A stretch of DNA of 49,752 bases, from the NCBI GenBank assembly GCA_903824935.1, contig CAIJYT010000037.1:1-49752 (forward strand). Direction: 5' to 3'. Under the pieces are notes generated by a model. It was not told the origin of the DNA and ran no database searches. It worked only from the letters and a program-made list of their open reading frames with translations. This stretch comes from an uncultured Bacteroidales bacterium (GTDB taxonomy: Bacteria > Bacteroidota > Bacteroidia > Bacteroidales > FEN-979). Both the position numbers and the translations under genes were made by a program. Shown here piece after piece: positions 1 through 49,752 of the stretch (positions are counted from its first letter, which is position 1; the number at the start of each line of letters is the position of its first letter).

Positions 1-40
1 AAATCGAGTGGTGAAAAAAAGGTCGAACTGTCCATGGCCC

Positions 41-2365
41 TTATTTTTTCTTTTTGGATTTGGATTTGGATTTCGTCGGTTCGTTGGCTTCAATTATAGC
101 TTTCACATCCTCATAGGTGAGGTCGGCAGCAGTCTTTCCTTTGGGTATCTTATAATTCTCTTTTTTGAAGGATATGTAAGGACCGTACCTTCCGTTCAGC
201 ACTTTGATATCTGCATCTTCGGAATATTCCCTGATCACTTTTTTAATGTCTTCATGTCTTTTTACACTGATGATCTCAACAGCGCGCTCAAGGATAACGG
301 TAAGGGGGTCATCTGTTGCAGGCAATGAATAAAAAGCAGATTTATGCCTGATATAGGGACCGAATTTCCCGGAGGAAACTATGACCTCGGTTCCTTCAAA
401 ATCGCCAAGCGGCCTGGGAAGCTTGAAAAGGTCAAGGGTATCTTCAAGGCTTATCGTGTCGATGCTCTGGCCTTTTTTAAGAGCTGCAAAACGGGGCTTA
501 TCGCTGTTATCCGATTCTCCAAGTTGCGCCATCGGACCAAACCTCCCGATCTTTACATAAATGTTCAGCCCGGTTGCAGGATCCGTGCCAAGGAGTTTTT
601 CTCCCTTGACTTTTTGAGTGCTTCCCAATGTTACTTCTATCCTCTCATGAAAAGGAAAATAGAATTCTTTCATCATATCCTGCCATACAAGTTTGCCTTC
701 GGCAATCTCATCAAACTCTTCTTCAACCGTTGCCGTAAAGTTGTAATCCAGTATGTTATCAAAATTCTGGACCAGGAAACCGGTTACCAAAGCGCCTATA
801 TCCGTGGGGAACAATTTATTCTTTTCATTCCCTACAGTTTCAGTTTTCGTTTCGGCGGTAACTGTTTTATCTTTCAGGCTCAGGTAGTCATATATCCTTT
901 GAACCCCTGGCCTGTCCTCCTTTACAACGTATTCTCTTTTCTGGATTGTAGAGATGATGGGGGCATAGGTTGAAGGGCGTCCTATTCCAAGTTCTTCAAG
1001 TTTTTTTACGAGTGTTGCTTCCGTGTAGCGGGATGGCTGCTGTGTGAACTTTTGCTGGGCTATGAGTTCGCGCATTGTCAGCTGTTCCCCTTTTTTCATC
1101 GGAGGAAGCACGCCCTCATTGTCATCGCCGTTTTCGTCATCCGAAGATTCCATATAAACTTTAAGGAAACCATCGAACCTGATCACTTCTCCCCTGGCAA
1201 TGAATTTCTCTGATTTTCCGGAAATCCCTATGTTTACATTGGTCTTCTCAAGCTCAGCATCGGCCATCTGGGAAGCAATAGTACGCTTCCATATGAGGTC
1301 GTATAATCTCTTGCCCGAACGATCGGCTTCAATTGATTTATTGCTCAGGTATGTCGGACGAATGGCTTCATGTGCTTCCTGGGCCCCTTTGGTCTTGGTC
1401 GCATATTTCCTCGTTTTCACATATTCTTCACCGTAAGTTTCGGTAACTTCTTTCCTGGCCATGCCAATTGCCATATCAGAAAGGTTCACCGAGTCGGTCC
1501 TCATATAGGTGATCTTCCCCGATTCATACAATTCCTGTGCAATGCGCATGGTATTGGCAACCGAAAAACCAAGCTTGCGCGAGGCTTCCTGCTGAAGGGT
1601 TGATGTGGTAAAAGGAGGCGCCGGGGATTTCCTGGCCGGCCTGGTTTCAACTTCATCAACAGTATACTGAACATCCATGCATTGGTTGAGAAATTCCAGG
1701 GCGTCTTCCTTTGACTGGAACCTCTTGTTCAGCTCGGCACTGACCGTTTTAAGTTTTTTCCCGTCGTGGACCATAAAATCACCGGTGATGCGGTAGGATG
1801 AAACAGACTGGAAATTTTTTATCTCTTCTTCACGTTCAACGATCAACCTTACTGCAACAGACTGAACCCTTCCTGCAGATAAGGATGGTTTTATCTTTTT
1901 CCAGAGGAGGGGCGAAAGTTCAAAACCTACAAGCCTGTCTAAGATCCGCCTTGCCTGCTGGGCATTGACCAGGTTCATATCCAGTTCACGGGGATTATCA
2001 ATGGCTTCCAGTATTGCACTCTTGGTGATTTCATGGAAAGCAATACGTTGGGTGTTATTTTTCTTTAATCCAAGCGTTTCCATAAGGTGCCAGGCAATGG
2101 CTTCACCCTCGCGGTCTTCATCGGAAGCCAGCCAAACCATTTCACTCTCCTGTGCCAGTTTTTTCAGCTCACCTACAATTTTCTTTTTCTCGGGAGAGAC
2201 AATGTATTTTGGCTCGAAACCCTTTTCAACATCTACCCCAAGGTCTTTTTTCGAAAGATCAGCAACATGGCCCATACAGGACCTTACAATGAAATCATTT
2301 CCAAGGAATCCTCCAATGGTTTTCGCTTTCGCGGGAGACTCAACAATCACTAAATTTTTTGTCAT
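41..2365 (-). CDS. topA: DNA topoisomerase I (type IA)
   Basis: Relaxes negatively supercoiled DNA by cutting and passing one strand. The N-terminal Toprim motif VESPAKAKT lies at residues 6-14, the acidic Toprim motif reads DEDREGE, and the catalytic tyrosine is Tyr287 in YMRTDS. The product is 774 residues, usual for a bacterial TopA. The C-terminal part carries repeated GRFGP/GRYGP-type segments rather than four-cysteine zinc fingers and ends in a basic KSKSKSKKKK tail encoded over a short tandem GGATTT repeat. The reading frame is open upstream to a TTG at 2413, but the ATG at 2365 gives the conserved start MTKNLVIVESP and leaves room for a promoter, so I chose it. It is divergent from miaB. 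Family assignment is secure. Confidence 0.97.
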   Translation of the reverse strand: MTKNLVIVESPAKAKTIGGFLGNDFIVRSCMGHVADLSKKDLGVDVEKGFEPKYIVSPEKKKIVGELKKLAQESEMVWLASDEDREGEAIAWHLMETLGLKKNNTQRIAFHEITKSAILEAIDNPRELDMNLVNAQQARRILDRLVGFELSPLLWKKIKPSLSAGRVQSVAVRLIVEREEEIKNFQSVSSYRITGDFMVHDGKKLKTVSAELNKRFQSKEDALEFLNQCMDVQYTVDEVETRPARKSPAPPFTTSTLQQEASRKLGFSVANTMRIAQELYESGKITYMRTDSVNLSDMAIGMARKEVTETYGEEYVKTRKYATKTKGAQEAHEAIRPTYLSNKSIEADRSGKRLYDLIWKRTIASQMADAELEKTNVNIGISGKSEKFIARGEVIRFDGFLKVYMESSDDENGDDNEGVLPPMKKGEQLTMRELIAQQKFTQQPSRYTEATLVKKLEELGIGRPSTYAPIISTIQKREYVVKEDRPGVQRIYDYLSLKDKTVTAETKTETVGNEKNKLFPTDIGALVTGFLVQNFDNILDYNFTATVEEEFDEIAEGKLVWQDMMKEFYFPFHERIEVTLGSTQKVKGEKLLGTDPATGLNIYVKIGRFGPMAQLGESDNSDKPRFAALKKGQSIDTISLEDTLDLFKLPRPLGDFEGTEVIVSSGKFGPYIRHKSAFYSLPATDDPLTVILERAVEIISVKRHEDIKKVIREYSEDADIKVLNGRYGPYISFKKENYKIPKGKTAADLTYEDVKAIIEANEPTKSKSKSKKKK

Positions 2366-2399
2366 AATAGCAACGGATTGCATTATTCCAATCCGGGTA

Positions 2400-2407
2400 C
2401 AAAAGTA
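2400..2407 (-). promoter_or_regulatory. Bacteroidota -7 promoter box for topA
   Basis: The minus strand reads TACTTTTG, an exact match to TAnnTTTG, 34 nt before the topA ATG. No TTG -33 element is evident at the usual spacing. Confidence 0.5.
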
Positions 2408-2426
2408 CGACAATTAACATAATACG

Positions 2427-2434
2427 TACCTTTG
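2427..2434 (+). promoter_or_regulatory. Bacteroidota -7 promoter box for miaB
   Basis: TACCTTTG is an exact match to TAnnTTTG, 44 nt before the miaB start. It lies 19 bp from the opposed topA box, so the two housekeeping genes share a compact divergent promoter region. Confidence 0.55.
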
Positions 2435-2478
2435 TGCCCATTTTAATCCTTAATCCGCCATCATGCGAAAGGTGATAC

Positions 2479-3813
2479 ATGAAAGAAAATAAAATTCGAA
2501 AATTCCATATAGAAACTTACGGCTGCCAGATGAATTTCTCTGACAGTGAGATCGTTGCCTCTATCCTTACCTCTCAAGGCTTCGAGGCTTCCGATGAGCT
2601 GCTCAATGCCGATATAATCCTGTTGAATACATGTTCAATACGTGAACATGCCGAGGACAGGGTGAGGAAACGCCTGCATTATTTCCGTTCACTGAAAAAG
2701 AAAAATCCCGGCCTTACCATCGGCCTTTTAGGATGCATGGCAGAACGGACCAAAACAGCACTGATGGAGGAGGAGCAACTTCTTGACCTGATCGCGGGAC
2801 CCGATTCCTACCGTCACCTGCCTGCTTTGCTGGCCCAGGCTGAGTCGGGGCAAAAAGCCATTGATACTATTTTGTCTTCGGATGAGACTTATGCTGATAT
2901 CAGTCCTGTGAGACTCGAAACTAACGGGGTTTCTGCTTTCATATCCATTATGAGGGGCTGTGAAAATTTCTGCTCTTACTGTGTTGTCCCTTACGCAAGG
3001 GGGCAGGAACGAAGCCGTGATCCGCAATCAGTGATCCGTGAAGCAAAAGACATTTTCCTTCAGGGTTACCGTGAAGTGACACTTCTCGGGCAAAATGTGA
3101 ACTCCTATCAGTGGAAGGATGGAGGTGAAACTGTTAACTTTCCTCTCCTTCTTGAAAAGATAGCAGCTCTCGACATCAGGTTAAGGGTCAGGTTTGCCAC
3201 TTCGCATCCTAAGGACCTTAGCGCTGAACTGATAGGGACAATTGCATCACATCCCAACATCTGCAAAGCCATCCACCTGCCTGTACAGAGCGGAAGCAAT
3301 ACAGTACTTGATAAGATGAACCGGAAATACACCAGGGAAGAATATCTGGAGAAAATAAAAGCCATCAGGAGCCAGATCCCCGACTGCACTATTTCGACCG
3401 ACATCATCACCGGGTTCTGTGACGAAACTGAAGAAGACCACAGGCAAACCCTTGAACTGATGAAAGAAGCTGCATTTGATTATGCTTTCATGTTCAAATA
3501 TTCCGAGAGACCTCAAACTATTGCAGCCGATCAGTACGATGATAACGTGCCTGCCGACATAAAAGAAAGAAGGCTGAGGGAGATCATTGAACTTCAGCAG
3601 GAACTTTCATCCTCAAGCAACCACAGGGACCTGGGTGAAACATTCGAGGTCCTTATTGAAGGTATTTCAAAGCGTTCAAACACACAATACTTTGGAAGGA
3701 ACTCCCAGAACAAGGTCCTTGTTTTTCCTGTTACTGTTCAAAATCGGGGAGAATACGTAAATGTCAAGGTAAAAAGGGTCACTTCAGCCACCTTGATAGG
3801 GGATGCCGTTTAG
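2479..3813 (+). CDS. miaB: tRNA-2-methylthio-N6-dimethylallyladenosine synthase MiaB
   Basis: Radical SAM methylthiotransferase that converts i6A37 to ms2i6A37 in tRNAs reading UNN codons. The UPF0004 domain carries cysteines C16, C52 and C86 for the auxiliary 4Fe-4S cluster. The radical-SAM CxxxCxxC is C161, C165 and C168 in GCENFCSYC. A TRAM RNA-binding domain closes the protein at about residues 375-444. The length of 444 residues is typical. The N-terminal YGCQMN motif and the full cysteine set favour MiaB over MtaB or RimO. It is transcribed divergently from topA from its own -7 box. Confidence 0.96.
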   Translation: MKENKIRKFHIETYGCQMNFSDSEIVASILTSQGFEASDELLNADIILLNTCSIREHAEDRVRKRLHYFRSLKKKNPGLTIGLLGCMAERTKTALMEEEQLLDLIAGPDSYRHLPALLAQAESGQKAIDTILSSDETYADISPVRLETNGVSAFISIMRGCENFCSYCVVPYARGQERSRDPQSVIREAKDIFLQGYREVTLLGQNVNSYQWKDGGETVNFPLLLEKIAALDIRLRVRFATSHPKDLSAELIGTIASHPNICKAIHLPVQSGSNTVLDKMNRKYTREEYLEKIKAIRSQIPDCTISTDIITGFCDETEEDHRQTLELMKEAAFDYAFMFKYSERPQTIAADQYDDNVPADIKERRLREIIELQQELSSSSNHRDLGETFEVLIEGISKRSNTQYFGRNSQNKVLVFPVTVQNRGEYVNVKVKRVTSATLIGDAV

Positions 3814-3931
3814 CTGTCTTACTTGCTGAATATCTGCGTATTAATTCTTTACGCTCCTTCATCCGCATTCAATTTTGTCATGAAAATTTTAGGATGTTTC
3901 TCCCATTTTATTAGATTTGCCTGAAAATGCT

Positions 3932-3939
3932 TAATTTTG
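3932..3939 (+). promoter_or_regulatory. Bacteroidota -7 box before the polysaccharide export gene
   Basis: TAATTTTG is an exact TAnnTTTG match, 21 nt before the ATG at 3961. It covers the in-frame TTG at 3937 and so argues against that codon as the start. Confidence 0.55.
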
Positions 3940-3960
3940 CACACTCAATTTAAGGCATCT

Positions 3961-4761
3961 ATGAAGCAATACCTGAAACTGCTTACAAAATCAGCTTTTC
4001 TTTTCCTTGTAATTATCCTTGTTTTTTCTTCCTGCGTTCCCCAGAAAAAAATTCTATACCTCCAGAAACAACAGGAGAAGGACACTGCAAGCATTTATGC
4101 GCACAAACACCCGCCCGATTACAGGATACAGCCAAGGGATAATGTGTATATCAAACTGTTCACACTTGATGAAAAAAGTAATATGTTTTTCAACAAGCAG
4201 TCGTCGTCGAGCAACTATAACGATTACGCGAACGACGCCAGCATTTACCTGAATTCCTATTCGGTTAGTCCCGACGGGTATATTGATTTTCCGGTTGTCG
4301 GAAAAGTGATGATCAAAGATCTTACTGTAACCGAAGTCAAAGACGTACTTCAGAAAATTATCAACGAGTACCTTAAGGAAACCGTGGTGGTGGTGAAAAT
4401 GGTCAATTTTAAAATCACCATTCTTGGTGAAGTTGCCCGCCCCGGGGAGTTTACCATTTACCAGGACAAGATCAATTTTTTTGAGGCTATCTCCCTGGCC
4501 AATGACATTACCGAATTCGGTGCCAGGAAGCGAGTCGCCCTCATCCGAATGACTCCTGGCGGTTCAAGGGTGTATAAACTCGATATGACTTCCGATTCCT
4601 TTCTGAAATCAGACCAGTTTTACCTGCAGCCGAACGATATCATTTATGTGCCGCCCCTGGGTTACAAGCGCTGGGGTCTTGGAACACAGTTCCCCTGGGC
4701 TATTGTCATAGCAGGTATATCCACAGGCCTCCTTTTAGTTGCTTATATAAAGACCTTTTAA
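3961..4761 (+). CDS. Polysaccharide export outer-membrane lipoprotein (Wza/GumB type)
   Basis: Predicted outer-membrane export component for capsule or exopolysaccharide, the partner of the chain-length/tyrosine-kinase protein encoded next. The N-terminus is a lipoprotein signal peptide ending in the lipobox FSSC at about residue 24. A Poly_export domain (YRIQPRDNVYIKL onward) follows, then an SLBB-type domain (ITILGEVARPGEFTIY). The C-terminus has one hydrophobic segment, WAIVIAGISTGLLLVAYI, a usual end for the Bacteroidota form. The product is 266 residues. I chose the ATG at 3961 because the upstream TTG falls inside the -7 promoter box. No glycosyltransferases are nearby, so the exported polymer is unknown. 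Confidence 0.9.
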   Translation: MKQYLKLLTKSAFLFLVIILVFSSCVPQKKILYLQKQQEKDTASIYAHKHPPDYRIQPRDNVYIKLFTLDEKSNMFFNKQSSSSNYNDYANDASIYLNSYSVSPDGYIDFPVVGKVMIKDLTVTEVKDVLQKIINEYLKETVVVVKMVNFKITILGEVARPGEFTIYQDKINFFEAISLANDITEFGARKRVALIRMTPGGSRVYKLDMTSDSFLKSDQFYLQPNDIIYVPPLGYKRWGLGTQFPWAIVIAGISTGLLLVAYIKTF

Positions 4762-4779
4762 TCAGTAAATCCTTCTTTC

Positions 4780-5739
4780 GTGAACGATAATAATCCACAG
4801 GACTTCCAGCAAGAGCAGCAACAGTCGGTTGACTATAAAGTTCTGCTTTTCAAATTTTACCGGTATTGGTACTTCTTTGCCATCACGGTATTCATTGCCC
4901 TGATCATTGCATTTATTTTCAACAAATACACCAGTCCTGTTTATGAAGTCAAGACTTCAATCCTCATAAAGGACAAATCGGAAAATAAACTCAGCGCCCA
5001 GAGCATTATGGGGCTGGGAGGTCTCAACAATATGCAGAACCTCCAGAACGAGATCGGGGTTTTGTCATCTTATACCCTGACTTACCGCACTATTGCAAAG
5101 ATAGGTTTCGAGATCTCTTATTTCAGCGAGGAAAATTTCATCAGCAAGGAGATCTATAAAGACAGTCCGTTTACCGTTGAAATTGACACGGTTTACCCCC
5201 AGCCTGTCAATATGCGCTTTAACATTTCCATCGCCTCCAAAGACAAATACCGGTTAGAAGCCAAAGAGGAAGACATCAAGTTTTATAATTTCTCAAAAAA
5301 AGACAAAGTACCTGGACGTAAAGAAAGGGTTGCAGTTGATGAAACCTTTGAGTTCGGGAAATGGGTGCAGGGTAATAATTTCCGCTTCAGGCTGCTTCTC
5401 ACTCCCATGTTCAACCAGGAGAAGGACCTGACCCGTACTTTCTTTTTCCAGATCAATGATTACGAATCCCTGGTGACCCAGTATAAGGGCTTCAGCATTG
5501 AACCTATCAATAAAGAGGCCTCCATTGTTGAAATAAAACTCAAAGGCGGCAACGTAAATAAACTGGCCGATTTTTTAGATGCGCTGGAAGGGAATACCTT
5601 ACCAAGGACCTGGAACGTAAGAATCTTGTTGCAGGGCGTACTATTAAGTTCATTGACAACGAGCTCCAAGGTATCAGCGACACCCTTCATTCTACCGAAA
5701 AGGCTCTTGAAGTTTTCCGTACGAATAAAGAAATCATGA
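4780..5739 (+). CDS. N-terminal part of a frameshifted Wzc-like chain-length regulator/BY-kinase
   Basis: This is the Wzz-like part of a capsule polymerisation co-polymerase. It has a cytoplasmic lead, transmembrane segment 1 (YFFAITVFIALIIAFIF, about residues 31-47) and the start of the large periplasmic domain. It begins with GTG, 18 nt after the export gene. The family-like sequence runs to about 5586 (LADFLDAL) and then degenerates. From 5592 the expected coiled coil (EYLTKDLERKN) continues in the -1 frame, the frame of the next entry. Joining the parts gives an 829-residue protein, a normal length. The last 50 or so residues of this frame are therefore probably not real protein. The cause may be a one-base deletion near 5587-5591, an assembly error, or -1 ribosomal frameshifting. 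Confidence 0.8.
   Translation: MNDNNPQDFQQEQQQSVDYKVLLFKFYRYWYFFAITVFIALIIAFIFNKYTSPVYEVKTSILIKDKSENKLSAQSIMGLGGLNNMQNLQNEIGVLSSYTLTYRTIAKIGFEISYFSEENFISKEIYKDSPFTVEIDTVYPQPVNMRFNISIASKDKYRLEAKEEDIKFYNFSKKDKVPGRKERVAVDETFEFGKWVQGNNFRFRLLLTPMFNQEKDLTRTFFFQINDYESLVTQYKGFSIEPINKEASIVEIKLKGGNVNKLADFLDALEGNTLPRTWNVRILLQGVLLSSLTTSSKVSATPFILPKRLLKFSVRIKKS
5571..5577 (+). other. In-frame slippery heptamer T TTT TTA
   Basis: Six T then A, phased as T-TTT-TTA in the zero frame of the gene starting at 4780. This is a canonical X-XXY-YYZ -1 slip site, and slipping here enters exactly the frame that encodes the rest of the kinase. Only a weak downstream hairpin (CCTT-ACC-AAGG, about 5598-5608) is visible, so function is uncertain. 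Confidence 0.3.
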
Positions 5740-7268
5740 ACCTGGATGACGTAAGCAAACAGGTTTTTGAGAAAATGATGGAACTGCAGGATGAGAAAGC
5801 CGTTTTGCTGGTACAATCAAAGTACCTGAGCAATCTTGCCCAATACCTTGAGAGAAACCAGAAACTGGATGAGCTGGTGGTCCCCGCCTCCATGGGCGTA
5901 GAGAATCCCATGCTCAACGATCTTACCATGAAGCTTACTGATCTGTATACCAAGCGTACCGAAATTTCACAGTACTCAAAAGGGAAAAACCCCACCCTGC
6001 TTTCCATCGACCAGCAGATCTCCACGATAAAAAACGCCCTGGTTGAGAATATAAAAAGCGCTATCAACACTAATAATATTGCACTTAAGGAGATTAACGA
6101 CCGTGTGGCCCAGTACACTTCAAAGATCAGCACCCTGCCCGAAACCCAGCGTGTACTTTTTGGTATTGAACGCAGGTTCAAGTTAACCGATGCCATATAT
6201 ACTTACCTGATGCAGAAACGCTCGGAAGCCCAGATCACCCAGGCTTCAAACCTCTCCGACAATGAAGTGGTGGATGCTGCAATGGGTGGTACAAGCCCCG
6301 TCTTCCCCAAGAAAAGCCTGAATTATATCATTGCCCTTATCCTCGGCATCATCCTTCCCATCATCTATATCCTAGGGAAGGATTATTTCAATGATAAGAT
6401 CATGGAAAGGGAGGACATTGAAAGGATTACCAAACTCCCTATCGTAGGGCATATCATCCATTCGGACAAGAAAAGCGAGGTGGTGGTCATCGACTCACCC
6501 AAATCGACTATTGCCGAGTCATTCCGCTCGGTCCGTACCAACCTTCAGTTCCTGCTCCAGGGCAAGGAAAAGATCACCGTGCTTGTCACCGCCGATATGG
6601 TGAGTGCAGGAAAGACCTTCACGTCCATCAACCTCGCCTCCATCTATGCAATGTATGGTAAAAAGACACTGCTGGTAGGCTTTGACCTCCGCAAACCCAA
6701 GATCTACCAGGATTTCGGGCTTACGAATGCCGAAGGTATATCTTCCTACCTGATCAATAAAAGCAAGATCGAGGATATCATACAGTTCTCGGGTATTGAA
6801 AACCTCGACATCATAATGGCCGGCCCTGTTCCTCCCAACCCTGCCGAGCTTATCGCTTCGGCCAAATGTTCCGAAATGTTCACGAGGCTGAAAGAAATTT
6901 ATGACTATATCATCATTGACACTCCTCCCGTTGGGCTGGTTACGGATGCTTTCCTTCTCATGAAACATGCCGATGCAAACCTCTTCCTCGTCAGGCAGAA
7001 TTATACCAACAAGAAGATCTTTGCCAGCATCATCAAGGATATGGAGAAACGCAACATCCCGGGTCTTGCCATCCTTGTTAACGACGTCAAGCTCACCCGC
7101 AGTTCCTATGGTTACGGGTACGGCTATGGTTACGGTTATGGCTATGGCTACGGATACGGCTATGGTTACGGATACGGCTATGGTTACGGATACGGGTATT
7201 ATTCCGACGACAAAGAATCTTCGAAAAAGAAGAAAAGCACTCTTCAGAAAATTTTCGGCAAAGCTTAA
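5736..7268 (+). CDS. C-terminal part of the frameshifted Wzc-like protein: coiled coil, second TM and BY-kinase domain
   Basis: Bacterial tyrosine kinase that autophosphorylates a C-terminal tyrosine cluster to control polysaccharide chain assembly. Visible here are a periplasmic coiled coil, transmembrane segment 2 (LNYIIALILGIILPIIYIL, about residues 198-216), Walker A (SAGKT, residues 290-294), Walker A' (LLVGFDLRKPK) and Walker B (YIIIDTPPVG). The tail has 17 tyrosines alternating with glycine, then a basic KKKK stretch. The ATG at 5736 overlaps the previous frame's stop as ATGA. However, homologous coding continues upstream in this frame to 5592, so this ATG is probably an artefact of the frameshift and the true product starts at 4780. 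Confidence 0.85.
   Translation: MNLDDVSKQVFEKMMELQDEKAVLLVQSKYLSNLAQYLERNQKLDELVVPASMGVENPMLNDLTMKLTDLYTKRTEISQYSKGKNPTLLSIDQQISTIKNALVENIKSAINTNNIALKEINDRVAQYTSKISTLPETQRVLFGIERRFKLTDAIYTYLMQKRSEAQITQASNLSDNEVVDAAMGGTSPVFPKKSLNYIIALILGIILPIIYILGKDYFNDKIMEREDIERITKLPIVGHIIHSDKKSEVVVIDSPKSTIAESFRSVRTNLQFLLQGKEKITVLVTADMVSAGKTFTSINLASIYAMYGKKTLLVGFDLRKPKIYQDFGLTNAEGISSYLINKSKIEDIIQFSGIENLDIIMAGPVPPNPAELIASAKCSEMFTRLKEIYDYIIIDTPPVGLVTDAFLLMKHADANLFLVRQNYTNKKIFASIIKDMEKRNIPGLAILVNDVKLTRSSYGYGYGYGYGYGYGYGYGYGYGYGYGYGYGYYSDDKESSKKKKSTLQKIFGKA
7107..7202 (+). repeat. Gly-Tyr repeat in the kinase tail
   Basis: Thirty-two codons encode 16 tyrosines separated by single glycines plus a terminal Tyr-Tyr. 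The 3' half has an 18-bp unit of three Tyr-Gly pairs repeated about three times. The 5' half varies in synonymous codons, which suggests an old array with a recent partial expansion. Confidence 0.9.
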
Positions 7269-7283
7269 TGCTGTAGTGAAGTA

Positions 7284-8189
7284 ATGAAAACCTACAATTT
7301 AACGCATCTCGAGGAGCTTGAGTCGGAAGCCATTTACATTTTAAGGGAAGTTGCCGCCCAGTTCGAGAGGCCGGCTTTGCTTTTTTCAGGCGGCAAGGAC
7401 TCCATCGTTCTGGTGCATCTTTCAAGGAAAGCATTCTACCCTGCTTCAATCCCTTTCCCCCTGGTGCATATCGATACCGGACATAATTTCGAAGAAGCCA
7501 TCACATTCCGCGATGAACTGGTTGAAAAACTGAATGCCCGCCTGATTGTCGGTTCCGTCCAGGAATCCATTGACACCGGCAGGGTGGTTGAAGAAAAAGG
7601 TATCAATGCAAGCCGCAATGTACTTCAAACAGTTACACTTCTCGACACCATCGAGAAGAATAAATTTGATGCGGCTATAGGCGGCGGGCGCAGGGACGAA
7701 GAAAAAGCAAGGGCAAAGGAAAGGTTCTTTTCACACCGGGACGAGTTCGGGCAGTGGGATCCCAAAAACCAGAGACCGGAACTCTGGAATACCTTCAACG
7801 GGAAAAAGAGAATGGGCGAGCACTTCAGGGTGTTTCCCATCAGCAACTGGACCGAAATGGATGTATGGCAGTACATTCTCCAGGAAAATATAGAACTCCC
7901 CAGCCTTTATTTCACCCACGAAAGGGAGGTTTTCTTCCGCGACGGGATATGGCTTGCCACTGCGCCATTCATGGCCATGAAACCCGGTGAAAAAGCTGAA
8001 ACGCTGCGTGTCCGCTGCCGCACCGTAGGGGATCTTTCCTGTACAGGATTAGTATTATCCACTGCGGATAACTTAGAGGATATCATCCTGGAGATTGCTG
8101 CAACAAGGGTAACCGAACGGGGTGGACGTTACGACGACAAGAGGTCCGATGCCGCAATGGAGGACAGGAAAAAGGAAGGATATTTTTGA
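7284..8189 (+). CDS. cysD: Sulfate adenylyltransferase subunit 2
   Basis: Small catalytic subunit of ATP sulfurylase, which makes adenosine 5'-phosphosulfate from ATP and sulfate. The PP-loop SGGKDS is at residues 35-40. The family sequence GGGRRDEEKARAKER and the C-terminal RCRTVGDLSCTG are present, and 301 residues is the standard length. It starts 15 nt after the kinase gene, so transcription may continue from the polysaccharide genes. CysN follows but is separated by a repeat element whose first unit overlaps the cysD stop codon. No APS kinase (cysC) or PAPS reductase is in the window, so the fate of the product (cysteine synthesis or sulfation) cannot be told. Confidence 0.96.
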   Translation: MKTYNLTHLEELESEAIYILREVAAQFERPALLFSGGKDSIVLVHLSRKAFYPASIPFPLVHIDTGHNFEEAITFRDELVEKLNARLIVGSVQESIDTGRVVEEKGINASRNVLQTVTLLDTIEKNKFDAAIGGGRRDEEKARAKERFFSHRDEFGQWDPKNQRPELWNTFNGKKRMGEHFRVFPISNWTEMDVWQYILQENIELPSLYFTHEREVFFRDGIWLATAPFMAMKPGEKAETLRVRCRTVGDLSCTGLVLSTADNLEDIILEIAATRVTERGGRYDDKRSDAAMEDRKKEGYF

Positions 8190-8316
8190 GTTACGATTGG
8201 ACGATTGACGATTTCAGAATGAATTTTTCGTTTGATGATTGACAATTAATGTTTTAACTCGTAAATCGTAACTCACACAATTCAATCGTAACTCATAAAT
8301 CGAGCAATCGTAAATC
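8188..8316. repeat. Mirrored heptamer element, copy A
   Basis: A 129-bp imperfect palindrome that fills the cysD-cysN gap. Left-arm blocks have lengths 7-8-7-7-13-7-7 (GAGTTAC, GATTGGAC, GATTGAC, GATTTCA, 13 nt, GTTTGAT, GATTGAC). The right arm mirrors this as 7-7-13-7-7-8-7 (GTAAATC, GTAACTC, 13 nt, GTAACTC, ATAAATC, GAGCAATC, GTAAATC). The centre is AT-rich. It has no open reading frame of its own. Confidence 0.85.
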
Positions 8317-8321
8317 AAGTT

Positions 8322-9614
8322 ATGACAAACGTGATAGATACTGAATTCTCCAGCAAGGGCTACCTTAACATGCAGCTTCTCCGTTTTACCACGGCAGGCA
8401 GCGTTGATGACGGTAAAAGCACCCTGATCGGCCGTTTGCTGTATGATAGTAAATCGCTCTTCGAGGACCAGCTGGATGCAGTAAAGCGTGCCAGCGTCCA
8501 GAAAGGCAGCGAACACCTGAACCTGGCATTATTCACCGACGGCCTCAGGGCTGAACGCGAGCAGGGGATCACCATTGATGTGGCTTACCGGTATTTTGCC
8601 ACCCCCAACCGTAAGTTTATTATTGCCGACACTCCCGGCCATATACAGTATACCAGGAACATGGTAACGGGTGCTTCCACTGCCAATGCCGCCATCATCC
8701 TGATAGATGCCCGCAACGGGGTGATCGAGCAAACCTACCGCCACGCTTACATAGCATACCTGCTTGGGATCCCCCATATCATTGTCTGCATTAATAAAAT
8801 GGATCTTTTGGATTACAGCCGGGAAGTGTTTGAGACTATTAAAGCCGATTTCAACGCCTTTGTTGCAAAGGTTCTGCCCGGCGAAGACCTGAGATTCATC
8901 CCTATTAGCGCCCTTAATGGGGATAACGTAGTTAAACCATCCGTGAACATGGAATGGTACACTGATACCACGCTTCTTGAAACCCTTGAAACCATCCCTA
9001 TTACTAATGATAATGATCTCACCCGCAGACGTTTCCCGGTTCAGTATGTGATCAGGCCCGAAATGGATAAATACCATGACTACCGGGGTTATGCGGGAAG
9101 GATTGCAGGCGGGATCTTCCATCCGGGAGATGAAGTAATGGTGATGCCGGCAGGGATAAAGACGAAAATCCTTAGTATTGATACTTTCAATGGCCCTGTA
9201 GAAGAAGCTTTCCCTCCCATGTCGGTGACCCTCCTGCTGGCCGATGATATCGATATCAGCCGGGGGGATATGATAGCAGGGGCCGATGCCCTTCCCGCGA
9301 TGAGCTCCGAAATCGATCTGATGGTCTGCTGGATGAACCCCAGGCCTATGCAGCTTAACGGGAAGTATGCACTGAAACATAACACCAGGGATGTGAAATG
9401 TGTGATCAATGCTATTGATTTTGTACTTAATATTAATACCCTGGAACAAATACCAGGACGTACAAGCCTGGCCATGAACGAGATAGGCAAGGTCCATCTT
9501 CGCACAACCAAACCCCTGTTCATCGATCCGTATTCTTTTAACCGGAATACCGGCAGCCTCATCCTGATCGACGAAGCTACCAATGAAACAGTTGCAGCAG
9601 GTATGATCCTCTGA
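8322..9614 (+). CDS. cysN: Sulfate adenylyltransferase subunit 1 (GTPase)
   Basis: EF-Tu-like GTPase subunit of ATP sulfurylase that couples GTP hydrolysis to APS formation by CysD. G1 is GSVDDGKST (residues 26-34), DTPGH begins at D103 and NKMD is at 158-161. Beta-barrel domains follow. At 430 residues it is CysN alone, without a fused APS kinase domain. The start ATG is 5 nt after the mirrored repeat element, and no separate promoter is visible, so it is probably read from the cysD transcript. A long antisense frame opposite this gene is a codon-usage shadow. Confidence 0.96.
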   Translation: MTNVIDTEFSSKGYLNMQLLRFTTAGSVDDGKSTLIGRLLYDSKSLFEDQLDAVKRASVQKGSEHLNLALFTDGLRAEREQGITIDVAYRYFATPNRKFIIADTPGHIQYTRNMVTGASTANAAIILIDARNGVIEQTYRHAYIAYLLGIPHIIVCINKMDLLDYSREVFETIKADFNAFVAKVLPGEDLRFIPISALNGDNVVKPSVNMEWYTDTTLLETLETIPITNDNDLTRRRFPVQYVIRPEMDKYHDYRGYAGRIAGGIFHPGDEVMVMPAGIKTKILSIDTFNGPVEEAFPPMSVTLLLADDIDISRGDMIAGADALPAMSSEIDLMVCWMNPRPMQLNGKYALKHNTRDVKCVINAIDFVLNINTLEQIPGRTSLAMNEIGKVHLRTTKPLFIDPYSFNRNTGSLILIDEATNETVAAGMIL

Positions 9615-9698
9615 ATTCCTTCTATTTCTGCAATAATTCAGCAAAAAATCAGTTACTTTTAAACCACGGTTTAATGTATTGATCCATATCCCTGTTCT

Positions 9699-12035
9699 AT
9701 GAAAATATTCAGACTCTTTTTACTATCCTGCATTCTGCATCCTGCATCCCTTTTTGCGCAAAGTCCGCAGATCCCGATCGGCCAGTGGAGAGACGAACTC
9801 CCGTATAACTTTTGCAATTCTGTTGCAGAAGTTGATAACCGGATTTATGCATCGACTCTTTATGCCTTGCTTTACTATGATAAGGAGGATAACAGTGTTA
9901 CCAGGATAACCAAGATACAGGGGCTTTCGGATATCGGCATCAACTGCATCGCTTATAATACAGCTACAAAAACACTGGTGATTGCATACTCCGATGCGAA
10001 TATTGACCTGATCGTGAATAACAGCATCGTCAATATTTCAGATATTTACCGAAAGACCATTCTCGGGAATAAAACCATAAACAGCATATACTGCCTGGGT
10101 AACTTTGCATACCTGCAGTGCGGTTTCGGGATCGTGGTGCTTGATCTGGCAAAACAGGAGATCAAGGAAACATATTATATCGGCAATGGTGGCACCCAGG
10201 TGAATGTCATGTGCCTGATCAAGGATAATAATGATACCCTCTGGGCAGGTACCGAAAAAGGCATCTACAAAGCATGGTATAAGGATCCAAACCTGGCAAA
10301 TTTTGCAGTATGGAAGAAAGACAGGCGAATGGATACAACCCTGATGTATAATACCATAACTTATTTTTCGGGTAAACTGGTGGTCAACAAACAACGGACA
10401 AGCGGCAACGATACGCTGTACACATACGACGGCCACTGGGCATCCTGGAATACCGGAAGCGGCACCCTTCCGATTATGAACCTGAACAGCATGTATAATG
10501 TTCTGCTGGTGTCAAATAAATATTCTGTTGACGTGTATGACCAGAGTTATGCCAAACTAAAATCCATCATCGGTTATCCTGGCGCCGGGGCTTTTCCTCT
10601 GGCCGCCATTTGTGACAGGAACCAGACCATCTGGATAGGTGATTCCTTTTCCGGGCTTGTGCGTAATGCATTGAATTCGGACCAGATAATAACTTATAAT
10701 CTAAGCGGACCGCTTACTGCCAATGCATTCAGCATGAGTTCGCTTGGCAACAACTTATATATTGCACCGGGAGGATATGACCAATCCTTTGTACCGCTTC
10801 CCGACAGACCTGCCCAGGTCTACCATTTTGATGATTCAAACTGGCAAAACATCTCGGGAGCAAATAATACCCCCTTGTACAATTACAACAACATAGTTTC
10901 AGTTACTCCCGATCCTTCCGATCCGAAAAGGATATATGCCGCTACCTGGGGTTATGGTCTTCTTGAATTTTACGATGGCACATTAACAAGGAGATATACT
11001 GAATCAAACAGCACCCTGCATCATCATTCGGCAGGGGATACAGGGCTTATCCGCGTGGGTGGTTCGGCATTTGACGCCCATGGTTACCAGTGGATAGTAT
11101 GTTCGCATACAAACCAATGCCTTTCCCTGAAAAGGGGGAGCCAGTGGACTGGTTTTAATATCGTTGCCAACAATGAGACGGACCTTGGCCAGATCATTGC
11201 CACCCGCTACGACCAGGTGTGGATGCAGATGCGTTACGGCACCCTGAATGCGAATTCAATACTGGTGTTCACCGATAACGGTACACCCGATAATCCCAAC
11301 GATGACCAGGCAAAAAAACTTAACGCATCCAAGGGTTACGGTAACCTGCCGGGGAACACTGTATTTTCATTTGCCGAAGATAAAAACGGTGAAATATGGG
11401 TTGGAACTGAAGCCGGGGTCGGTGTTTTTTTCTCACCCGATGATCTTTTTACAGCCAATCCTTCCGACTGCCAGCGCCCTCTTGTCCAGCAGGGACAATA
11501 CACCCAGTACCTTCTTGAAAGCGAGCAGGTGAATGCTATTGCCGTGGACGGGGCCAACCGCAAATGGATGGGGACCGACAGGGGAGGCGCTTACCTTTTC
11601 TCAGCCGATGGCACCAAACAGATCTACCATTTTACTACCGAAAACTGTCCCCTGCTTTCCAACAGGGTGACTTCCATAGCTATAAACTCTGTCACCGGCG
11701 AAGTGTACTTCGGCACCGACAAAGGTGTCATCTCATTTAAAGGCACCGCCACTGAAGGCAGCGATTCATTCGGTAATGTCTATGCCTATCCCAACCCGGT
11801 ACGTGAGGGTTACCAGGGATATATTGCTGTGACAGGTCTTATCAGCAATGCCCAGATCCGTATCACTGATATCAGCGGAAGGCTGGTTTTTACAGGCAAG
11901 GCGGAAGGCGGACAGGCAGTTTGGAATGGCAGTACCCTGGAAGGGAAAAAGGTTCGTACCGGCGTATACCTGGTATTTGCTTCCAATGAAAGCGGAAGTG
12001 AGAAAGTTGTAACCAAAATCCTCGTAATCAACTGA
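9699..12035 (+). CDS. porZ: PorZ-like type IX secretion system protein (two-propeller plus C-terminal domain)
   Basis: Secreted protein of 778 residues with signal peptide MKIFRLFLLSCILHPASLFA. The mature start IPIGQWRDELPYN and the segment YYDKEDNSVTRITKIQGLSD match the PorZ family as I remember it. PorZ works with PorU in the cell-surface attachment complex and delivers A-LPS to the sortase. Beta-propeller-type repeats (LWAGTEKGIYKAW, IWVGTEAGVGVFF, KWMGTDRGGAYLF, VYFGTDKGVISF) run to about residue 680. A T9SS-type C-terminal domain follows (VYAYPNPVREGYQGYI to KILVIN). Its stop overlaps the recO start by one base. The alternative is a generic two-component-propeller T9SS cargo protein, but length and N-terminus favour PorZ. 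Confidence 0.75.
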   Translation: MKIFRLFLLSCILHPASLFAQSPQIPIGQWRDELPYNFCNSVAEVDNRIYASTLYALLYYDKEDNSVTRITKIQGLSDIGINCIAYNTATKTLVIAYSDANIDLIVNNSIVNISDIYRKTILGNKTINSIYCLGNFAYLQCGFGIVVLDLAKQEIKETYYIGNGGTQVNVMCLIKDNNDTLWAGTEKGIYKAWYKDPNLANFAVWKKDRRMDTTLMYNTITYFSGKLVVNKQRTSGNDTLYTYDGHWASWNTGSGTLPIMNLNSMYNVLLVSNKYSVDVYDQSYAKLKSIIGYPGAGAFPLAAICDRNQTIWIGDSFSGLVRNALNSDQIITYNLSGPLTANAFSMSSLGNNLYIAPGGYDQSFVPLPDRPAQVYHFDDSNWQNISGANNTPLYNYNNIVSVTPDPSDPKRIYAATWGYGLLEFYDGTLTRRYTESNSTLHHHSAGDTGLIRVGGSAFDAHGYQWIVCSHTNQCLSLKRGSQWTGFNIVANNETDLGQIIATRYDQVWMQMRYGTLNANSILVFTDNGTPDNPNDDQAKKLNASKGYGNLPGNTVFSFAEDKNGEIWVGTEAGVGVFFSPDDLFTANPSDCQRPLVQQGQYTQYLLESEQVNAIAVDGANRKWMGTDRGGAYLFSADGTKQIYHFTTENCPLLSNRVTSIAINSVTGEVYFGTDKGVISFKGTATEGSDSFGNVYAYPNPVREGYQGYIAVTGLISNAQIRITDISGRLVFTGKAEGGQAVWNGSTLEGKKVRTGVYLVFASNESGSEKVVTKILVIN

Positions 12036-12760
12036 TGCTTGTAAACACAAAAGGCATCGTTCTTCACTCTTTAAAATACTCAGAGACCAGTATCATCGTC
12101 CGCATTTATACCGAAGCTGCGGGCCTTCAATCTTACCTGTTCAAAGGGGTCCGCAGTCCGAAGTCAAAAACAAAAGCAGGCCTGTTCCAGTCCCTGACAT
12201 TACTTGAAGTGGTGGCATATATCAAAGAAAATGCAGGACTGCATATTGCCAGGGATGTGAGGTTGTTCCAGCCATATATGAGCATCCCTTTCGATATCAG
12301 GAAAAGTTCCATCGCCCTTTACATGAATGAACTTCTGTATAAGGCTATACGTGAAGAAGAATCAAATACCGAACTTTTCAATTTTATGTGGAAGTCATGT
12401 CTTTTGCTTGATTCCACTGAGGATAACCTGAACTGCTTCCCCCTGGTTTTTACTGCCGAGCTCACAGATTTCCTCGGGATAAGGCCCCAGTCGGGATACA
12501 CGGAAAACAAACCGGTCTTTAACCTCAGGGAAAGCCAGTTCCAGTCTTTAATCCCTGAAAAAGACTCTTATATTATGCCAGAATACGGCAGCATGTTCCA
12601 GTCTCTTATTACCACCCCCCTGGAAAAGCAGTCGGCGTTGCATTTCAAACCTGCGATCAGGAGATCTTTTATGGATTCCCTTCTCATCTATTACCACATC
12701 CATCTCCCCGGATTCAAACCCATGAACTCTCATCACATCCTCCATTCTGTGCTGTCGTAG
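12035..12760 (+). CDS. recO: DNA repair protein RecO
   Basis: Recombination mediator that loads RecA with RecF and RecR in gap repair. The N-terminal OB-fold begins TKGIVLHSLKYSETSIIVRIYTE and includes LFKGVRSPKSK. The 241-residue product is normal for Bacteroidota RecO, and the family's C-terminal zinc-finger cysteines are missing here. The ATG overlaps the preceding stop (TGATG), indicating translational coupling to the PorZ-like gene. Confidence 0.93.
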   Translation: MLVNTKGIVLHSLKYSETSIIVRIYTEAAGLQSYLFKGVRSPKSKTKAGLFQSLTLLEVVAYIKENAGLHIARDVRLFQPYMSIPFDIRKSSIALYMNELLYKAIREEESNTELFNFMWKSCLLLDSTEDNLNCFPLVFTAELTDFLGIRPQSGYTENKPVFNLRESQFQSLIPEKDSYIMPEYGSMFQSLITTPLEKQSALHFKPAIRRSFMDSLLIYYHIHLPGFKPMNSHHILHSVLS

Positions 12761-12806
12761 AAGCCCTCTGCAACCGCCTTCCTGACTGAGGGAGAAATCC
12801 TGGTGT

Positions 12807-12935
12807 GATTTACGATTGATGGATTTACGATTCACGATTGAACTTACGGATTTACGAGTTACGAGTTTAATTTTTTATCCGTCGATCGTCAATCTTATAT
12901 TCATTCGTAAATCTAAGATCGTCCAATCGTAAATC
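12807..12935. repeat. Mirrored heptamer element, copy B
   Basis: A 129-bp imperfect palindrome between recO and lysS. Left blocks are GATTTAC, GATTGATG, GATTTAC, GATTCAC, a 13-mer, GATTTAC and GAGTTAC. Right blocks are GTCGATC, GTCAATC, a 12-mer, GTAAATC, TAAGATC, GTCCAATC and GTAAATC. The block order is as in copies A and C. It ends 2 bp before the lysS -7 box. Confidence 0.85.
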
Positions 12936-12937
12936 CG

Positions 12938-12945
12938 TATCTTTG
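12938..12945 (+). promoter_or_regulatory. Bacteroidota -7 box for lysS
   Basis: TATCTTTG matches TAnnTTTG exactly, 16 nt before the lysS ATG, implying a very short leader. The -35 side of this promoter lies inside repeat copy B. Confidence 0.6.
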
Positions 12946-12961
12946 CCGAAAATTCCAACCT

Positions 12962-14482
12962 ATGCAAGTTACTCTTACCGAGCAGGAACAAATCAGGCGT
13001 GATTCATTAAATGAACTTTTCAGGCTCGGGATCAATCCATACCCGCCCGAAACATTCCCGGTCAATGTGACCGCAGCCGAAATCAGGCAAAATTATCCTG
13101 CCGACAATACCATGTACCAGGAGGTGAGTATCGCAGGCCGTATCATGACCCGGAGGATCATGGGCGCCGCCTCTTTCTCGGAACTCCAGGATTCTACGGG
13201 ACGCATCCAGATGTATATAAAACGCGATGAGATCTGCACTGGTGAAGACAAGACCCTTTACAACACGGTATTTAAGAAGCTTCTCGACATAGGCGATATC
13301 ATCGGTGTTACAGGGTATGTATTCGTCACCCAGATGGGAGAGATCTCCATCCATGTGAGAAGCCTGAAACTTCTTTCCAAATCCCTTAGGGTTCTGCCCA
13401 TCGTCAAGGAAAAGGACGGGGAATTGTTTGATGCTTTTACCGATCCCGAGCAAAGATACCGGCAGCGTTATGTAGACATGATCGTCAATCCCCAGGTGAG
13501 GGATGTGTTTGTCAAACGGGCACAGCTGGTGAATTCCATGCGTCAGTTCCTGAATGCAAAATCATACCTGGAAGTTGAAACACCTGTCCTTCAGCCACTT
13601 TACGGCGGCGCTGCTGCCCGGCCGTTCAAGACCCATCACAACTCCCTCGACATGACCCTGTACCTTCGTATTGCCAACGAACTTTACCTCAAAAGGCTTA
13701 TCGTTGGCGGATTTGACGGGGTCTATGAATTCTCCAAGGACTTCCGCAACGAAGGGATGGACCGTTTCCATAACCCTGAGTTTACCCAGATGGAGCTCTA
13801 TGTAGCTTATAAGGATTATGATTGGATGATGGACCTCGTGGAGGAAATGGTGGAAAAGATCGCTCTTGACCTGCATGGGAAAACAGAGATCCCGGTTGGT
13901 GAAAAGATCATAGATTTCAAACGGCCCTGGAAACGCTTCACTATGTTTGAAGTGATAAAACATTATACCGGAATCGATATCGACGGCAAATCGGAAGACG
14001 AGCTGATCGCCATTGCGAAACAGCTTGATGTGCCTGTCGACAAGACCATGGCCAAAGGAAAGATCATTGACCAGATCTTCGGTGAGAAATGCGAGCCCAA
14101 CCTGGTCCAGCCGACCTTTATCACCGACTATCCCATTGAAATGTCGCCCCTGGCAAAGAAACACCGCAGCAAAGACGGGCTTGTTGAACGTTTCGAAGCA
14201 ATCTGCAACGGCAAGGAGCTTTGTAATGCATTCTCAGAACTCAACGATCCCATCGATCAGAGGAAACGCTTCGAAGACCAGCTGGAACTTGGAAAACGCG
14301 GAGACGACGAATCTATGGTACTGGATGAGGATTTCCTCCGTTCCCTTGAATTCGCCATGCCTCCTACTTCAGGTCTGGGTATAGGGATTGACCGTCTCAC
14401 GATGATCATGACCAACCAGGCATCCATACAGGATGTGCTTTTCTTCCCACAGATGAGGCAGGAAAAAAAGATCAGCGAATAA
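12962..14482 (+). CDS. lysS: Lysine--tRNA ligase, class II
   Basis: Charges tRNA-Lys. It has an N-terminal OB anticodon-binding domain (residues about 50-170), class II motif 1 ([18 protein letters not shown]), motif 2 ([18 protein letters not shown]) and motif 3 ([11 protein letters not shown]). Length is 506 residues, standard. It is transcribed from its own -7 box just after a repeat element. Its last 11 bases overlap the end of the convergent deiminase gene. Confidence 0.97.
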
Positions 14483-16526
14483 GGATCATCCGTTTAACTG
14501 AAACTTCTTTATCGGTTGTAAGCCTGAACAGGTATATCCCTGGTGCAGCCTTATTTCCCGTATTATCAGTGCCATCCCAAGTGAAGGCATGGGCCCCCTC
14601 GTCTAAAGATCCTGAAAATACAAGCCTGACGAGTTTTCCATTAAGGTCATAAATACCGAGGTAAGTGTTTCCCCTGGCAGGAAGCATGAACGATATAGTG
14701 GTTTCGGATGTAAAGGGGTTAGGATAATTATATCCCCGCAAACTGCCTTTCCTGGGCTCGCTGATCCCTCCGAGTATCTGGGGATTGAACATCAATATTA
14801 CAAGCTTTGGCCCCAGGGAGGTGGTATAATGCAGACTGTCAAGGATAAAGGAATCCGTGTTGCGATCTGTGGGTATATCCACCTTAACCCTTACGTAAAC
14901 CGAATCTCCCGGGTTTACTGTATAAGGGAAGTTGCGGGTGGTAATAGAATCGACGTACCACATCGGCCAGTGGCCGCTGATCAGCTCAACATCCTGCAGC
15001 ACAACAGCAGATGCCATGTAATTATGCAGATGTGTAACTTTCCCTCCGAATGCATCAGCAGCGGTGATAAACCACAGGGTATCCGGCACAGGTATAATAT
15101 TTGTGTAGTCGGTAGTAAATGTAAACGGATCGGCAGCTCCGATAAAAGGTGCAGTTTCCCTGCGGCCCGACTGGTCAGCGGCAAACAGGTAATACTTTAC
15201 AGTACTGCCGGCGGTCTGCTTTGGGATGATGCCTGTATAATGGTTGGCCGAAGTGTTTGTCATGTGGACTGCATGGTAGGTTCCGCTATTGACCTTGTAC
15301 CAGATGAGAACGGAATCGGTTTTAACTGGGGAGCCACTGCAGGCAATAAGATCGGCGTTTATCACATAATTCATGTCGCAGGGTTGGGTGCCGGATAAAG
15401 GAATATGTTTGATGTACAGCAAGCCGATATCTGCAATCCCCATTACACGGCAGTGAAGAGCATCGGTCGATATCCAAGGGGTGGAAGACTGCCCGATGAA
15501 TCCATAAACAGTGTATCCCGGCATGGCAGCCTCATACGCAACCTTGGCGCTGTCGTCCCAGCTGGAGTTCATAAACGGGACCAGTACCTTGTTGTTCAGG
15601 ATCACCGAATTGGAGTAAGGCTCATCATTGGGTGTCATAACCCGGTATACCCTGTAATTGTATCCGTAGGAACAGGTCTGTGAGGCCCAGTAAGAAGCTG
15701 CAGCTTCAAGAGCCGCATAACAAGCATTCGAAGGATTGGTTTTTCTAATAAGGATTTTATCCGGTGCCAGGAACTTCCCCCAGCAGTCAATATGGTCTAT
15801 TGATGTATTCACATTCGGGTCAGGCACGACCTGGTAATTCTCAATCCCCAGGTAATCATGAACTTTCTGTGCGACCTGGTCATGAGAAAGAGCAGGGTTC
15901 TCATTCCATATCAGTTCTGTGGAAGCTGATATTCCGAAACCGTCGGTCATATAATCGCCTCCTGTGGAAATAAGGTTCATGCCGTACCATTGGATTCCGA
16001 GCATCTCGGCAACCCGTTTGGGGATCTCATCATCGTTGGGCCTGGGACGGTTATATGGAAAATCGATGATCCCGATGGTATTGGAACTGTCTGATTCAAA
16101 CCATGGGCCGTAATCCCTGGTCCAGTAACTGTCGGTAGGAGCGATCAGGAAATTGCAATGGCTTGTATCAACTCCATTATTAACATACAAAGCCAGAACA
16201 GTGCTTTGTTGTGCAGCGCTGGCCACTATGGTTGTAAGGGTGACGTTTGCAGCCATTTCCTTAATCAGTGGCAGCGGGATGCCGAAGGGGTACCTTACAA
16301 GGGCTCCCTGCATCCTGCCGAACTCTTCTACATTCCTGATAGGCCCGGCCGGAGGGTTGGTTTCAACAAAGGTCTTGCCTATCTCGCTTTTGTGCAGGGC
16401 TTCCTCAGGCGACATCTCATGGGTGAGCCTCAAGGCTGGTTTTCTGGTTGTATCCTGGGCAATTGACATCCTCGTCACAAACAGAACACAGATAAATATG
16501 GCAAGGAACTTAAATGATGTTTTCAT
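14472..16526 (-). CDS. T9SS-exported peptidylarginine deiminase-like protein (PPAD/agmatine deiminase family)
   Basis: Secreted guanidino-group hydrolase, 684 residues, with signal peptide ending near SIAQ. The deiminase domain holds every PPAD catalytic position in order: D138 (YWTRDYGPW), H245 and D247 (IDHIDCWG), N306 (YSNSVIL) and the nucleophile C359 (DALHCRVM). In P. gingivalis PPAD these are D130, H236, D238, N297 and C351. An Ig-like region and a T9SS type A sorting domain ([14 protein letters not shown] to KRMILIR) follow. Substrate could be C-terminal peptidyl arginine, free agmatine or another guanidine; the secretion signals favour an extracellular protein or peptide substrate. 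It has its own -7 box. Confidence 0.88.
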
Positions 16527-16546
16527 ACCGGCAATTCTTTGTGTTA

Positions 16547-16554
16547 CAAATTTA
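16547..16554 (-). promoter_or_regulatory. Bacteroidota -7 box for the deiminase gene
   Basis: The minus strand reads TAAATTTG, an exact TAnnTTTG match, 20 nt before the ATG at 16526. Confidence 0.5.
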
Positions 16555-16580
16555 ACAATTTAACCTTCGTCATGAATGAT

Positions 16581-16588
16581 TACCTTTG
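16581..16588 (+). promoter_or_regulatory. Bacteroidota -7 box for the CDF transporter
   Basis: TACCTTTG matches TAnnTTTG exactly, 17 nt before the ATG at 16606, back to back with the deiminase promoter. Confidence 0.55.
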
Positions 16589-16605
16589 CCTGAAATAATG
16601 AAGAA

Positions 16606-17460
16606 ATGAGCAAGAAAACAAAGGCTGCAAGTTTGTCTGTGTTATCAAACACCCTGCTCATTGCATTAAAACTTACTGCAGGTATTATCAGCGGCTCAGT
16701 ATCCATTATTTCTGAAGCCATCCATTCTTTCATGGACCTTCTTGCTGCCATCATTGCCTTTATTTCCGTGAGGGTTTCCGACAGGCCCGCCGATGACCGT
16801 CACCCTTACGGGCACTGGAAGATAGAAAATATCTCGGGGGTGACCGAAGCCCTGTTAATATTTGTTGCAGCTATCTGGATCATTTTCGAAGCAGTGCATA
16901 AGCTCATTAAACCAACCGAAATTGAAACAATAGGTCTTGGATTCGCAGTAATGTGCATTTCTGCCTTTGTTAATTCAGGAGTTTCATGGTACCTGTACAA
17001 AGTTGCCAAATCAACCGGTTCCATCGCACTGGAGGCTGATGCCCTTCATCTTAAAACCGATATTTACACTTCGTTGGGAGTTGCTGCAGGCCTGGGTCTG
17101 ATCTGGATCACGGGATACCATATTTTAGACCCAATCGTAGCTATCCTGGTCAGCATGCTTATACTGAAGGAATCTTATTCCCTGCTGATGAAAGCATATA
17201 AACCCCTGCTCGACGAATCACTGGAAATAGAGGAAATCAAAAAGATCAGGACCATAATTGACTCCTATTGTAAGGAAAACATTAAATATCACAATCTGCG
17301 AACCAGGAAAGCCGGGAACTTCAGTTACGTCGATTTTCACCTGAACCTGGATGAGAACCTTACTGTAAAGGAAGCTCATGAACTTTGTGACAGGATTGAA
17401 GCGGATATAAAACAATACCTTGTTAATTCCGAAGTGACGATTCATGTCGAGGATTTTTGA
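16606..17460 (+). CDS. Cation diffusion facilitator family transporter
   Basis: Inner-membrane divalent metal/proton antiporter of 284 residues. Six transmembrane helices are expected. Metal-site motifs include HSFMDLLAA in TM2, the HPYGH loop and EADALHLKTDIYTS in TM5. A cytoplasmic ferredoxin-like C-terminal domain ends in VTIHVEDF. The TM2 aspartate within HSFMD and the TM5 DALHLKTD pattern resemble CDF members that carry Zn, Fe or Mn, and the metal cannot be fixed from sequence alone. It stands as a single gene with its own -7 box. Confidence 0.92.
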   Translation: MSKKTKAASLSVLSNTLLIALKLTAGIISGSVSIISEAIHSFMDLLAAIIAFISVRVSDRPADDRHPYGHWKIENISGVTEALLIFVAAIWIIFEAVHKLIKPTEIETIGLGFAVMCISAFVNSGVSWYLYKVAKSTGSIALEADALHLKTDIYTSLGVAAGLGLIWITGYHILDPIVAILVSMLILKESYSLLMKAYKPLLDESLEIEEIKKIRTIIDSYCKENIKYHNLRTRKAGNFSYVDFHLNLDENLTVKEAHELCDRIEADIKQYLVNSEVTIHVEDF

Positions 17461-17468
17461 AAAAAGGG

Positions 17469-17476
17469 TATATTTG
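17469..17476 (+). promoter_or_regulatory. Bacteroidota -7 box for the LysM transglycosylase
   Basis: TATATTTG is an exact TAnnTTTG match, 37 nt before the ATG at 17514. Confidence 0.5.
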
Positions 17477-17513
17477 CAATCTCTTCATTCATAATTAATT
17501 ATTTAAATATCTC

Positions 17514-19301
17514 ATGAGGGTTTTCGGCCTGCTTTTTCTTCTTGTCACTTTGCTGATAATCCCTGATCTGCTTTTTTCCCAGGACACAATCCGTCACGAC
17601 ACCGTTTCAAAAAAGGTAAAATTAATTGAGGATGATGCAGTTATGTCCATGCTCGACAGCCTTGCAACACTCAAGGTTTTTAGCGATGCACATTCTCCAC
17701 TGGAGCAAAAATACCCTGCCTGGAGCAGTTTTAATGAGACGGATTACCCGACTTTTTCTGATTCTGTATATGCTGCGAGGATTGCAGTCATGAACGAAAA
17801 TTCTCCTTTCGAGTACGTCTATAACAATGAGGTCAAAAAGTTTATCGAGCTTTATGCAGTCAGGAAAAGAAAATTAACTGCCCGTATCCTGGGCCTTTCC
17901 GAAATCTATTTTCCGCTTTTTGAAGAACAGCTTGACCGTTTCAACATGCCGCTTGAGTTAAAATACCTGGCAGTGATCGAATCGGCTCTTAACCCTATTG
18001 CCAACTCAAAAGCCGGAGCAAAAGGCTTATGGCAGTTCATGTATGGTACCGGCAAAGTTTATGGTCTTAAGGTGAGTTCTTATGTGGATGACCGGTACGA
18101 TCCATATAAAGCCACCATCGCCGCTTGCGAACACCTGCAGGATCTTTACGACATCTATGGCAACTGGTCTCTTGCTCTTGCAGCCTATAATTCGGGGGCA
18201 GGCAATGTGAATAAAGCCATCAGGCGCTCAGGCGGACTCAAGAATTTCTGGGCTATCGCCCGCTACCTGCCGAAAGAAACAAGGTCGTATGTCCCTGCTT
18301 TTATTGCAGCAAGTTATGTTCTTGCGTACGCCAATGAACACAAGATCTATCCTGTTGATCCCGGGATTTTATTTTATGAAGTGGATACTGTGACTGTGAA
18401 ACATCCGCTTACTTTCGACCAGCTTTCCGAAATGATGCGGATCCCATGGGATGAAATAGCCTTTCTCAACCCTGCATATAAAAGAGGTGTTATCCCGGCC
18501 ACTCCTGAAATGCCATATAAATTAAGGCTCAGGAAAAAATACGTAGGCGACTTTATCAATAATGAAGCAGCGGTTTATGCTTTCAAGACTAAGAAAGCCC
18601 TTTCGGAGGACGCCAGCCTGGCCTCAATCTATGCCAGTTACAGGGAAACAACACAATATACAGTTAAAAAAGGTGAGACAATGGTCAGCATTGCAAAGAA
18701 GTTCCATATGACCATCCCAGAACTCAAGTCTCTCAACAACATAAAAAAGAATTCAGTTAAACCCAAACAGAAGATCTTTGTTTATGTTCCGGGTTCAGCT
18801 CCTAAAATCCCTGATTCACTTTTGCACAAACAACTTATTGCCTCTAAATCTGATTCAACTAAAGTTGCCCCTGTACATAAAGATACTACGAAAATAACTG
18901 CCACTGAGCCTGAACGGGAAGTCAGCACACCTAAAACCCATATTGTTAAAAGCGGTGAATCTCTCGGAATTATTGCAATTAAATATCATGTAACCGTAGG
19001 TGAACTTACCGCCTGGAATAACCTCAACACTTCCAAAGTTGTGGCAGGACAAAAATTAAAGTTACAGGGAGGCTCTTCAAAAACAGGTTCAGCTTCAGCA
19101 AATGGAAGCAAGTCATCCCCGGCATCATCAAAATCCCCTGAAACCGGCAACCATTATTTTTATTATACCATACAGTCGGGCGACAACCTCTGGGATCTTG
19201 CCGACCAGTACAACACCACCGTGGCCCAGATCAAAAAGCTGAACAATATCAATAACGCTTCCTATCTCAAACAGGGACAAAAGATCAAAATCCCTAAATA
19301 A
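17514..19301 (+). CDS. MltD-like lytic transglycosylase with three LysM domains
   Basis: Periplasmic or outer-membrane enzyme that cleaves peptidoglycan glycan strands to 1,6-anhydroMurNAc ends. The signal peptide ends near LLFSQ. The SLT domain has the catalytic glutamate E156 in VIESALNP, followed by SKAGAKGLWQFM and LAAYNSGAGNVNKA. Three LysM domains bind peptidoglycan: TQYTVKKGETMVSIAKKF, then THIVKSGESLGIIAIKY, then the C-terminal FYYTIQSGDNLWDLADQY. A low-complexity Ser/Lys/Gly linker precedes the last LysM. Length is 595 residues. The architecture matches MltD, though the exact orthology is not proven. Confidence 0.93.
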   Translation: MRVFGLLFLLVTLLIIPDLLFSQDTIRHDTVSKKVKLIEDDAVMSMLDSLATLKVFSDAHSPLEQKYPAWSSFNETDYPTFSDSVYAARIAVMNENSPFEYVYNNEVKKFIELYAVRKRKLTARILGLSEIYFPLFEEQLDRFNMPLELKYLAVIESALNPIANSKAGAKGLWQFMYGTGKVYGLKVSSYVDDRYDPYKATIAACEHLQDLYDIYGNWSLALAAYNSGAGNVNKAIRRSGGLKNFWAIARYLPKETRSYVPAFIAASYVLAYANEHKIYPVDPGILFYEVDTVTVKHPLTFDQLSEMMRIPWDEIAFLNPAYKRGVIPATPEMPYKLRLRKKYVGDFINNEAAVYAFKTKKALSEDASLASIYASYRETTQYTVKKGETMVSIAKKFHMTIPELKSLNNIKKNSVKPKQKIFVYVPGSAPKIPDSLLHKQLIASKSDSTKVAPVHKDTTKITATEPEREVSTPKTHIVKSGESLGIIAIKYHVTVGELTAWNNLNTSKVVAGQKLKLQGGSSKTGSASANGSKSSPASSKSPETGNHYFYYTIQSGDNLWDLADQYNTTVAQIKKLNNINNASYLKQGQKIKIPK

Positions 19302-19323
19302 GAGAGTTACTCCTGGTCAACCT

Positions 19324-19453
19324 TAGTTACGATTAAAGGATTTACGAATTCCGATTGAATTTATTGATTTACGATCTACGAGTCTAATATTTTAATCGTA
19401 AGTCGTCAATCTTACATTTTAATCGTAACTCAAAAATCGTCTAATCGTAAATA
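19324..19453. repeat. Mirrored heptamer element, copy C
   Basis: A 130-bp imperfect palindrome between the LysM transglycosylase and tetR genes. Left blocks are TAGTTAC, GATTAAAG, GATTTAC, GAATTCC, a 13-mer, GATTTAC and GATCTAC. Right blocks are GTAAGTC, GTCAATC, a 13-mer, GTAACTC, AAAAATC, GTCTAATC and GTAAATA. Block lengths are the same as in copy A. Confidence 0.85.
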
Positions 19454-19467
19454 TTTTTTTTCCCTTG

Positions 19468-19497
19468 TTGGATCTGATAAAAAATGTATTATTTTTG
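19468..19497 (+). promoter_or_regulatory. Full Bacteroidota promoter of the tetR-efflux operon
   Basis: TTG at 19468-19470, a 19-bp spacer and TATTTTTG at 19490-19497 match the TTG-N19-TAnnTTTG consensus exactly. The tetR ATG is 44 nt downstream. It begins 14 bp after repeat copy C. Confidence 0.65.
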
Positions 19498-19541
19498 ACC
19501 ATCCGGTTAAACTATTCTTTTAATCCATTTAGTTAAACCAC

Positions 19542-20168
19542 ATGGACAATAGTCAAAATACTGAAGACAAGATTCTTGCTGCGGCAAGAGAGGTCTTTCA
19601 CAAGAAAGGTCTAAGCGGGGCAAGGATGCAGGAGATAGCTGATCTCGCAGGTATAAACAAGTCACTATTGCATTACTATTTCAGGAGCAAGGATGCTTTA
19701 TTCGAAAAAGTGTTTACCGAAACCTTCTCCCAGCTTGCCAATAAAATGACAGAGATTTTCCTTTCGGAAATGACCCTGATGTCGAAGATCGGGATCTTTG
19801 TCAATTTTTACTTCAATTTTATTTCAGGTCATTCCTACATAGTTCAGTTCGTCATCAACGCTCTCCAGGACAAGCCCGAAAGGATAAGGGAAGTCATACT
19901 GAAACAGAATGTTACACCCGAAATCCTGCTCGAGACGATACGGAAACAATTAAAGGAGGAGATGGGCCTTGACATCGACCCCCTGCATATCTATGTTAAC
20001 ATACTTGGATTGGTGATCTTCCCTGTTATAGCCAGGCCGCTAATTCAGTCTATCTTTGCGATACCCGACGAGCGTATGGCAGTATTTTATGAACAGAGAA
20101 AAAAAATAGTTCCTACTTTTATCGAAAATGCCTTAAAAGGATATGAAACTGACAGAACCATGGTTTAA
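19542..20168 (+). CDS. TetR/AcrR family transcriptional regulator
   Basis: Likely ligand-responsive repressor of the efflux genes that follow. The N-terminal helix-turn-helix is at about residues 8-55 (ILAAAREVFHKKGLSGARMQEIADLAGINKSLL, given here in part: ARMQEIADLAGI, LLHYYFRSKDALF). The 208-residue protein ends in a variable ligand-binding helical domain. It heads an operon resembling E. coli cecR-ybhGFSR, where CecR is the TetR repressor. Its 3' end overlaps the TolC-family gene by 26 nt. The inducer cannot be predicted. Confidence 0.92.
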   Translation: MDNSQNTEDKILAAAREVFHKKGLSGARMQEIADLAGINKSLLHYYFRSKDALFEKVFTETFSQLANKMTEIFLSEMTLMSKIGIFVNFYFNFISGHSYIVQFVINALQDKPERIREVILKQNVTPEILLETIRKQLKEEMGLDIDPLHIYVNILGLVIFPVIARPLIQSIFAIPDERMAVFYEQRKKIVPTFIENALKGYETDRTMV

Positions 20169-21450
20169 GACCTCTTATTTATTGCCCATGCTTTTTATCT
20201 TCTGCACGGGAATAAAACCGCTTACAGCCCAGGATACCATCACCCTGGAATTCTGTTATCAGCAGGTACAGAAGACCTATCCCCTGGCCAGGCAATCCCA
20301 GCTCCTTGATAAATCAAGCGACCTGAGGACAAAGAATCTCAACAAGAATTACCTGCCCTCCATCAATGTCAACGGAACTGCATCCTGGCAGAATCAGGTC
20401 ACCGAGATGACTATAAACCTGCCCAACGGGTATCCGAAAGTCGTCGGTCCCGAAATCCCCAAGGACCAGTACAAGATCACACTTGACGTTAATGAATCCA
20501 TTTACGACGGGAACGTTACCCATTACCAGAAAAAGCTTGAACAATACAACCTGAACGTCGATAAAAAGAATGTAGATGCCAGCCTTTACCTTCTTAAAGA
20601 CCAGGTTAACCAGTTTTATTTCAGCATTTTACTTGACCAGCAAAATATTGGCCTTCTCAACGAAACCCATAAACAGCTTGAATCCAAGAAAAAGGAGGTT
20701 GATGCAAGACTTAAGAACGGGGCCGGGCTTAAAATGGATGCCGACCTGATCAGCGCAGAGATCATTAAGCTTGAACAGAATATTTTTGATTTAAACATGG
20801 ACCGCCTGGCAAACATCAAAATGCTCTCGGAACTCATTACACTGCCCCTGGACGAAAAATCCGCCTTCAGTATCCCATCCATCACAATTCCAGGCATGAG
20901 TTATGAGAACAAGCGTATAGAATATGAACTTTACGGGGTACAGATCGACAGGACCAACCTGATGAAAAACATGGTCACTACCAAATGGAATCCAAAACTG
21001 TGGGCTTTCGGGCAATTTGGTTTGGGGGTGCCGGGTTATAATTTTCTTTCGAGCGATATCGCTCCCATGCTGATGGTAGGTGCCAGGGTAACCTGGAACC
21101 CATGGAACTGGAATGCCAACAGGAACGAGAAAAAGATCTATGAACTCCAGGGAAGTATTCTGAAGAACCAGCAGGAGACTTTCGATAAAAACCTGCGTGT
21201 TTCAACCCAGAAGAACATGACGGATATCAGCAGGTTGTCGGACCTCATCCTCAGGGACGGGGAACTTGTCCTACTCAGGGCAGGCATTACTAAAGCAGCC
21301 TCCTCGCAACTCAGTAACGGGGTGATTACCTCAAGTGATTTTATCCTGCGGGTTAACGACGAAACCCAGGCGAGAATGGGCATGGAAATCCACAAGATCC
21401 AGCTTATCAAAGCAAAGATCAGTTATTTGTACAACACAGGTAAATTGTAA
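20143..21450 (+). CDS. TolC family outer-membrane efflux protein
   Basis: Outer-membrane channel subunit for the tripartite exporter encoded here, 435 residues. The signal peptide ends at about LTAQ (residue 30). Two TolC-type repeats of long helices and beta strands are suggested by the coiled regions LNVDKKNVDASLYLLKDQ and LESKKKEVDARLKNGAGL. The start lies inside tetR (26-nt overlap), which implies translational coupling. It is followed 23 nt later by the membrane-fusion lipoprotein. Confidence 0.88.
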   Translation: MKLTEPWFKTSYLLPMLFIFCTGIKPLTAQDTITLEFCYQQVQKTYPLARQSQLLDKSSDLRTKNLNKNYLPSINVNGTASWQNQVTEMTINLPNGYPKVVGPEIPKDQYKITLDVNESIYDGNVTHYQKKLEQYNLNVDKKNVDASLYLLKDQVNQFYFSILLDQQNIGLLNETHKQLESKKKEVDARLKNGAGLKMDADLISAEIIKLEQNIFDLNMDRLANIKMLSELITLPLDEKSAFSIPSITIPGMSYENKRIEYELYGVQIDRTNLMKNMVTTKWNPKLWAFGQFGLGVPGYNFLSSDIAPMLMVGARVTWNPWNWNANRNEKKIYELQGSILKNQQETFDKNLRVSTQKNMTDISRLSDLILRDGELVLLRAGITKAASSQLSNGVITSSDFILRVNDETQARMGMEIHKIQLIKAKISYLYNTGKL

Positions 21451-21473
21451 TTTTAACCAGAAATACCGCGAAT

Positions 21474-22376
21474 ATGAAACGATACCTTCCGGTGCTTTTT
21501 GCAGCCATATCAGTTGCTTCATGCAACAGCGACAAAAACAAGCCAGATGCTTACGGAACCTTCGAGGCAACAGAGGTCATGGTTTCCTCCCAGGCTACCG
21601 GCCAGATCATGATGTTTAAAGTTGAAGAAGGTCAGGTCCTTGATTCAGGATCAGTAGTCGGCTACATCGACACCACCGACCTCTGCCTGAAACGGAAACA
21701 GTCAATTGAAACCCGCGATGCCACTGCTTCCAGGAAAGATGATGTGGCCTCCCAGATCGCAGTGCAGGAACAGGGCAGGGAGAATGCCATGGTTGATAAG
21801 CACAGGATTGAAAACCTTCTTAAAGATGGTGCAGCGACACAGAAGCAAATGGACGATGTCCATGCCAGCCTAAACCTGATCGACAAACAGATCGCTTCAC
21901 TGAAAATACAGTTCGGAGGGATTGCAAGCCAGGTATCTTCAATTACTCAACAGATCGCCCAGCTCAGTGAATCCATAAACCGTTCAAAGATCATCAATCC
22001 CATCAAAGGAACGGTCCTTACAAAGTATGCCGAAAAAGACGAGGTGGCAACTTACGGGAAGCCTTTGTATAAGATCGCCGACCTGACCGAAATAAATTTA
22101 AGGGCTTATGTAGGCGGATCACAACTTCCCTATATCAAACTGGGTGCTGTTATTGATGTGGCCTACGATAAGGACGAAAAAACAAATACTACGGTTCAGG
22201 GTATTGTTTCCTGGATATCTCCCTCGGCCGAGTTCACGCCCAAGACCATTCAGACAAAGGAAGAAAGAGTCAACCTGGTCTATGCAGTTAAAATAAGGGT
22301 AAAAAATGACGGTTCCATGAAAATCGGCATGCCCGGGGAAATAAGATTTATGAATCCATCAAACCAAAAACCATAA
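21474..22376 (+). CDS. HlyD family periplasmic adaptor lipoprotein
   Basis: Membrane fusion protein that bridges the ABC-2 exporter and the TolC-like channel, equivalent in position to YbhG. The lipoprotein signal ends in SVASC at about residue 17. The biotinyl-lipoyl motif (GTFEATEVMVSSQATGQI) is followed by a coiled-coil hairpin (about residues 75-170) and a beta-barrel (INPIKGTVLTKYAEKDEV onward). Length is 300 residues. It lies in the same operon as tetR and tolC. Confidence 0.92.
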   Translation: MKRYLPVLFAAISVASCNSDKNKPDAYGTFEATEVMVSSQATGQIMMFKVEEGQVLDSGSVVGYIDTTDLCLKRKQSIETRDATASRKDDVASQIAVQEQGRENAMVDKHRIENLLKDGAATQKQMDDVHASLNLIDKQIASLKIQFGGIASQVSSITQQIAQLSESINRSKIINPIKGTVLTKYAEKDEVATYGKPLYKIADLTEINLRAYVGGSQLPYIKLGAVIDVAYDKDEKTNTTVQGIVSWISPSAEFTPKTIQTKEERVNLVYAVKIRVKNDGSMKIGMPGEIRFMNPSNQKP

Positions 22377-22379
22377 TTT

Positions 22380-22844
22380 ATGAGAAACATCATCACTACT
22401 GCATTTCTGTTTATCATGCTGGTTACACCGGCATTGAAATTATCAGCCCAGGCACATAAAGCCGACGACATCCTGGGTGTATGGCTGAACCAGGAAGCTA
22501 CGGGAAAGATCCTTTTGTATAAAGAAGGTGATAAATATTTCGGGAAACTGGTCTGGCTAAGAACCCCATTGGATTCCATCACCCATCAGCCCCGGACGGA
22601 TAAGGAAAACCCTGACGCCAAACTGAAATCAACTCTGCTGATCGGGCTGGTGAACATGAAGGATTTTTCCTTTGACGGCAAAGAAGAATGGTCGGGAGGA
22701 ACCATTTATGATCCCAAAAACGGAAAGACCTACAAATGCTACATCAAGTTTGAATCGCCGAATAAGCTGAAAATCAGGGGGTATGTCGGAATTTCATTAC
22801 TTGGAAGGAATACTTTCTGGACCAAGTCGGTGCTGGTACAATAA
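22380..22844 (+). CDS. DUF2147 domain-containing secreted protein
   Basis: Small 154-residue protein with signal peptide ending near LKLSAQA. The mature part (DDILGVWLNQEATGKILLY, YFGKLVWLRTP, GGTIYDPKNGKTYKCYIKF, LKIRGYVG) matches DUF2147, a calycin-like beta-barrel family of unknown role often encoded singly. Here it starts 3 nt after the HlyD gene and precedes the ABC ATPase, so it is in the efflux operon. A role in envelope handling of the exported compound is conceivable but only inferred from position. Confidence 0.88.
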   Translation: MRNIITTAFLFIMLVTPALKLSAQAHKADDILGVWLNQEATGKILLYKEGDKYFGKLVWLRTPLDSITHQPRTDKENPDAKLKSTLLIGLVNMKDFSFDGKEEWSGGTIYDPKNGKTYKCYIKFESPNKLKIRGYVGISLLGRNTFWTKSVLVQ

Positions 22845-22862
22845 AATGAATATCGAATATCG

Positions 22863-23771
22863 ATGTCAGCCATTCAAGTAGAACATATCTCCAAAAACTT
22901 CGCCCATGCCAAAGCGCTTGATGATATTTCCTTCAACGTAAGCAAGGGCGAACTGTTTGGCTTTATCGGTCCTGACGGAGCGGGTAAAACGACCTTGTTC
23001 CGTATCCTTACCACCCTGCTTCTGCCCGATACAGGGAAAGCCCTGGTGAACGGACTGGACGTGGTAAAAGATTACAGGAAAATAAGGCAGGATATCGGTT
23101 ATATGCCGGGGAAATTTTCACTTTACTCCGATCTCAGCGTGGAGGAAAACCTTAATTTCTATGCCACCGTTTTCGGGACGACAGTCTCCGAAAACTATGA
23201 CCTGATCAGGGATATCTATGCCCAGATTGAACCGTTTAAAAAACGCAAGGCGGGCAAGCTTTCAGGCGGGATGAAGCAAAAGCTGGCCTTGTCGTGCGCC
23301 CTCATCCATAAGCCTTCGGTCCTGATACTCGATGAACCCACAACCGGTGTTGACGCAGTTTCAAGGCTTGAATTCTGGGACATGCTTAAACGACTGAAAA
23401 ACAGTGGAATAACTATACTCGTAGCAACTCCTTATATGGATGAAGCCGGTTTATGCGACCAGGTTGCCCTGATACAGGACGGTAAGCTGATGACTATCAG
23501 CTCCCCATCCGAAGTCATCAAAACTTATCCCTGGAAATTATATTCTGTGAAGTCTGATGATATTTTCAGAATGCTGAACGACCTAAGGATGTTCCCTGGA
23601 ATTCATTCGGTGTTTGCATTCGGGCAGGCAGCCCATATTTCCTTCAAAAATGAAGGTATTGAAGAGAATGCCATCCACCGTTATCTTGAAAATAAAGGGC
23701 ATACAGGAATTCTTGTAAGCCCTGCAGTGGCAAATATCGAAGATTGTTTCATGGAATTAATGATCAAATAA
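22863..23771 (+). CDS. ABC transporter ATP-binding protein, first half-ATPase (YbhF N-terminal-like)
   Basis: Cytoplasmic nucleotide-binding domain, 302 residues. Walker A is GPDGAGKT (36-43), signature LSGGM (133-137) and Walker B LILDEPTTGVD. The H-loop position holds Pro190 (VATPYMDEA) in place of histidine. The C-terminal 70 residues extend beyond the NBD. In E. coli YbhF two NBDs are fused in one chain; here they are two genes and this is the first. The intact signature with a missing switch histidine suggests it supplies the signature to an asymmetric heterodimer with the next ATPase. Confidence 0.92.
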   Translation: MSAIQVEHISKNFAHAKALDDISFNVSKGELFGFIGPDGAGKTTLFRILTTLLLPDTGKALVNGLDVVKDYRKIRQDIGYMPGKFSLYSDLSVEENLNFYATVFGTTVSENYDLIRDIYAQIEPFKKRKAGKLSGGMKQKLALSCALIHKPSVLILDEPTTGVDAVSRLEFWDMLKRLKNSGITILVATPYMDEAGLCDQVALIQDGKLMTISSPSEVIKTYPWKLYSVKSDDIFRMLNDLRMFPGIHSVFAFGQAAHISFKNEGIEENAIHRYLENKGHTGILVSPAVANIEDCFMELMIK

Positions 23772-23793
23772 TTATGGAAGCGGTCCAACTGAT

Positions 23794-23827
23794 TTCGCTA
23801 TTTCGCTACTTCGCTACTTCGCTACTT
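23794..23827 (+). repeat. 8-bp tandem repeat, left copy of a 28-bp inverted repeat
   Basis: Four TTCGCTAC-like octamers lie in the 64-bp gap between the two ABC ATPase genes. Bases 23800-23827 are the perfect reverse complement of 28686-28713. Confidence 0.9.
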
Positions 23828-23835
23828 ATTTTATA

Positions 23836-24582
23836 ATGTACAAACCGGAAGCAGAAAATATAATCATCGTTAAGGACCTTGTAAAAAAGTTCGGGTCCTT
23901 CGTGGCCAATGACCACCTGAGCTTCGAAGTGAAGAAAGGTGAGATCTTCGGCTTCCTCGGTGCAAACGGCGCAGGAAAGACCACCGCCATCAAGATACTT
24001 TGCGGGCTTTCTTATCCGACTTCGGGCCATCTCATGGTGGGCGGTTTCGATATTTACAGGGAAAGGGAAAAAATCAAGCGGAACATCGGCTACATGAGCC
24101 AGAAATTTTCCCTGTACGACGACCTGACGGTGTTTGAGAACATCCGTTTTTATGCCGGGATCTACGGTTTAAGGAGAAATGTGATAGAAGAGAGATCCAG
24201 GGATCTGATGGAGAAGCTTGACATGAAGGATGCCCGGGACAAGCTTATACGCGATATCCCCCTGGGCTGGAAGCAAAAAATGGCTTTCTCGGTTGCAATA
24301 ATCCATAATCCCAAGATAGTGTTCCTGGATGAGCCGACCGGGGGCGTGGACCCTGTGACCCGCCGGCAGTTCTGGGATATGATATTTGAGGCATCCCATG
24401 AAGGGATCACCGTGTTCGTTACGACTCATTATATGGATGAGGCGGAATACTGCGACAGGGTTTCCATCATGGTCGACGGGAAAATTGCTGCCCTTGACAC
24501 CCCCGAAAAACTGAAGAAGGATTACGGGGCGGGATCAATGAATGAAGTGTTTTTAAAACTCGCGAGAGTGAAAGTGAACTGA
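23836..24582 (+). CDS. ABC transporter ATP-binding protein, second half-ATPase (YbhF C-terminal-like)
   Basis: Nucleotide-binding domain, 248 residues. Walker A is GANGAGKT (42-49), Walker B IVFLDEPTGGVD, and the H-loop histidine is H198 in TTHYMDEAEYCDR. The signature is degenerate, reading PLGWKQ (142-147) where LSGGQ is expected. I recall this form from YbhF/RbbA-type second NBDs. Paired with the first ATPase it would give one complete composite ATP site (its own Walker motifs and H198 plus the partner's LSGGM) and one degenerate site. It is followed 1 nt later by a small membrane protein. Confidence 0.92.
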   Translation: MYKPEAENIIIVKDLVKKFGSFVANDHLSFEVKKGEIFGFLGANGAGKTTAIKILCGLSYPTSGHLMVGGFDIYREREKIKRNIGYMSQKFSLYDDLTVFENIRFYAGIYGLRRNVIEERSRDLMEKLDMKDARDKLIRDIPLGWKQKMAFSVAIIHNPKIVFLDEPTGGVDPVTRRQFWDMIFEASHEGITVFVTTHYMDEAEYCDRVSIMVDGKIAALDTPEKLKKDYGAGSMNEVFLKLARVKVN

Positions 24583-24583
24583 T

Positions 24584-25030
24584 ATGTCGTTATCTCAAAA
24601 ATTAAAACCCTCGGTAAGCAGGCATAACCTCTTGTTTATTGCAGGACTTGCCTGGACAACTGCGGGGGGTATATTGATGTGGAGGGGCCTGGATTATGAA
24701 CTGAAACATTCACCTCATCTCTGGCTGAATATACTGATAGGTATCGCTATCGGGATTCCTTTTTATATCCTCCTGTTCGCGAAGATCGCGCATAAGCATA
24801 TAAAACGCATCAAAGGCCTCAGCATCCCCTACCCCTGCGCTTTCTCCTTTTTTAACTTCAGGTCGTATATCATGATGATGATGATGATCACCACAGGTAT
24901 ACTGCTGAGAAAATTCGATGTGGTTAACCGTGAATGGCTCTTTACCTTTTACATCGGGATGGCACTGCCCCTGCTGATCTCAGCTTTCCGTTTCTATTAT
25001 ACATGGGCTTCAAAAAAAGAGGTTGAATGA
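24584..25030 (+). CDS. Small four-helix membrane protein in the efflux operon
   Basis: 148 residues with about four hydrophobic segments: LLFIAGLAWTTAGGILMW, LWLNILIGIAIGIPFYILLF, a methionine-rich YIMMMMMITTGILL, and FYIGMALPLLISAFRFYY. I do not recognise a named family. It begins 1 nt after the second ATPase gene and overlaps the first permease by 4 nt (ATGA), so it is translationally linked to the transporter and may be an accessory membrane subunit. Confidence 0.8.
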   Translation: MSLSQKLKPSVSRHNLLFIAGLAWTTAGGILMWRGLDYELKHSPHLWLNILIGIAIGIPFYILLFAKIAHKHIKRIKGLSIPYPCAFSFFNFRSYIMMMMMITTGILLRKFDVVNREWLFTFYIGMALPLLISAFRFYYTWASKKEVE

Positions 25031-26130
25031 AACGCTTTCTGGGTTTTGTCATTAAGGAATTCTACCATATCTTCAGGGATTACCGCACCCTGCTGATACT
25101 GTTCCTCCTTCCGGCCATCCAGCTTCTTTTATTCGGTTATGTTATAACCAATGAGATCAAGGATGCAAGGATAGCCATCCTTGACCAGTCGAAAGACGAG
25201 GTCACCCGGAGAATAAGCGAAAAAGTGCTCTCGTCTGGCTATTTCATCCTCGACAAGAACCTGAGCTCCAGCAGCGAGATTGAGCAGGTTTTCAGGAAAG
25301 GGAACGTGCAGTTGGTGCTGGTTTTCGCACCTGATTTTGCAAAAAACCTCGACAAGACAGGGAATGCCAGGGTACAGATCATAGGCGACGCTTCAGATCC
25401 GAACACCGCCAACATCCTCGTAAACTATATCCAGGGAATATTGTCGAACTACCTTGTTTCGCTGAATGCCGAAAAGATCCCTATGCAGATCACCCCCGAG
25501 GTGAGAATGATGTACAACGGGCAGATGAAAGGCGTTTACATGTTCGTGCCCGGGCTGATGGCCATGCTTCTAATGCTGATCTCGGCACTGATGACCTCCC
25601 TTTCGATCACAAGGGAAAAAGAGCTTGGCACTATGGAACTTCTGCTGGTCTCACCCCTGAAACCTTTCCAGATCATTATCGGGAAGGTCTTTCCATATGT
25701 ATTCCTTGCATTTATCGATGCATGCATCATAATAATAATCGGGAACACGGTGTTCGGGGTCCCTGTTGTGGGCAACGTTGCCCTGCTCCTTTTCGAAAGT
25801 TTTCTCTACATATGCATGGCCCTTTCACTGGGGATACTGATCTCAACCATCACCAGCAGCCAGCAAATCGCCATGATGCTTTCACTGGTTGCACTTATGC
25901 TTCCGACAATCCTTCTCAGCGGGTTCATTTTCCCTGTCGAGAATATGCCCGTGGCTCTGCAGTGGTTCTGCCGGCTCATGCCTCCGAAATATTTCATTAC
26001 CATCATCAAGAGCATAATGCTGAAAGGCAACGGCTTCAGCTATATCGTTTTTGAAACTGCGATAATGGCAGGATTTACTGCTTTTTTCATCCTCCTGAGT
26101 ATTAAAAAATTCAAGGTCAGGCTGGCCTGA
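25027..26130 (+). CDS. ABC-2 type permease (YbhS-like)
   Basis: Integral membrane half of the exporter, 367 residues. A first transmembrane helix (LLILFLLPAIQLLLFGYVI) is followed by a large extracytoplasmic domain (about residues 45-170) and five more helices from about residue 180. The family motif REKELGTMELLLVSPLKP lies between them. This is typical of the ABC-2/YhfE-type permeases of YbhGFSR systems. The ATGA overlap with the upstream gene and a 9-nt gap to the second permease show one operon. Confidence 0.93.
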   Translation: MKRFLGFVIKEFYHIFRDYRTLLILFLLPAIQLLLFGYVITNEIKDARIAILDQSKDEVTRRISEKVLSSGYFILDKNLSSSSEIEQVFRKGNVQLVLVFAPDFAKNLDKTGNARVQIIGDASDPNTANILVNYIQGILSNYLVSLNAEKIPMQITPEVRMMYNGQMKGVYMFVPGLMAMLLMLISALMTSLSITREKELGTMELLLVSPLKPFQIIIGKVFPYVFLAFIDACIIIIIGNTVFGVPVVGNVALLLFESFLYICMALSLGILISTITSSQQIAMMLSLVALMLPTILLSGFIFPVENMPVALQWFCRLMPPKYFITIIKSIMLKGNGFSYIVFETAIMAGFTAFFILLSIKKFKVRLA

Positions 26131-26139
26131 AAAATTCTT

Positions 26140-27258
26140 ATGAGAACACTGCTCTTCATCATACAGAAAGAATTCCTGCAGATCTTCCGCAACAAGGGGA
26201 TGCTTCCCATCATTTTCGTTGTACCCATAGTCCAGCTCCTGATCCTGGTCAATGCAGCGACTTTCGAGATGAAGAACATCAATGTCAGCGTTGTCGATCT
26301 TGACCTCAGCACATCCTCGAGAAAGCTCATCAGCAAATATGAAGGCTCGCCGTTTTACCGGGTTGTACAGACCACTTTTTCCTTCGAAGAGGCGCGCGAT
26401 CTTATGCAGAAAGGCAAGGTGGATGTCATTATCAGGATCCCCAGCGGGTTTGAGAGGCATCTGGTGAAAGAGAACCAGGGCAAGGTGCAGTTTGTGATCG
26501 ACGCCATAAACCAGAGTGTTGCAGGCTTAAGCAGTGCATACTGTAGTTCCATCCTTATCGATTTTAACCGTGAACTGATGCAGGACTGGCTGAGCCCCGG
26601 CCAGATGGCGGGATTAAAAAACATACAGACCGATTACAGTTACTGGTACAACCCGAAACTGAACTATAAAACCTATATGGTCCCGGGTATACTTGTCCTG
26701 CTTGTCACCATCATCGGCCTCTTGCTTTCGGGGATGAACATAGTGCGTGAAAAAGAAATAGGCACCATAGAACAGATCAATGTGACCCCGATCCGCAAGA
26801 TACAGTTCATCGCCGGAAAGCTCACTCCGTTCTGGATCATTGCCCTTTTTGAACTGGCTTTCGGACTGGCTGTGGGCAAGTTGCTCTTTGACATCCCCCT
26901 GCTCGGCAATCTATGGCTGATCTTCCTGTCGGGCGGAGTTTATCTTTTTGTAATTTTGTCTTTGGGTTTGCTGATTTCGACTATCACCAGCACCCAGCAG
27001 CAGGCAATGCTGGTTTCGTTCTTTTTTATGGTGGTTTTCATACTGATGAGCGGGTTATTCACCTCTATCGAGAGCATGCCCGGCTGGGCCCAGCAGATCG
27101 ACAGGCTTAACCCCCTGATGTATTTTATAAAGATCATGAGAATGGTGCTTCTGAAAGGATCCACTTTTGCCGACATAAGCCCGCACTTCTATTCACTGGT
27201 CGTTTATGCCATCGTAATGGTCAGCCTGGCTGTAGGGAGATACCGGAAAGTAGCTTAA
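26140..27258 (+). CDS. ABC-2 type permease (YbhR-like)
   Basis: Second permease, 372 residues, with the same plan as its neighbour: N-terminal helix (MLPIIFVVPIVQLLILVNAA), large periplasmic domain, then helices containing REKEIGTIEQINVTPIRK. The pair probably forms a heterodimer energised by the two half-ATPases. The substrate is unknown. Related E. coli transporters have been linked to drug and cation export, which is a family-level statement only. Confidence 0.93.
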   Translation: MRTLLFIIQKEFLQIFRNKGMLPIIFVVPIVQLLILVNAATFEMKNINVSVVDLDLSTSSRKLISKYEGSPFYRVVQTTFSFEEARDLMQKGKVDVIIRIPSGFERHLVKENQGKVQFVIDAINQSVAGLSSAYCSSILIDFNRELMQDWLSPGQMAGLKNIQTDYSYWYNPKLNYKTYMVPGILVLLVTIIGLLLSGMNIVREKEIGTIEQINVTPIRKIQFIAGKLTPFWIIALFELAFGLAVGKLLFDIPLLGNLWLIFLSGGVYLFVILSLGLLISTITSTQQQAMLVSFFFMVVFILMSGLFTSIESMPGWAQQIDRLNPLMYFIKIMRMVLLKGSTFADISPHFYSLVVYAIVMVSLAVGRYRKVA

Positions 27259-27265
27259 TAATATA

Positions 27266-28678
27266 TTGGTCAAGTTTAGCAAAATTATTTACAGGTTCAG
27301 GATCATCCTGATGGGACTGGTGTTAATTGCCATTGCGTCCTATATTACCTGGAAAATATACTACCGTGTAGAGGAGAAAAAGGATGCAATCAAACGTATC
27401 CGTGAAAGAGGCTACTTACTCGCACTCACCGACCGCAATACCCTGAATTATTTTCTTTACCGCGGGGAACCCGTCGGATTCCAGCTCGAACTCCTGGAGT
27501 CTTTTGCAGGAACCCTGGGAGTCCCTCTGAAGATCATTGCCTCCGAAGACATATCGCAGCTTTACAGGTACCTTTATTACAACGTTGCAGATGTGATCGC
27601 ACTAAACCTCCCGGTTTCTTCCGAAGGCAGAAGAATGGTCCATTATACGAATATTTTCGGGGAAACCCGGCTGATCCTGCTGCAGCGGAAAGTCCATACG
27701 CCGAAATTCATCAAGACCCTTGAAGATTTTGCCGTTGGTGATACTGTTCATGCCAGGAGAAATGAATTCATGTCGCCATATTACCGGTCCTTTCTTAAAC
27801 AAACGGCCAAACTCCCCACCCTTGTCGAGGATCCTGATATTTCGCAGGAAGGAATGATCAGGAAAGTCTCCGAAGGAAGCATAACCTACATGCTCTGCCC
27901 TGAAAACACCGCCAGGGTTTATAAGAATTATTACCAGAACCTGGATGCCACGGTCGTGGTGTTTCCCTTGTATGCATTTGCCTGGGGCGTAAATCATAAC
28001 TCCGACACCCTGCTGATGAAACTTAACGACTGGCTGGCTGAATTTAAAAAATCAGGGGAATATAAAAAGACCTACCTGGAGTACTTTGCCAACCAGAAGA
28101 TTGTGATCAATATGAGGAGTGATTATGTAACCCTCAGGGGTGATAAAATCTCACCTTACGACAAAGAGATCCGCGAGCTTAGCCTCAGGATACACTGGGA
28201 CTGGCGCCTGCTTGCTTCCCTGGTCTATGAAGAATCAAATTTCCGTGTGGGGCAGGTCTCTTCAAAAAGCGCATCAGGACTTATGCAGCTTATGCCCGAA
28301 ACCGCAATTAAAATGGGAATGGACAGCATTGCTTCACCTGTACAACAGCTGGCCGCAGGAGTGCGTTATATTAAACATCTTGATGAACAGCTACCCGATG
28401 AGATAACAAATCCGAAAGACAGGATTAAATTTATCCTCGCAGCGTATAATATCGGGATAGGGCGTGTTCTCCTTGCCCGTGAAAAAGCCCAGAAATACGG
28501 GAAAGACCCGAACCGCTGGGATGGCAATGTTGAATATTATCTCCTCAGGCGCTCAAAAAAGGATCCTTATGCGAAAAATGACACCCTTGGTGATGTAACT
28601 TCAGATTATACCATGGAAGGCTTTGTCGATGATATCATCAGCAGGTACTACCACTATAAGAATAATATACCCCAGTAA
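27266..28678 (+). CDS. MltF-like membrane-bound lytic transglycosylase
   Basis: 470 residues. An N-terminal membrane anchor (IILMGLVLIAIASYITW) is followed by a solute-binding-protein family 3 domain (about residues 40-270) and a C-terminal SLT domain. Its catalytic glutamate is E323 in VYEESNFRVG, followed by SGLMQLMPETA and LAAYNIGIGRV. This is the MltF architecture. The start codon is TTG at 27266, which retains the basic residues before the anchor; an ATG at 27311 would remove them. It follows the permease by 7 nt and may be read with the efflux operon. Confidence 0.88.
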   Translation: MVKFSKIIYRFRIILMGLVLIAIASYITWKIYYRVEEKKDAIKRIRERGYLLALTDRNTLNYFLYRGEPVGFQLELLESFAGTLGVPLKIIASEDISQLYRYLYYNVADVIALNLPVSSEGRRMVHYTNIFGETRLILLQRKVHTPKFIKTLEDFAVGDTVHARRNEFMSPYYRSFLKQTAKLPTLVEDPDISQEGMIRKVSEGSITYMLCPENTARVYKNYYQNLDATVVVFPLYAFAWGVNHNSDTLLMKLNDWLAEFKKSGEYKKTYLEYFANQKIVINMRSDYVTLRGDKISPYDKEIRELSLRIHWDWRLLASLVYEESNFRVGQVSSKSASGLMQLMPETAIKMGMDSIASPVQQLAAGVRYIKHLDEQLPDEITNPKDRIKFILAAYNIGIGRVLLAREKAQKYGKDPNRWDGNVEYYLLRRSKKDPYAKNDTLGDVTSDYTMEGFVDDIISRYYHYKNNIPQ

Positions 28679-28682
28679 AATA

Positions 28683-28714
28683 GTGAAGTAGCGAAGTAGC
28701 GAAGTAGCGAAATG
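28683..28714 (+). repeat. 8-bp tandem repeat, right copy of a 28-bp inverted repeat
   Basis: Octamers GTGAAGTA, GCGAAGTA, GCGAAGTA and GCGAAATG follow the MltF-like gene. Bases 28686-28713 are the perfect reverse complement of 23800-23827. Confidence 0.9.
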
Positions 28715-28745
28715 GTGATGAGTCATGAGCACTTCAAAATTCATC

Positions 28746-28830
28746 ATTCGTTATTCGAGTATTCGAGTATTCGAGTATTCAAAGACTCTTCAACATTCAT
28801 AATTCAATGTTCACTATTCGATATTCAAAT
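28746..28830. repeat. ATTC-type 8-bp and 7-bp tandem words
   Basis: ATTCGAGT occurs three times in tandem at 28753-28776, flanked by ATTCGTT and ATTCAAAG. A second run of 7-mers (ATTCATA, ATTCAAT, GTTCACT, ATTCGAT, ATTCAAAT) spans 28795-28830 and includes the stop codon and last codons of the epimerase gene. Confidence 0.8.
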
Positions 28831-29833
28831 GGTCTTTCAGAAAAAATTCCGAGAAATCTTTTATTGACTCTTCAACCGGTCTGAACTCAAACCCCAGGGC
28901 TTTCCTTATCTTTTCGTTGGAATAAGTATAGACCATGGTGGTCGTCATTGCCATTTCCTTTGTGACCTCGGGTAGCGTCCTCATGAAGAAACTGCGCACA
29001 GCTTCCACCCTCCAGGCAATACCTGTCATGGCGTTCGGAACATTTATAGAGGGCGCCGGTTTGCCAAGGTATTTCGCCATGTATTCAAATACCTGCTGAT
29101 AAGAACAGTTTTCGGAAGAAACAATGAACCTTTCTTTGGAGATATCGCTCTCCATGAGCAGAACCATAGTTTTGGCAACATCCCTTACATCCACGAAACC
29201 ATTGATGCCCCGGGTATAATATTTAAGCCCTTTCCACACCAATGAGAACAGCCCCGAATTGCCTCCACCCCAGAATCCCGGTCCGAGAATGACCGAAGGA
29301 TTTATGATAAAAGCATTCAGGCCTTCTTCAATTCCCCTCCATATCTCGCGCTCTGCACCGTACTTGCTCTGCCCGTAAACTGAATTTTTCTTCGAAGGCT
29401 GCCAGTACGTCGTTTCATCCGAAACCCCGTCATTAACCGCCCTTCCGAGCACCGCAACCGAACTCACATAACAGAATTTCTTGATTTTCCTTGCGATGCA
29501 GAGATTGACAAGGTTTGCAGTCCCTTCAGTATTCACAGTGAGCATGGCCTTGTGGTCCTTTGGATAAAAAGACACGACTGCACCTGCGTGGTACACGATA
29601 TCAATCCCTTCCAGTGCATCATCCATGGAAACGAAATCCATGATATCAGCCTCCACCCATTCGATCCTGCCGAAAAGCTCATCCACATGATCAGAATAAT
29701 ATGAAAATACCTTCTTTACCATTCCGGTATTGCTCGATTTCCTTTTGATAGCCCTCACGGGTTTCCCTGAACTCACAAGGTCATAAAGTAAATGGGACCC
29801 AAGAAGCCCGGTCCCTCCTGTAACTAAAATCAT
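28814..29833 (-). CDS. NAD(P)-dependent epimerase/dehydratase (extended SDR)
   Basis: 339-residue Rossmann-fold enzyme of the 3-beta-HSD/dihydroflavonol-reductase-like group. The nucleotide-binding motif TGGTGLLGSHLL is at the N-terminus, and the catalytic YxxxK is in SVYGQSK. The substrate is not predictable. I chose the ATG at 29833, which starts MILVTGG as in homologues; the frame extends to a TTG at 29884 without conserved sequence. The final residues (LNIE) and the stop codon lie within a heptamer repeat run, so the C-terminus may have been altered by the repeat. Confidence 0.88.
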   Translation of the reverse strand: MILVTGGTGLLGSHLLYDLVSSGKPVRAIKRKSSNTGMVKKVFSYYSDHVDELFGRIEWVEADIMDFVSMDDALEGIDIVYHAGAVVSFYPKDHKAMLTVNTEGTANLVNLCIARKIKKFCYVSSVAVLGRAVNDGVSDETTYWQPSKKNSVYGQSKYGAEREIWRGIEEGLNAFIINPSVILGPGFWGGGNSGLFSLVWKGLKYYTRGINGFVDVRDVAKTMVLLMESDISKERFIVSSENCSYQQVFEYMAKYLGKPAPSINVPNAMTGIAWRVEAVRSFFMRTLPEVTKEMAMTTTMVYTYSNEKIRKALGFEFRPVEESIKDFSEFFLKDHLNIE

Positions 29834-29952
29834 AGAATTTGTTTTTTGACTGCGGACTGCATCCTGCGCAAAACCGGCGCTCAAAGTACGGCAAGATTTT
29901 GATTTCTGCCAAATAATCAGGACATTTGCCCTTCAAACAAACTCACAAAGTA

Positions 29953-30504
29953 ATGATAAAGAAACTCTTCCTGTTCATTCTCCCTTGTGTTTTCATTGCA
30001 GCCTCCTGCAACCAGGGACCCAAAGTCGCAGAAACCCCTAAAGCCGATACCGTTACGATGGCAGTAAAATCTTTCATTGACTCGGCCGGCAAACATGTTG
30101 ATAAGCCTGTTCGCATTGAAGGCACCGTACTGCATACCTGCAAGCATGGAGGGAAACGGATGTTCCTGGCCGATGGCAGTGACAGTATTACAGTGGAAGT
30201 TACGACCGGCGCCAACATTGCTAAATTCGACGAAAGCCTGATCGGGAGCCGGGTGAAATTGCTGGGGGTCCTCAAAGAAGAGCGTGTCGACGCAAAATAT
30301 CTCAATGAATGGGAAGCCCAGGTGAAAAAGGATGCCGCAGATCATACCACGGGGCTTCACACCGCCACCAAAGGCCACGAAGACCAGGGAGCAAAAGAAA
30401 CTCTGGATCAAATCAATTCACTCCGCGACGACCTTAAAAAAAGCGGGAAAGACCATCTTTCTTTCTATTCAATCGAAGCAATCTCCTTTTCTGTTATAAA
30501 ATAA
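29953..30504 (+). CDS. Lipoprotein with OB-fold-like domain
   Basis: 183-residue predicted lipoprotein with signal MIKKLFLFILPCVFIAASC (lipobox IAASC). The mature core (HVDKPVRIEGTVLHTCKHGG, RMFLADGSDSITVEV, IGSRVKLLGVLKEERVD) reads as a small OB-fold barrel. A charged helical stretch follows. I cannot name a family securely. It ends 1 nt before the PepSY-type membrane protein, so the pair is one operon. A role in metal or redox handling at the envelope is possible (conserved TCKHGG with Cys and His) but is inference. The ATG at 29953 gives a proper lipoprotein signal; an in-frame TTG at 29926 does not. Confidence 0.8.
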   Translation: MIKKLFLFILPCVFIAASCNQGPKVAETPKADTVTMAVKSFIDSAGKHVDKPVRIEGTVLHTCKHGGKRMFLADGSDSITVEVTTGANIAKFDESLIGSRVKLLGVLKEERVDAKYLNEWEAQVKKDAADHTTGLHTATKGHEDQGAKETLDQINSLRDDLKKSGKDHLSFYSIEAISFSVIK

Positions 30505-30505
30505 C

Positions 30506-31072
30506 ATGGAACGAAAAACTTTGAGACGGTGGAACAACGCGATCCACCGTGATCTCGGATATTTTTTCTTCGGGATGACCATCATTTATGCTCTATCTGG
30601 CATCATACTGAACCATTTCAAGTCGGGCGATTTTGTCCACCCCGATTACAGTAAGAAATACGAGCAGATGACCGTAGCACTTCCGTCCAACGCCGTCGCC
30701 GACAAAGCTTATGCTCTGAGAGTCCTTGAACAGGTTCATGAGGAAAAACATTTTAAAAGCTTCATCACCGGGAACGGGTATATTGACATCTTTTTCGATA
30801 ACGGCAGCATGTATGTCGACCTCACTACCGGTAAAGCCGAACTTGAAACGAAAACCCCTAGGTATATCCTCAAGGAATTCAACCTGCTGCATTATAACAG
30901 CATTAAAAAATGGTTTACCTGGTTTTCCGATGCTTATGCTGTTGCCATGGTTCTCCTTGCAATCTCCGGGTTGTTCGTACTCAGGGGCAGGAACGGGATC
31001 AAATGGAGAGGTGCCGTGCTTGCATTGATAGGTATCATTATCCCCGCACTAATTATTATTTTTTACACCTGA
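30506..31072 (+). CDS. PepSY-associated transmembrane protein
   Basis: 188-residue membrane protein. An N-terminal helix (FFFGMTIIYALSGIILNHF) carries the HRDLG and LNH motifs of PepSY_TM proteins. A short periplasmic PepSY-like domain (about residues 40-125) leads to two C-terminal helices (AVAMVLLAISGLFVL, GAVLALIGIIIPALIIIFY). It is a minimal form of this family. It is coupled to the upstream lipoprotein gene, and its last 24 nt overlap the convergent transglutaminase-like gene. Confidence 0.85.
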   Translation: MERKTLRRWNNAIHRDLGYFFFGMTIIYALSGIILNHFKSGDFVHPDYSKKYEQMTVALPSNAVADKAYALRVLEQVHEEKHFKSFITGNGYIDIFFDNGSMYVDLTTGKAELETKTPRYILKEFNLLHYNSIKKWFTWFSDAYAVAMVLLAISGLFVLRGRNGIKWRGAVLALIGIIIPALIIIFYT

Positions 31073-32269
31073 TGATTTTTTCACGGGAAACCCTGCTGCG
31101 TTATAATTCCTGAACAACTGGGGACGAGATATGGGGTCGGTGTTGAAATAGATCTTCAGAAAGACTTTCTGCTTATCCAGGTTTTCCTTTGTCTCATCCA
31201 CGGCCTGCTGTAACTGTTTCACACTCTGCTTCATTTCCGTATCATTTTCATCAACCTGCCAGAGGTTGTTTTTGCATGAATCAAGATAACTGTAACAAAG
31301 GTTAAGCATGTCGACGATCACAGGATCAGGCTTCGGCGGATTAAATCCCCTGTTCCAGAAATCAGCATAAATGTTAAAAGCCGAAATGCAGTTGTTGTAA
31401 GCAGAAACAGCATCGTTGAACAACCTAACTTTTTTATTTGTCACTGTTGCAGCATCGTTGTGCTTTTCGTTCGAGATACAATCCCTTAGATATTTTGACC
31501 AGTCGAACAAGGGGTTGTTGATGATCCCGGCAGCTTCCAGCCTGCGCAATGCTGCAGAACACTGCTCTTTGGATTCCAGGCTGTTGTAAACCCTTATACT
31601 GTCGGCATAGGCGAATAAAACACCGCTGTTTTCAGGAACTGTTTTCCCTTTGCTGAAATCCTGGTTCGTTATTGGATAATTAAGGCATTCCCACATAGGA
31701 TCAAAAGGCATGTGGTCACGGATCAGAACCTCGGGCTTCATCATAAAATACTGCTCATTGTAATACCTGGTGTAACGCCCTTTCGTAATATATCCGGCTC
31801 CCCAGGTCGGATCAAAACCGAAAAATGAAGAGTCTATGAAGGCGATGACCCAGGCATGGCTCATTTCGGTGATGTTGCCATTCTGCCTGGTGTAACCCTG
31901 GACAAGGTAGGCGGTGATCCCGCAGGCATCGCAAAGGGCTTTGAATACCGACGCATATCCCTGGCAAATGGCAAAACGGGTCTTCATGGTCTGCTCCACC
32001 AGTTCGCCGAATGGAGTTGCTGCATTGATCCTGCCCTTGTTTGAAACGTCGTACGAAATGTTCATTGCCGTCCAGGTATAGATGGCCCTGGCCCTGAAAG
32101 CCGGTTTTTTAAAGGCCGATGAAAAATACCTGCCGAGTGCGGCAACCGAAGCCTGGCAGGAATCAGGTGCATTCATTGCAATTACATCCGCGGCTTTCAG
32201 TTCATTGCCAACCTGGGCATGAACCGGTAAAAGGATAAATGAAAATAAAACAGCGATCAGTATCTTCAT
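31049..32269 (-). CDS. Secreted transglutaminase-like domain protein
   Basis: 406 residues with signal peptide ending LPVHAQ. The transglutaminase-like catalytic triad is C102 (ICQGYASVF), H138 (MSHAWVIAF) and D153 (FDPTWGAG). Such bacterial proteins are usually cysteine proteases or amidases rather than cross-linking enzymes. The C-terminal half is helical and unassigned. It is convergent with the PepSY-type gene and overlaps it by 24 nt. No exact -7 box is present; TATATTTA lies a short way upstream. Confidence 0.88.
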   Translation of the reverse strand: MKILIAVLFSFILLPVHAQVGNELKAADVIAMNAPDSCQASVAALGRYFSSAFKKPAFRARAIYTWTAMNISYDVSNKGRINAATPFGELVEQTMKTRFAICQGYASVFKALCDACGITAYLVQGYTRQNGNITEMSHAWVIAFIDSSFFGFDPTWGAGYITKGRYTRYYNEQYFMMKPEVLIRDHMPFDPMWECLNYPITNQDFSKGKTVPENSGVLFAYADSIRVYNSLESKEQCSAALRRLEAAGIINNPLFDWSKYLRDCISNEKHNDAATVTNKKVRLFNDAVSAYNNCISAFNIYADFWNRGFNPPKPDPVIVDMLNLCYSYLDSCKNNLWQVDENDTEMKQSVKQLQQAVDETKENLDKQKVFLKIYFNTDPISRPQLFRNYNAAGFPVKKSSGVKNNN

Positions 32270-32334
32270 CCGGCATAATTTCAGATAAATATAAACGATT
32301 GAATCGGGTAAAAAATATTTATTTTCAAAAAAAC

Positions 32335-32366
32335 TTGACTTCGGTCATTGAAATTTAGTATTATTG
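32335..32366 (+). promoter_or_regulatory. Probable promoter of the SPFH gene
   Basis: TTG at 32335-32337, a 21-bp spacer and TATTATTG at 32359-32366 (seven of eight against TAnnTTTG) lie 29 nt before the ATG. Confidence 0.4.
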
Positions 32367-32395
32367 CAAATTCATTTTAATATTATTTTGATATT

Positions 32396-33262
32396 ATGGA
32401 AAAAGAAAAAAAAATCATGTTATCAGGTTACGTAAGCGTACTGATAATCATCGTACTCCTTATTGTGGCCATTTCACTGATGGTCAACTCCAATGAGAAC
32501 CCGGTCCCAATTATCATTGCCGGCATTCTGTTCCTTGTAGTGATTTTTCTGGCCAAGGGGCTTATCGTTATCAACCCGAACGAATCCATGGTCCTGGTAT
32601 TATTCGGGGAATACAAAGGGACAGTGAAAAAGAACGGGTTCTTTTTTGTCAATCCGTTTTATATCAGGAAGAAGATCACCCTCAGGGCGAGGAATCTCAA
32701 CCGGGAGCCCATCAAGGTCAACGATAAGCTTGGCAATCCGATTATGATAGGTATTGTCCTGGTATGGCAGGTTAAAGATACCTTCAAGGCAGCCTTCGAG
32801 GTAGACGATTATTCGCGTTTTGTGGATATCCAGAGTGAATCGGCCACACGTAAGCTTGCAGGGCATTATGCTTATGACAATTTTGATGATGAGCAGCAGG
32901 ATATCAGCCTTCGCGCAGGCGGTGAAGAAGTGCACCAGGCTCTCGAGAGAGAACTGGCGGAACGTCTTGCAATGGCAGGGATCAAAGTCATGGAAGCAAG
33001 GATCTCGTATCTCGCATATTCCTCTGAAATAGCCGGAGCAATGCTCCGCCGTCAGCAGGCTACCGCAGTTGTGGCTGCCAGGACAAAGATCGTTGAAGGG
33101 GCTGTAAGCATGGTTGAACTGGCTCTTAACGCACTGAGTAAGAAGCGTATCATTCAACTGGATGAGGATAAAAAAGCATCTATGGTAAGTAATCTCATGG
33201 TTGTTCTTTGTTCCGACAAGGACACCACCCCGGTTGTCAACACAGGAACTCTTTATCAGTAG
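32396..33262 (+). CDS. SPFH/Band 7 domain membrane protein
   Basis: Stomatin/prohibitin-like scaffold, 288 residues. Two N-terminal hydrophobic segments (VLIIIVLLIVAISLMV and PIIIAGILFLVVIFLA) precede the SPFH domain (about residues 60-255, beginning NPNESMVLVLFGEYKGTV). The sequence EARISYLAYSSEIAGAMLRRQQATAVV is usual for this family and is quoted here in part only: ISYLAYSSEIAGAMLRRQQA. It likely forms oligomeric membrane microdomains; client proteins are unknown. It is followed 6 nt later by a ribbon-helix-helix microgene. Confidence 0.93.
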   Translation: MEKEKKIMLSGYVSVLIIIVLLIVAISLMVNSNENPVPIIIAGILFLVVIFLAKGLIVINPNESMVLVLFGEYKGTVKKNGFFFVNPFYIRKKITLRARNLNREPIKVNDKLGNPIMIGIVLVWQVKDTFKAAFEVDDYSRFVDIQSESATRKLAGHYAYDNFDDEQQDISLRAGGEEVHQALERELAERLAMAGIKVMEARISYLAYSSEIAGAMLRRQQATAVVAARTKIVEGAVSMVELALNALSKKRIIQLDEDKKASMVSNLMVVLCSDKDTTPVVNTGTLYQ

Positions 33263-33268
33263 TAGGTA

Positions 33269-33442
33269 ATGCCTGAGAAGAAAACTTTTGTCTTACGCCT
33301 CAACCCGGAGGTCTATAATTCACTTGAAAAGTGGGCCGCCCAGGAATTCCGTTCGGTGAACGGGCAGATTGAATGGATCATCGAGAAAGCGCTGAAGGAT
33401 GTCAAACGGCATCCTTCAGACAAGGACAAAAACATTAAGTGA
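33269..33442 (+). CDS. Arc-like ribbon-helix-helix microprotein
   Basis: 57-residue protein MPEKKTFVLRLNPEVYNSLE onward. The pattern of one basic beta strand (KTFVLRL) and two helices (PEVYNSLEKWAAQEF and SVNGQIEWIIEKAL) is that of Arc/MetJ-type DNA-binding dimers. The conserved SVNGQIEWII segment resembles the RSVNGQIE motif of Arc-family repressors. It lies 6 nt after the SPFH gene, and its stop overlaps the hydrolase ATG (TGATG), so all three are coupled. It may regulate this cluster or modulate the SPFH protein; neither is shown by the sequence. Confidence 0.85.
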   Translation: MPEKKTFVLRLNPEVYNSLEKWAAQEFRSVNGQIEWIIEKALKDVKRHPSDKDKNIK

Positions 33443-34716
33443 TGAAGAAAATTACGTTTTTATACTTTCTTATGCTCATAGCAGGCAACCTGAACGCGCA
33501 GGAGATAGCCGGCAATTGGGCCGGCTATTTAAGCGTTCAGGGAGTGAGGCTGAAACTGGTATTCCACATCCAGAAAAATGAAGGGAAATTTACTGCAAGT
33601 TTCGATAGTCCCGACCAGCATGCAATGGACCTGAAGTTCGATGAAGTTTCATTAACCGGAAGCGACCTTTCACTGAATGCAAAGACCCTTGGGATACAAT
33701 TCCAGGGAACCCTGGACAAAAACCATGATTCGATCAGGGGTTTCTGGATTCAGGGACAAAGAAAGTTCCTTCTGACCCTGGGAAAGATAAAATTAAAATC
33801 ACGGATTGAACCTGTCAACCCGTATGAATCGGACATAATTCTCAAAACAGCTAAAGGCGATATTCGTGGCACTCTCACGCTACCTGTGAATGCCACCGGA
33901 AGTCCTGTGGTTCTGATTATAGCAGGCTCCGGGCCTACCGACAGGGACGGCAACTCTCCTCCTGCACTGAAAAACAGCAGCAATTGCTACAAATTACTTG
34001 CTGAAGAACTGCTGAAGAATGGGATTGCATCCGTACGTTATGATAAACGGGGCATTGCAGGGAGTGCTGCAGCAGCAACCAGGGAAAGAGACCTTTCCAT
34101 TGAAAACTACATTTCGGATGCTAAAGGATGGATTGAGATGCTGTCGAAGGATAAGCGTTTCACAAAGATTTTTGTCGCCGGGCACAGTGAAGGCTCACTG
34201 ATAGGGATGATCGCCTGTGAGAGAGTCAAAGTGAATGCTTATGTTTCAATTTCAGGATCGGGAAGGCCTGCCGATGAGATCCTGAAAGAACAGTTTGCAA
34301 GCTTACCGCAGTCGGAAAAAGATCAGATTTTTCCGATACTGGATAAACTGAAAAATGGGGATACTGTTTCGAATTTACCGAAATCCCTGCAGTCATTCTT
34401 CAGGCCAGGCATACAGCCGTACCTTATCTCATGGTTCAGGTATAATCCACAGTCGGAAATTAAAAAACTCGCAATTCCTGTACTTATCTTACAGGGAGAC
34501 ATGGATATTCAGGTTTCTGTCGATGATGCAATGCTCCTGGCAAAGGGAAATGAACAGGCCAGGGTTGCAGTCATACACCGGATGAATCATGTATTAAAAG
34601 ATACGGATACCATGGATAAAGAAGAACAGGTGAACAAAATATATATGAATCCCGATCTCCCGGTCGATAAAATGTTTATTGATGAAATGGTTGAATTTAT
34701 CCACACTGCAAAATAA
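33442..34716 (+). CDS. Secreted alpha/beta hydrolase (S33/peptidase-like)
   Basis: 424 residues with signal peptide ending NLNAQ. An N-terminal beta-rich domain (IAGNWAGYLSVQGVRLKLVF, about residues 20-125) precedes an alpha/beta hydrolase fold. The nucleophile elbow is GHSEG with S249. The acid is D353 or D355 (LQGDMDIQ) and the histidine is H383 (RMNHVLK). It probably acts on peptides or esters in the periplasm. The ATG at 33442 overlaps the microgene's stop by one base. The 3' end overlaps the next frame. Confidence 0.88.
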   Translation: MKKITFLYFLMLIAGNLNAQEIAGNWAGYLSVQGVRLKLVFHIQKNEGKFTASFDSPDQHAMDLKFDEVSLTGSDLSLNAKTLGIQFQGTLDKNHDSIRGFWIQGQRKFLLTLGKIKLKSRIEPVNPYESDIILKTAKGDIRGTLTLPVNATGSPVVLIIAGSGPTDRDGNSPPALKNSSNCYKLLAEELLKNGIASVRYDKRGIAGSAAAATRERDLSIENYISDAKGWIEMLSKDKRFTKIFVAGHSEGSLIGMIACERVKVNAYVSISGSGRPADEILKEQFASLPQSEKDQIFPILDKLKNGDTVSNLPKSLQSFFRPGIQPYLISWFRYNPQSEIKKLAIPVLILQGDMDIQVSVDDAMLLAKGNEQARVAVIHRMNHVLKDTDTMDKEEQVNKIYMNPDLPVDKMFIDEMVEFIHTAK

Positions 34717-35209
34717 ACTGGTCAGCGACCAGCAGTTTACCTGGCCTGAAATGACACCCCAGGATTGGCTGATGGAAGTTGTTTCGGTGGTCGGACTGGT
34801 TTCCATGTTAGCCTTTATAGTGTATTATTTCCCGAAACTGCCAGGGATGATACCGGTTCAGTATAATGCTGAAGGCATTCCCCGGGGTCTTGGCAGTCGT
34901 TACCAGATATGGATAATCCCGGCAATAACTTTGTTTATACACCTGATTCTGCCATTAAAGGAGAGACTCAGCCCGCTTATCCGAAGTTCCAGGTTCCTTA
35001 AAAGGGTGAATACCCAGACCCAGTTCAATTCCAGGGTCCGCCTGATCAGGTACAACAAAATGATCATTACCTGGGGCTTATTTTATATTTCGGCTTCAAC
35101 GGTCAGGGTCGCCCTCCATGCCGGGCAGGGGGTGGCTGATTGGTTTCCATGGGTGTTCCTTACACTGCTAATATTACCCTTGTTGTATTACCGGTTATTT
35201 GTAAAATAG
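34682..35209 (+). CDS. DUF1648-like membrane protein
   Basis: About 175 residues with four or so hydrophobic segments: EVVSVVGLVSMLAFIVYYF, IWIIPAITLFIHLIL, MIITWGLFYISASTV and WVFLTLLILPLLYYRLF. The loop LPGMIPVQYNAEGIPRGLGSR matches the DUF1648 motif (PxxIPxHxxxxGxP type). The start is uncertain: the ATG at 34682 overlaps the hydrolase by 35 nt, and an ATG at 34751 starts MTPQDWLM and would avoid the overlap. Function is unknown. It ends the SPFH-microgene-hydrolase run. Confidence 0.75.
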   Translation: MKWLNLSTLQNKLVSDQQFTWPEMTPQDWLMEVVSVVGLVSMLAFIVYYFPKLPGMIPVQYNAEGIPRGLGSRYQIWIIPAITLFIHLILPLKERLSPLIRSSRFLKRVNTQTQFNSRVRLIRYNKMIITWGLFYISASTVRVALHAGQGVADWFPWVFLTLLILPLLYYRLFVK

Positions 35210-35259
35210 CATCTTTCAGGACAGATCAATAAATTTGTTCATCTTACCTGATGATAACG

Positions 35260-35280
35260 GATCAATGATCAATGATCACT
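35260..35280 (+). repeat. GATCAAT heptamer repeat
   Basis: GATCAAT, GATCAAT and GATCACT in tandem, 7 bp before the tyrS -7 box. Confidence 0.75.
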
Positions 35281-35286
35281 ATTTCT

Positions 35287-35294
35287 TACCTTTG
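35287..35294 (+). promoter_or_regulatory. Bacteroidota -7 box for tyrS
   Basis: TACCTTTG matches TAnnTTTG exactly, 17 nt before the ATG at 35312. Confidence 0.55.
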
Positions 35295-35311
35295 CCTTAA
35301 ATTACTTCAGA

Positions 35312-36598
35312 ATGAATTTTATTGAAGAACTGAGGTGGAGGGGCATGATCCACGATATAAGTCCGGGCACTGAAGAAGAACTTGCAAAAGGCATAACTTC
35401 AGCCTACATAGGTTATGATCCTACCTCCGATTCTCTGCATATCGGCAATCTCGCTTCCATAATGATGCTGGTTCACCTTCAGAAGGCAGGGCATAAACCC
35501 TTTGCATTGGTTGGGGGAGCCACCGGGATGATTGGCGATCCTTCAGGGAAATCCGAAGAAAGGAACCTCCTTGATGAAAACATTCTCAGGCATAACCAGG
35601 AATGCATTCGTAAACAACTCGAGAAATTCCTCGACTTCAGCTGCGGTTTGAACTCAGCCGAGATGGTTAACAATTACGACTGGACAAAAGATTTTTCTTT
35701 CCTTCATTTTCTTCGTGATGTTGGAAAGCATATCACTGTCAACTACATGATTGCCAAAGACTCAGTGAAAAACCGCATGAACTCGGGTACCGGTATTTCT
35801 TTTACCGAATTCAGTTACCAGCTAGTTCAGGGTTATGATTTTTGCTGGCTCTTCGAGCATAAGAATGTTAAACTCCAGATGGGTGGTTCCGACCAATGGG
35901 GTAATATTGTTACAGGCACCGAACTCATTCGGCGCAAACTTGCCGGAGAAGCTTATGCCATCACATGCCCCCTTATCACCAAAACCGACGGAGGCAAATT
36001 CGGCAAGACCGAAAGCGGAAATGTATGGCTTGACCCTAAAAAAACCAGCCCCTACAAATTTTACCAGTTCTGGCTTAATACTTCGGATGAGGATGCAGCC
36101 CAGTACATTAAAAAGTTCACTTTATTGAACAGCGAAGAGGTGAATTCCATTGTTGCCGAACATCAGCAGGCTCCTCATCTGAGAGTGTTGCAGAAATCCC
36201 TCGCAAAAGATATAACAGTAAGGGTTCATTCTGAGCAGGACTACCAGTCGGCCCTGGAAGCCAGCGAGATCCTTTTCGGCAAAGGCACCAATGAATCCCT
36301 GAAAAATTTATCGGAAGAAACCCTGCTTTCGGTATTTGAAGGAGTTCCCCAATGCGAAATTGCATCTTCTTACCTTGTATCCGGCATCAGTATGGTCGAT
36401 TTTCTATCATCCCGCACCGGTATCTTTTCTTCCAACGGCGAAGCCCGCCGTATGCTCAAAGAAGGCGGAGTTCAGTTGAACAAACAGAAAGCAACCGAAG
36501 AATTATCAGTCAATGAGTCCTTTCTTCTTAACGAAAAATACATTCTTGTTCAAAAAGGCAAGAAAAATTATTATCTTGTGATAGCAAAATCTAATTAA
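35312..36598 (+). CDS. tyrS: Tyrosine--tRNA ligase
   Basis: Class I aminoacyl-tRNA synthetase charging tRNA-Tyr, 428 residues. The HIGH-type motif is HIGN in DSLHIGNL. The tyrosine-binding region includes YQLVQGYDF and GGSDQWGN. The KMSKS-type motif is KFGKT. A C-terminal S4-like RNA-binding domain starts near [11 protein letters not shown]. It has its own -7 box and ends 8 nt before the first T9SS surface protein gene. Confidence 0.96.
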
Positions 36599-36606
36599 AC
36601 AGTCTT

Positions 36607-38853
36607 ATGAAAACATTTTACACAAAATCTCACAGCCCATTTCTCCTGAGGGCTGTTACATTATTCTTCATCCTCCTGGTTGTCTGTTTTTTACCAGGAA
36701 CTCTCCATGCACAATGGAACCCCAACACTTCTGTTAACATCCAGATTTCCAGTTTGACCGTGGCAGATATGCAACAAGCCAACACATCTGACGGAAAAAC
36801 CTGGATTGCATATTATGCCGAAGTAGCAGGAAATTATAATATGATGGCCCAGCTGATCGATGCAAACGGTTATAAACTACTGGGAACCGACGGGGTCCTT
36901 GTTGACAGTCATCCTTCCAGTTCAGCCACCTTTGTGTTCAACGTTTGTGTTGACGCTTCCAATAACCTCATCATAGGCATGCAGGATGAAAGGCAGGCTG
37001 GGAACATGCAGGCTGTTACTTACAAGGTCTCACAAACCGGAACAATGATGTGGGGTGCCGATGGCATCGTCCTTGGCGGCGGGCTTGCACCTTATCCTGC
37101 TGCATTAAGCACCGGGGAAGTTGTCATCGCATGGATTGAATCGAACAGTAATACCCTTAAGCTTCAGAAGATTACAACCAACGGTACCGCCGCATGGACC
37201 ATCCCGATTTCTATTATGGTGGGTTCATCTACGACCACACGCGGTCAGATTGTTGGCTGTAATGCAGGGAAATTTACCGTGGTATATCAGAAAGGTGGTA
37301 TGTACACCACCTTATATGCGCAGATGTTTGACAATTCGGGGACTGCCCTGTACGCACCTTTGCAGATCTGTACACAGACTACTGCTGCCTACCGGTATTA
37401 TTCAATCGCAGTTGAAGCCGACACCACATACTTTGGCTATTACAGCTCCGTCGGCAACCGCTTTAACTCCTTTCTCCAGAGGATCAACCCCGACGGAACC
37501 ATTCCCTGGGGGATGAACGGTTCAAATTTCAACACATCCACCGGCACAAACGACAGTTACCAGATGACCACAAACATCAACCATGCTCCCGGTTCAAACT
37601 ATGTATGGTCTGTATGTACTTTTAGTAATCCTAATCAGACCATCTATGGGATCTATGTTCAGAAATTTTTGAAAACGACTGGTGAAAGACAGCTCACCGA
37701 TGCAGGAAAAGTGGTCTATCCCATTGGCACCAGCATGTATACCCAGGCCGGCGATCTTGCATTGATAAATGACGCCCCGATGTTCATGTACTATATTTCC
37801 AATTATAAGATCTATGCTACAAGGCTTGATGCAACCGGGAACTTCGTGTGGCCTGGCAACCAGGTAGAAATAAGTTCAACCACAGCATCTGCCGGAAATG
37901 GTAAAATGCGTTACCAGTTTACACCGGTAGGCCCTAACAGGTGTGCCGGTACATGGACTGAGAAAAGAGGGAGTACATACATGGGATATGCTCAGGGCAT
38001 TTCTATAGGCGGGCTCACCGGTGTTGTCGTTGCGACCCAGGGAAGTGTTCCTGCTGAGATAACAACCGACCAGGGAACCTTGCAGCTTGTTGCCACGGTA
38101 TACCCTTCAACCGCCGACCAGACAGTTACCTGGAGTATAGTTCCGGGAACCGGGGCAGCAACCATCAGTTCAACCGGTCTTGTAACTGCTCTTGCAAACG
38201 GGACAGTTTATGGAGTTGCAACTGCTCTTCAGGACAATTCGGTGTCTGATTCACTGCTTATCACCCTTACCAATCAGACTGCAGCGGCACCTACCGTAGT
38301 AACCTTACCCGCGACCAGTGTCACTTCCGATGGTGCAACCGTTAACGGCACAGTAAATGCCAATACGCTATCCACTACCGCATCCTTTGACTATGGCACA
38401 ACCACATTTTACAATCATACCATCGCCGCCAATCCTCCTACTATAACCGGGAATACAACAACACCGGTTTCCGCGACCATTACCGGACTTACTCCCAATA
38501 CCTTATATCATTACCGGGTGAAAGGAATAAACGCTGCAGGTACATCAACGGGCGCCGACCTCACCTTCTCAACAGGCAATGTCGGAGTAAGCGAAAAAGA
38601 TGCTTTGAATGTGGAGATCAGTCCCGTGCCAAACCATGGGCAGTTCACCATCACGATCAACAGCGGTTCAAAAATCAGCTTCACGCTGGAGATTTATAAT
38701 AATCTGGGAGTGAAGATATACGGCCAGCCCATTAACTCAGACGGGCTTACCGCCGTTCCCGTTGACCTTGGTTCTGTGCAGGCAGGACTTTATACAGTTA
38801 TCTTACATAATTCCGAAACCAGCATTATAAGGAAGGTTTCGATTAACAGGTAA
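36607..38853 (+). CDS. T9SS type A cargo protein with Ig-like domains (short paralogue)
   Basis: 748-residue predicted surface protein. A signal peptide ending TLHAQ is followed by a large domain (WNPNTSVNIQISSLTVADMQ to about residue 475) that is shared with the 1355-residue protein encoded at 40894. A Big_2-like domain (ATQGSVPAEITTDQG, about 475-558), one fibronectin-type-III-like domain (about 560-655) and a T9SS type A sorting domain (EISPVPNHGQFTITI to KVSINR) complete it. The N-terminal domain has repeated WxxxG-type beta segments; its ligand is unknown. A terminator follows. Confidence 0.85.
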   Translation: MKTFYTKSHSPFLLRAVTLFFILLVVCFLPGTLHAQWNPNTSVNIQISSLTVADMQQANTSDGKTWIAYYAEVAGNYNMMAQLIDANGYKLLGTDGVLVDSHPSSSATFVFNVCVDASNNLIIGMQDERQAGNMQAVTYKVSQTGTMMWGADGIVLGGGLAPYPAALSTGEVVIAWIESNSNTLKLQKITTNGTAAWTIPISIMVGSSTTTRGQIVGCNAGKFTVVYQKGGMYTTLYAQMFDNSGTALYAPLQICTQTTAAYRYYSIAVEADTTYFGYYSSVGNRFNSFLQRINPDGTIPWGMNGSNFNTSTGTNDSYQMTTNINHAPGSNYVWSVCTFSNPNQTIYGIYVQKFLKTTGERQLTDAGKVVYPIGTSMYTQAGDLALINDAPMFMYYISNYKIYATRLDATGNFVWPGNQVEISSTTASAGNGKMRYQFTPVGPNRCAGTWTEKRGSTYMGYAQGISIGGLTGVVVATQGSVPAEITTDQGTLQLVATVYPSTADQTVTWSIVPGTGAATISSTGLVTALANGTVYGVATALQDNSVSDSLLITLTNQTAAAPTVVTLPATSVTSDGATVNGTVNANTLSTTASFDYGTTTFYNHTIAANPPTITGNTTTPVSATITGLTPNTLYHYRVKGINAAGTSTGADLTFSTGNVGVSEKDALNVEISPVPNHGQFTITINSGSKISFTLEIYNNLGVKIYGQPINSDGLTAVPVDLGSVQAGLYTVILHNSETSIIRKVSINR

Positions 38854-38870
38854 AATAAAAATGAATCTGG

Positions 38871-38905
38871 AAGGTCCCGCCTGAGACAGCCGGGACCTTT
38901 TTTTT
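38871..38905 (+). terminator. Rho-independent terminator after the short T9SS surface protein gene
   Basis: Stem AAGGTCCCG / CGGGACCTT around the loop CCTGAGACAGC, running into eight T. It ends 38 bp before the start of the next gene. Confidence 0.9.
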
Positions 38906-38943
38906 ATATATTCGTATTGGGTTTAGGAAAATACCGGACTGCC

Positions 38944-40719
38944 ATGCGTATCCTGCTTTCCTTTTTATTCTTCTTTTACATTTCGCCGGTTTCGGCATTA
39001 GTTACAAATTACTCCTTTCTTAAAAAGGCGGAATCCCATTATAAATCGGTTCTGGCAAACTCGCCCCAGCAAAGCGGCGGTAAGAAAACGATTGATTCGT
39101 CCTTGAACACCAGGGATTCTGTCCGTTTTCAGGAAGCTTATCATTTATCATTCCAGATCGGGCTGTTTTTACTTGAACAGGGTAAGCATGCCAAAGCTTT
39201 GGACATTTTTAATGATATGCGGCAATACCTGGAAACGAAAACAATTAAAACCAAAGAAGACGAGAACAGGATAGGATCACTTTACCTGGTGATTGGAGCC
39301 ATCTATGAAGAAACCGGTTTATGGAACGACGCCCTGGCAATGTATATGAATTCACTCCAGATATGCAATAAAACCGACAACCAGGCAGGCAAGGCCAGGG
39401 TTTATAATAATATCGGTGTGTTGTATTATAAACGCAATGAAAATAATAAAGCCGAGGAACTCTTTAATAAAGCCATTGCTATTAATAAATCCTTTAACAT
39501 CCGTCCCGAGCTTTTCAATAATTATAACAACCTCGTAGGGATCTATAAAGCCCGTCATAATACAGCAAAGGCCCTGGAATATGAATTAATCGCCTTGAAT
39601 CAACTGGATATAAACAAGAATTTTTACGATCTGTCCATCGTTTATTCAAATATTGGCAATTTGTACCAGGATATTGGCAACCTCATAGTCGCTTTATCAT
39701 ATTACCAGCAGGCTGCCGGTATACAGAAGAGTAAATCCTTCCAGGTAGGTCTGATGAGAACGTACTTATCTATTTCATCGGTGTACGAGAGTCTTCATAA
39801 ACCTGATTCAGCAATATTTTATATCAATGAATCATTAAGACTAGCTGATATTCTGAATAATCCATCTCAAAAACTGATTGCATACAAAGAATCCGCAAGG
39901 TATTTCGAGAAAACCGGCAATTACAAGACCGCATATAATCTGTACTCCAAATATGTGTTCCTGAACGACTCCCTCGAGAAGTTGAACAGCCTTACGAAGA
40001 TTGAACAAATACAGGCTGTTTACGAAGTGATCAATAAAGAGAAAGACAATAAAATACTGCAGCAGAAAGTCAATCTCCAGCAGCTGGCTATTCAGCGGCA
40101 AAGGTTTGTGCTTCTTGGTGCTGTGGCGATAGTAATTTTCTTCATTTATTTCGTCTTAAACCTGATCAGGAATAATAAGAGGGAAAGAAAAAAAAACCAG
40201 AAGATCATAGAACAGGCAGATCTTTTACACAAACAGGAAAAAGACTTTCTTATTAATAAAGAACACTCCCTTGAACTTGAACTCGATTATAAAAATCGCC
40301 AGCTCACTTCATATGCATTACACCTGGCAAGGAACAACGAATTTGTCCAGAGAACAACAGACGACCTGAAACAAATCCTTCTCGGCATCAACCCCAGGGA
40401 GAAGGAAAGAACCGAAAGGATAAAACAAATGATCTCCGACCTTCATCAATATTCATCAGGCCATGATTGGGAAGAATTTCGTTTGTATTTCGAGGAAGTT
40501 CATCAGTCATTCGAAAAAAATCTCAACACAGCTTATCCTGAATTATCACCCAATGATAAAAAGATCTGCGCCTTATTAAAACTTGGACTCTCAACTAAAG
40601 AAATTGCATCCATCACTTTCAGGGAATTGCGTAGTGTTGAATCGGCAAGGAACCGTCTCAGGAAGAAACTAGGCCTTGCAGCCGATGTCAATATCCATAC
40701 TTTTCTTTCACAATTTTAA
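38944..40719 (+). CDS. TPR sensor protein with transmembrane helix and LuxR-type HTH
   Basis: 591 residues. The signal peptide MRILLSFLFFFYISPVSA leads to a periplasmic tetratricopeptide domain (about residues 60-370; e.g. VYNNIGVLYYKRNENNKAEE, VYSNIGNLYQDIGN). A transmembrane helix (FVLLGAVAIVIFFIYFVLNLI) and a cytoplasmic coiled coil follow. The C-terminal helix-turn-helix reads LSPNDKKICALLKLGLSTKE and ends at FLSQF. This plan is common in Bacteroidota one-component regulators. It sits between two paralogous T9SS surface protein genes and may regulate them. I chose the ATG at 38944; the in-frame TTG at 38917 adds residues before the signal peptide. Confidence 0.88.
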   Translation: MRILLSFLFFFYISPVSALVTNYSFLKKAESHYKSVLANSPQQSGGKKTIDSSLNTRDSVRFQEAYHLSFQIGLFLLEQGKHAKALDIFNDMRQYLETKTIKTKEDENRIGSLYLVIGAIYEETGLWNDALAMYMNSLQICNKTDNQAGKARVYNNIGVLYYKRNENNKAEELFNKAIAINKSFNIRPELFNNYNNLVGIYKARHNTAKALEYELIALNQLDINKNFYDLSIVYSNIGNLYQDIGNLIVALSYYQQAAGIQKSKSFQVGLMRTYLSISSVYESLHKPDSAIFYINESLRLADILNNPSQKLIAYKESARYFEKTGNYKTAYNLYSKYVFLNDSLEKLNSLTKIEQIQAVYEVINKEKDNKILQQKVNLQQLAIQRQRFVLLGAVAIVIFFIYFVLNLIRNNKRERKKNQKIIEQADLLHKQEKDFLINKEHSLELELDYKNRQLTSYALHLARNNEFVQRTTDDLKQILLGINPREKERTERIKQMISDLHQYSSGHDWEEFRLYFEEVHQSFEKNLNTAYPELSPNDKKICALLKLGLSTKEIASITFRELRSVESARNRLRKKLGLAADVNIHTFLSQF

Positions 40720-40893
40720 TGATTGTATTTCAGCAATTTAACTATTGTTGCCGTAGTATTTTCTCTGCAACTTCTCCCTTTGCAGTAGTATAGATATGGT
40801 ATTATATTATGTAAGTTGTATTTGTGAAATTATTTTTACCTTGAATTATAATCCTGTATTATCCGAAGAAATTTAACATTAACAACAAATACA

Positions 40894-43800
40894 ATGAAAA
40901 CTAACCAAAAAAACCAATTGAGATCAATTTTCAGTTACAGTGTTGCGGTTTTTACATTGTTTGTGCTGCTGGCTGTTTTACCGACAGGACTTCAAGCACA
41001 GTGGAACCCAAATACTTATGTCAATCTTCAGGTATCTGGTTTATCGGATGATGACCAGCAGTCAATTCCCACAACCGACGGAAAAACATGGATAGCTTTC
41101 TACAGCCAAACTGCCGGTAACTACAACATGATGGCCCAGTTGCTTGATGCCAACGGCAATAAACTCCTGGGGCCGGACGGTGTGGTTATAAGCACCCAGA
41201 CATCGGGAAGCGCTATCTATGTATTCAACGTTTGCCTTGATGCCTCGAATAACCTTGTCATAGCCTGCCAGGACCAGAGAATATCAACAATGCAGGCGGT
41301 CTGTTATAAAATTTCACAAACAGGTGCTCAGTTATGGAGTCCGACCGGGGTTATACTGGGAGCAGGGTTGTCACCATATCCTGCTACATTAAGTACAGGC
41401 GAAACAGTTGTTGCATGGAATGAAAGTACCAGCAGCACCTTGAAGATACAAAAGATCTCGGTCGGCGGGATAGCAGAATGGACAACTCCGGTATCTGTTA
41501 TGGTAGGAGCCACTAAAACCACAAGGGGCCAGCTTATTGCAAACACCAATGGAAAATTCACAAATGTTTTCCAGAAAAAAGGCGTAGGTGTTTCAACTAC
41601 CTTATATTCACAAGCATACGATAGTACCGGGCTTGCACTTTATACACCCGTGCAAATCTCAAACCAGACCTCAAGCGGGTCAAGGTATTATTCAATCCTG
41701 ACTGATGCCGATACCACCTATTTCGGTTATTTTGTATCCCAGGGATCAAGGTTTAACTCTTTTTTACAAAGGATTAATATTACCGGGGTCATCCCATGGG
41801 GTATGAACGGCTCAAACTTTAATACATCTGTCGCTTCAACCGATGCTTACCAGATGGTTACAGATATTAATATGACACCGGGGACAAACTACATCTGGTC
41901 GGTCTGTAATTTCTGCAACACCCTTCAGAGCCAGTACGGAATATATGTCCAGAAGTTCCTGAAAACAACCGGGGGCAGGCAGTTCACCGACCAGGCTAAG
42001 GTGCTGTATCCAATCAGTGCAAATTTCGACCAGCATGTCAGCCGCATAACATTGCTCACCGACGGGCCAATGTTCCTGGAGTATGATGTCAATTATAAGA
42101 TCTACGTCATCAGGCTGAACTCCACCGGTGATTTCGTATGGCCGGGCAACAGGGCCGAGATCAGCTCAACCACCGCGACTGCCGGCACCCCGAAAATGAG
42201 GTACAGCTTCACACCTATTGGCGCCAACAGGTGTGCTGGAGTGTGGACCGAGAACAGGGCCAGCGGAGGATACAAGGGATATGCACAGGGTATCACAATC
42301 GGAGGTCTGTGCGGAATCCGCGTTGCCACCCAGGGTAATGTCCCTGCAATCATAAACGTTCCCCTGGGGATCCTGCAGATGGTCGATACTATATCTCCCG
42401 CCACGGCTAACCAGAGCGTCAACTGGAGCATCCGCCCGGGAACCGGGAATGCCACGATAAGCCCCAGCGGCCTTGTATCTGCTGTAAGTAACGGAACCGT
42501 CTGGGCAAAAGCTGTTGCCGTCCAGGACAATACAGTATCTGATTCCCTGCTGATCACGATGACCAACCAGCCGACCCTGCCTGCTGTCATCACCATGGCA
42601 GCAAGCACGGTCACCGGGTACACAGCGGTTCTTAACGGGTCTGTCAACGCTAACTGGGCAAGTACTGCTGTCACCTTCAACTGGGGGCTGACCACGGCCT
42701 ACGGCAACACCATTACCGCCACCCCCTCCACAGTAACAGGGAATACTGTCACAGCTGTGCTTGCCAACCTTACGGGCCTGATCCCAGGAACCACATATCA
42801 TTTCAGGGCAAGCGGGACTAATTTGGTAGGTACGACCAACGGGGCCGACATGACCTTCACTACACAATGGGTCCCGCCTACTGTTGTTACCAATGCTGCC
42901 AGCAACGTAGTCAGCACCTCGGCACAGCTTAACGGGACAGTGACTGCCAACTATGGATCCACGACTGTTTCCTTCGACTGGGGACTTACCACAGCTTACG
43001 GGAACAATGCCGCCGCCTTACCGGGAACGGTTACGGGTAACACAGCCACAGCTGTTAATGCAACCATTCTAAATCTGCAGTGGGCTACAACCTACCATTT
43101 CCGCTGCGTGGGTGTTAATGCAGGAGGAACTACTTATGGCGCCGACCAGGTTTTCAACACCAACTGCCCCATACCTCCCGCACCCGGGGGTATAATCGGT
43201 CCCACTTCTGTTTGCCAGAACCAGATTTACGTTGTTTACCAGGTCGTTGCTGTTCCCAATGCAACCAACTATAACTGGACAGTTCCCGCCGGGGCTTCCA
43301 TCATTGCCGGTGCAGGGACAAACTTCATTACGGTTAACTTCTCAACTACCGCCATTTCAGGTAATATCACCATTACACCCACCAATTTCTGCTCCAGCGG
43401 ACCAACCGGCATCCTTCCAATAACCGTGAACCCAATGCCGGTACCAACAATTTCAGGTTCAACGGCTGCATGCGCACAATACACTAACAACGTTTACACT
43501 ACACAAAGCGGGATGACAGGGTACTTCTGGACGGTCTCTCCTGGAGGCGTCATCACTGCCGGAGCAGGGACCCAGGCAGTTACGGTTACCTGGACCACCA
43601 CGGGAAGCAAGACAGTGACAGTGAATTATAATAACGCCAATGGCTGCACAGCTGCAAACCCCGGAACTTTAACTGTTACCGTGAATGGACTGCCTTCACC
43701 TACAATCAACGGAGCAAGCACACTTTGCGCGAATTCGGGGTATTTCACTTATACCACCGAAACCGGTATGAGTAATTACAACTGGACCATATCCTCGGCA

Positions 43801-44961
43801 GGAACGATAACGGGAGGACAGGGGACTTCTACTATTAATGTACAATGGAATTCAGCAGGAGCCCAAACCCTTAGCGTCAATTACAGCAATGCCGGCGGAT
43901 GCCAGGCCCTTAATCCAACTGTGCTCAACATAACCGTAAATGACATCCCTGCTGCTGCAGGTGCAATCAACGGGACCACCACCGTGTGTGCAGGAGCCCA
44001 GGGTGTGCCTTACTCCGTAGCCTCAATCAGCGGTGCCCAGACCTATGTATGGACCCTGCCCGCCGGCGCTACCATCGCTTCAGGTGCAGGCACCAACATC
44101 ATTTCGGTTAACTATGCCGCAAATGCATCCTCAGGTGCCATCACCGTACAGGGGAACAACCTCTGCGGAAGCGGTGCCGCTTCGCCTGCTCTTAACATCA
44201 CGGTAACACCCATCCCCGCTGCTGCAGGAAGCATTTCAGGTCCAACCTATATTTGCCAGGGTGAAAACGGAGCCATTTACACCGTTCCCGCGATTACCAA
44301 TGCTACCGGTTACACATGGACCGTACCCTCAGGTGCAACCATCACATCAGGTGCAAACACAAACACCATCCATGTTAACTTTAGTTCTTCTGCTTCCTCC
44401 GGCATTGTGACCGTTTTGGGTTCCAATGCCTGCGGTGACGGTGCAAGCTCAAACCTCGTAGTGACCGTTAGCCCGGTTCCCGCAACACCAACCATCACAG
44501 CCAGCGGCTATGTGCTCACTTCAAGCGCAGCCAATGGCAACCAGTGGTATCACGACGGAACTGCAGTAGCAGGCGCCACCAGCCAGACCTATACAGTTCC
44601 TTCCTCGGCCCCCGGCTGGTACTGGACTGTGGTTACACTTGGCCCCTGTTCATCCGACTCCTCAAACCATAAATACATACAGGGTGTGGGAATCGGTGAA
44701 CAGAACAGAGGCGAGATCTCCATCTATCCCGTTCCAAATGACGGACGTTTCAACATCTCCATCAGCAGTGAACAGGAGATATCCTACAAACTTGATATCT
44801 ATAACAGCCTTGGTGTAAAAATTTACGGGGAACAATCCATCACTGTGAAAGGAACCCAGGTAACACCCATCGATCTGGGTTCAGTGGCCAGCGGGCTTTA
44901 CACTATCATACTCCGAAATGCCGACAACCAGGTGATACGTAAGATCCTGGTCAGCAGGTAA
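40894..44961 (+). CDS. Large T9SS type A cargo protein with FN3-like and PKD-like repeats (long paralogue)
   Basis: 1355-residue predicted surface protein. After the signal peptide (ending LQAQ) comes the same roughly 450-residue domain as in the protein encoded at 36607. Then follow a Big_2-like domain (about 480-565), two FN3-like domains (about 567-755) and five or six PKD/Ig-like repeats of about 85 residues. These share motifs such as VCQNQIYVVYQ, NWTVPAGASI and a conserved cysteine pair. A T9SS sorting domain (SIYPVPNDGRFNISI to KILVSR) ends it. The difference from the short paralogue is mostly added repeats. It is probably an adhesin or matrix protein, which is inference. Confidence 0.85.
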   Translation: MKTNQKNQLRSIFSYSVAVFTLFVLLAVLPTGLQAQWNPNTYVNLQVSGLSDDDQQSIPTTDGKTWIAFYSQTAGNYNMMAQLLDANGNKLLGPDGVVISTQTSGSAIYVFNVCLDASNNLVIACQDQRISTMQAVCYKISQTGAQLWSPTGVILGAGLSPYPATLSTGETVVAWNESTSSTLKIQKISVGGIAEWTTPVSVMVGATKTTRGQLIANTNGKFTNVFQKKGVGVSTTLYSQAYDSTGLALYTPVQISNQTSSGSRYYSILTDADTTYFGYFVSQGSRFNSFLQRINITGVIPWGMNGSNFNTSVASTDAYQMVTDINMTPGTNYIWSVCNFCNTLQSQYGIYVQKFLKTTGGRQFTDQAKVLYPISANFDQHVSRITLLTDGPMFLEYDVNYKIYVIRLNSTGDFVWPGNRAEISSTTATAGTPKMRYSFTPIGANRCAGVWTENRASGGYKGYAQGITIGGLCGIRVATQGNVPAIINVPLGILQMVDTISPATANQSVNWSIRPGTGNATISPSGLVSAVSNGTVWAKAVAVQDNTVSDSLLITMTNQPTLPAVITMAASTVTGYTAVLNGSVNANWASTAVTFNWGLTTAYGNTITATPSTVTGNTVTAVLANLTGLIPGTTYHFRASGTNLVGTTNGADMTFTTQWVPPTVVTNAASNVVSTSAQLNGTVTANYGSTTVSFDWGLTTAYGNNAAALPGTVTGNTATAVNATILNLQWATTYHFRCVGVNAGGTTYGADQVFNTNCPIPPAPGGIIGPTSVCQNQIYVVYQVVAVPNATNYNWTVPAGASIIAGAGTNFITVNFSTTAISGNITITPTNFCSSGPTGILPITVNPMPVPTISGSTAACAQYTNNVYTTQSGMTGYFWTVSPGGVITAGAGTQAVTVTWTTTGSKTVTVNYNNANGCTAANPGTLTVTVNGLPSPTINGASTLCANSGYFTYTTETGMSNYNWTISSAGTITGGQGTSTINVQWNSAGAQTLSVNYSNAGGCQALNPTVLNITVNDIPAAAGAINGTTTVCAGAQGVPYSVASISGAQTYVWTLPAGATIASGAGTNIISVNYAANASSGAITVQGNNLCGSGAASPALNITVTPIPAAAGSISGPTYICQGENGAIYTVPAITNATGYTWTVPSGATITSGANTNTIHVNFSSSASSGIVTVLGSNACGDGASSNLVVTVSPVPATPTITASGYVLTSSAANGNQWYHDGTAVAGATSQTYTVPSSAPGWYWTVVTLGPCSSDSSNHKYIQGVGIGEQNRGEISIYPVPNDGRFNISISSEQEISYKLDIYNSLGVKIYGEQSITVKGTQVTPIDLGSVASGLYTIILRNADNQVIRKILVSR

Positions 44962-44963
44962 CC

Positions 44964-45017
44964 CTTTTGCGCAACACCGGCAACCAGGTGATCCGCAAGG
45001 TTCTTGTAAATAAATAA
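44964..45017 (+). pseudogene. Remnant second T9SS C-terminal strand
   Basis: Directly after the stop of the large surface protein gene, in another frame, the DNA encodes LLRNTGNQVIRKVLVNK and a stop. This is a diverged copy of the gene's own last residues (LRNADNQVIRKILVSR). It lacks a start codon and is best read as a leftover of duplication or recombination. Confidence 0.75.
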
Positions 45018-45035
45018 GGTTGATTTGGTTAGTTG

Positions 45036-45066
45036 AAAAAAGCCGTCCTTTCGAACGGCTTTTTTT
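45036..45066. terminator. Bidirectional rho-independent terminator
   Basis: Stem AAAAGCCGT / ACGGCTTTT with loop CCTTTCGA, flanked by an A-run and a T-run. It lies between two convergent genes (ends at 44961 and 45113) and can serve both. Confidence 0.88.
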
Positions 45067-45112
45067 ATTGTTGGACCAGCCTACCGGAATTCTGTAAAAG
45101 AATCTGAAGCAA

Positions 45113-46801
45113 TTATTTTACAAACTGCTTTGCATAATATTTGGCTGTGAGTTTTTCGCCTGTGGCCTTTTCTATCATATCATTCCAGTAATACCTGTTG
45201 GCCGGCATAAAGATCTTAGCCTTAAGGTATTCACCGACTGCTTTATTATTTGCAAAACTCTGGAATTTCAGGTCCTCCGATTTGATCACATTCGTCACAA
45301 TATAATAATACAGTTGTGATGCCAGGAGTTCGCCCATGAGGTAATTATGATAATAGCATGGTACCGTGGCAATATGAATCTTTGTAGCCCAGTCAGGTTC
45401 GTTGCGTCCTTCGGGACGTTTCAGCAGCTGGTATTTCTCAACACAATCCCACCAAAGCTTGTTCAGGTCCTGGTCGGGGGTCTCATACATGCTCTTTTCA
45501 AAATGATACATCACCTGGGCCCAACGGCTGAACACCAGCTGGTCAAGACGGAGGGTCTTGAAACAATTATCGGCAATCTTCATTTTTTCCTCCTCGCTGA
45601 TTCCCGCCATATCTTTCATCCACTGCGGATTAGAAGAGAACCGCCCGAACATCATGGCAATGGACTCGGTGGTAAAAGTATGTGCCGGATCACGGATAAT
45701 GAATGGAAGGTTGAAATCCTTGTACCTGTCATACACAGAATGTCCGAACTCATGAAGCAGGGTGCCCATCCAGATGCTGTTGGGTTTTACATTGCATAAC
45801 ACCCGCACATCGCCAAGCTTATCAATATCAGTGCAGAACGCATGCTGGTTCTTGCCCGGTTTTTCAAACAGGTCGCTGTTCTTCATGATCTCATCAACAG
45901 GCAGGCCGATCCCACTGTAATACGCCTTAACCATCGCCGGAAGGTCCTTGTCCTGATAATATTTATCAATGTCCACTGCATAGATCTTAGGAGCCTGCTG
46001 GAAGAAACGGTTCTGATAGTTCCACGGCCTGAGATCGTCCTTGCTTTTCAGGTTATAATATTTTACAAAATATGCGTCAATATCGCCCTTGGCCTGTGCA
46101 AACGCACCTTTAGTAAGGCTGTCGAGCTCCTCGAAAATCTTCCTCACATCCCCGGGATCCTGGTCTCCGAGGGTCAGGCTCATATCATGAAAATTTTTGA
46201 ATCCTAGGTCATGGGCAACATCATTTCTTACCTTGACCAGCTTTTTCAGATCATCAGCTACCAGGGGACCTATTTTCTTCTGGGCTTCCCAAACTTCCTG
46301 CTGGTATTTAATGTCTTTGGATGACCGAAGTACATCTTCAACATCATTATCGGATAGCTTTTTACCCCTTACTTCCGTACGGAAGTTGCTGTATTTCTGT
46401 TCGATCGCACTTTGCATCCGGATCATGGTATTAAGCTTGGCTGTATCGGCCTTTGCCATAATGAATGAACGGTACAGAACATCTAGCTCTCTTGACAGAA
46501 GGCTGTCGGAAATAAGCCCAGAGACCTTGATCACTTCAAGTTTCTTCAGGCTTTCCTTGTCGGCATAAAATGCCATCATCTTCATATTCAGGTCTTCCGA
46601 TTTCTTATAATCTTCGGGCTTCCCCGAAATCGAAGCATCCCAGGCAGCTATGGTAGCCTGTTTGTAAAGCGGAATGATCACCGAATCATGGTGGGCAATA
46701 AAGGCTTTCAGATCCTTGTTCATTTTCTCTTTTTTTGAAGTGCAGCTGCTTATTAGCAGTAAACTCATTGCCAGCAGCGCCAGGGTTTTTAGTGTTTTCA
46801 T
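45113..46801 (-). CDS. M2 family metallopeptidase lipoprotein (ACE-like dipeptidyl carboxypeptidase)
   Basis: 562-residue predicted lipoprotein (signal ending LISSC). The zinc motif is H350-E351-xx-H354 in LLHEFGHSVYD, with the third ligand probably the glutamate in TTESIAMMF. The overall helical plan and the PWNYQNRFFQ and DKLGDVRVLC segments match the M2 peptidyl-dipeptidase family as known in bacteria. It would remove C-terminal dipeptides from peptides in the periplasm or at the surface. No exact -7 box was found; cysS lies upstream in the same direction, 79 bp away. Confidence 0.88.
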   Translation of the reverse strand: MKTLKTLALLAMSLLLISSCTSKKEKMNKDLKAFIAHHDSVIIPLYKQATIAAWDASISGKPEDYKKSEDLNMKMMAFYADKESLKKLEVIKVSGLISDSLLSRELDVLYRSFIMAKADTAKLNTMIRMQSAIEQKYSNFRTEVRGKKLSDNDVEDVLRSSKDIKYQQEVWEAQKKIGPLVADDLKKLVKVRNDVAHDLGFKNFHDMSLTLGDQDPGDVRKIFEELDSLTKGAFAQAKGDIDAYFVKYYNLKSKDDLRPWNYQNRFFQQAPKIYAVDIDKYYQDKDLPAMVKAYYSGIGLPVDEIMKNSDLFEKPGKNQHAFCTDIDKLGDVRVLCNVKPNSIWMGTLLHEFGHSVYDRYKDFNLPFIIRDPAHTFTTESIAMMFGRFSSNPQWMKDMAGISEEEKMKIADNCFKTLRLDQLVFSRWAQVMYHFEKSMYETPDQDLNKLWWDCVEKYQLLKRPEGRNEPDWATKIHIATVPCYYHNYLMGELLASQLYYYIVTNVIKSEDLKFQSFANNKAVGEYLKAKIFMPANRYYWNDMIEKATGEKLTAKYYAKQFVK

Positions 46802-46858
46802 CTTCTATGTGTTAAGTTAATTGTCGTTATGAACCCAAGAAACCCGCATTTGTAGATT

Positions 46859-46879
46859 GTACGTGGTACATGGTACATC
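46859..46879. repeat. GTACATG heptamer repeat
   Basis: GTACGTG, GTACATG and GTACATC in tandem, ending 1 bp before the cysS stop codon. Confidence 0.7.
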
Positions 46880-46880
46880 A

Positions 46881-48362
46881 TTATTTCCCCAGCTCCCAGG
46901 TACTTCCATCCTTACCGTCCTTGACAGTGATCTCAAGTTTCTGCAGCGCATCCCTGATCTGGTCGGAAGTTCCCCAATCCTTTTTCTCCCTCGAGCTTTG
47001 CCTTATGTTTAACACCAGCTCCATCAGGCCTTTAAGATAGTCTGAATTGTCGCCCGAAAGCTCGCTTTTCAAACCCAGTATATCAAACACAAAGGTGTTG
47101 AATGTTTTTTTCAGAAGTTCAAGATCTTCAGCCGAAATGCTTTCTTTCTTATCATTCACCGAATTGATGATCCTGACCCCTTCGAACAGGTTGGCGATAA
47201 CGATGGGGCTGTTAAAGTCATCGTTCATGGCCTCATAGCAGGCATCCCGAAGTGCTGTGATCCGTGAATCGTGATCCGTGATCCGTGAATCGTGAACAGT
47301 GAGATGGTCAAGGATCCCGATAGCGGCAAACAGCCGTTTCAGCCCCTTTTCTGCTGCCTGTAATGCCTCGTTTGAAAAATCAAGGGTGCTGCGGTAATGA
47401 GCCTGGAGAATGAAAAACCTTATCGTCATCGGGCTGTAAGCCTGTATCAGGGAGGCATGAGACCCGCTGAAGAACTCATCCAAAGTAATAAAATTACCCA
47501 GTGATTTCCCCATTTTCTGGCCGTTGATAGTGACCATATTGTTATGCATCCAGTACTTCACCGATTCATGCCCCAGGGCACTCTGGTTCTGGGCTATCTC
47601 CGATTCATGATGAGGAAATAAAAGATCCATCCCTCCCCCGTGAATATCGAAAAACTCACCCAGGTACCTTGTCCCCATGGCAGAACATTCAAGATGCCAG
47701 CCGGGAAAACCGTCACTCCATGGCGAAGGCCACCTCATGATATGTTCGGGCTGGGCTTTCTTCCATAATGCAAAATCGGCAGGGTTTCGTTTTTCATCCT
47801 GCCCTTCCAACTCGCGGGTATTTGCAAGTAGATCGTCAAGCACCCTGCCTGAAAGCTTTCCGTATTGAAAGGTTTTACTGTACTTCTCTATGTCAAAATA
47901 AACCGACCCGTTCACTTCATACCCATATCCCGCATCCAGTATCTTTTTTACAAATTCGATCTGCTCTATCATATGCCCCGAAGCCCGCGGTTCAATACTT
48001 GGCCGTTTCACATTCAGAGCATCCATGAAGATAAAATACCTGTCGGCATAATACTGGGCAACTTCCATTGGCTCAAGCTGTTCAAGCCTTGCTTTCTTTG
48101 CGATCTTGTCCTCACCCTCGTCAAGGTCATGCTCAAGGTGGCCTACATCGGTGATGTTCCTTACATACCTCACTTTATAACCGAGGTGCTTCAAATAACG
48201 GAATACCAGGTCGAAGCAAATCGCGGGACGGGCATGCCCGAGGTGGGGATCTCCGTAGACCGTTGGCCCGCAAACGTACATACCGACAAAGGGTGGATTG
48301 ATGGGTTCGAATAACTCCCTGGTCCTTGATAAGGTATTGAAAAGAAATAAGCTGGATTCCAT
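46881..48362 (-). CDS. cysS: Cysteine--tRNA ligase
   Basis: Class I synthetase charging tRNA-Cys, 493 residues. The N-terminal zinc cysteine is in [10 protein letters not shown], the HIGH-type motif is HLGH, and the KMSKS-type motif is KMGKS. The anticodon-binding helical bundle follows. Residues 357-369 read [13 protein letters not shown], a two-fold repeat encoded by 7-bp tandem DNA units, placed between the catalytic core and the conserved [12 protein letters not shown]. This looks like an in-frame insertion of intergenic-type repeat DNA. The essential motifs are intact, so the enzyme is probably active. It has its own -7 box. Confidence 0.95.
47260..47301. repeat. 7-bp tandem repeat inside cysS
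   Basis: Six consecutive 7-mers on the plus strand: ATCCGTG, AATCGTG, ATCCGTG, ATCCGTG, AATCGTG and AACAGTG. On the coding strand they read CACGGAT/CACGATT, related to the GATTCAC words of the intergenic palindromic elements. Confidence 0.9.
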
Positions 48363-48381
48363 GCTTTAAAGATAAACAAGA

Positions 48382-48389
48382 CAAAGGTA
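48382..48389 (-). promoter_or_regulatory. Bacteroidota -7 box for cysS
   Basis: The minus strand reads TACCTTTG, an exact TAnnTTTG match, 19 nt before the ATG at 48362. Confidence 0.55.
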
Positions 48390-48448
48390 AATATTTTTGG
48401 AACTTTTGGCGGTACACCGGCAATATCAGGATTTCACCGGAACAAAAA

Positions 48449-48593
48449 ATGGTATTAATCCCGGGGCAGAGCCCTGGACCCGGGTTCCGCGTCACTGGGG
48501 CTGGGGATTGGCAGGGAGAGAATCAATGGTATGAACCCCGGGGCAAGCCCCGGCCCCTGATTCCGCAGCAAGGAGGGAATTTATAGGGAGAGA
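48449..48593. repeat. Two tandem GC-rich hairpin units
   Basis: The intergenic region 48363-48678 holds two diverged direct repeats beginning AATGGTAT at 48449 and 48525 (period 76 bp) and ending GGGAGAGA. Each contains a GC hairpin such as CCGGGGCAAGCCCCGG. They contrast with the AT-rich surroundings. No gene is seen in this gap. Confidence 0.75.
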
Positions 48594-48678
48594 TTAAATA
48601 TTTATCTTATTTTTATTTAGATTGATTATATTTTAATTTATTGTTTTACCTTGCTGGCCATTACCAATTAATATCAGT

Positions 48679-49434
48679 ATGAATTTAACCAAAAAGCACA
48701 TGAAAAATTATATATTAACGGCACTTGCCTGTTTCCTGATGGTCACCGGCAGCATGGCCCAGACAGCTCCGGAAACTCCCGCCACAGTGGTGGAAACAAT
48801 GTATATACTTCCTAAGAGGGGTATGGAGAATAAACTGGAAGCGGCCATCAAGGCACATAATGCAAAATTCCATCCAGCCGGCCCGTTTGTTGCCGGGCTT
48901 CGCAAGGTTGAATACGGGGAGAAAGCAGGTTGGTATGTTTTTGTTTACGGACCGACAACCTATGACAACATCGACAACCGTCCCGAAAAGGCCAACGGTC
49001 ATGATGTTGACTGGAGTACCACTACAGATCCGCTGATCGAGACTTATGGAACCACCACACTCTGGAACCTGAACAAAGATCTTTCATTTGGATTCGACAT
49101 TCTTCAGAAGTCTAAGTACTACGAATTATGGTCAGTAAAGCTGAAGGATGGCGAATATTATCGTTTCAAAGCCCTCAGCGAAAAGCTGAAGAAAGCCTAC
49201 GAGTCCTTGGGGAACACAGCTTTTGTTGTGTATGAAAGTCCCCTTCACAACGCCAATGGCCAGGATATCAGCCTGATCTGGAGTTTCAATACGTACAAGG
49301 AGTGGGCTGATGATCCGGGACCCAAGGCTGCGTATGAGAAGATTTATGGCGCCGGAAGCTGGCAGAATATGATGAAGGAATGGAGGGATATCTGCGTTGA
49401 TTTCAGCGATGAGCTCCGTTCGTTCGTAAGGTAA
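48679..49434 (+). CDS. Secreted protein of unknown function, possible dimeric alpha/beta-barrel fold
   Basis: 251 residues with a signal peptide ending SMAQ. Two halves share a similar layout (TMYILPKRGMENKLEAAIKA and YELWSVKLKDGEYYRFKALS), each a beta strand followed by a helix with later Trp/Tyr-rich strands. This is reminiscent of a duplicated ferredoxin-like (ABM/NIPSNAP-type) fold. I do not recognise a named family. The alternative ATG at 48700 gives MKNYILTALACFLMV, a cleaner signal peptide. It stands alone between hairpin-rich intergenic stretches. Confidence 0.78.
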   Translation: MNLTKKHMKNYILTALACFLMVTGSMAQTAPETPATVVETMYILPKRGMENKLEAAIKAHNAKFHPAGPFVAGLRKVEYGEKAGWYVFVYGPTTYDNIDNRPEKANGHDVDWSTTTDPLIETYGTTTLWNLNKDLSFGFDILQKSKYYELWSVKLKDGEYYRFKALSEKLKKAYESLGNTAFVVYESPLHNANGQDISLIWSFNTYKEWADDPGPKAAYEKIYGAGSWQNMMKEWRDICVDFSDELRSFVR

Positions 49435-49460
49435 TTTCCATTAACGTTTCAGAACATTTC

Positions 49461-49508
49461 AGATGCGACCCGGGCCCCGGCAGTACTGCCGGGGCCCGGG
49501 TTGCATCT
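49461..49508. repeat. 48-bp near-perfect GC palindrome
   Basis: All 24 base pairs form around the centre 49484/49485, one of them G-T (49467/49502). It lies 26 bp after the stop of the preceding gene and could act as a terminator hairpin or mRNA-end stabiliser, but no T-run follows. Confidence 0.85.
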
Positions 49509-49574
49509 TGTAATTCCAAATTTTTCCGCATTTCGTTCAATTTATATATTTTTACAGGAGCTTTATCAATCAGG

Positions 49575-49709
49575 ATGAACAGTTTAACCGGGTATAAAAC
49601 ATCTCTCTCCCCCTGGGTCATCTTCCTCGCATTTTTCAATATTATTCTCCATTGGACATTTTATCCTGATCAATTCATTAAAAGTAATACCTTTTTATTA
49701 AATGCCTGA
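49575..49709 (+). CDS. Possible small membrane protein
   Basis: A 44-residue frame MNSLTGYKTSLSPWVIFLAF continuing to FLLNA, with one hydrophobic segment (WVIFLAFFNIILHW). It could be a small membrane protein, or the truncated or frameshifted start of a longer gene near the window edge. There is no clear promoter and no family match. Confidence 0.3.
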   Translation: MNSLTGYKTSLSPWVIFLAFFNIILHWTFYPDQFIKSNTFLLNA

Positions 49710-49752
49710 TTTCACTAACTTCACGTCTCATTTCAATTAGCACCCGATGGAT

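Follow-up and report, generated by a model that had tools for sequence, protein, structure and literature searches.

An in-frame array of a lineage-specific heptanucleotide repeat in the inter-domain linker of a Bacteroidales cysteine--tRNA ligase

A heptamer array in the CysRS inter-domain linker

The window analysed here is a stretch of 49,752 nucleotides from an uncultured Bacteroidales bacterium, and it contains the gene cysS for cysteine--tRNA ligase (CysRS; Table 1). We refer to the source draft genome of the window (3.63 Mb, 95%-complete) as G000 and to the compared genomes by other G numbers; this cysS was the only CysRS gene matched in G000. A first-pass annotation, made from the sequence alone, had placed a heptamer array inside the gene, and both the sequence and TRF confirmed it with a start one base away from the one proposed. 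On the plus strand the array reads GTGATCC, GTGAATC, GTGATCC, GTGATCC, GTGAATC, GTGAACA and GTGA. The six units counted at first pass are thus five perfect units and an imperfect one, to which a partial unit has to be added. The cysS frame is intact across the array, which is translated from the complementary strand into 14 residues. TRF detects periods of 7, 14 and 21 bp at this position, with the 21-bp period (2.2 copies, 92% match) scoring highest. Residues 357-369 constitute the repeat peptide, which is followed by ALRDA and, from residue 375, by CYEAMNDD. When the codons of the linker were shuffled, none of 2000 shuffles matched its self-match at lag 7 (p ~0.0005).

Table 1 Features of the cysS locus and related heptamer arrays in the window.
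Feature	Position	Strand	Basis
cysS, cysteine--tRNA ligase, 493 aa	46881..48362	-	Open ORF; TIGR00435 458 bits, cut-off 340
Heptamer array, (GTGANNC)5 + GTGAACA + GTGA	47257..47302	+	Sequence, TRF; cysS reads it antisense, residues 356-369
Variable inter-domain CysRS linker, 23 codons, residues 352-374	47241..47309	-	Pfam limits, AlphaFold2, family alignment
Short array of GTACATG heptamers, another family, in the intergenic region immediately 3' of cysS	46859..46878	.	TRF, sequence
Intergenic array of the cysS heptamer family, degenerate (plus-strand units GATTTAC/GATTCAC)	12807..12869	-	TRF, 7-bp period with 8.9 copies at 66% matches; pattern search C37:12822-12835

Outside the linker, cysS is under strong purifying selection, with dN/dS values of 0.02-0.045 against four congeners at a dS near saturation. 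Together with a TIGR00435 score above the cut-off, these values rule out a pseudogene, and judging from its sequence the array-bearing CysRS is apparently a functional enzyme.

The first-pass annotation had proposed to map the repeat on a CysRS structure, and this mapping places it in the linker between two domains. Pfam assigns the catalytic domain to residues 18-338 and the DALR_2 domain to residues 376-431, and the array lies between them. An AlphaFold2 model (mean pLDDT 87) predicts helices at residues 331-351 and 364-380, which are connected by a loop (residues 352-363) whose pLDDT falls below 50 at residues 360-362. In this model the array spans the inter-helix loop and the start of helix 364-380. 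The closest solved relative, as judged from the best Foldseek match, is the CysRS of Elizabethkingia (6ujd), and alignment with it yields a 4-residue gap at the array. Elsewhere in the window, TRF also found 8-bp tandem arrays (TTCGCTAC / TAGCGAAG / TATTCGAG) at 23794-23827, 28681-28711 and 28752-28780.

A genome-wide heptamer family and its copies inside genes

The array belongs to a repeat family that is spread over the whole genome. Three exact GTGANNC units in a row occur in 192 windows of G000 and the reversed control pattern in none, while a two-unit pattern with up to 2 mismatches gave 319 matches, compared to 1 for its reversal. We sampled 40 stretches around arrays among the matches listed (the first 100 of the 192 windows, plus places from the two-unit search) and added L008 and L009, giving 42 stretches; an array was counted if it had at least three perfect units and was considered in-ORF if it lay within an ORF of at least 120 aa. 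Such ORFs make up 87.8% of the sampled bases, yet most arrays fall outside them: 27 of the 50 arrays are intergenic, 13 run across an ORF end and 10 lie inside. Array lengths vary across the sample. The degenerate intergenic array within the window lies between ORFs 12035-12760 and 12962-14482, and its edge is overlapped by a mechanical 95-aa ORF (12548-12835, minus strand). The units of the cysS array (GTGATCC, GTGAATC, GTGAACA and their complements) contain no GGG run on either strand, whereas some other units of the family, e.g. GTGACCC, carry one on the complement.

The cysS units had initially been likened to intergenic palindromic elements. The intergenic part of this description holds, as seen from the array at 12807-12869 and the 192 windows, but the palindromic part applies to a fraction only: 5 inverted neighbour pairs were found among the 50 arrays, most arrays have no inverted partner within 60 b, and the cysS copy itself is a one-armed direct array.

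In 9 of the 13 arrays at ORF ends (L171 twice, L177, L178, L180, L185, L186, L192 and L008), the ORF terminates at the TGA within the array's first GTGA unit; two others (L165, L174) have the stop in the third unit and the remaining two overlap ORF starts. Gene ends finishing in GTGA may be sites at which arrays are seeded.

Nine of the ten in-ORF arrays reside in cysS, hisS, nadE, purL (two arrays), mutS and in uvrA-, dnaE- and gltD-like genes. Heptamers of the same family are thus found in frame in seven housekeeping-type genes besides cysS, and the idea that the repeat process reaches essential genes is borne out more broadly than it had been put. The gene names derive from Pfam and NCBIfam; the matches for hisS, nadE, purL and mutS exceed the curated cut-off, whereas the dnaE-like, uvrA-like and glutamate-synthase-small-subunit-like (gltD-like) calls stay below it, and the ends of the sampled stretches truncate the dnaE- and uvrA-like ORFs. 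Two in-ORF cases are weaker, one of the purL arrays being located at a contig edge and the array in L170 four codons from the inferred start. In nadE, the array (residues 259-273) lies between the CN_hydrolase (2-248) and NAD_synthase (280-525) domains, and the mid-gene array of purL (497-506) between AIRS_C (308-459) and a PurM_N-like domain (524-678). The mutS array follows domain V, and the gltD-like array overlaps the end of a weak DAO match (187-341, below cut-off).

In the UvrA-like protein (L179 780-2700, G000 C137), the best-matching stretch begins at residue 145, corresponding to model position 264 (NF001503), and the array (126-144) sits at the gap; this protein is perhaps a UvrA paralogue without a domain. 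In L161, L176 and L183, genes with a GATTCAC-type array also encode second heptamer-style peptides (RQSAVSRLQTADYRLPVADC, SRQSAVGSQQSAV, NREPRTVNREPRTANS). These lie near the array in L176 and L183, so it seems that more than one heptamer family uses a given landing site.

All ten in-ORF arrays are oriented with GTGA antisense to the gene. This orientation is explained by the units themselves, as GTGANNC arrays contain a TGA in every frame while their translated complements are stop-free; about 69% of heptamers are free of stops on a given strand. As 7 shares no factor with 3, an array of heptamers moreover encodes one and the same heptapeptide, merely rotated, in all three frames, as observed upon translation of nine units. 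The phase in which an array enters a gene is therefore irrelevant, and only the net length modulo 3 counts. The first-pass annotation had pointed out that three units, or 21 nt, keep the frame. This fits the single HDSRIT copy in the cysS linker of G005 compared to two copies 21 nt apart in G000, but a multiple of three matters for the net length only.

Linker repeats and seven-base periodicity across the family

Our comparison of CysRS linkers covered 42 of 43 family genomes, with G018 left out since its cysS is in two fragments, and 94 distinct non-family cysS sequences, from which L075-L082 had been removed since each of these eight has the same cysS sequence as a family locus. Family membership of L083-L154 was inferred. 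The linker of non-family Bacteroidales is uniform, with 19 aa in 78 of the 94 sequences, 19-24 aa in 93 and 40 aa in one, whereas that of the family ranges from 19 to 56 aa (n = 42) and carries repeats in many, although not all, genomes. With 23 aa, the G000 linker exceeds the 19-aa norm by four residues, and that of G002 has 24 aa, which suggests that linker sequence was mostly replaced rather than inserted. The repeat is thus not the clean insertion of 13 residues originally proposed. Among 146 CysRS loci, only three contain HDSRIT, each from the genus of G000, and the distant CysRS proteins in this set lack the repeat residues. HDSRIT as a conserved ancestral motif is ruled out by this distribution.

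The repeats found at this site differ between lineages. The linker of G003 consists of GGATGCR heptamers, while G004-G007 have GGGATCC-, GGATGC- or GGATCAC-type units, G008 has GGGTCCC, G015 has CAGTCAG and CATCCAG, G024 and G029 have AAGGTTC, and several genomes of genus g5 have TTGGCAG; 8-mers are present in G011 and G021. A palindrome, CCCTCACCCC...GGGAGAGGGG, occupies the cysS linker of 7 family genomes (six or seven of them from genus g3). Allowing up to 3 mismatches, CCCTCACCCC palindromes were found in 12 of the 43 family genomes at 1-5 copies each, and 7 of the 12 have one in cysS. As the palindrome is this rare within a genome, its copy in the linker may be inherited and not newly landed. 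The linker of G029 (L044) also contains CHCEERGDES, encoded by TGTCATTGCGAGGAACGCGGTGACGA, a repeat that we take to be widespread in other bacteria.

We scored lag autocorrelation against codon shuffles and observed peaks at lags 7, 14 and 21 in the family cysS linkers (z 16, 9 and 8), where the z-scores treat linkers as independent though they are related. The z-score at lag 7 was 0.3 for non-family cysS linkers and -2.3 for 102 control stretches taken from these genes. Period 7 reached p<0.01 in 17 of the 42 family linkers (25 were not significant), compared to 1 of 94 non-family linkers and 2 of 102 control stretches. Removal of G000 left the lag-7 z of cysS at 15.6 and removal of its genus at 9.9, and with one genome per genus it was 3.7. 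We also analysed hisS and nadE, which were chosen since G000 has arrays there, using 30 family loci for each gene out of the 39 (hisS) and 43 (nadE) family genomes that gave a match. At p<0.01, 19 or 20 of 30 family loci were periodic in hisS (0 of 20 in the outgroup) and 13 of 30 in nadE (1 of 10 in the outgroup; only 10 of 20 outgroup genomes entered, other matches being partial or distant). A second peak at lag 8 in nadE (z 10) indicates that seven is the main, not the sole, period, and in the hisS outgroup lag 14 is slightly raised (z 3.5). The pronounced seven-base periodicity is thus almost entirely restricted to the family.

Three GTGANNC units in a row were present in 30 of the 43 family genomes, with the largest load in G000, and in 13 of 291 non-family genomes of the order (295 sampled, four of them family; the 14 that match are G000 and these 13). 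The reversed control pattern is non-empty in some other genomes and presumably represents another heptamer family there. GGATGC windows number 391 in G003, where a GGATGC array makes up the cysS linker, 54 in G015, whose CATCCAG array is the complement, and 15 in G000. However, G020 has 367 GGATGC windows and a repeat-free cysS linker, G035 has 163 GTGANNC windows and a palindrome-type linker, and the non-family genomes G058 and G060 have 26 and 38 GTGANNC windows and ordinary linkers. Thus, genome load is not sufficient for invasion of the linker.

Origin and significance of the array

Taken together, we consider it probable that the array in cysS represents one copy, tolerated within coding sequence, of a heptanucleotide repeat that is lineage-specific and spread over the genome. 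In this Bacteroidales family, arrays of heptamers would amplify chiefly between genes, with unit numbers changing by slippage or unequal recombination within arrays and new sites being seeded occasionally, by short matches or by recombination with other arrays. Survival inside a gene would require a tolerant linker, a stop-free coding strand and a net length change divisible by three. The cysS array takes up most of the catalytic-DALR linker and includes a tandem duplication of 21 nt (three units). That selection filters the arrays is evident from their location and orientation; it would remove those that cause stops, frameshifts or structural damage. The repeat peptide itself probably has no selected function.

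The strongest competing explanation concerns the history of the G000 linker. A FastTree phylogeny built on the rest of the gene (L042-L046 left out) groups G000 with G002 (support 1.00), and the 24-aa linker of G002 is devoid of heptamers, whereas a 10-residue stretch of the G000 linker matches G005 and G006. Given this discordance with its sister, the G000 linker may have travelled as one block, through recombination or lineage sorting, and the HDSRIT linker either predates the split of G000 and G002 and was lost in G002, or was recombined, or both. A single origin of the HDSRIT linker in the genus, from which it reached G000 through lineage sorting or homologous recombination without any invasion of that genome's own cysS, is nevertheless unlikely, though it deserves serious consideration. 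It leaves unexplained the different heptamers in the linkers of G003, G008, G015 and genus g5 as well as the large number of G000-type repeats across the genome; G000 has the largest load of the family and, judged by eye, the longest GATTCAC/GGATCAC run of the genus. We regard as improbable a mobile element, i.e. a discrete MITE- or RPE-like palindrome with heptamers that inserts into genes and intergenic sites and of which the G000 cysS keeps one arm. The five inverted neighbour pairs, the CCCTCACCCC...GGGAGAGGGG palindrome in seven family linkers and the CHCEERGDES-coding repeat of G029 would agree with such an element, but array length is variable, several heptamer families have only their period in common and inverted partners are mostly lacking.

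Selection at the protein level could likewise have duplicated a useful HDSRIT heptapeptide as a 21-nt unit, the match to intergenic repeats being incidental. The top score of the 21-bp period and the single HDSRIT of G005 compared to two in G000 are in line with this idea. It is, however, largely refuted by the signals at lags 7 and 14 that accompany lag 21 in cysS, hisS and nadE and argue against a codon-level process, which would favour multiples of three; the same heptamers moreover occur between genes, and the peptides that other species show at the linker site are unrelated, so that we judge this explanation very improbable. Hardly credible is an assembly artefact in which reads of an intergenic repeat were mis-joined into cysS. 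Some draft contigs do end in such arrays (e.g. C56, C61 and C234), but the contig, 49.8 kb long, extends to both sides of the cysS array, the reading frame is preserved, and relatives assembled separately carry in-frame repeats at this position too.

Rickettsia palindromic elements (RPEs) are palindromic, as their name says. According to the accessible part of the source, they lie in frame in Rickettsia genes (PMC10969869), and they resemble our arrays in being repetitive DNA carried in frame by unrelated metabolic genes whose protein function is apparently kept. The G000 arrays are likewise found in frame in unrelated protein-coding genes. RPEs are described there as discrete, ~150 bp long and falling into defined families, whereas here 7-bp units form variable arrays whose unit sequence is lineage-specific. 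The G000 arrays are not discrete RPE-like palindromes of conserved sequence and length, as the cysS copy is one-armed, the ten in-ORF arrays share one orientation and lengths vary. Closer in unit size are the GGGNATC heptameric repeats of Xanthomonas and Nostoc, which the accessible text reports to be G-rich and G-quadruplex-forming with a preference for four units, and 89-93% intergenic in Xanthomonas (PMC4692102). They share with our arrays the genome-wide 7-bp tandem organisation, a mostly intergenic location with an intragenic minority (11% and 7% in two Xanthomonas) and some inverted pairs; in G000, 27 of 50 arrays are intergenic and 13 lie at ORF ends. The difference is that the arrays are not of the G-tract type, the cysS units lacking the G-tract consensus for G-quadruplexes, and that the same essential-enzyme linkers bear differing heptamers across the family. 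TAACTGA direct repeats, known from Beggiatoaceae, Cyanobacteria and a small number of Bacteroidetes (PMC4679880), are also heptameric and of patchy range, but their heptamer is fixed and, in the genome on which that study centres, mostly immediately precedes start codons, and the accessible part of that paper describes no recurring in-frame linker sites like those of our family. Our literature search by title and abstract opening, in which few subscription journals were covered, recognised no description of in-frame heptamer arrays in conserved Bacteroidetes enzyme linkers. In-frame selfish repeats in Rickettsia and intergenic heptamers are already known; it is the combination of both that looks new.

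A more general reading, which we put forward tentatively and rate somewhat below an even chance, is that a sequence-agnostic heptamer amplification is active in the family and rewrites the linkers of essential enzymes with the kinds of intergenic repeat that each lineage happens to have. It could act as a frame-neutral linker generator because, with 7 coprime to 3, a stop-free array yields one heptapeptide in any frame. The arrays themselves illustrate how non-coding repeat DNA repeatedly turns into protein sequence, in essential enzymes and outside Rickettsia, a conversion for which 7-bp units seem well suited. The cysS, hisS and nadE linkers provide natural replicates over a family of 43 species, in which rates, seeding and tolerance are measurable. 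Linker peptides such as GSRITDH, GSRFKVQ and QLAVGS may thus be read-through of DNA repeats and not functional motifs.
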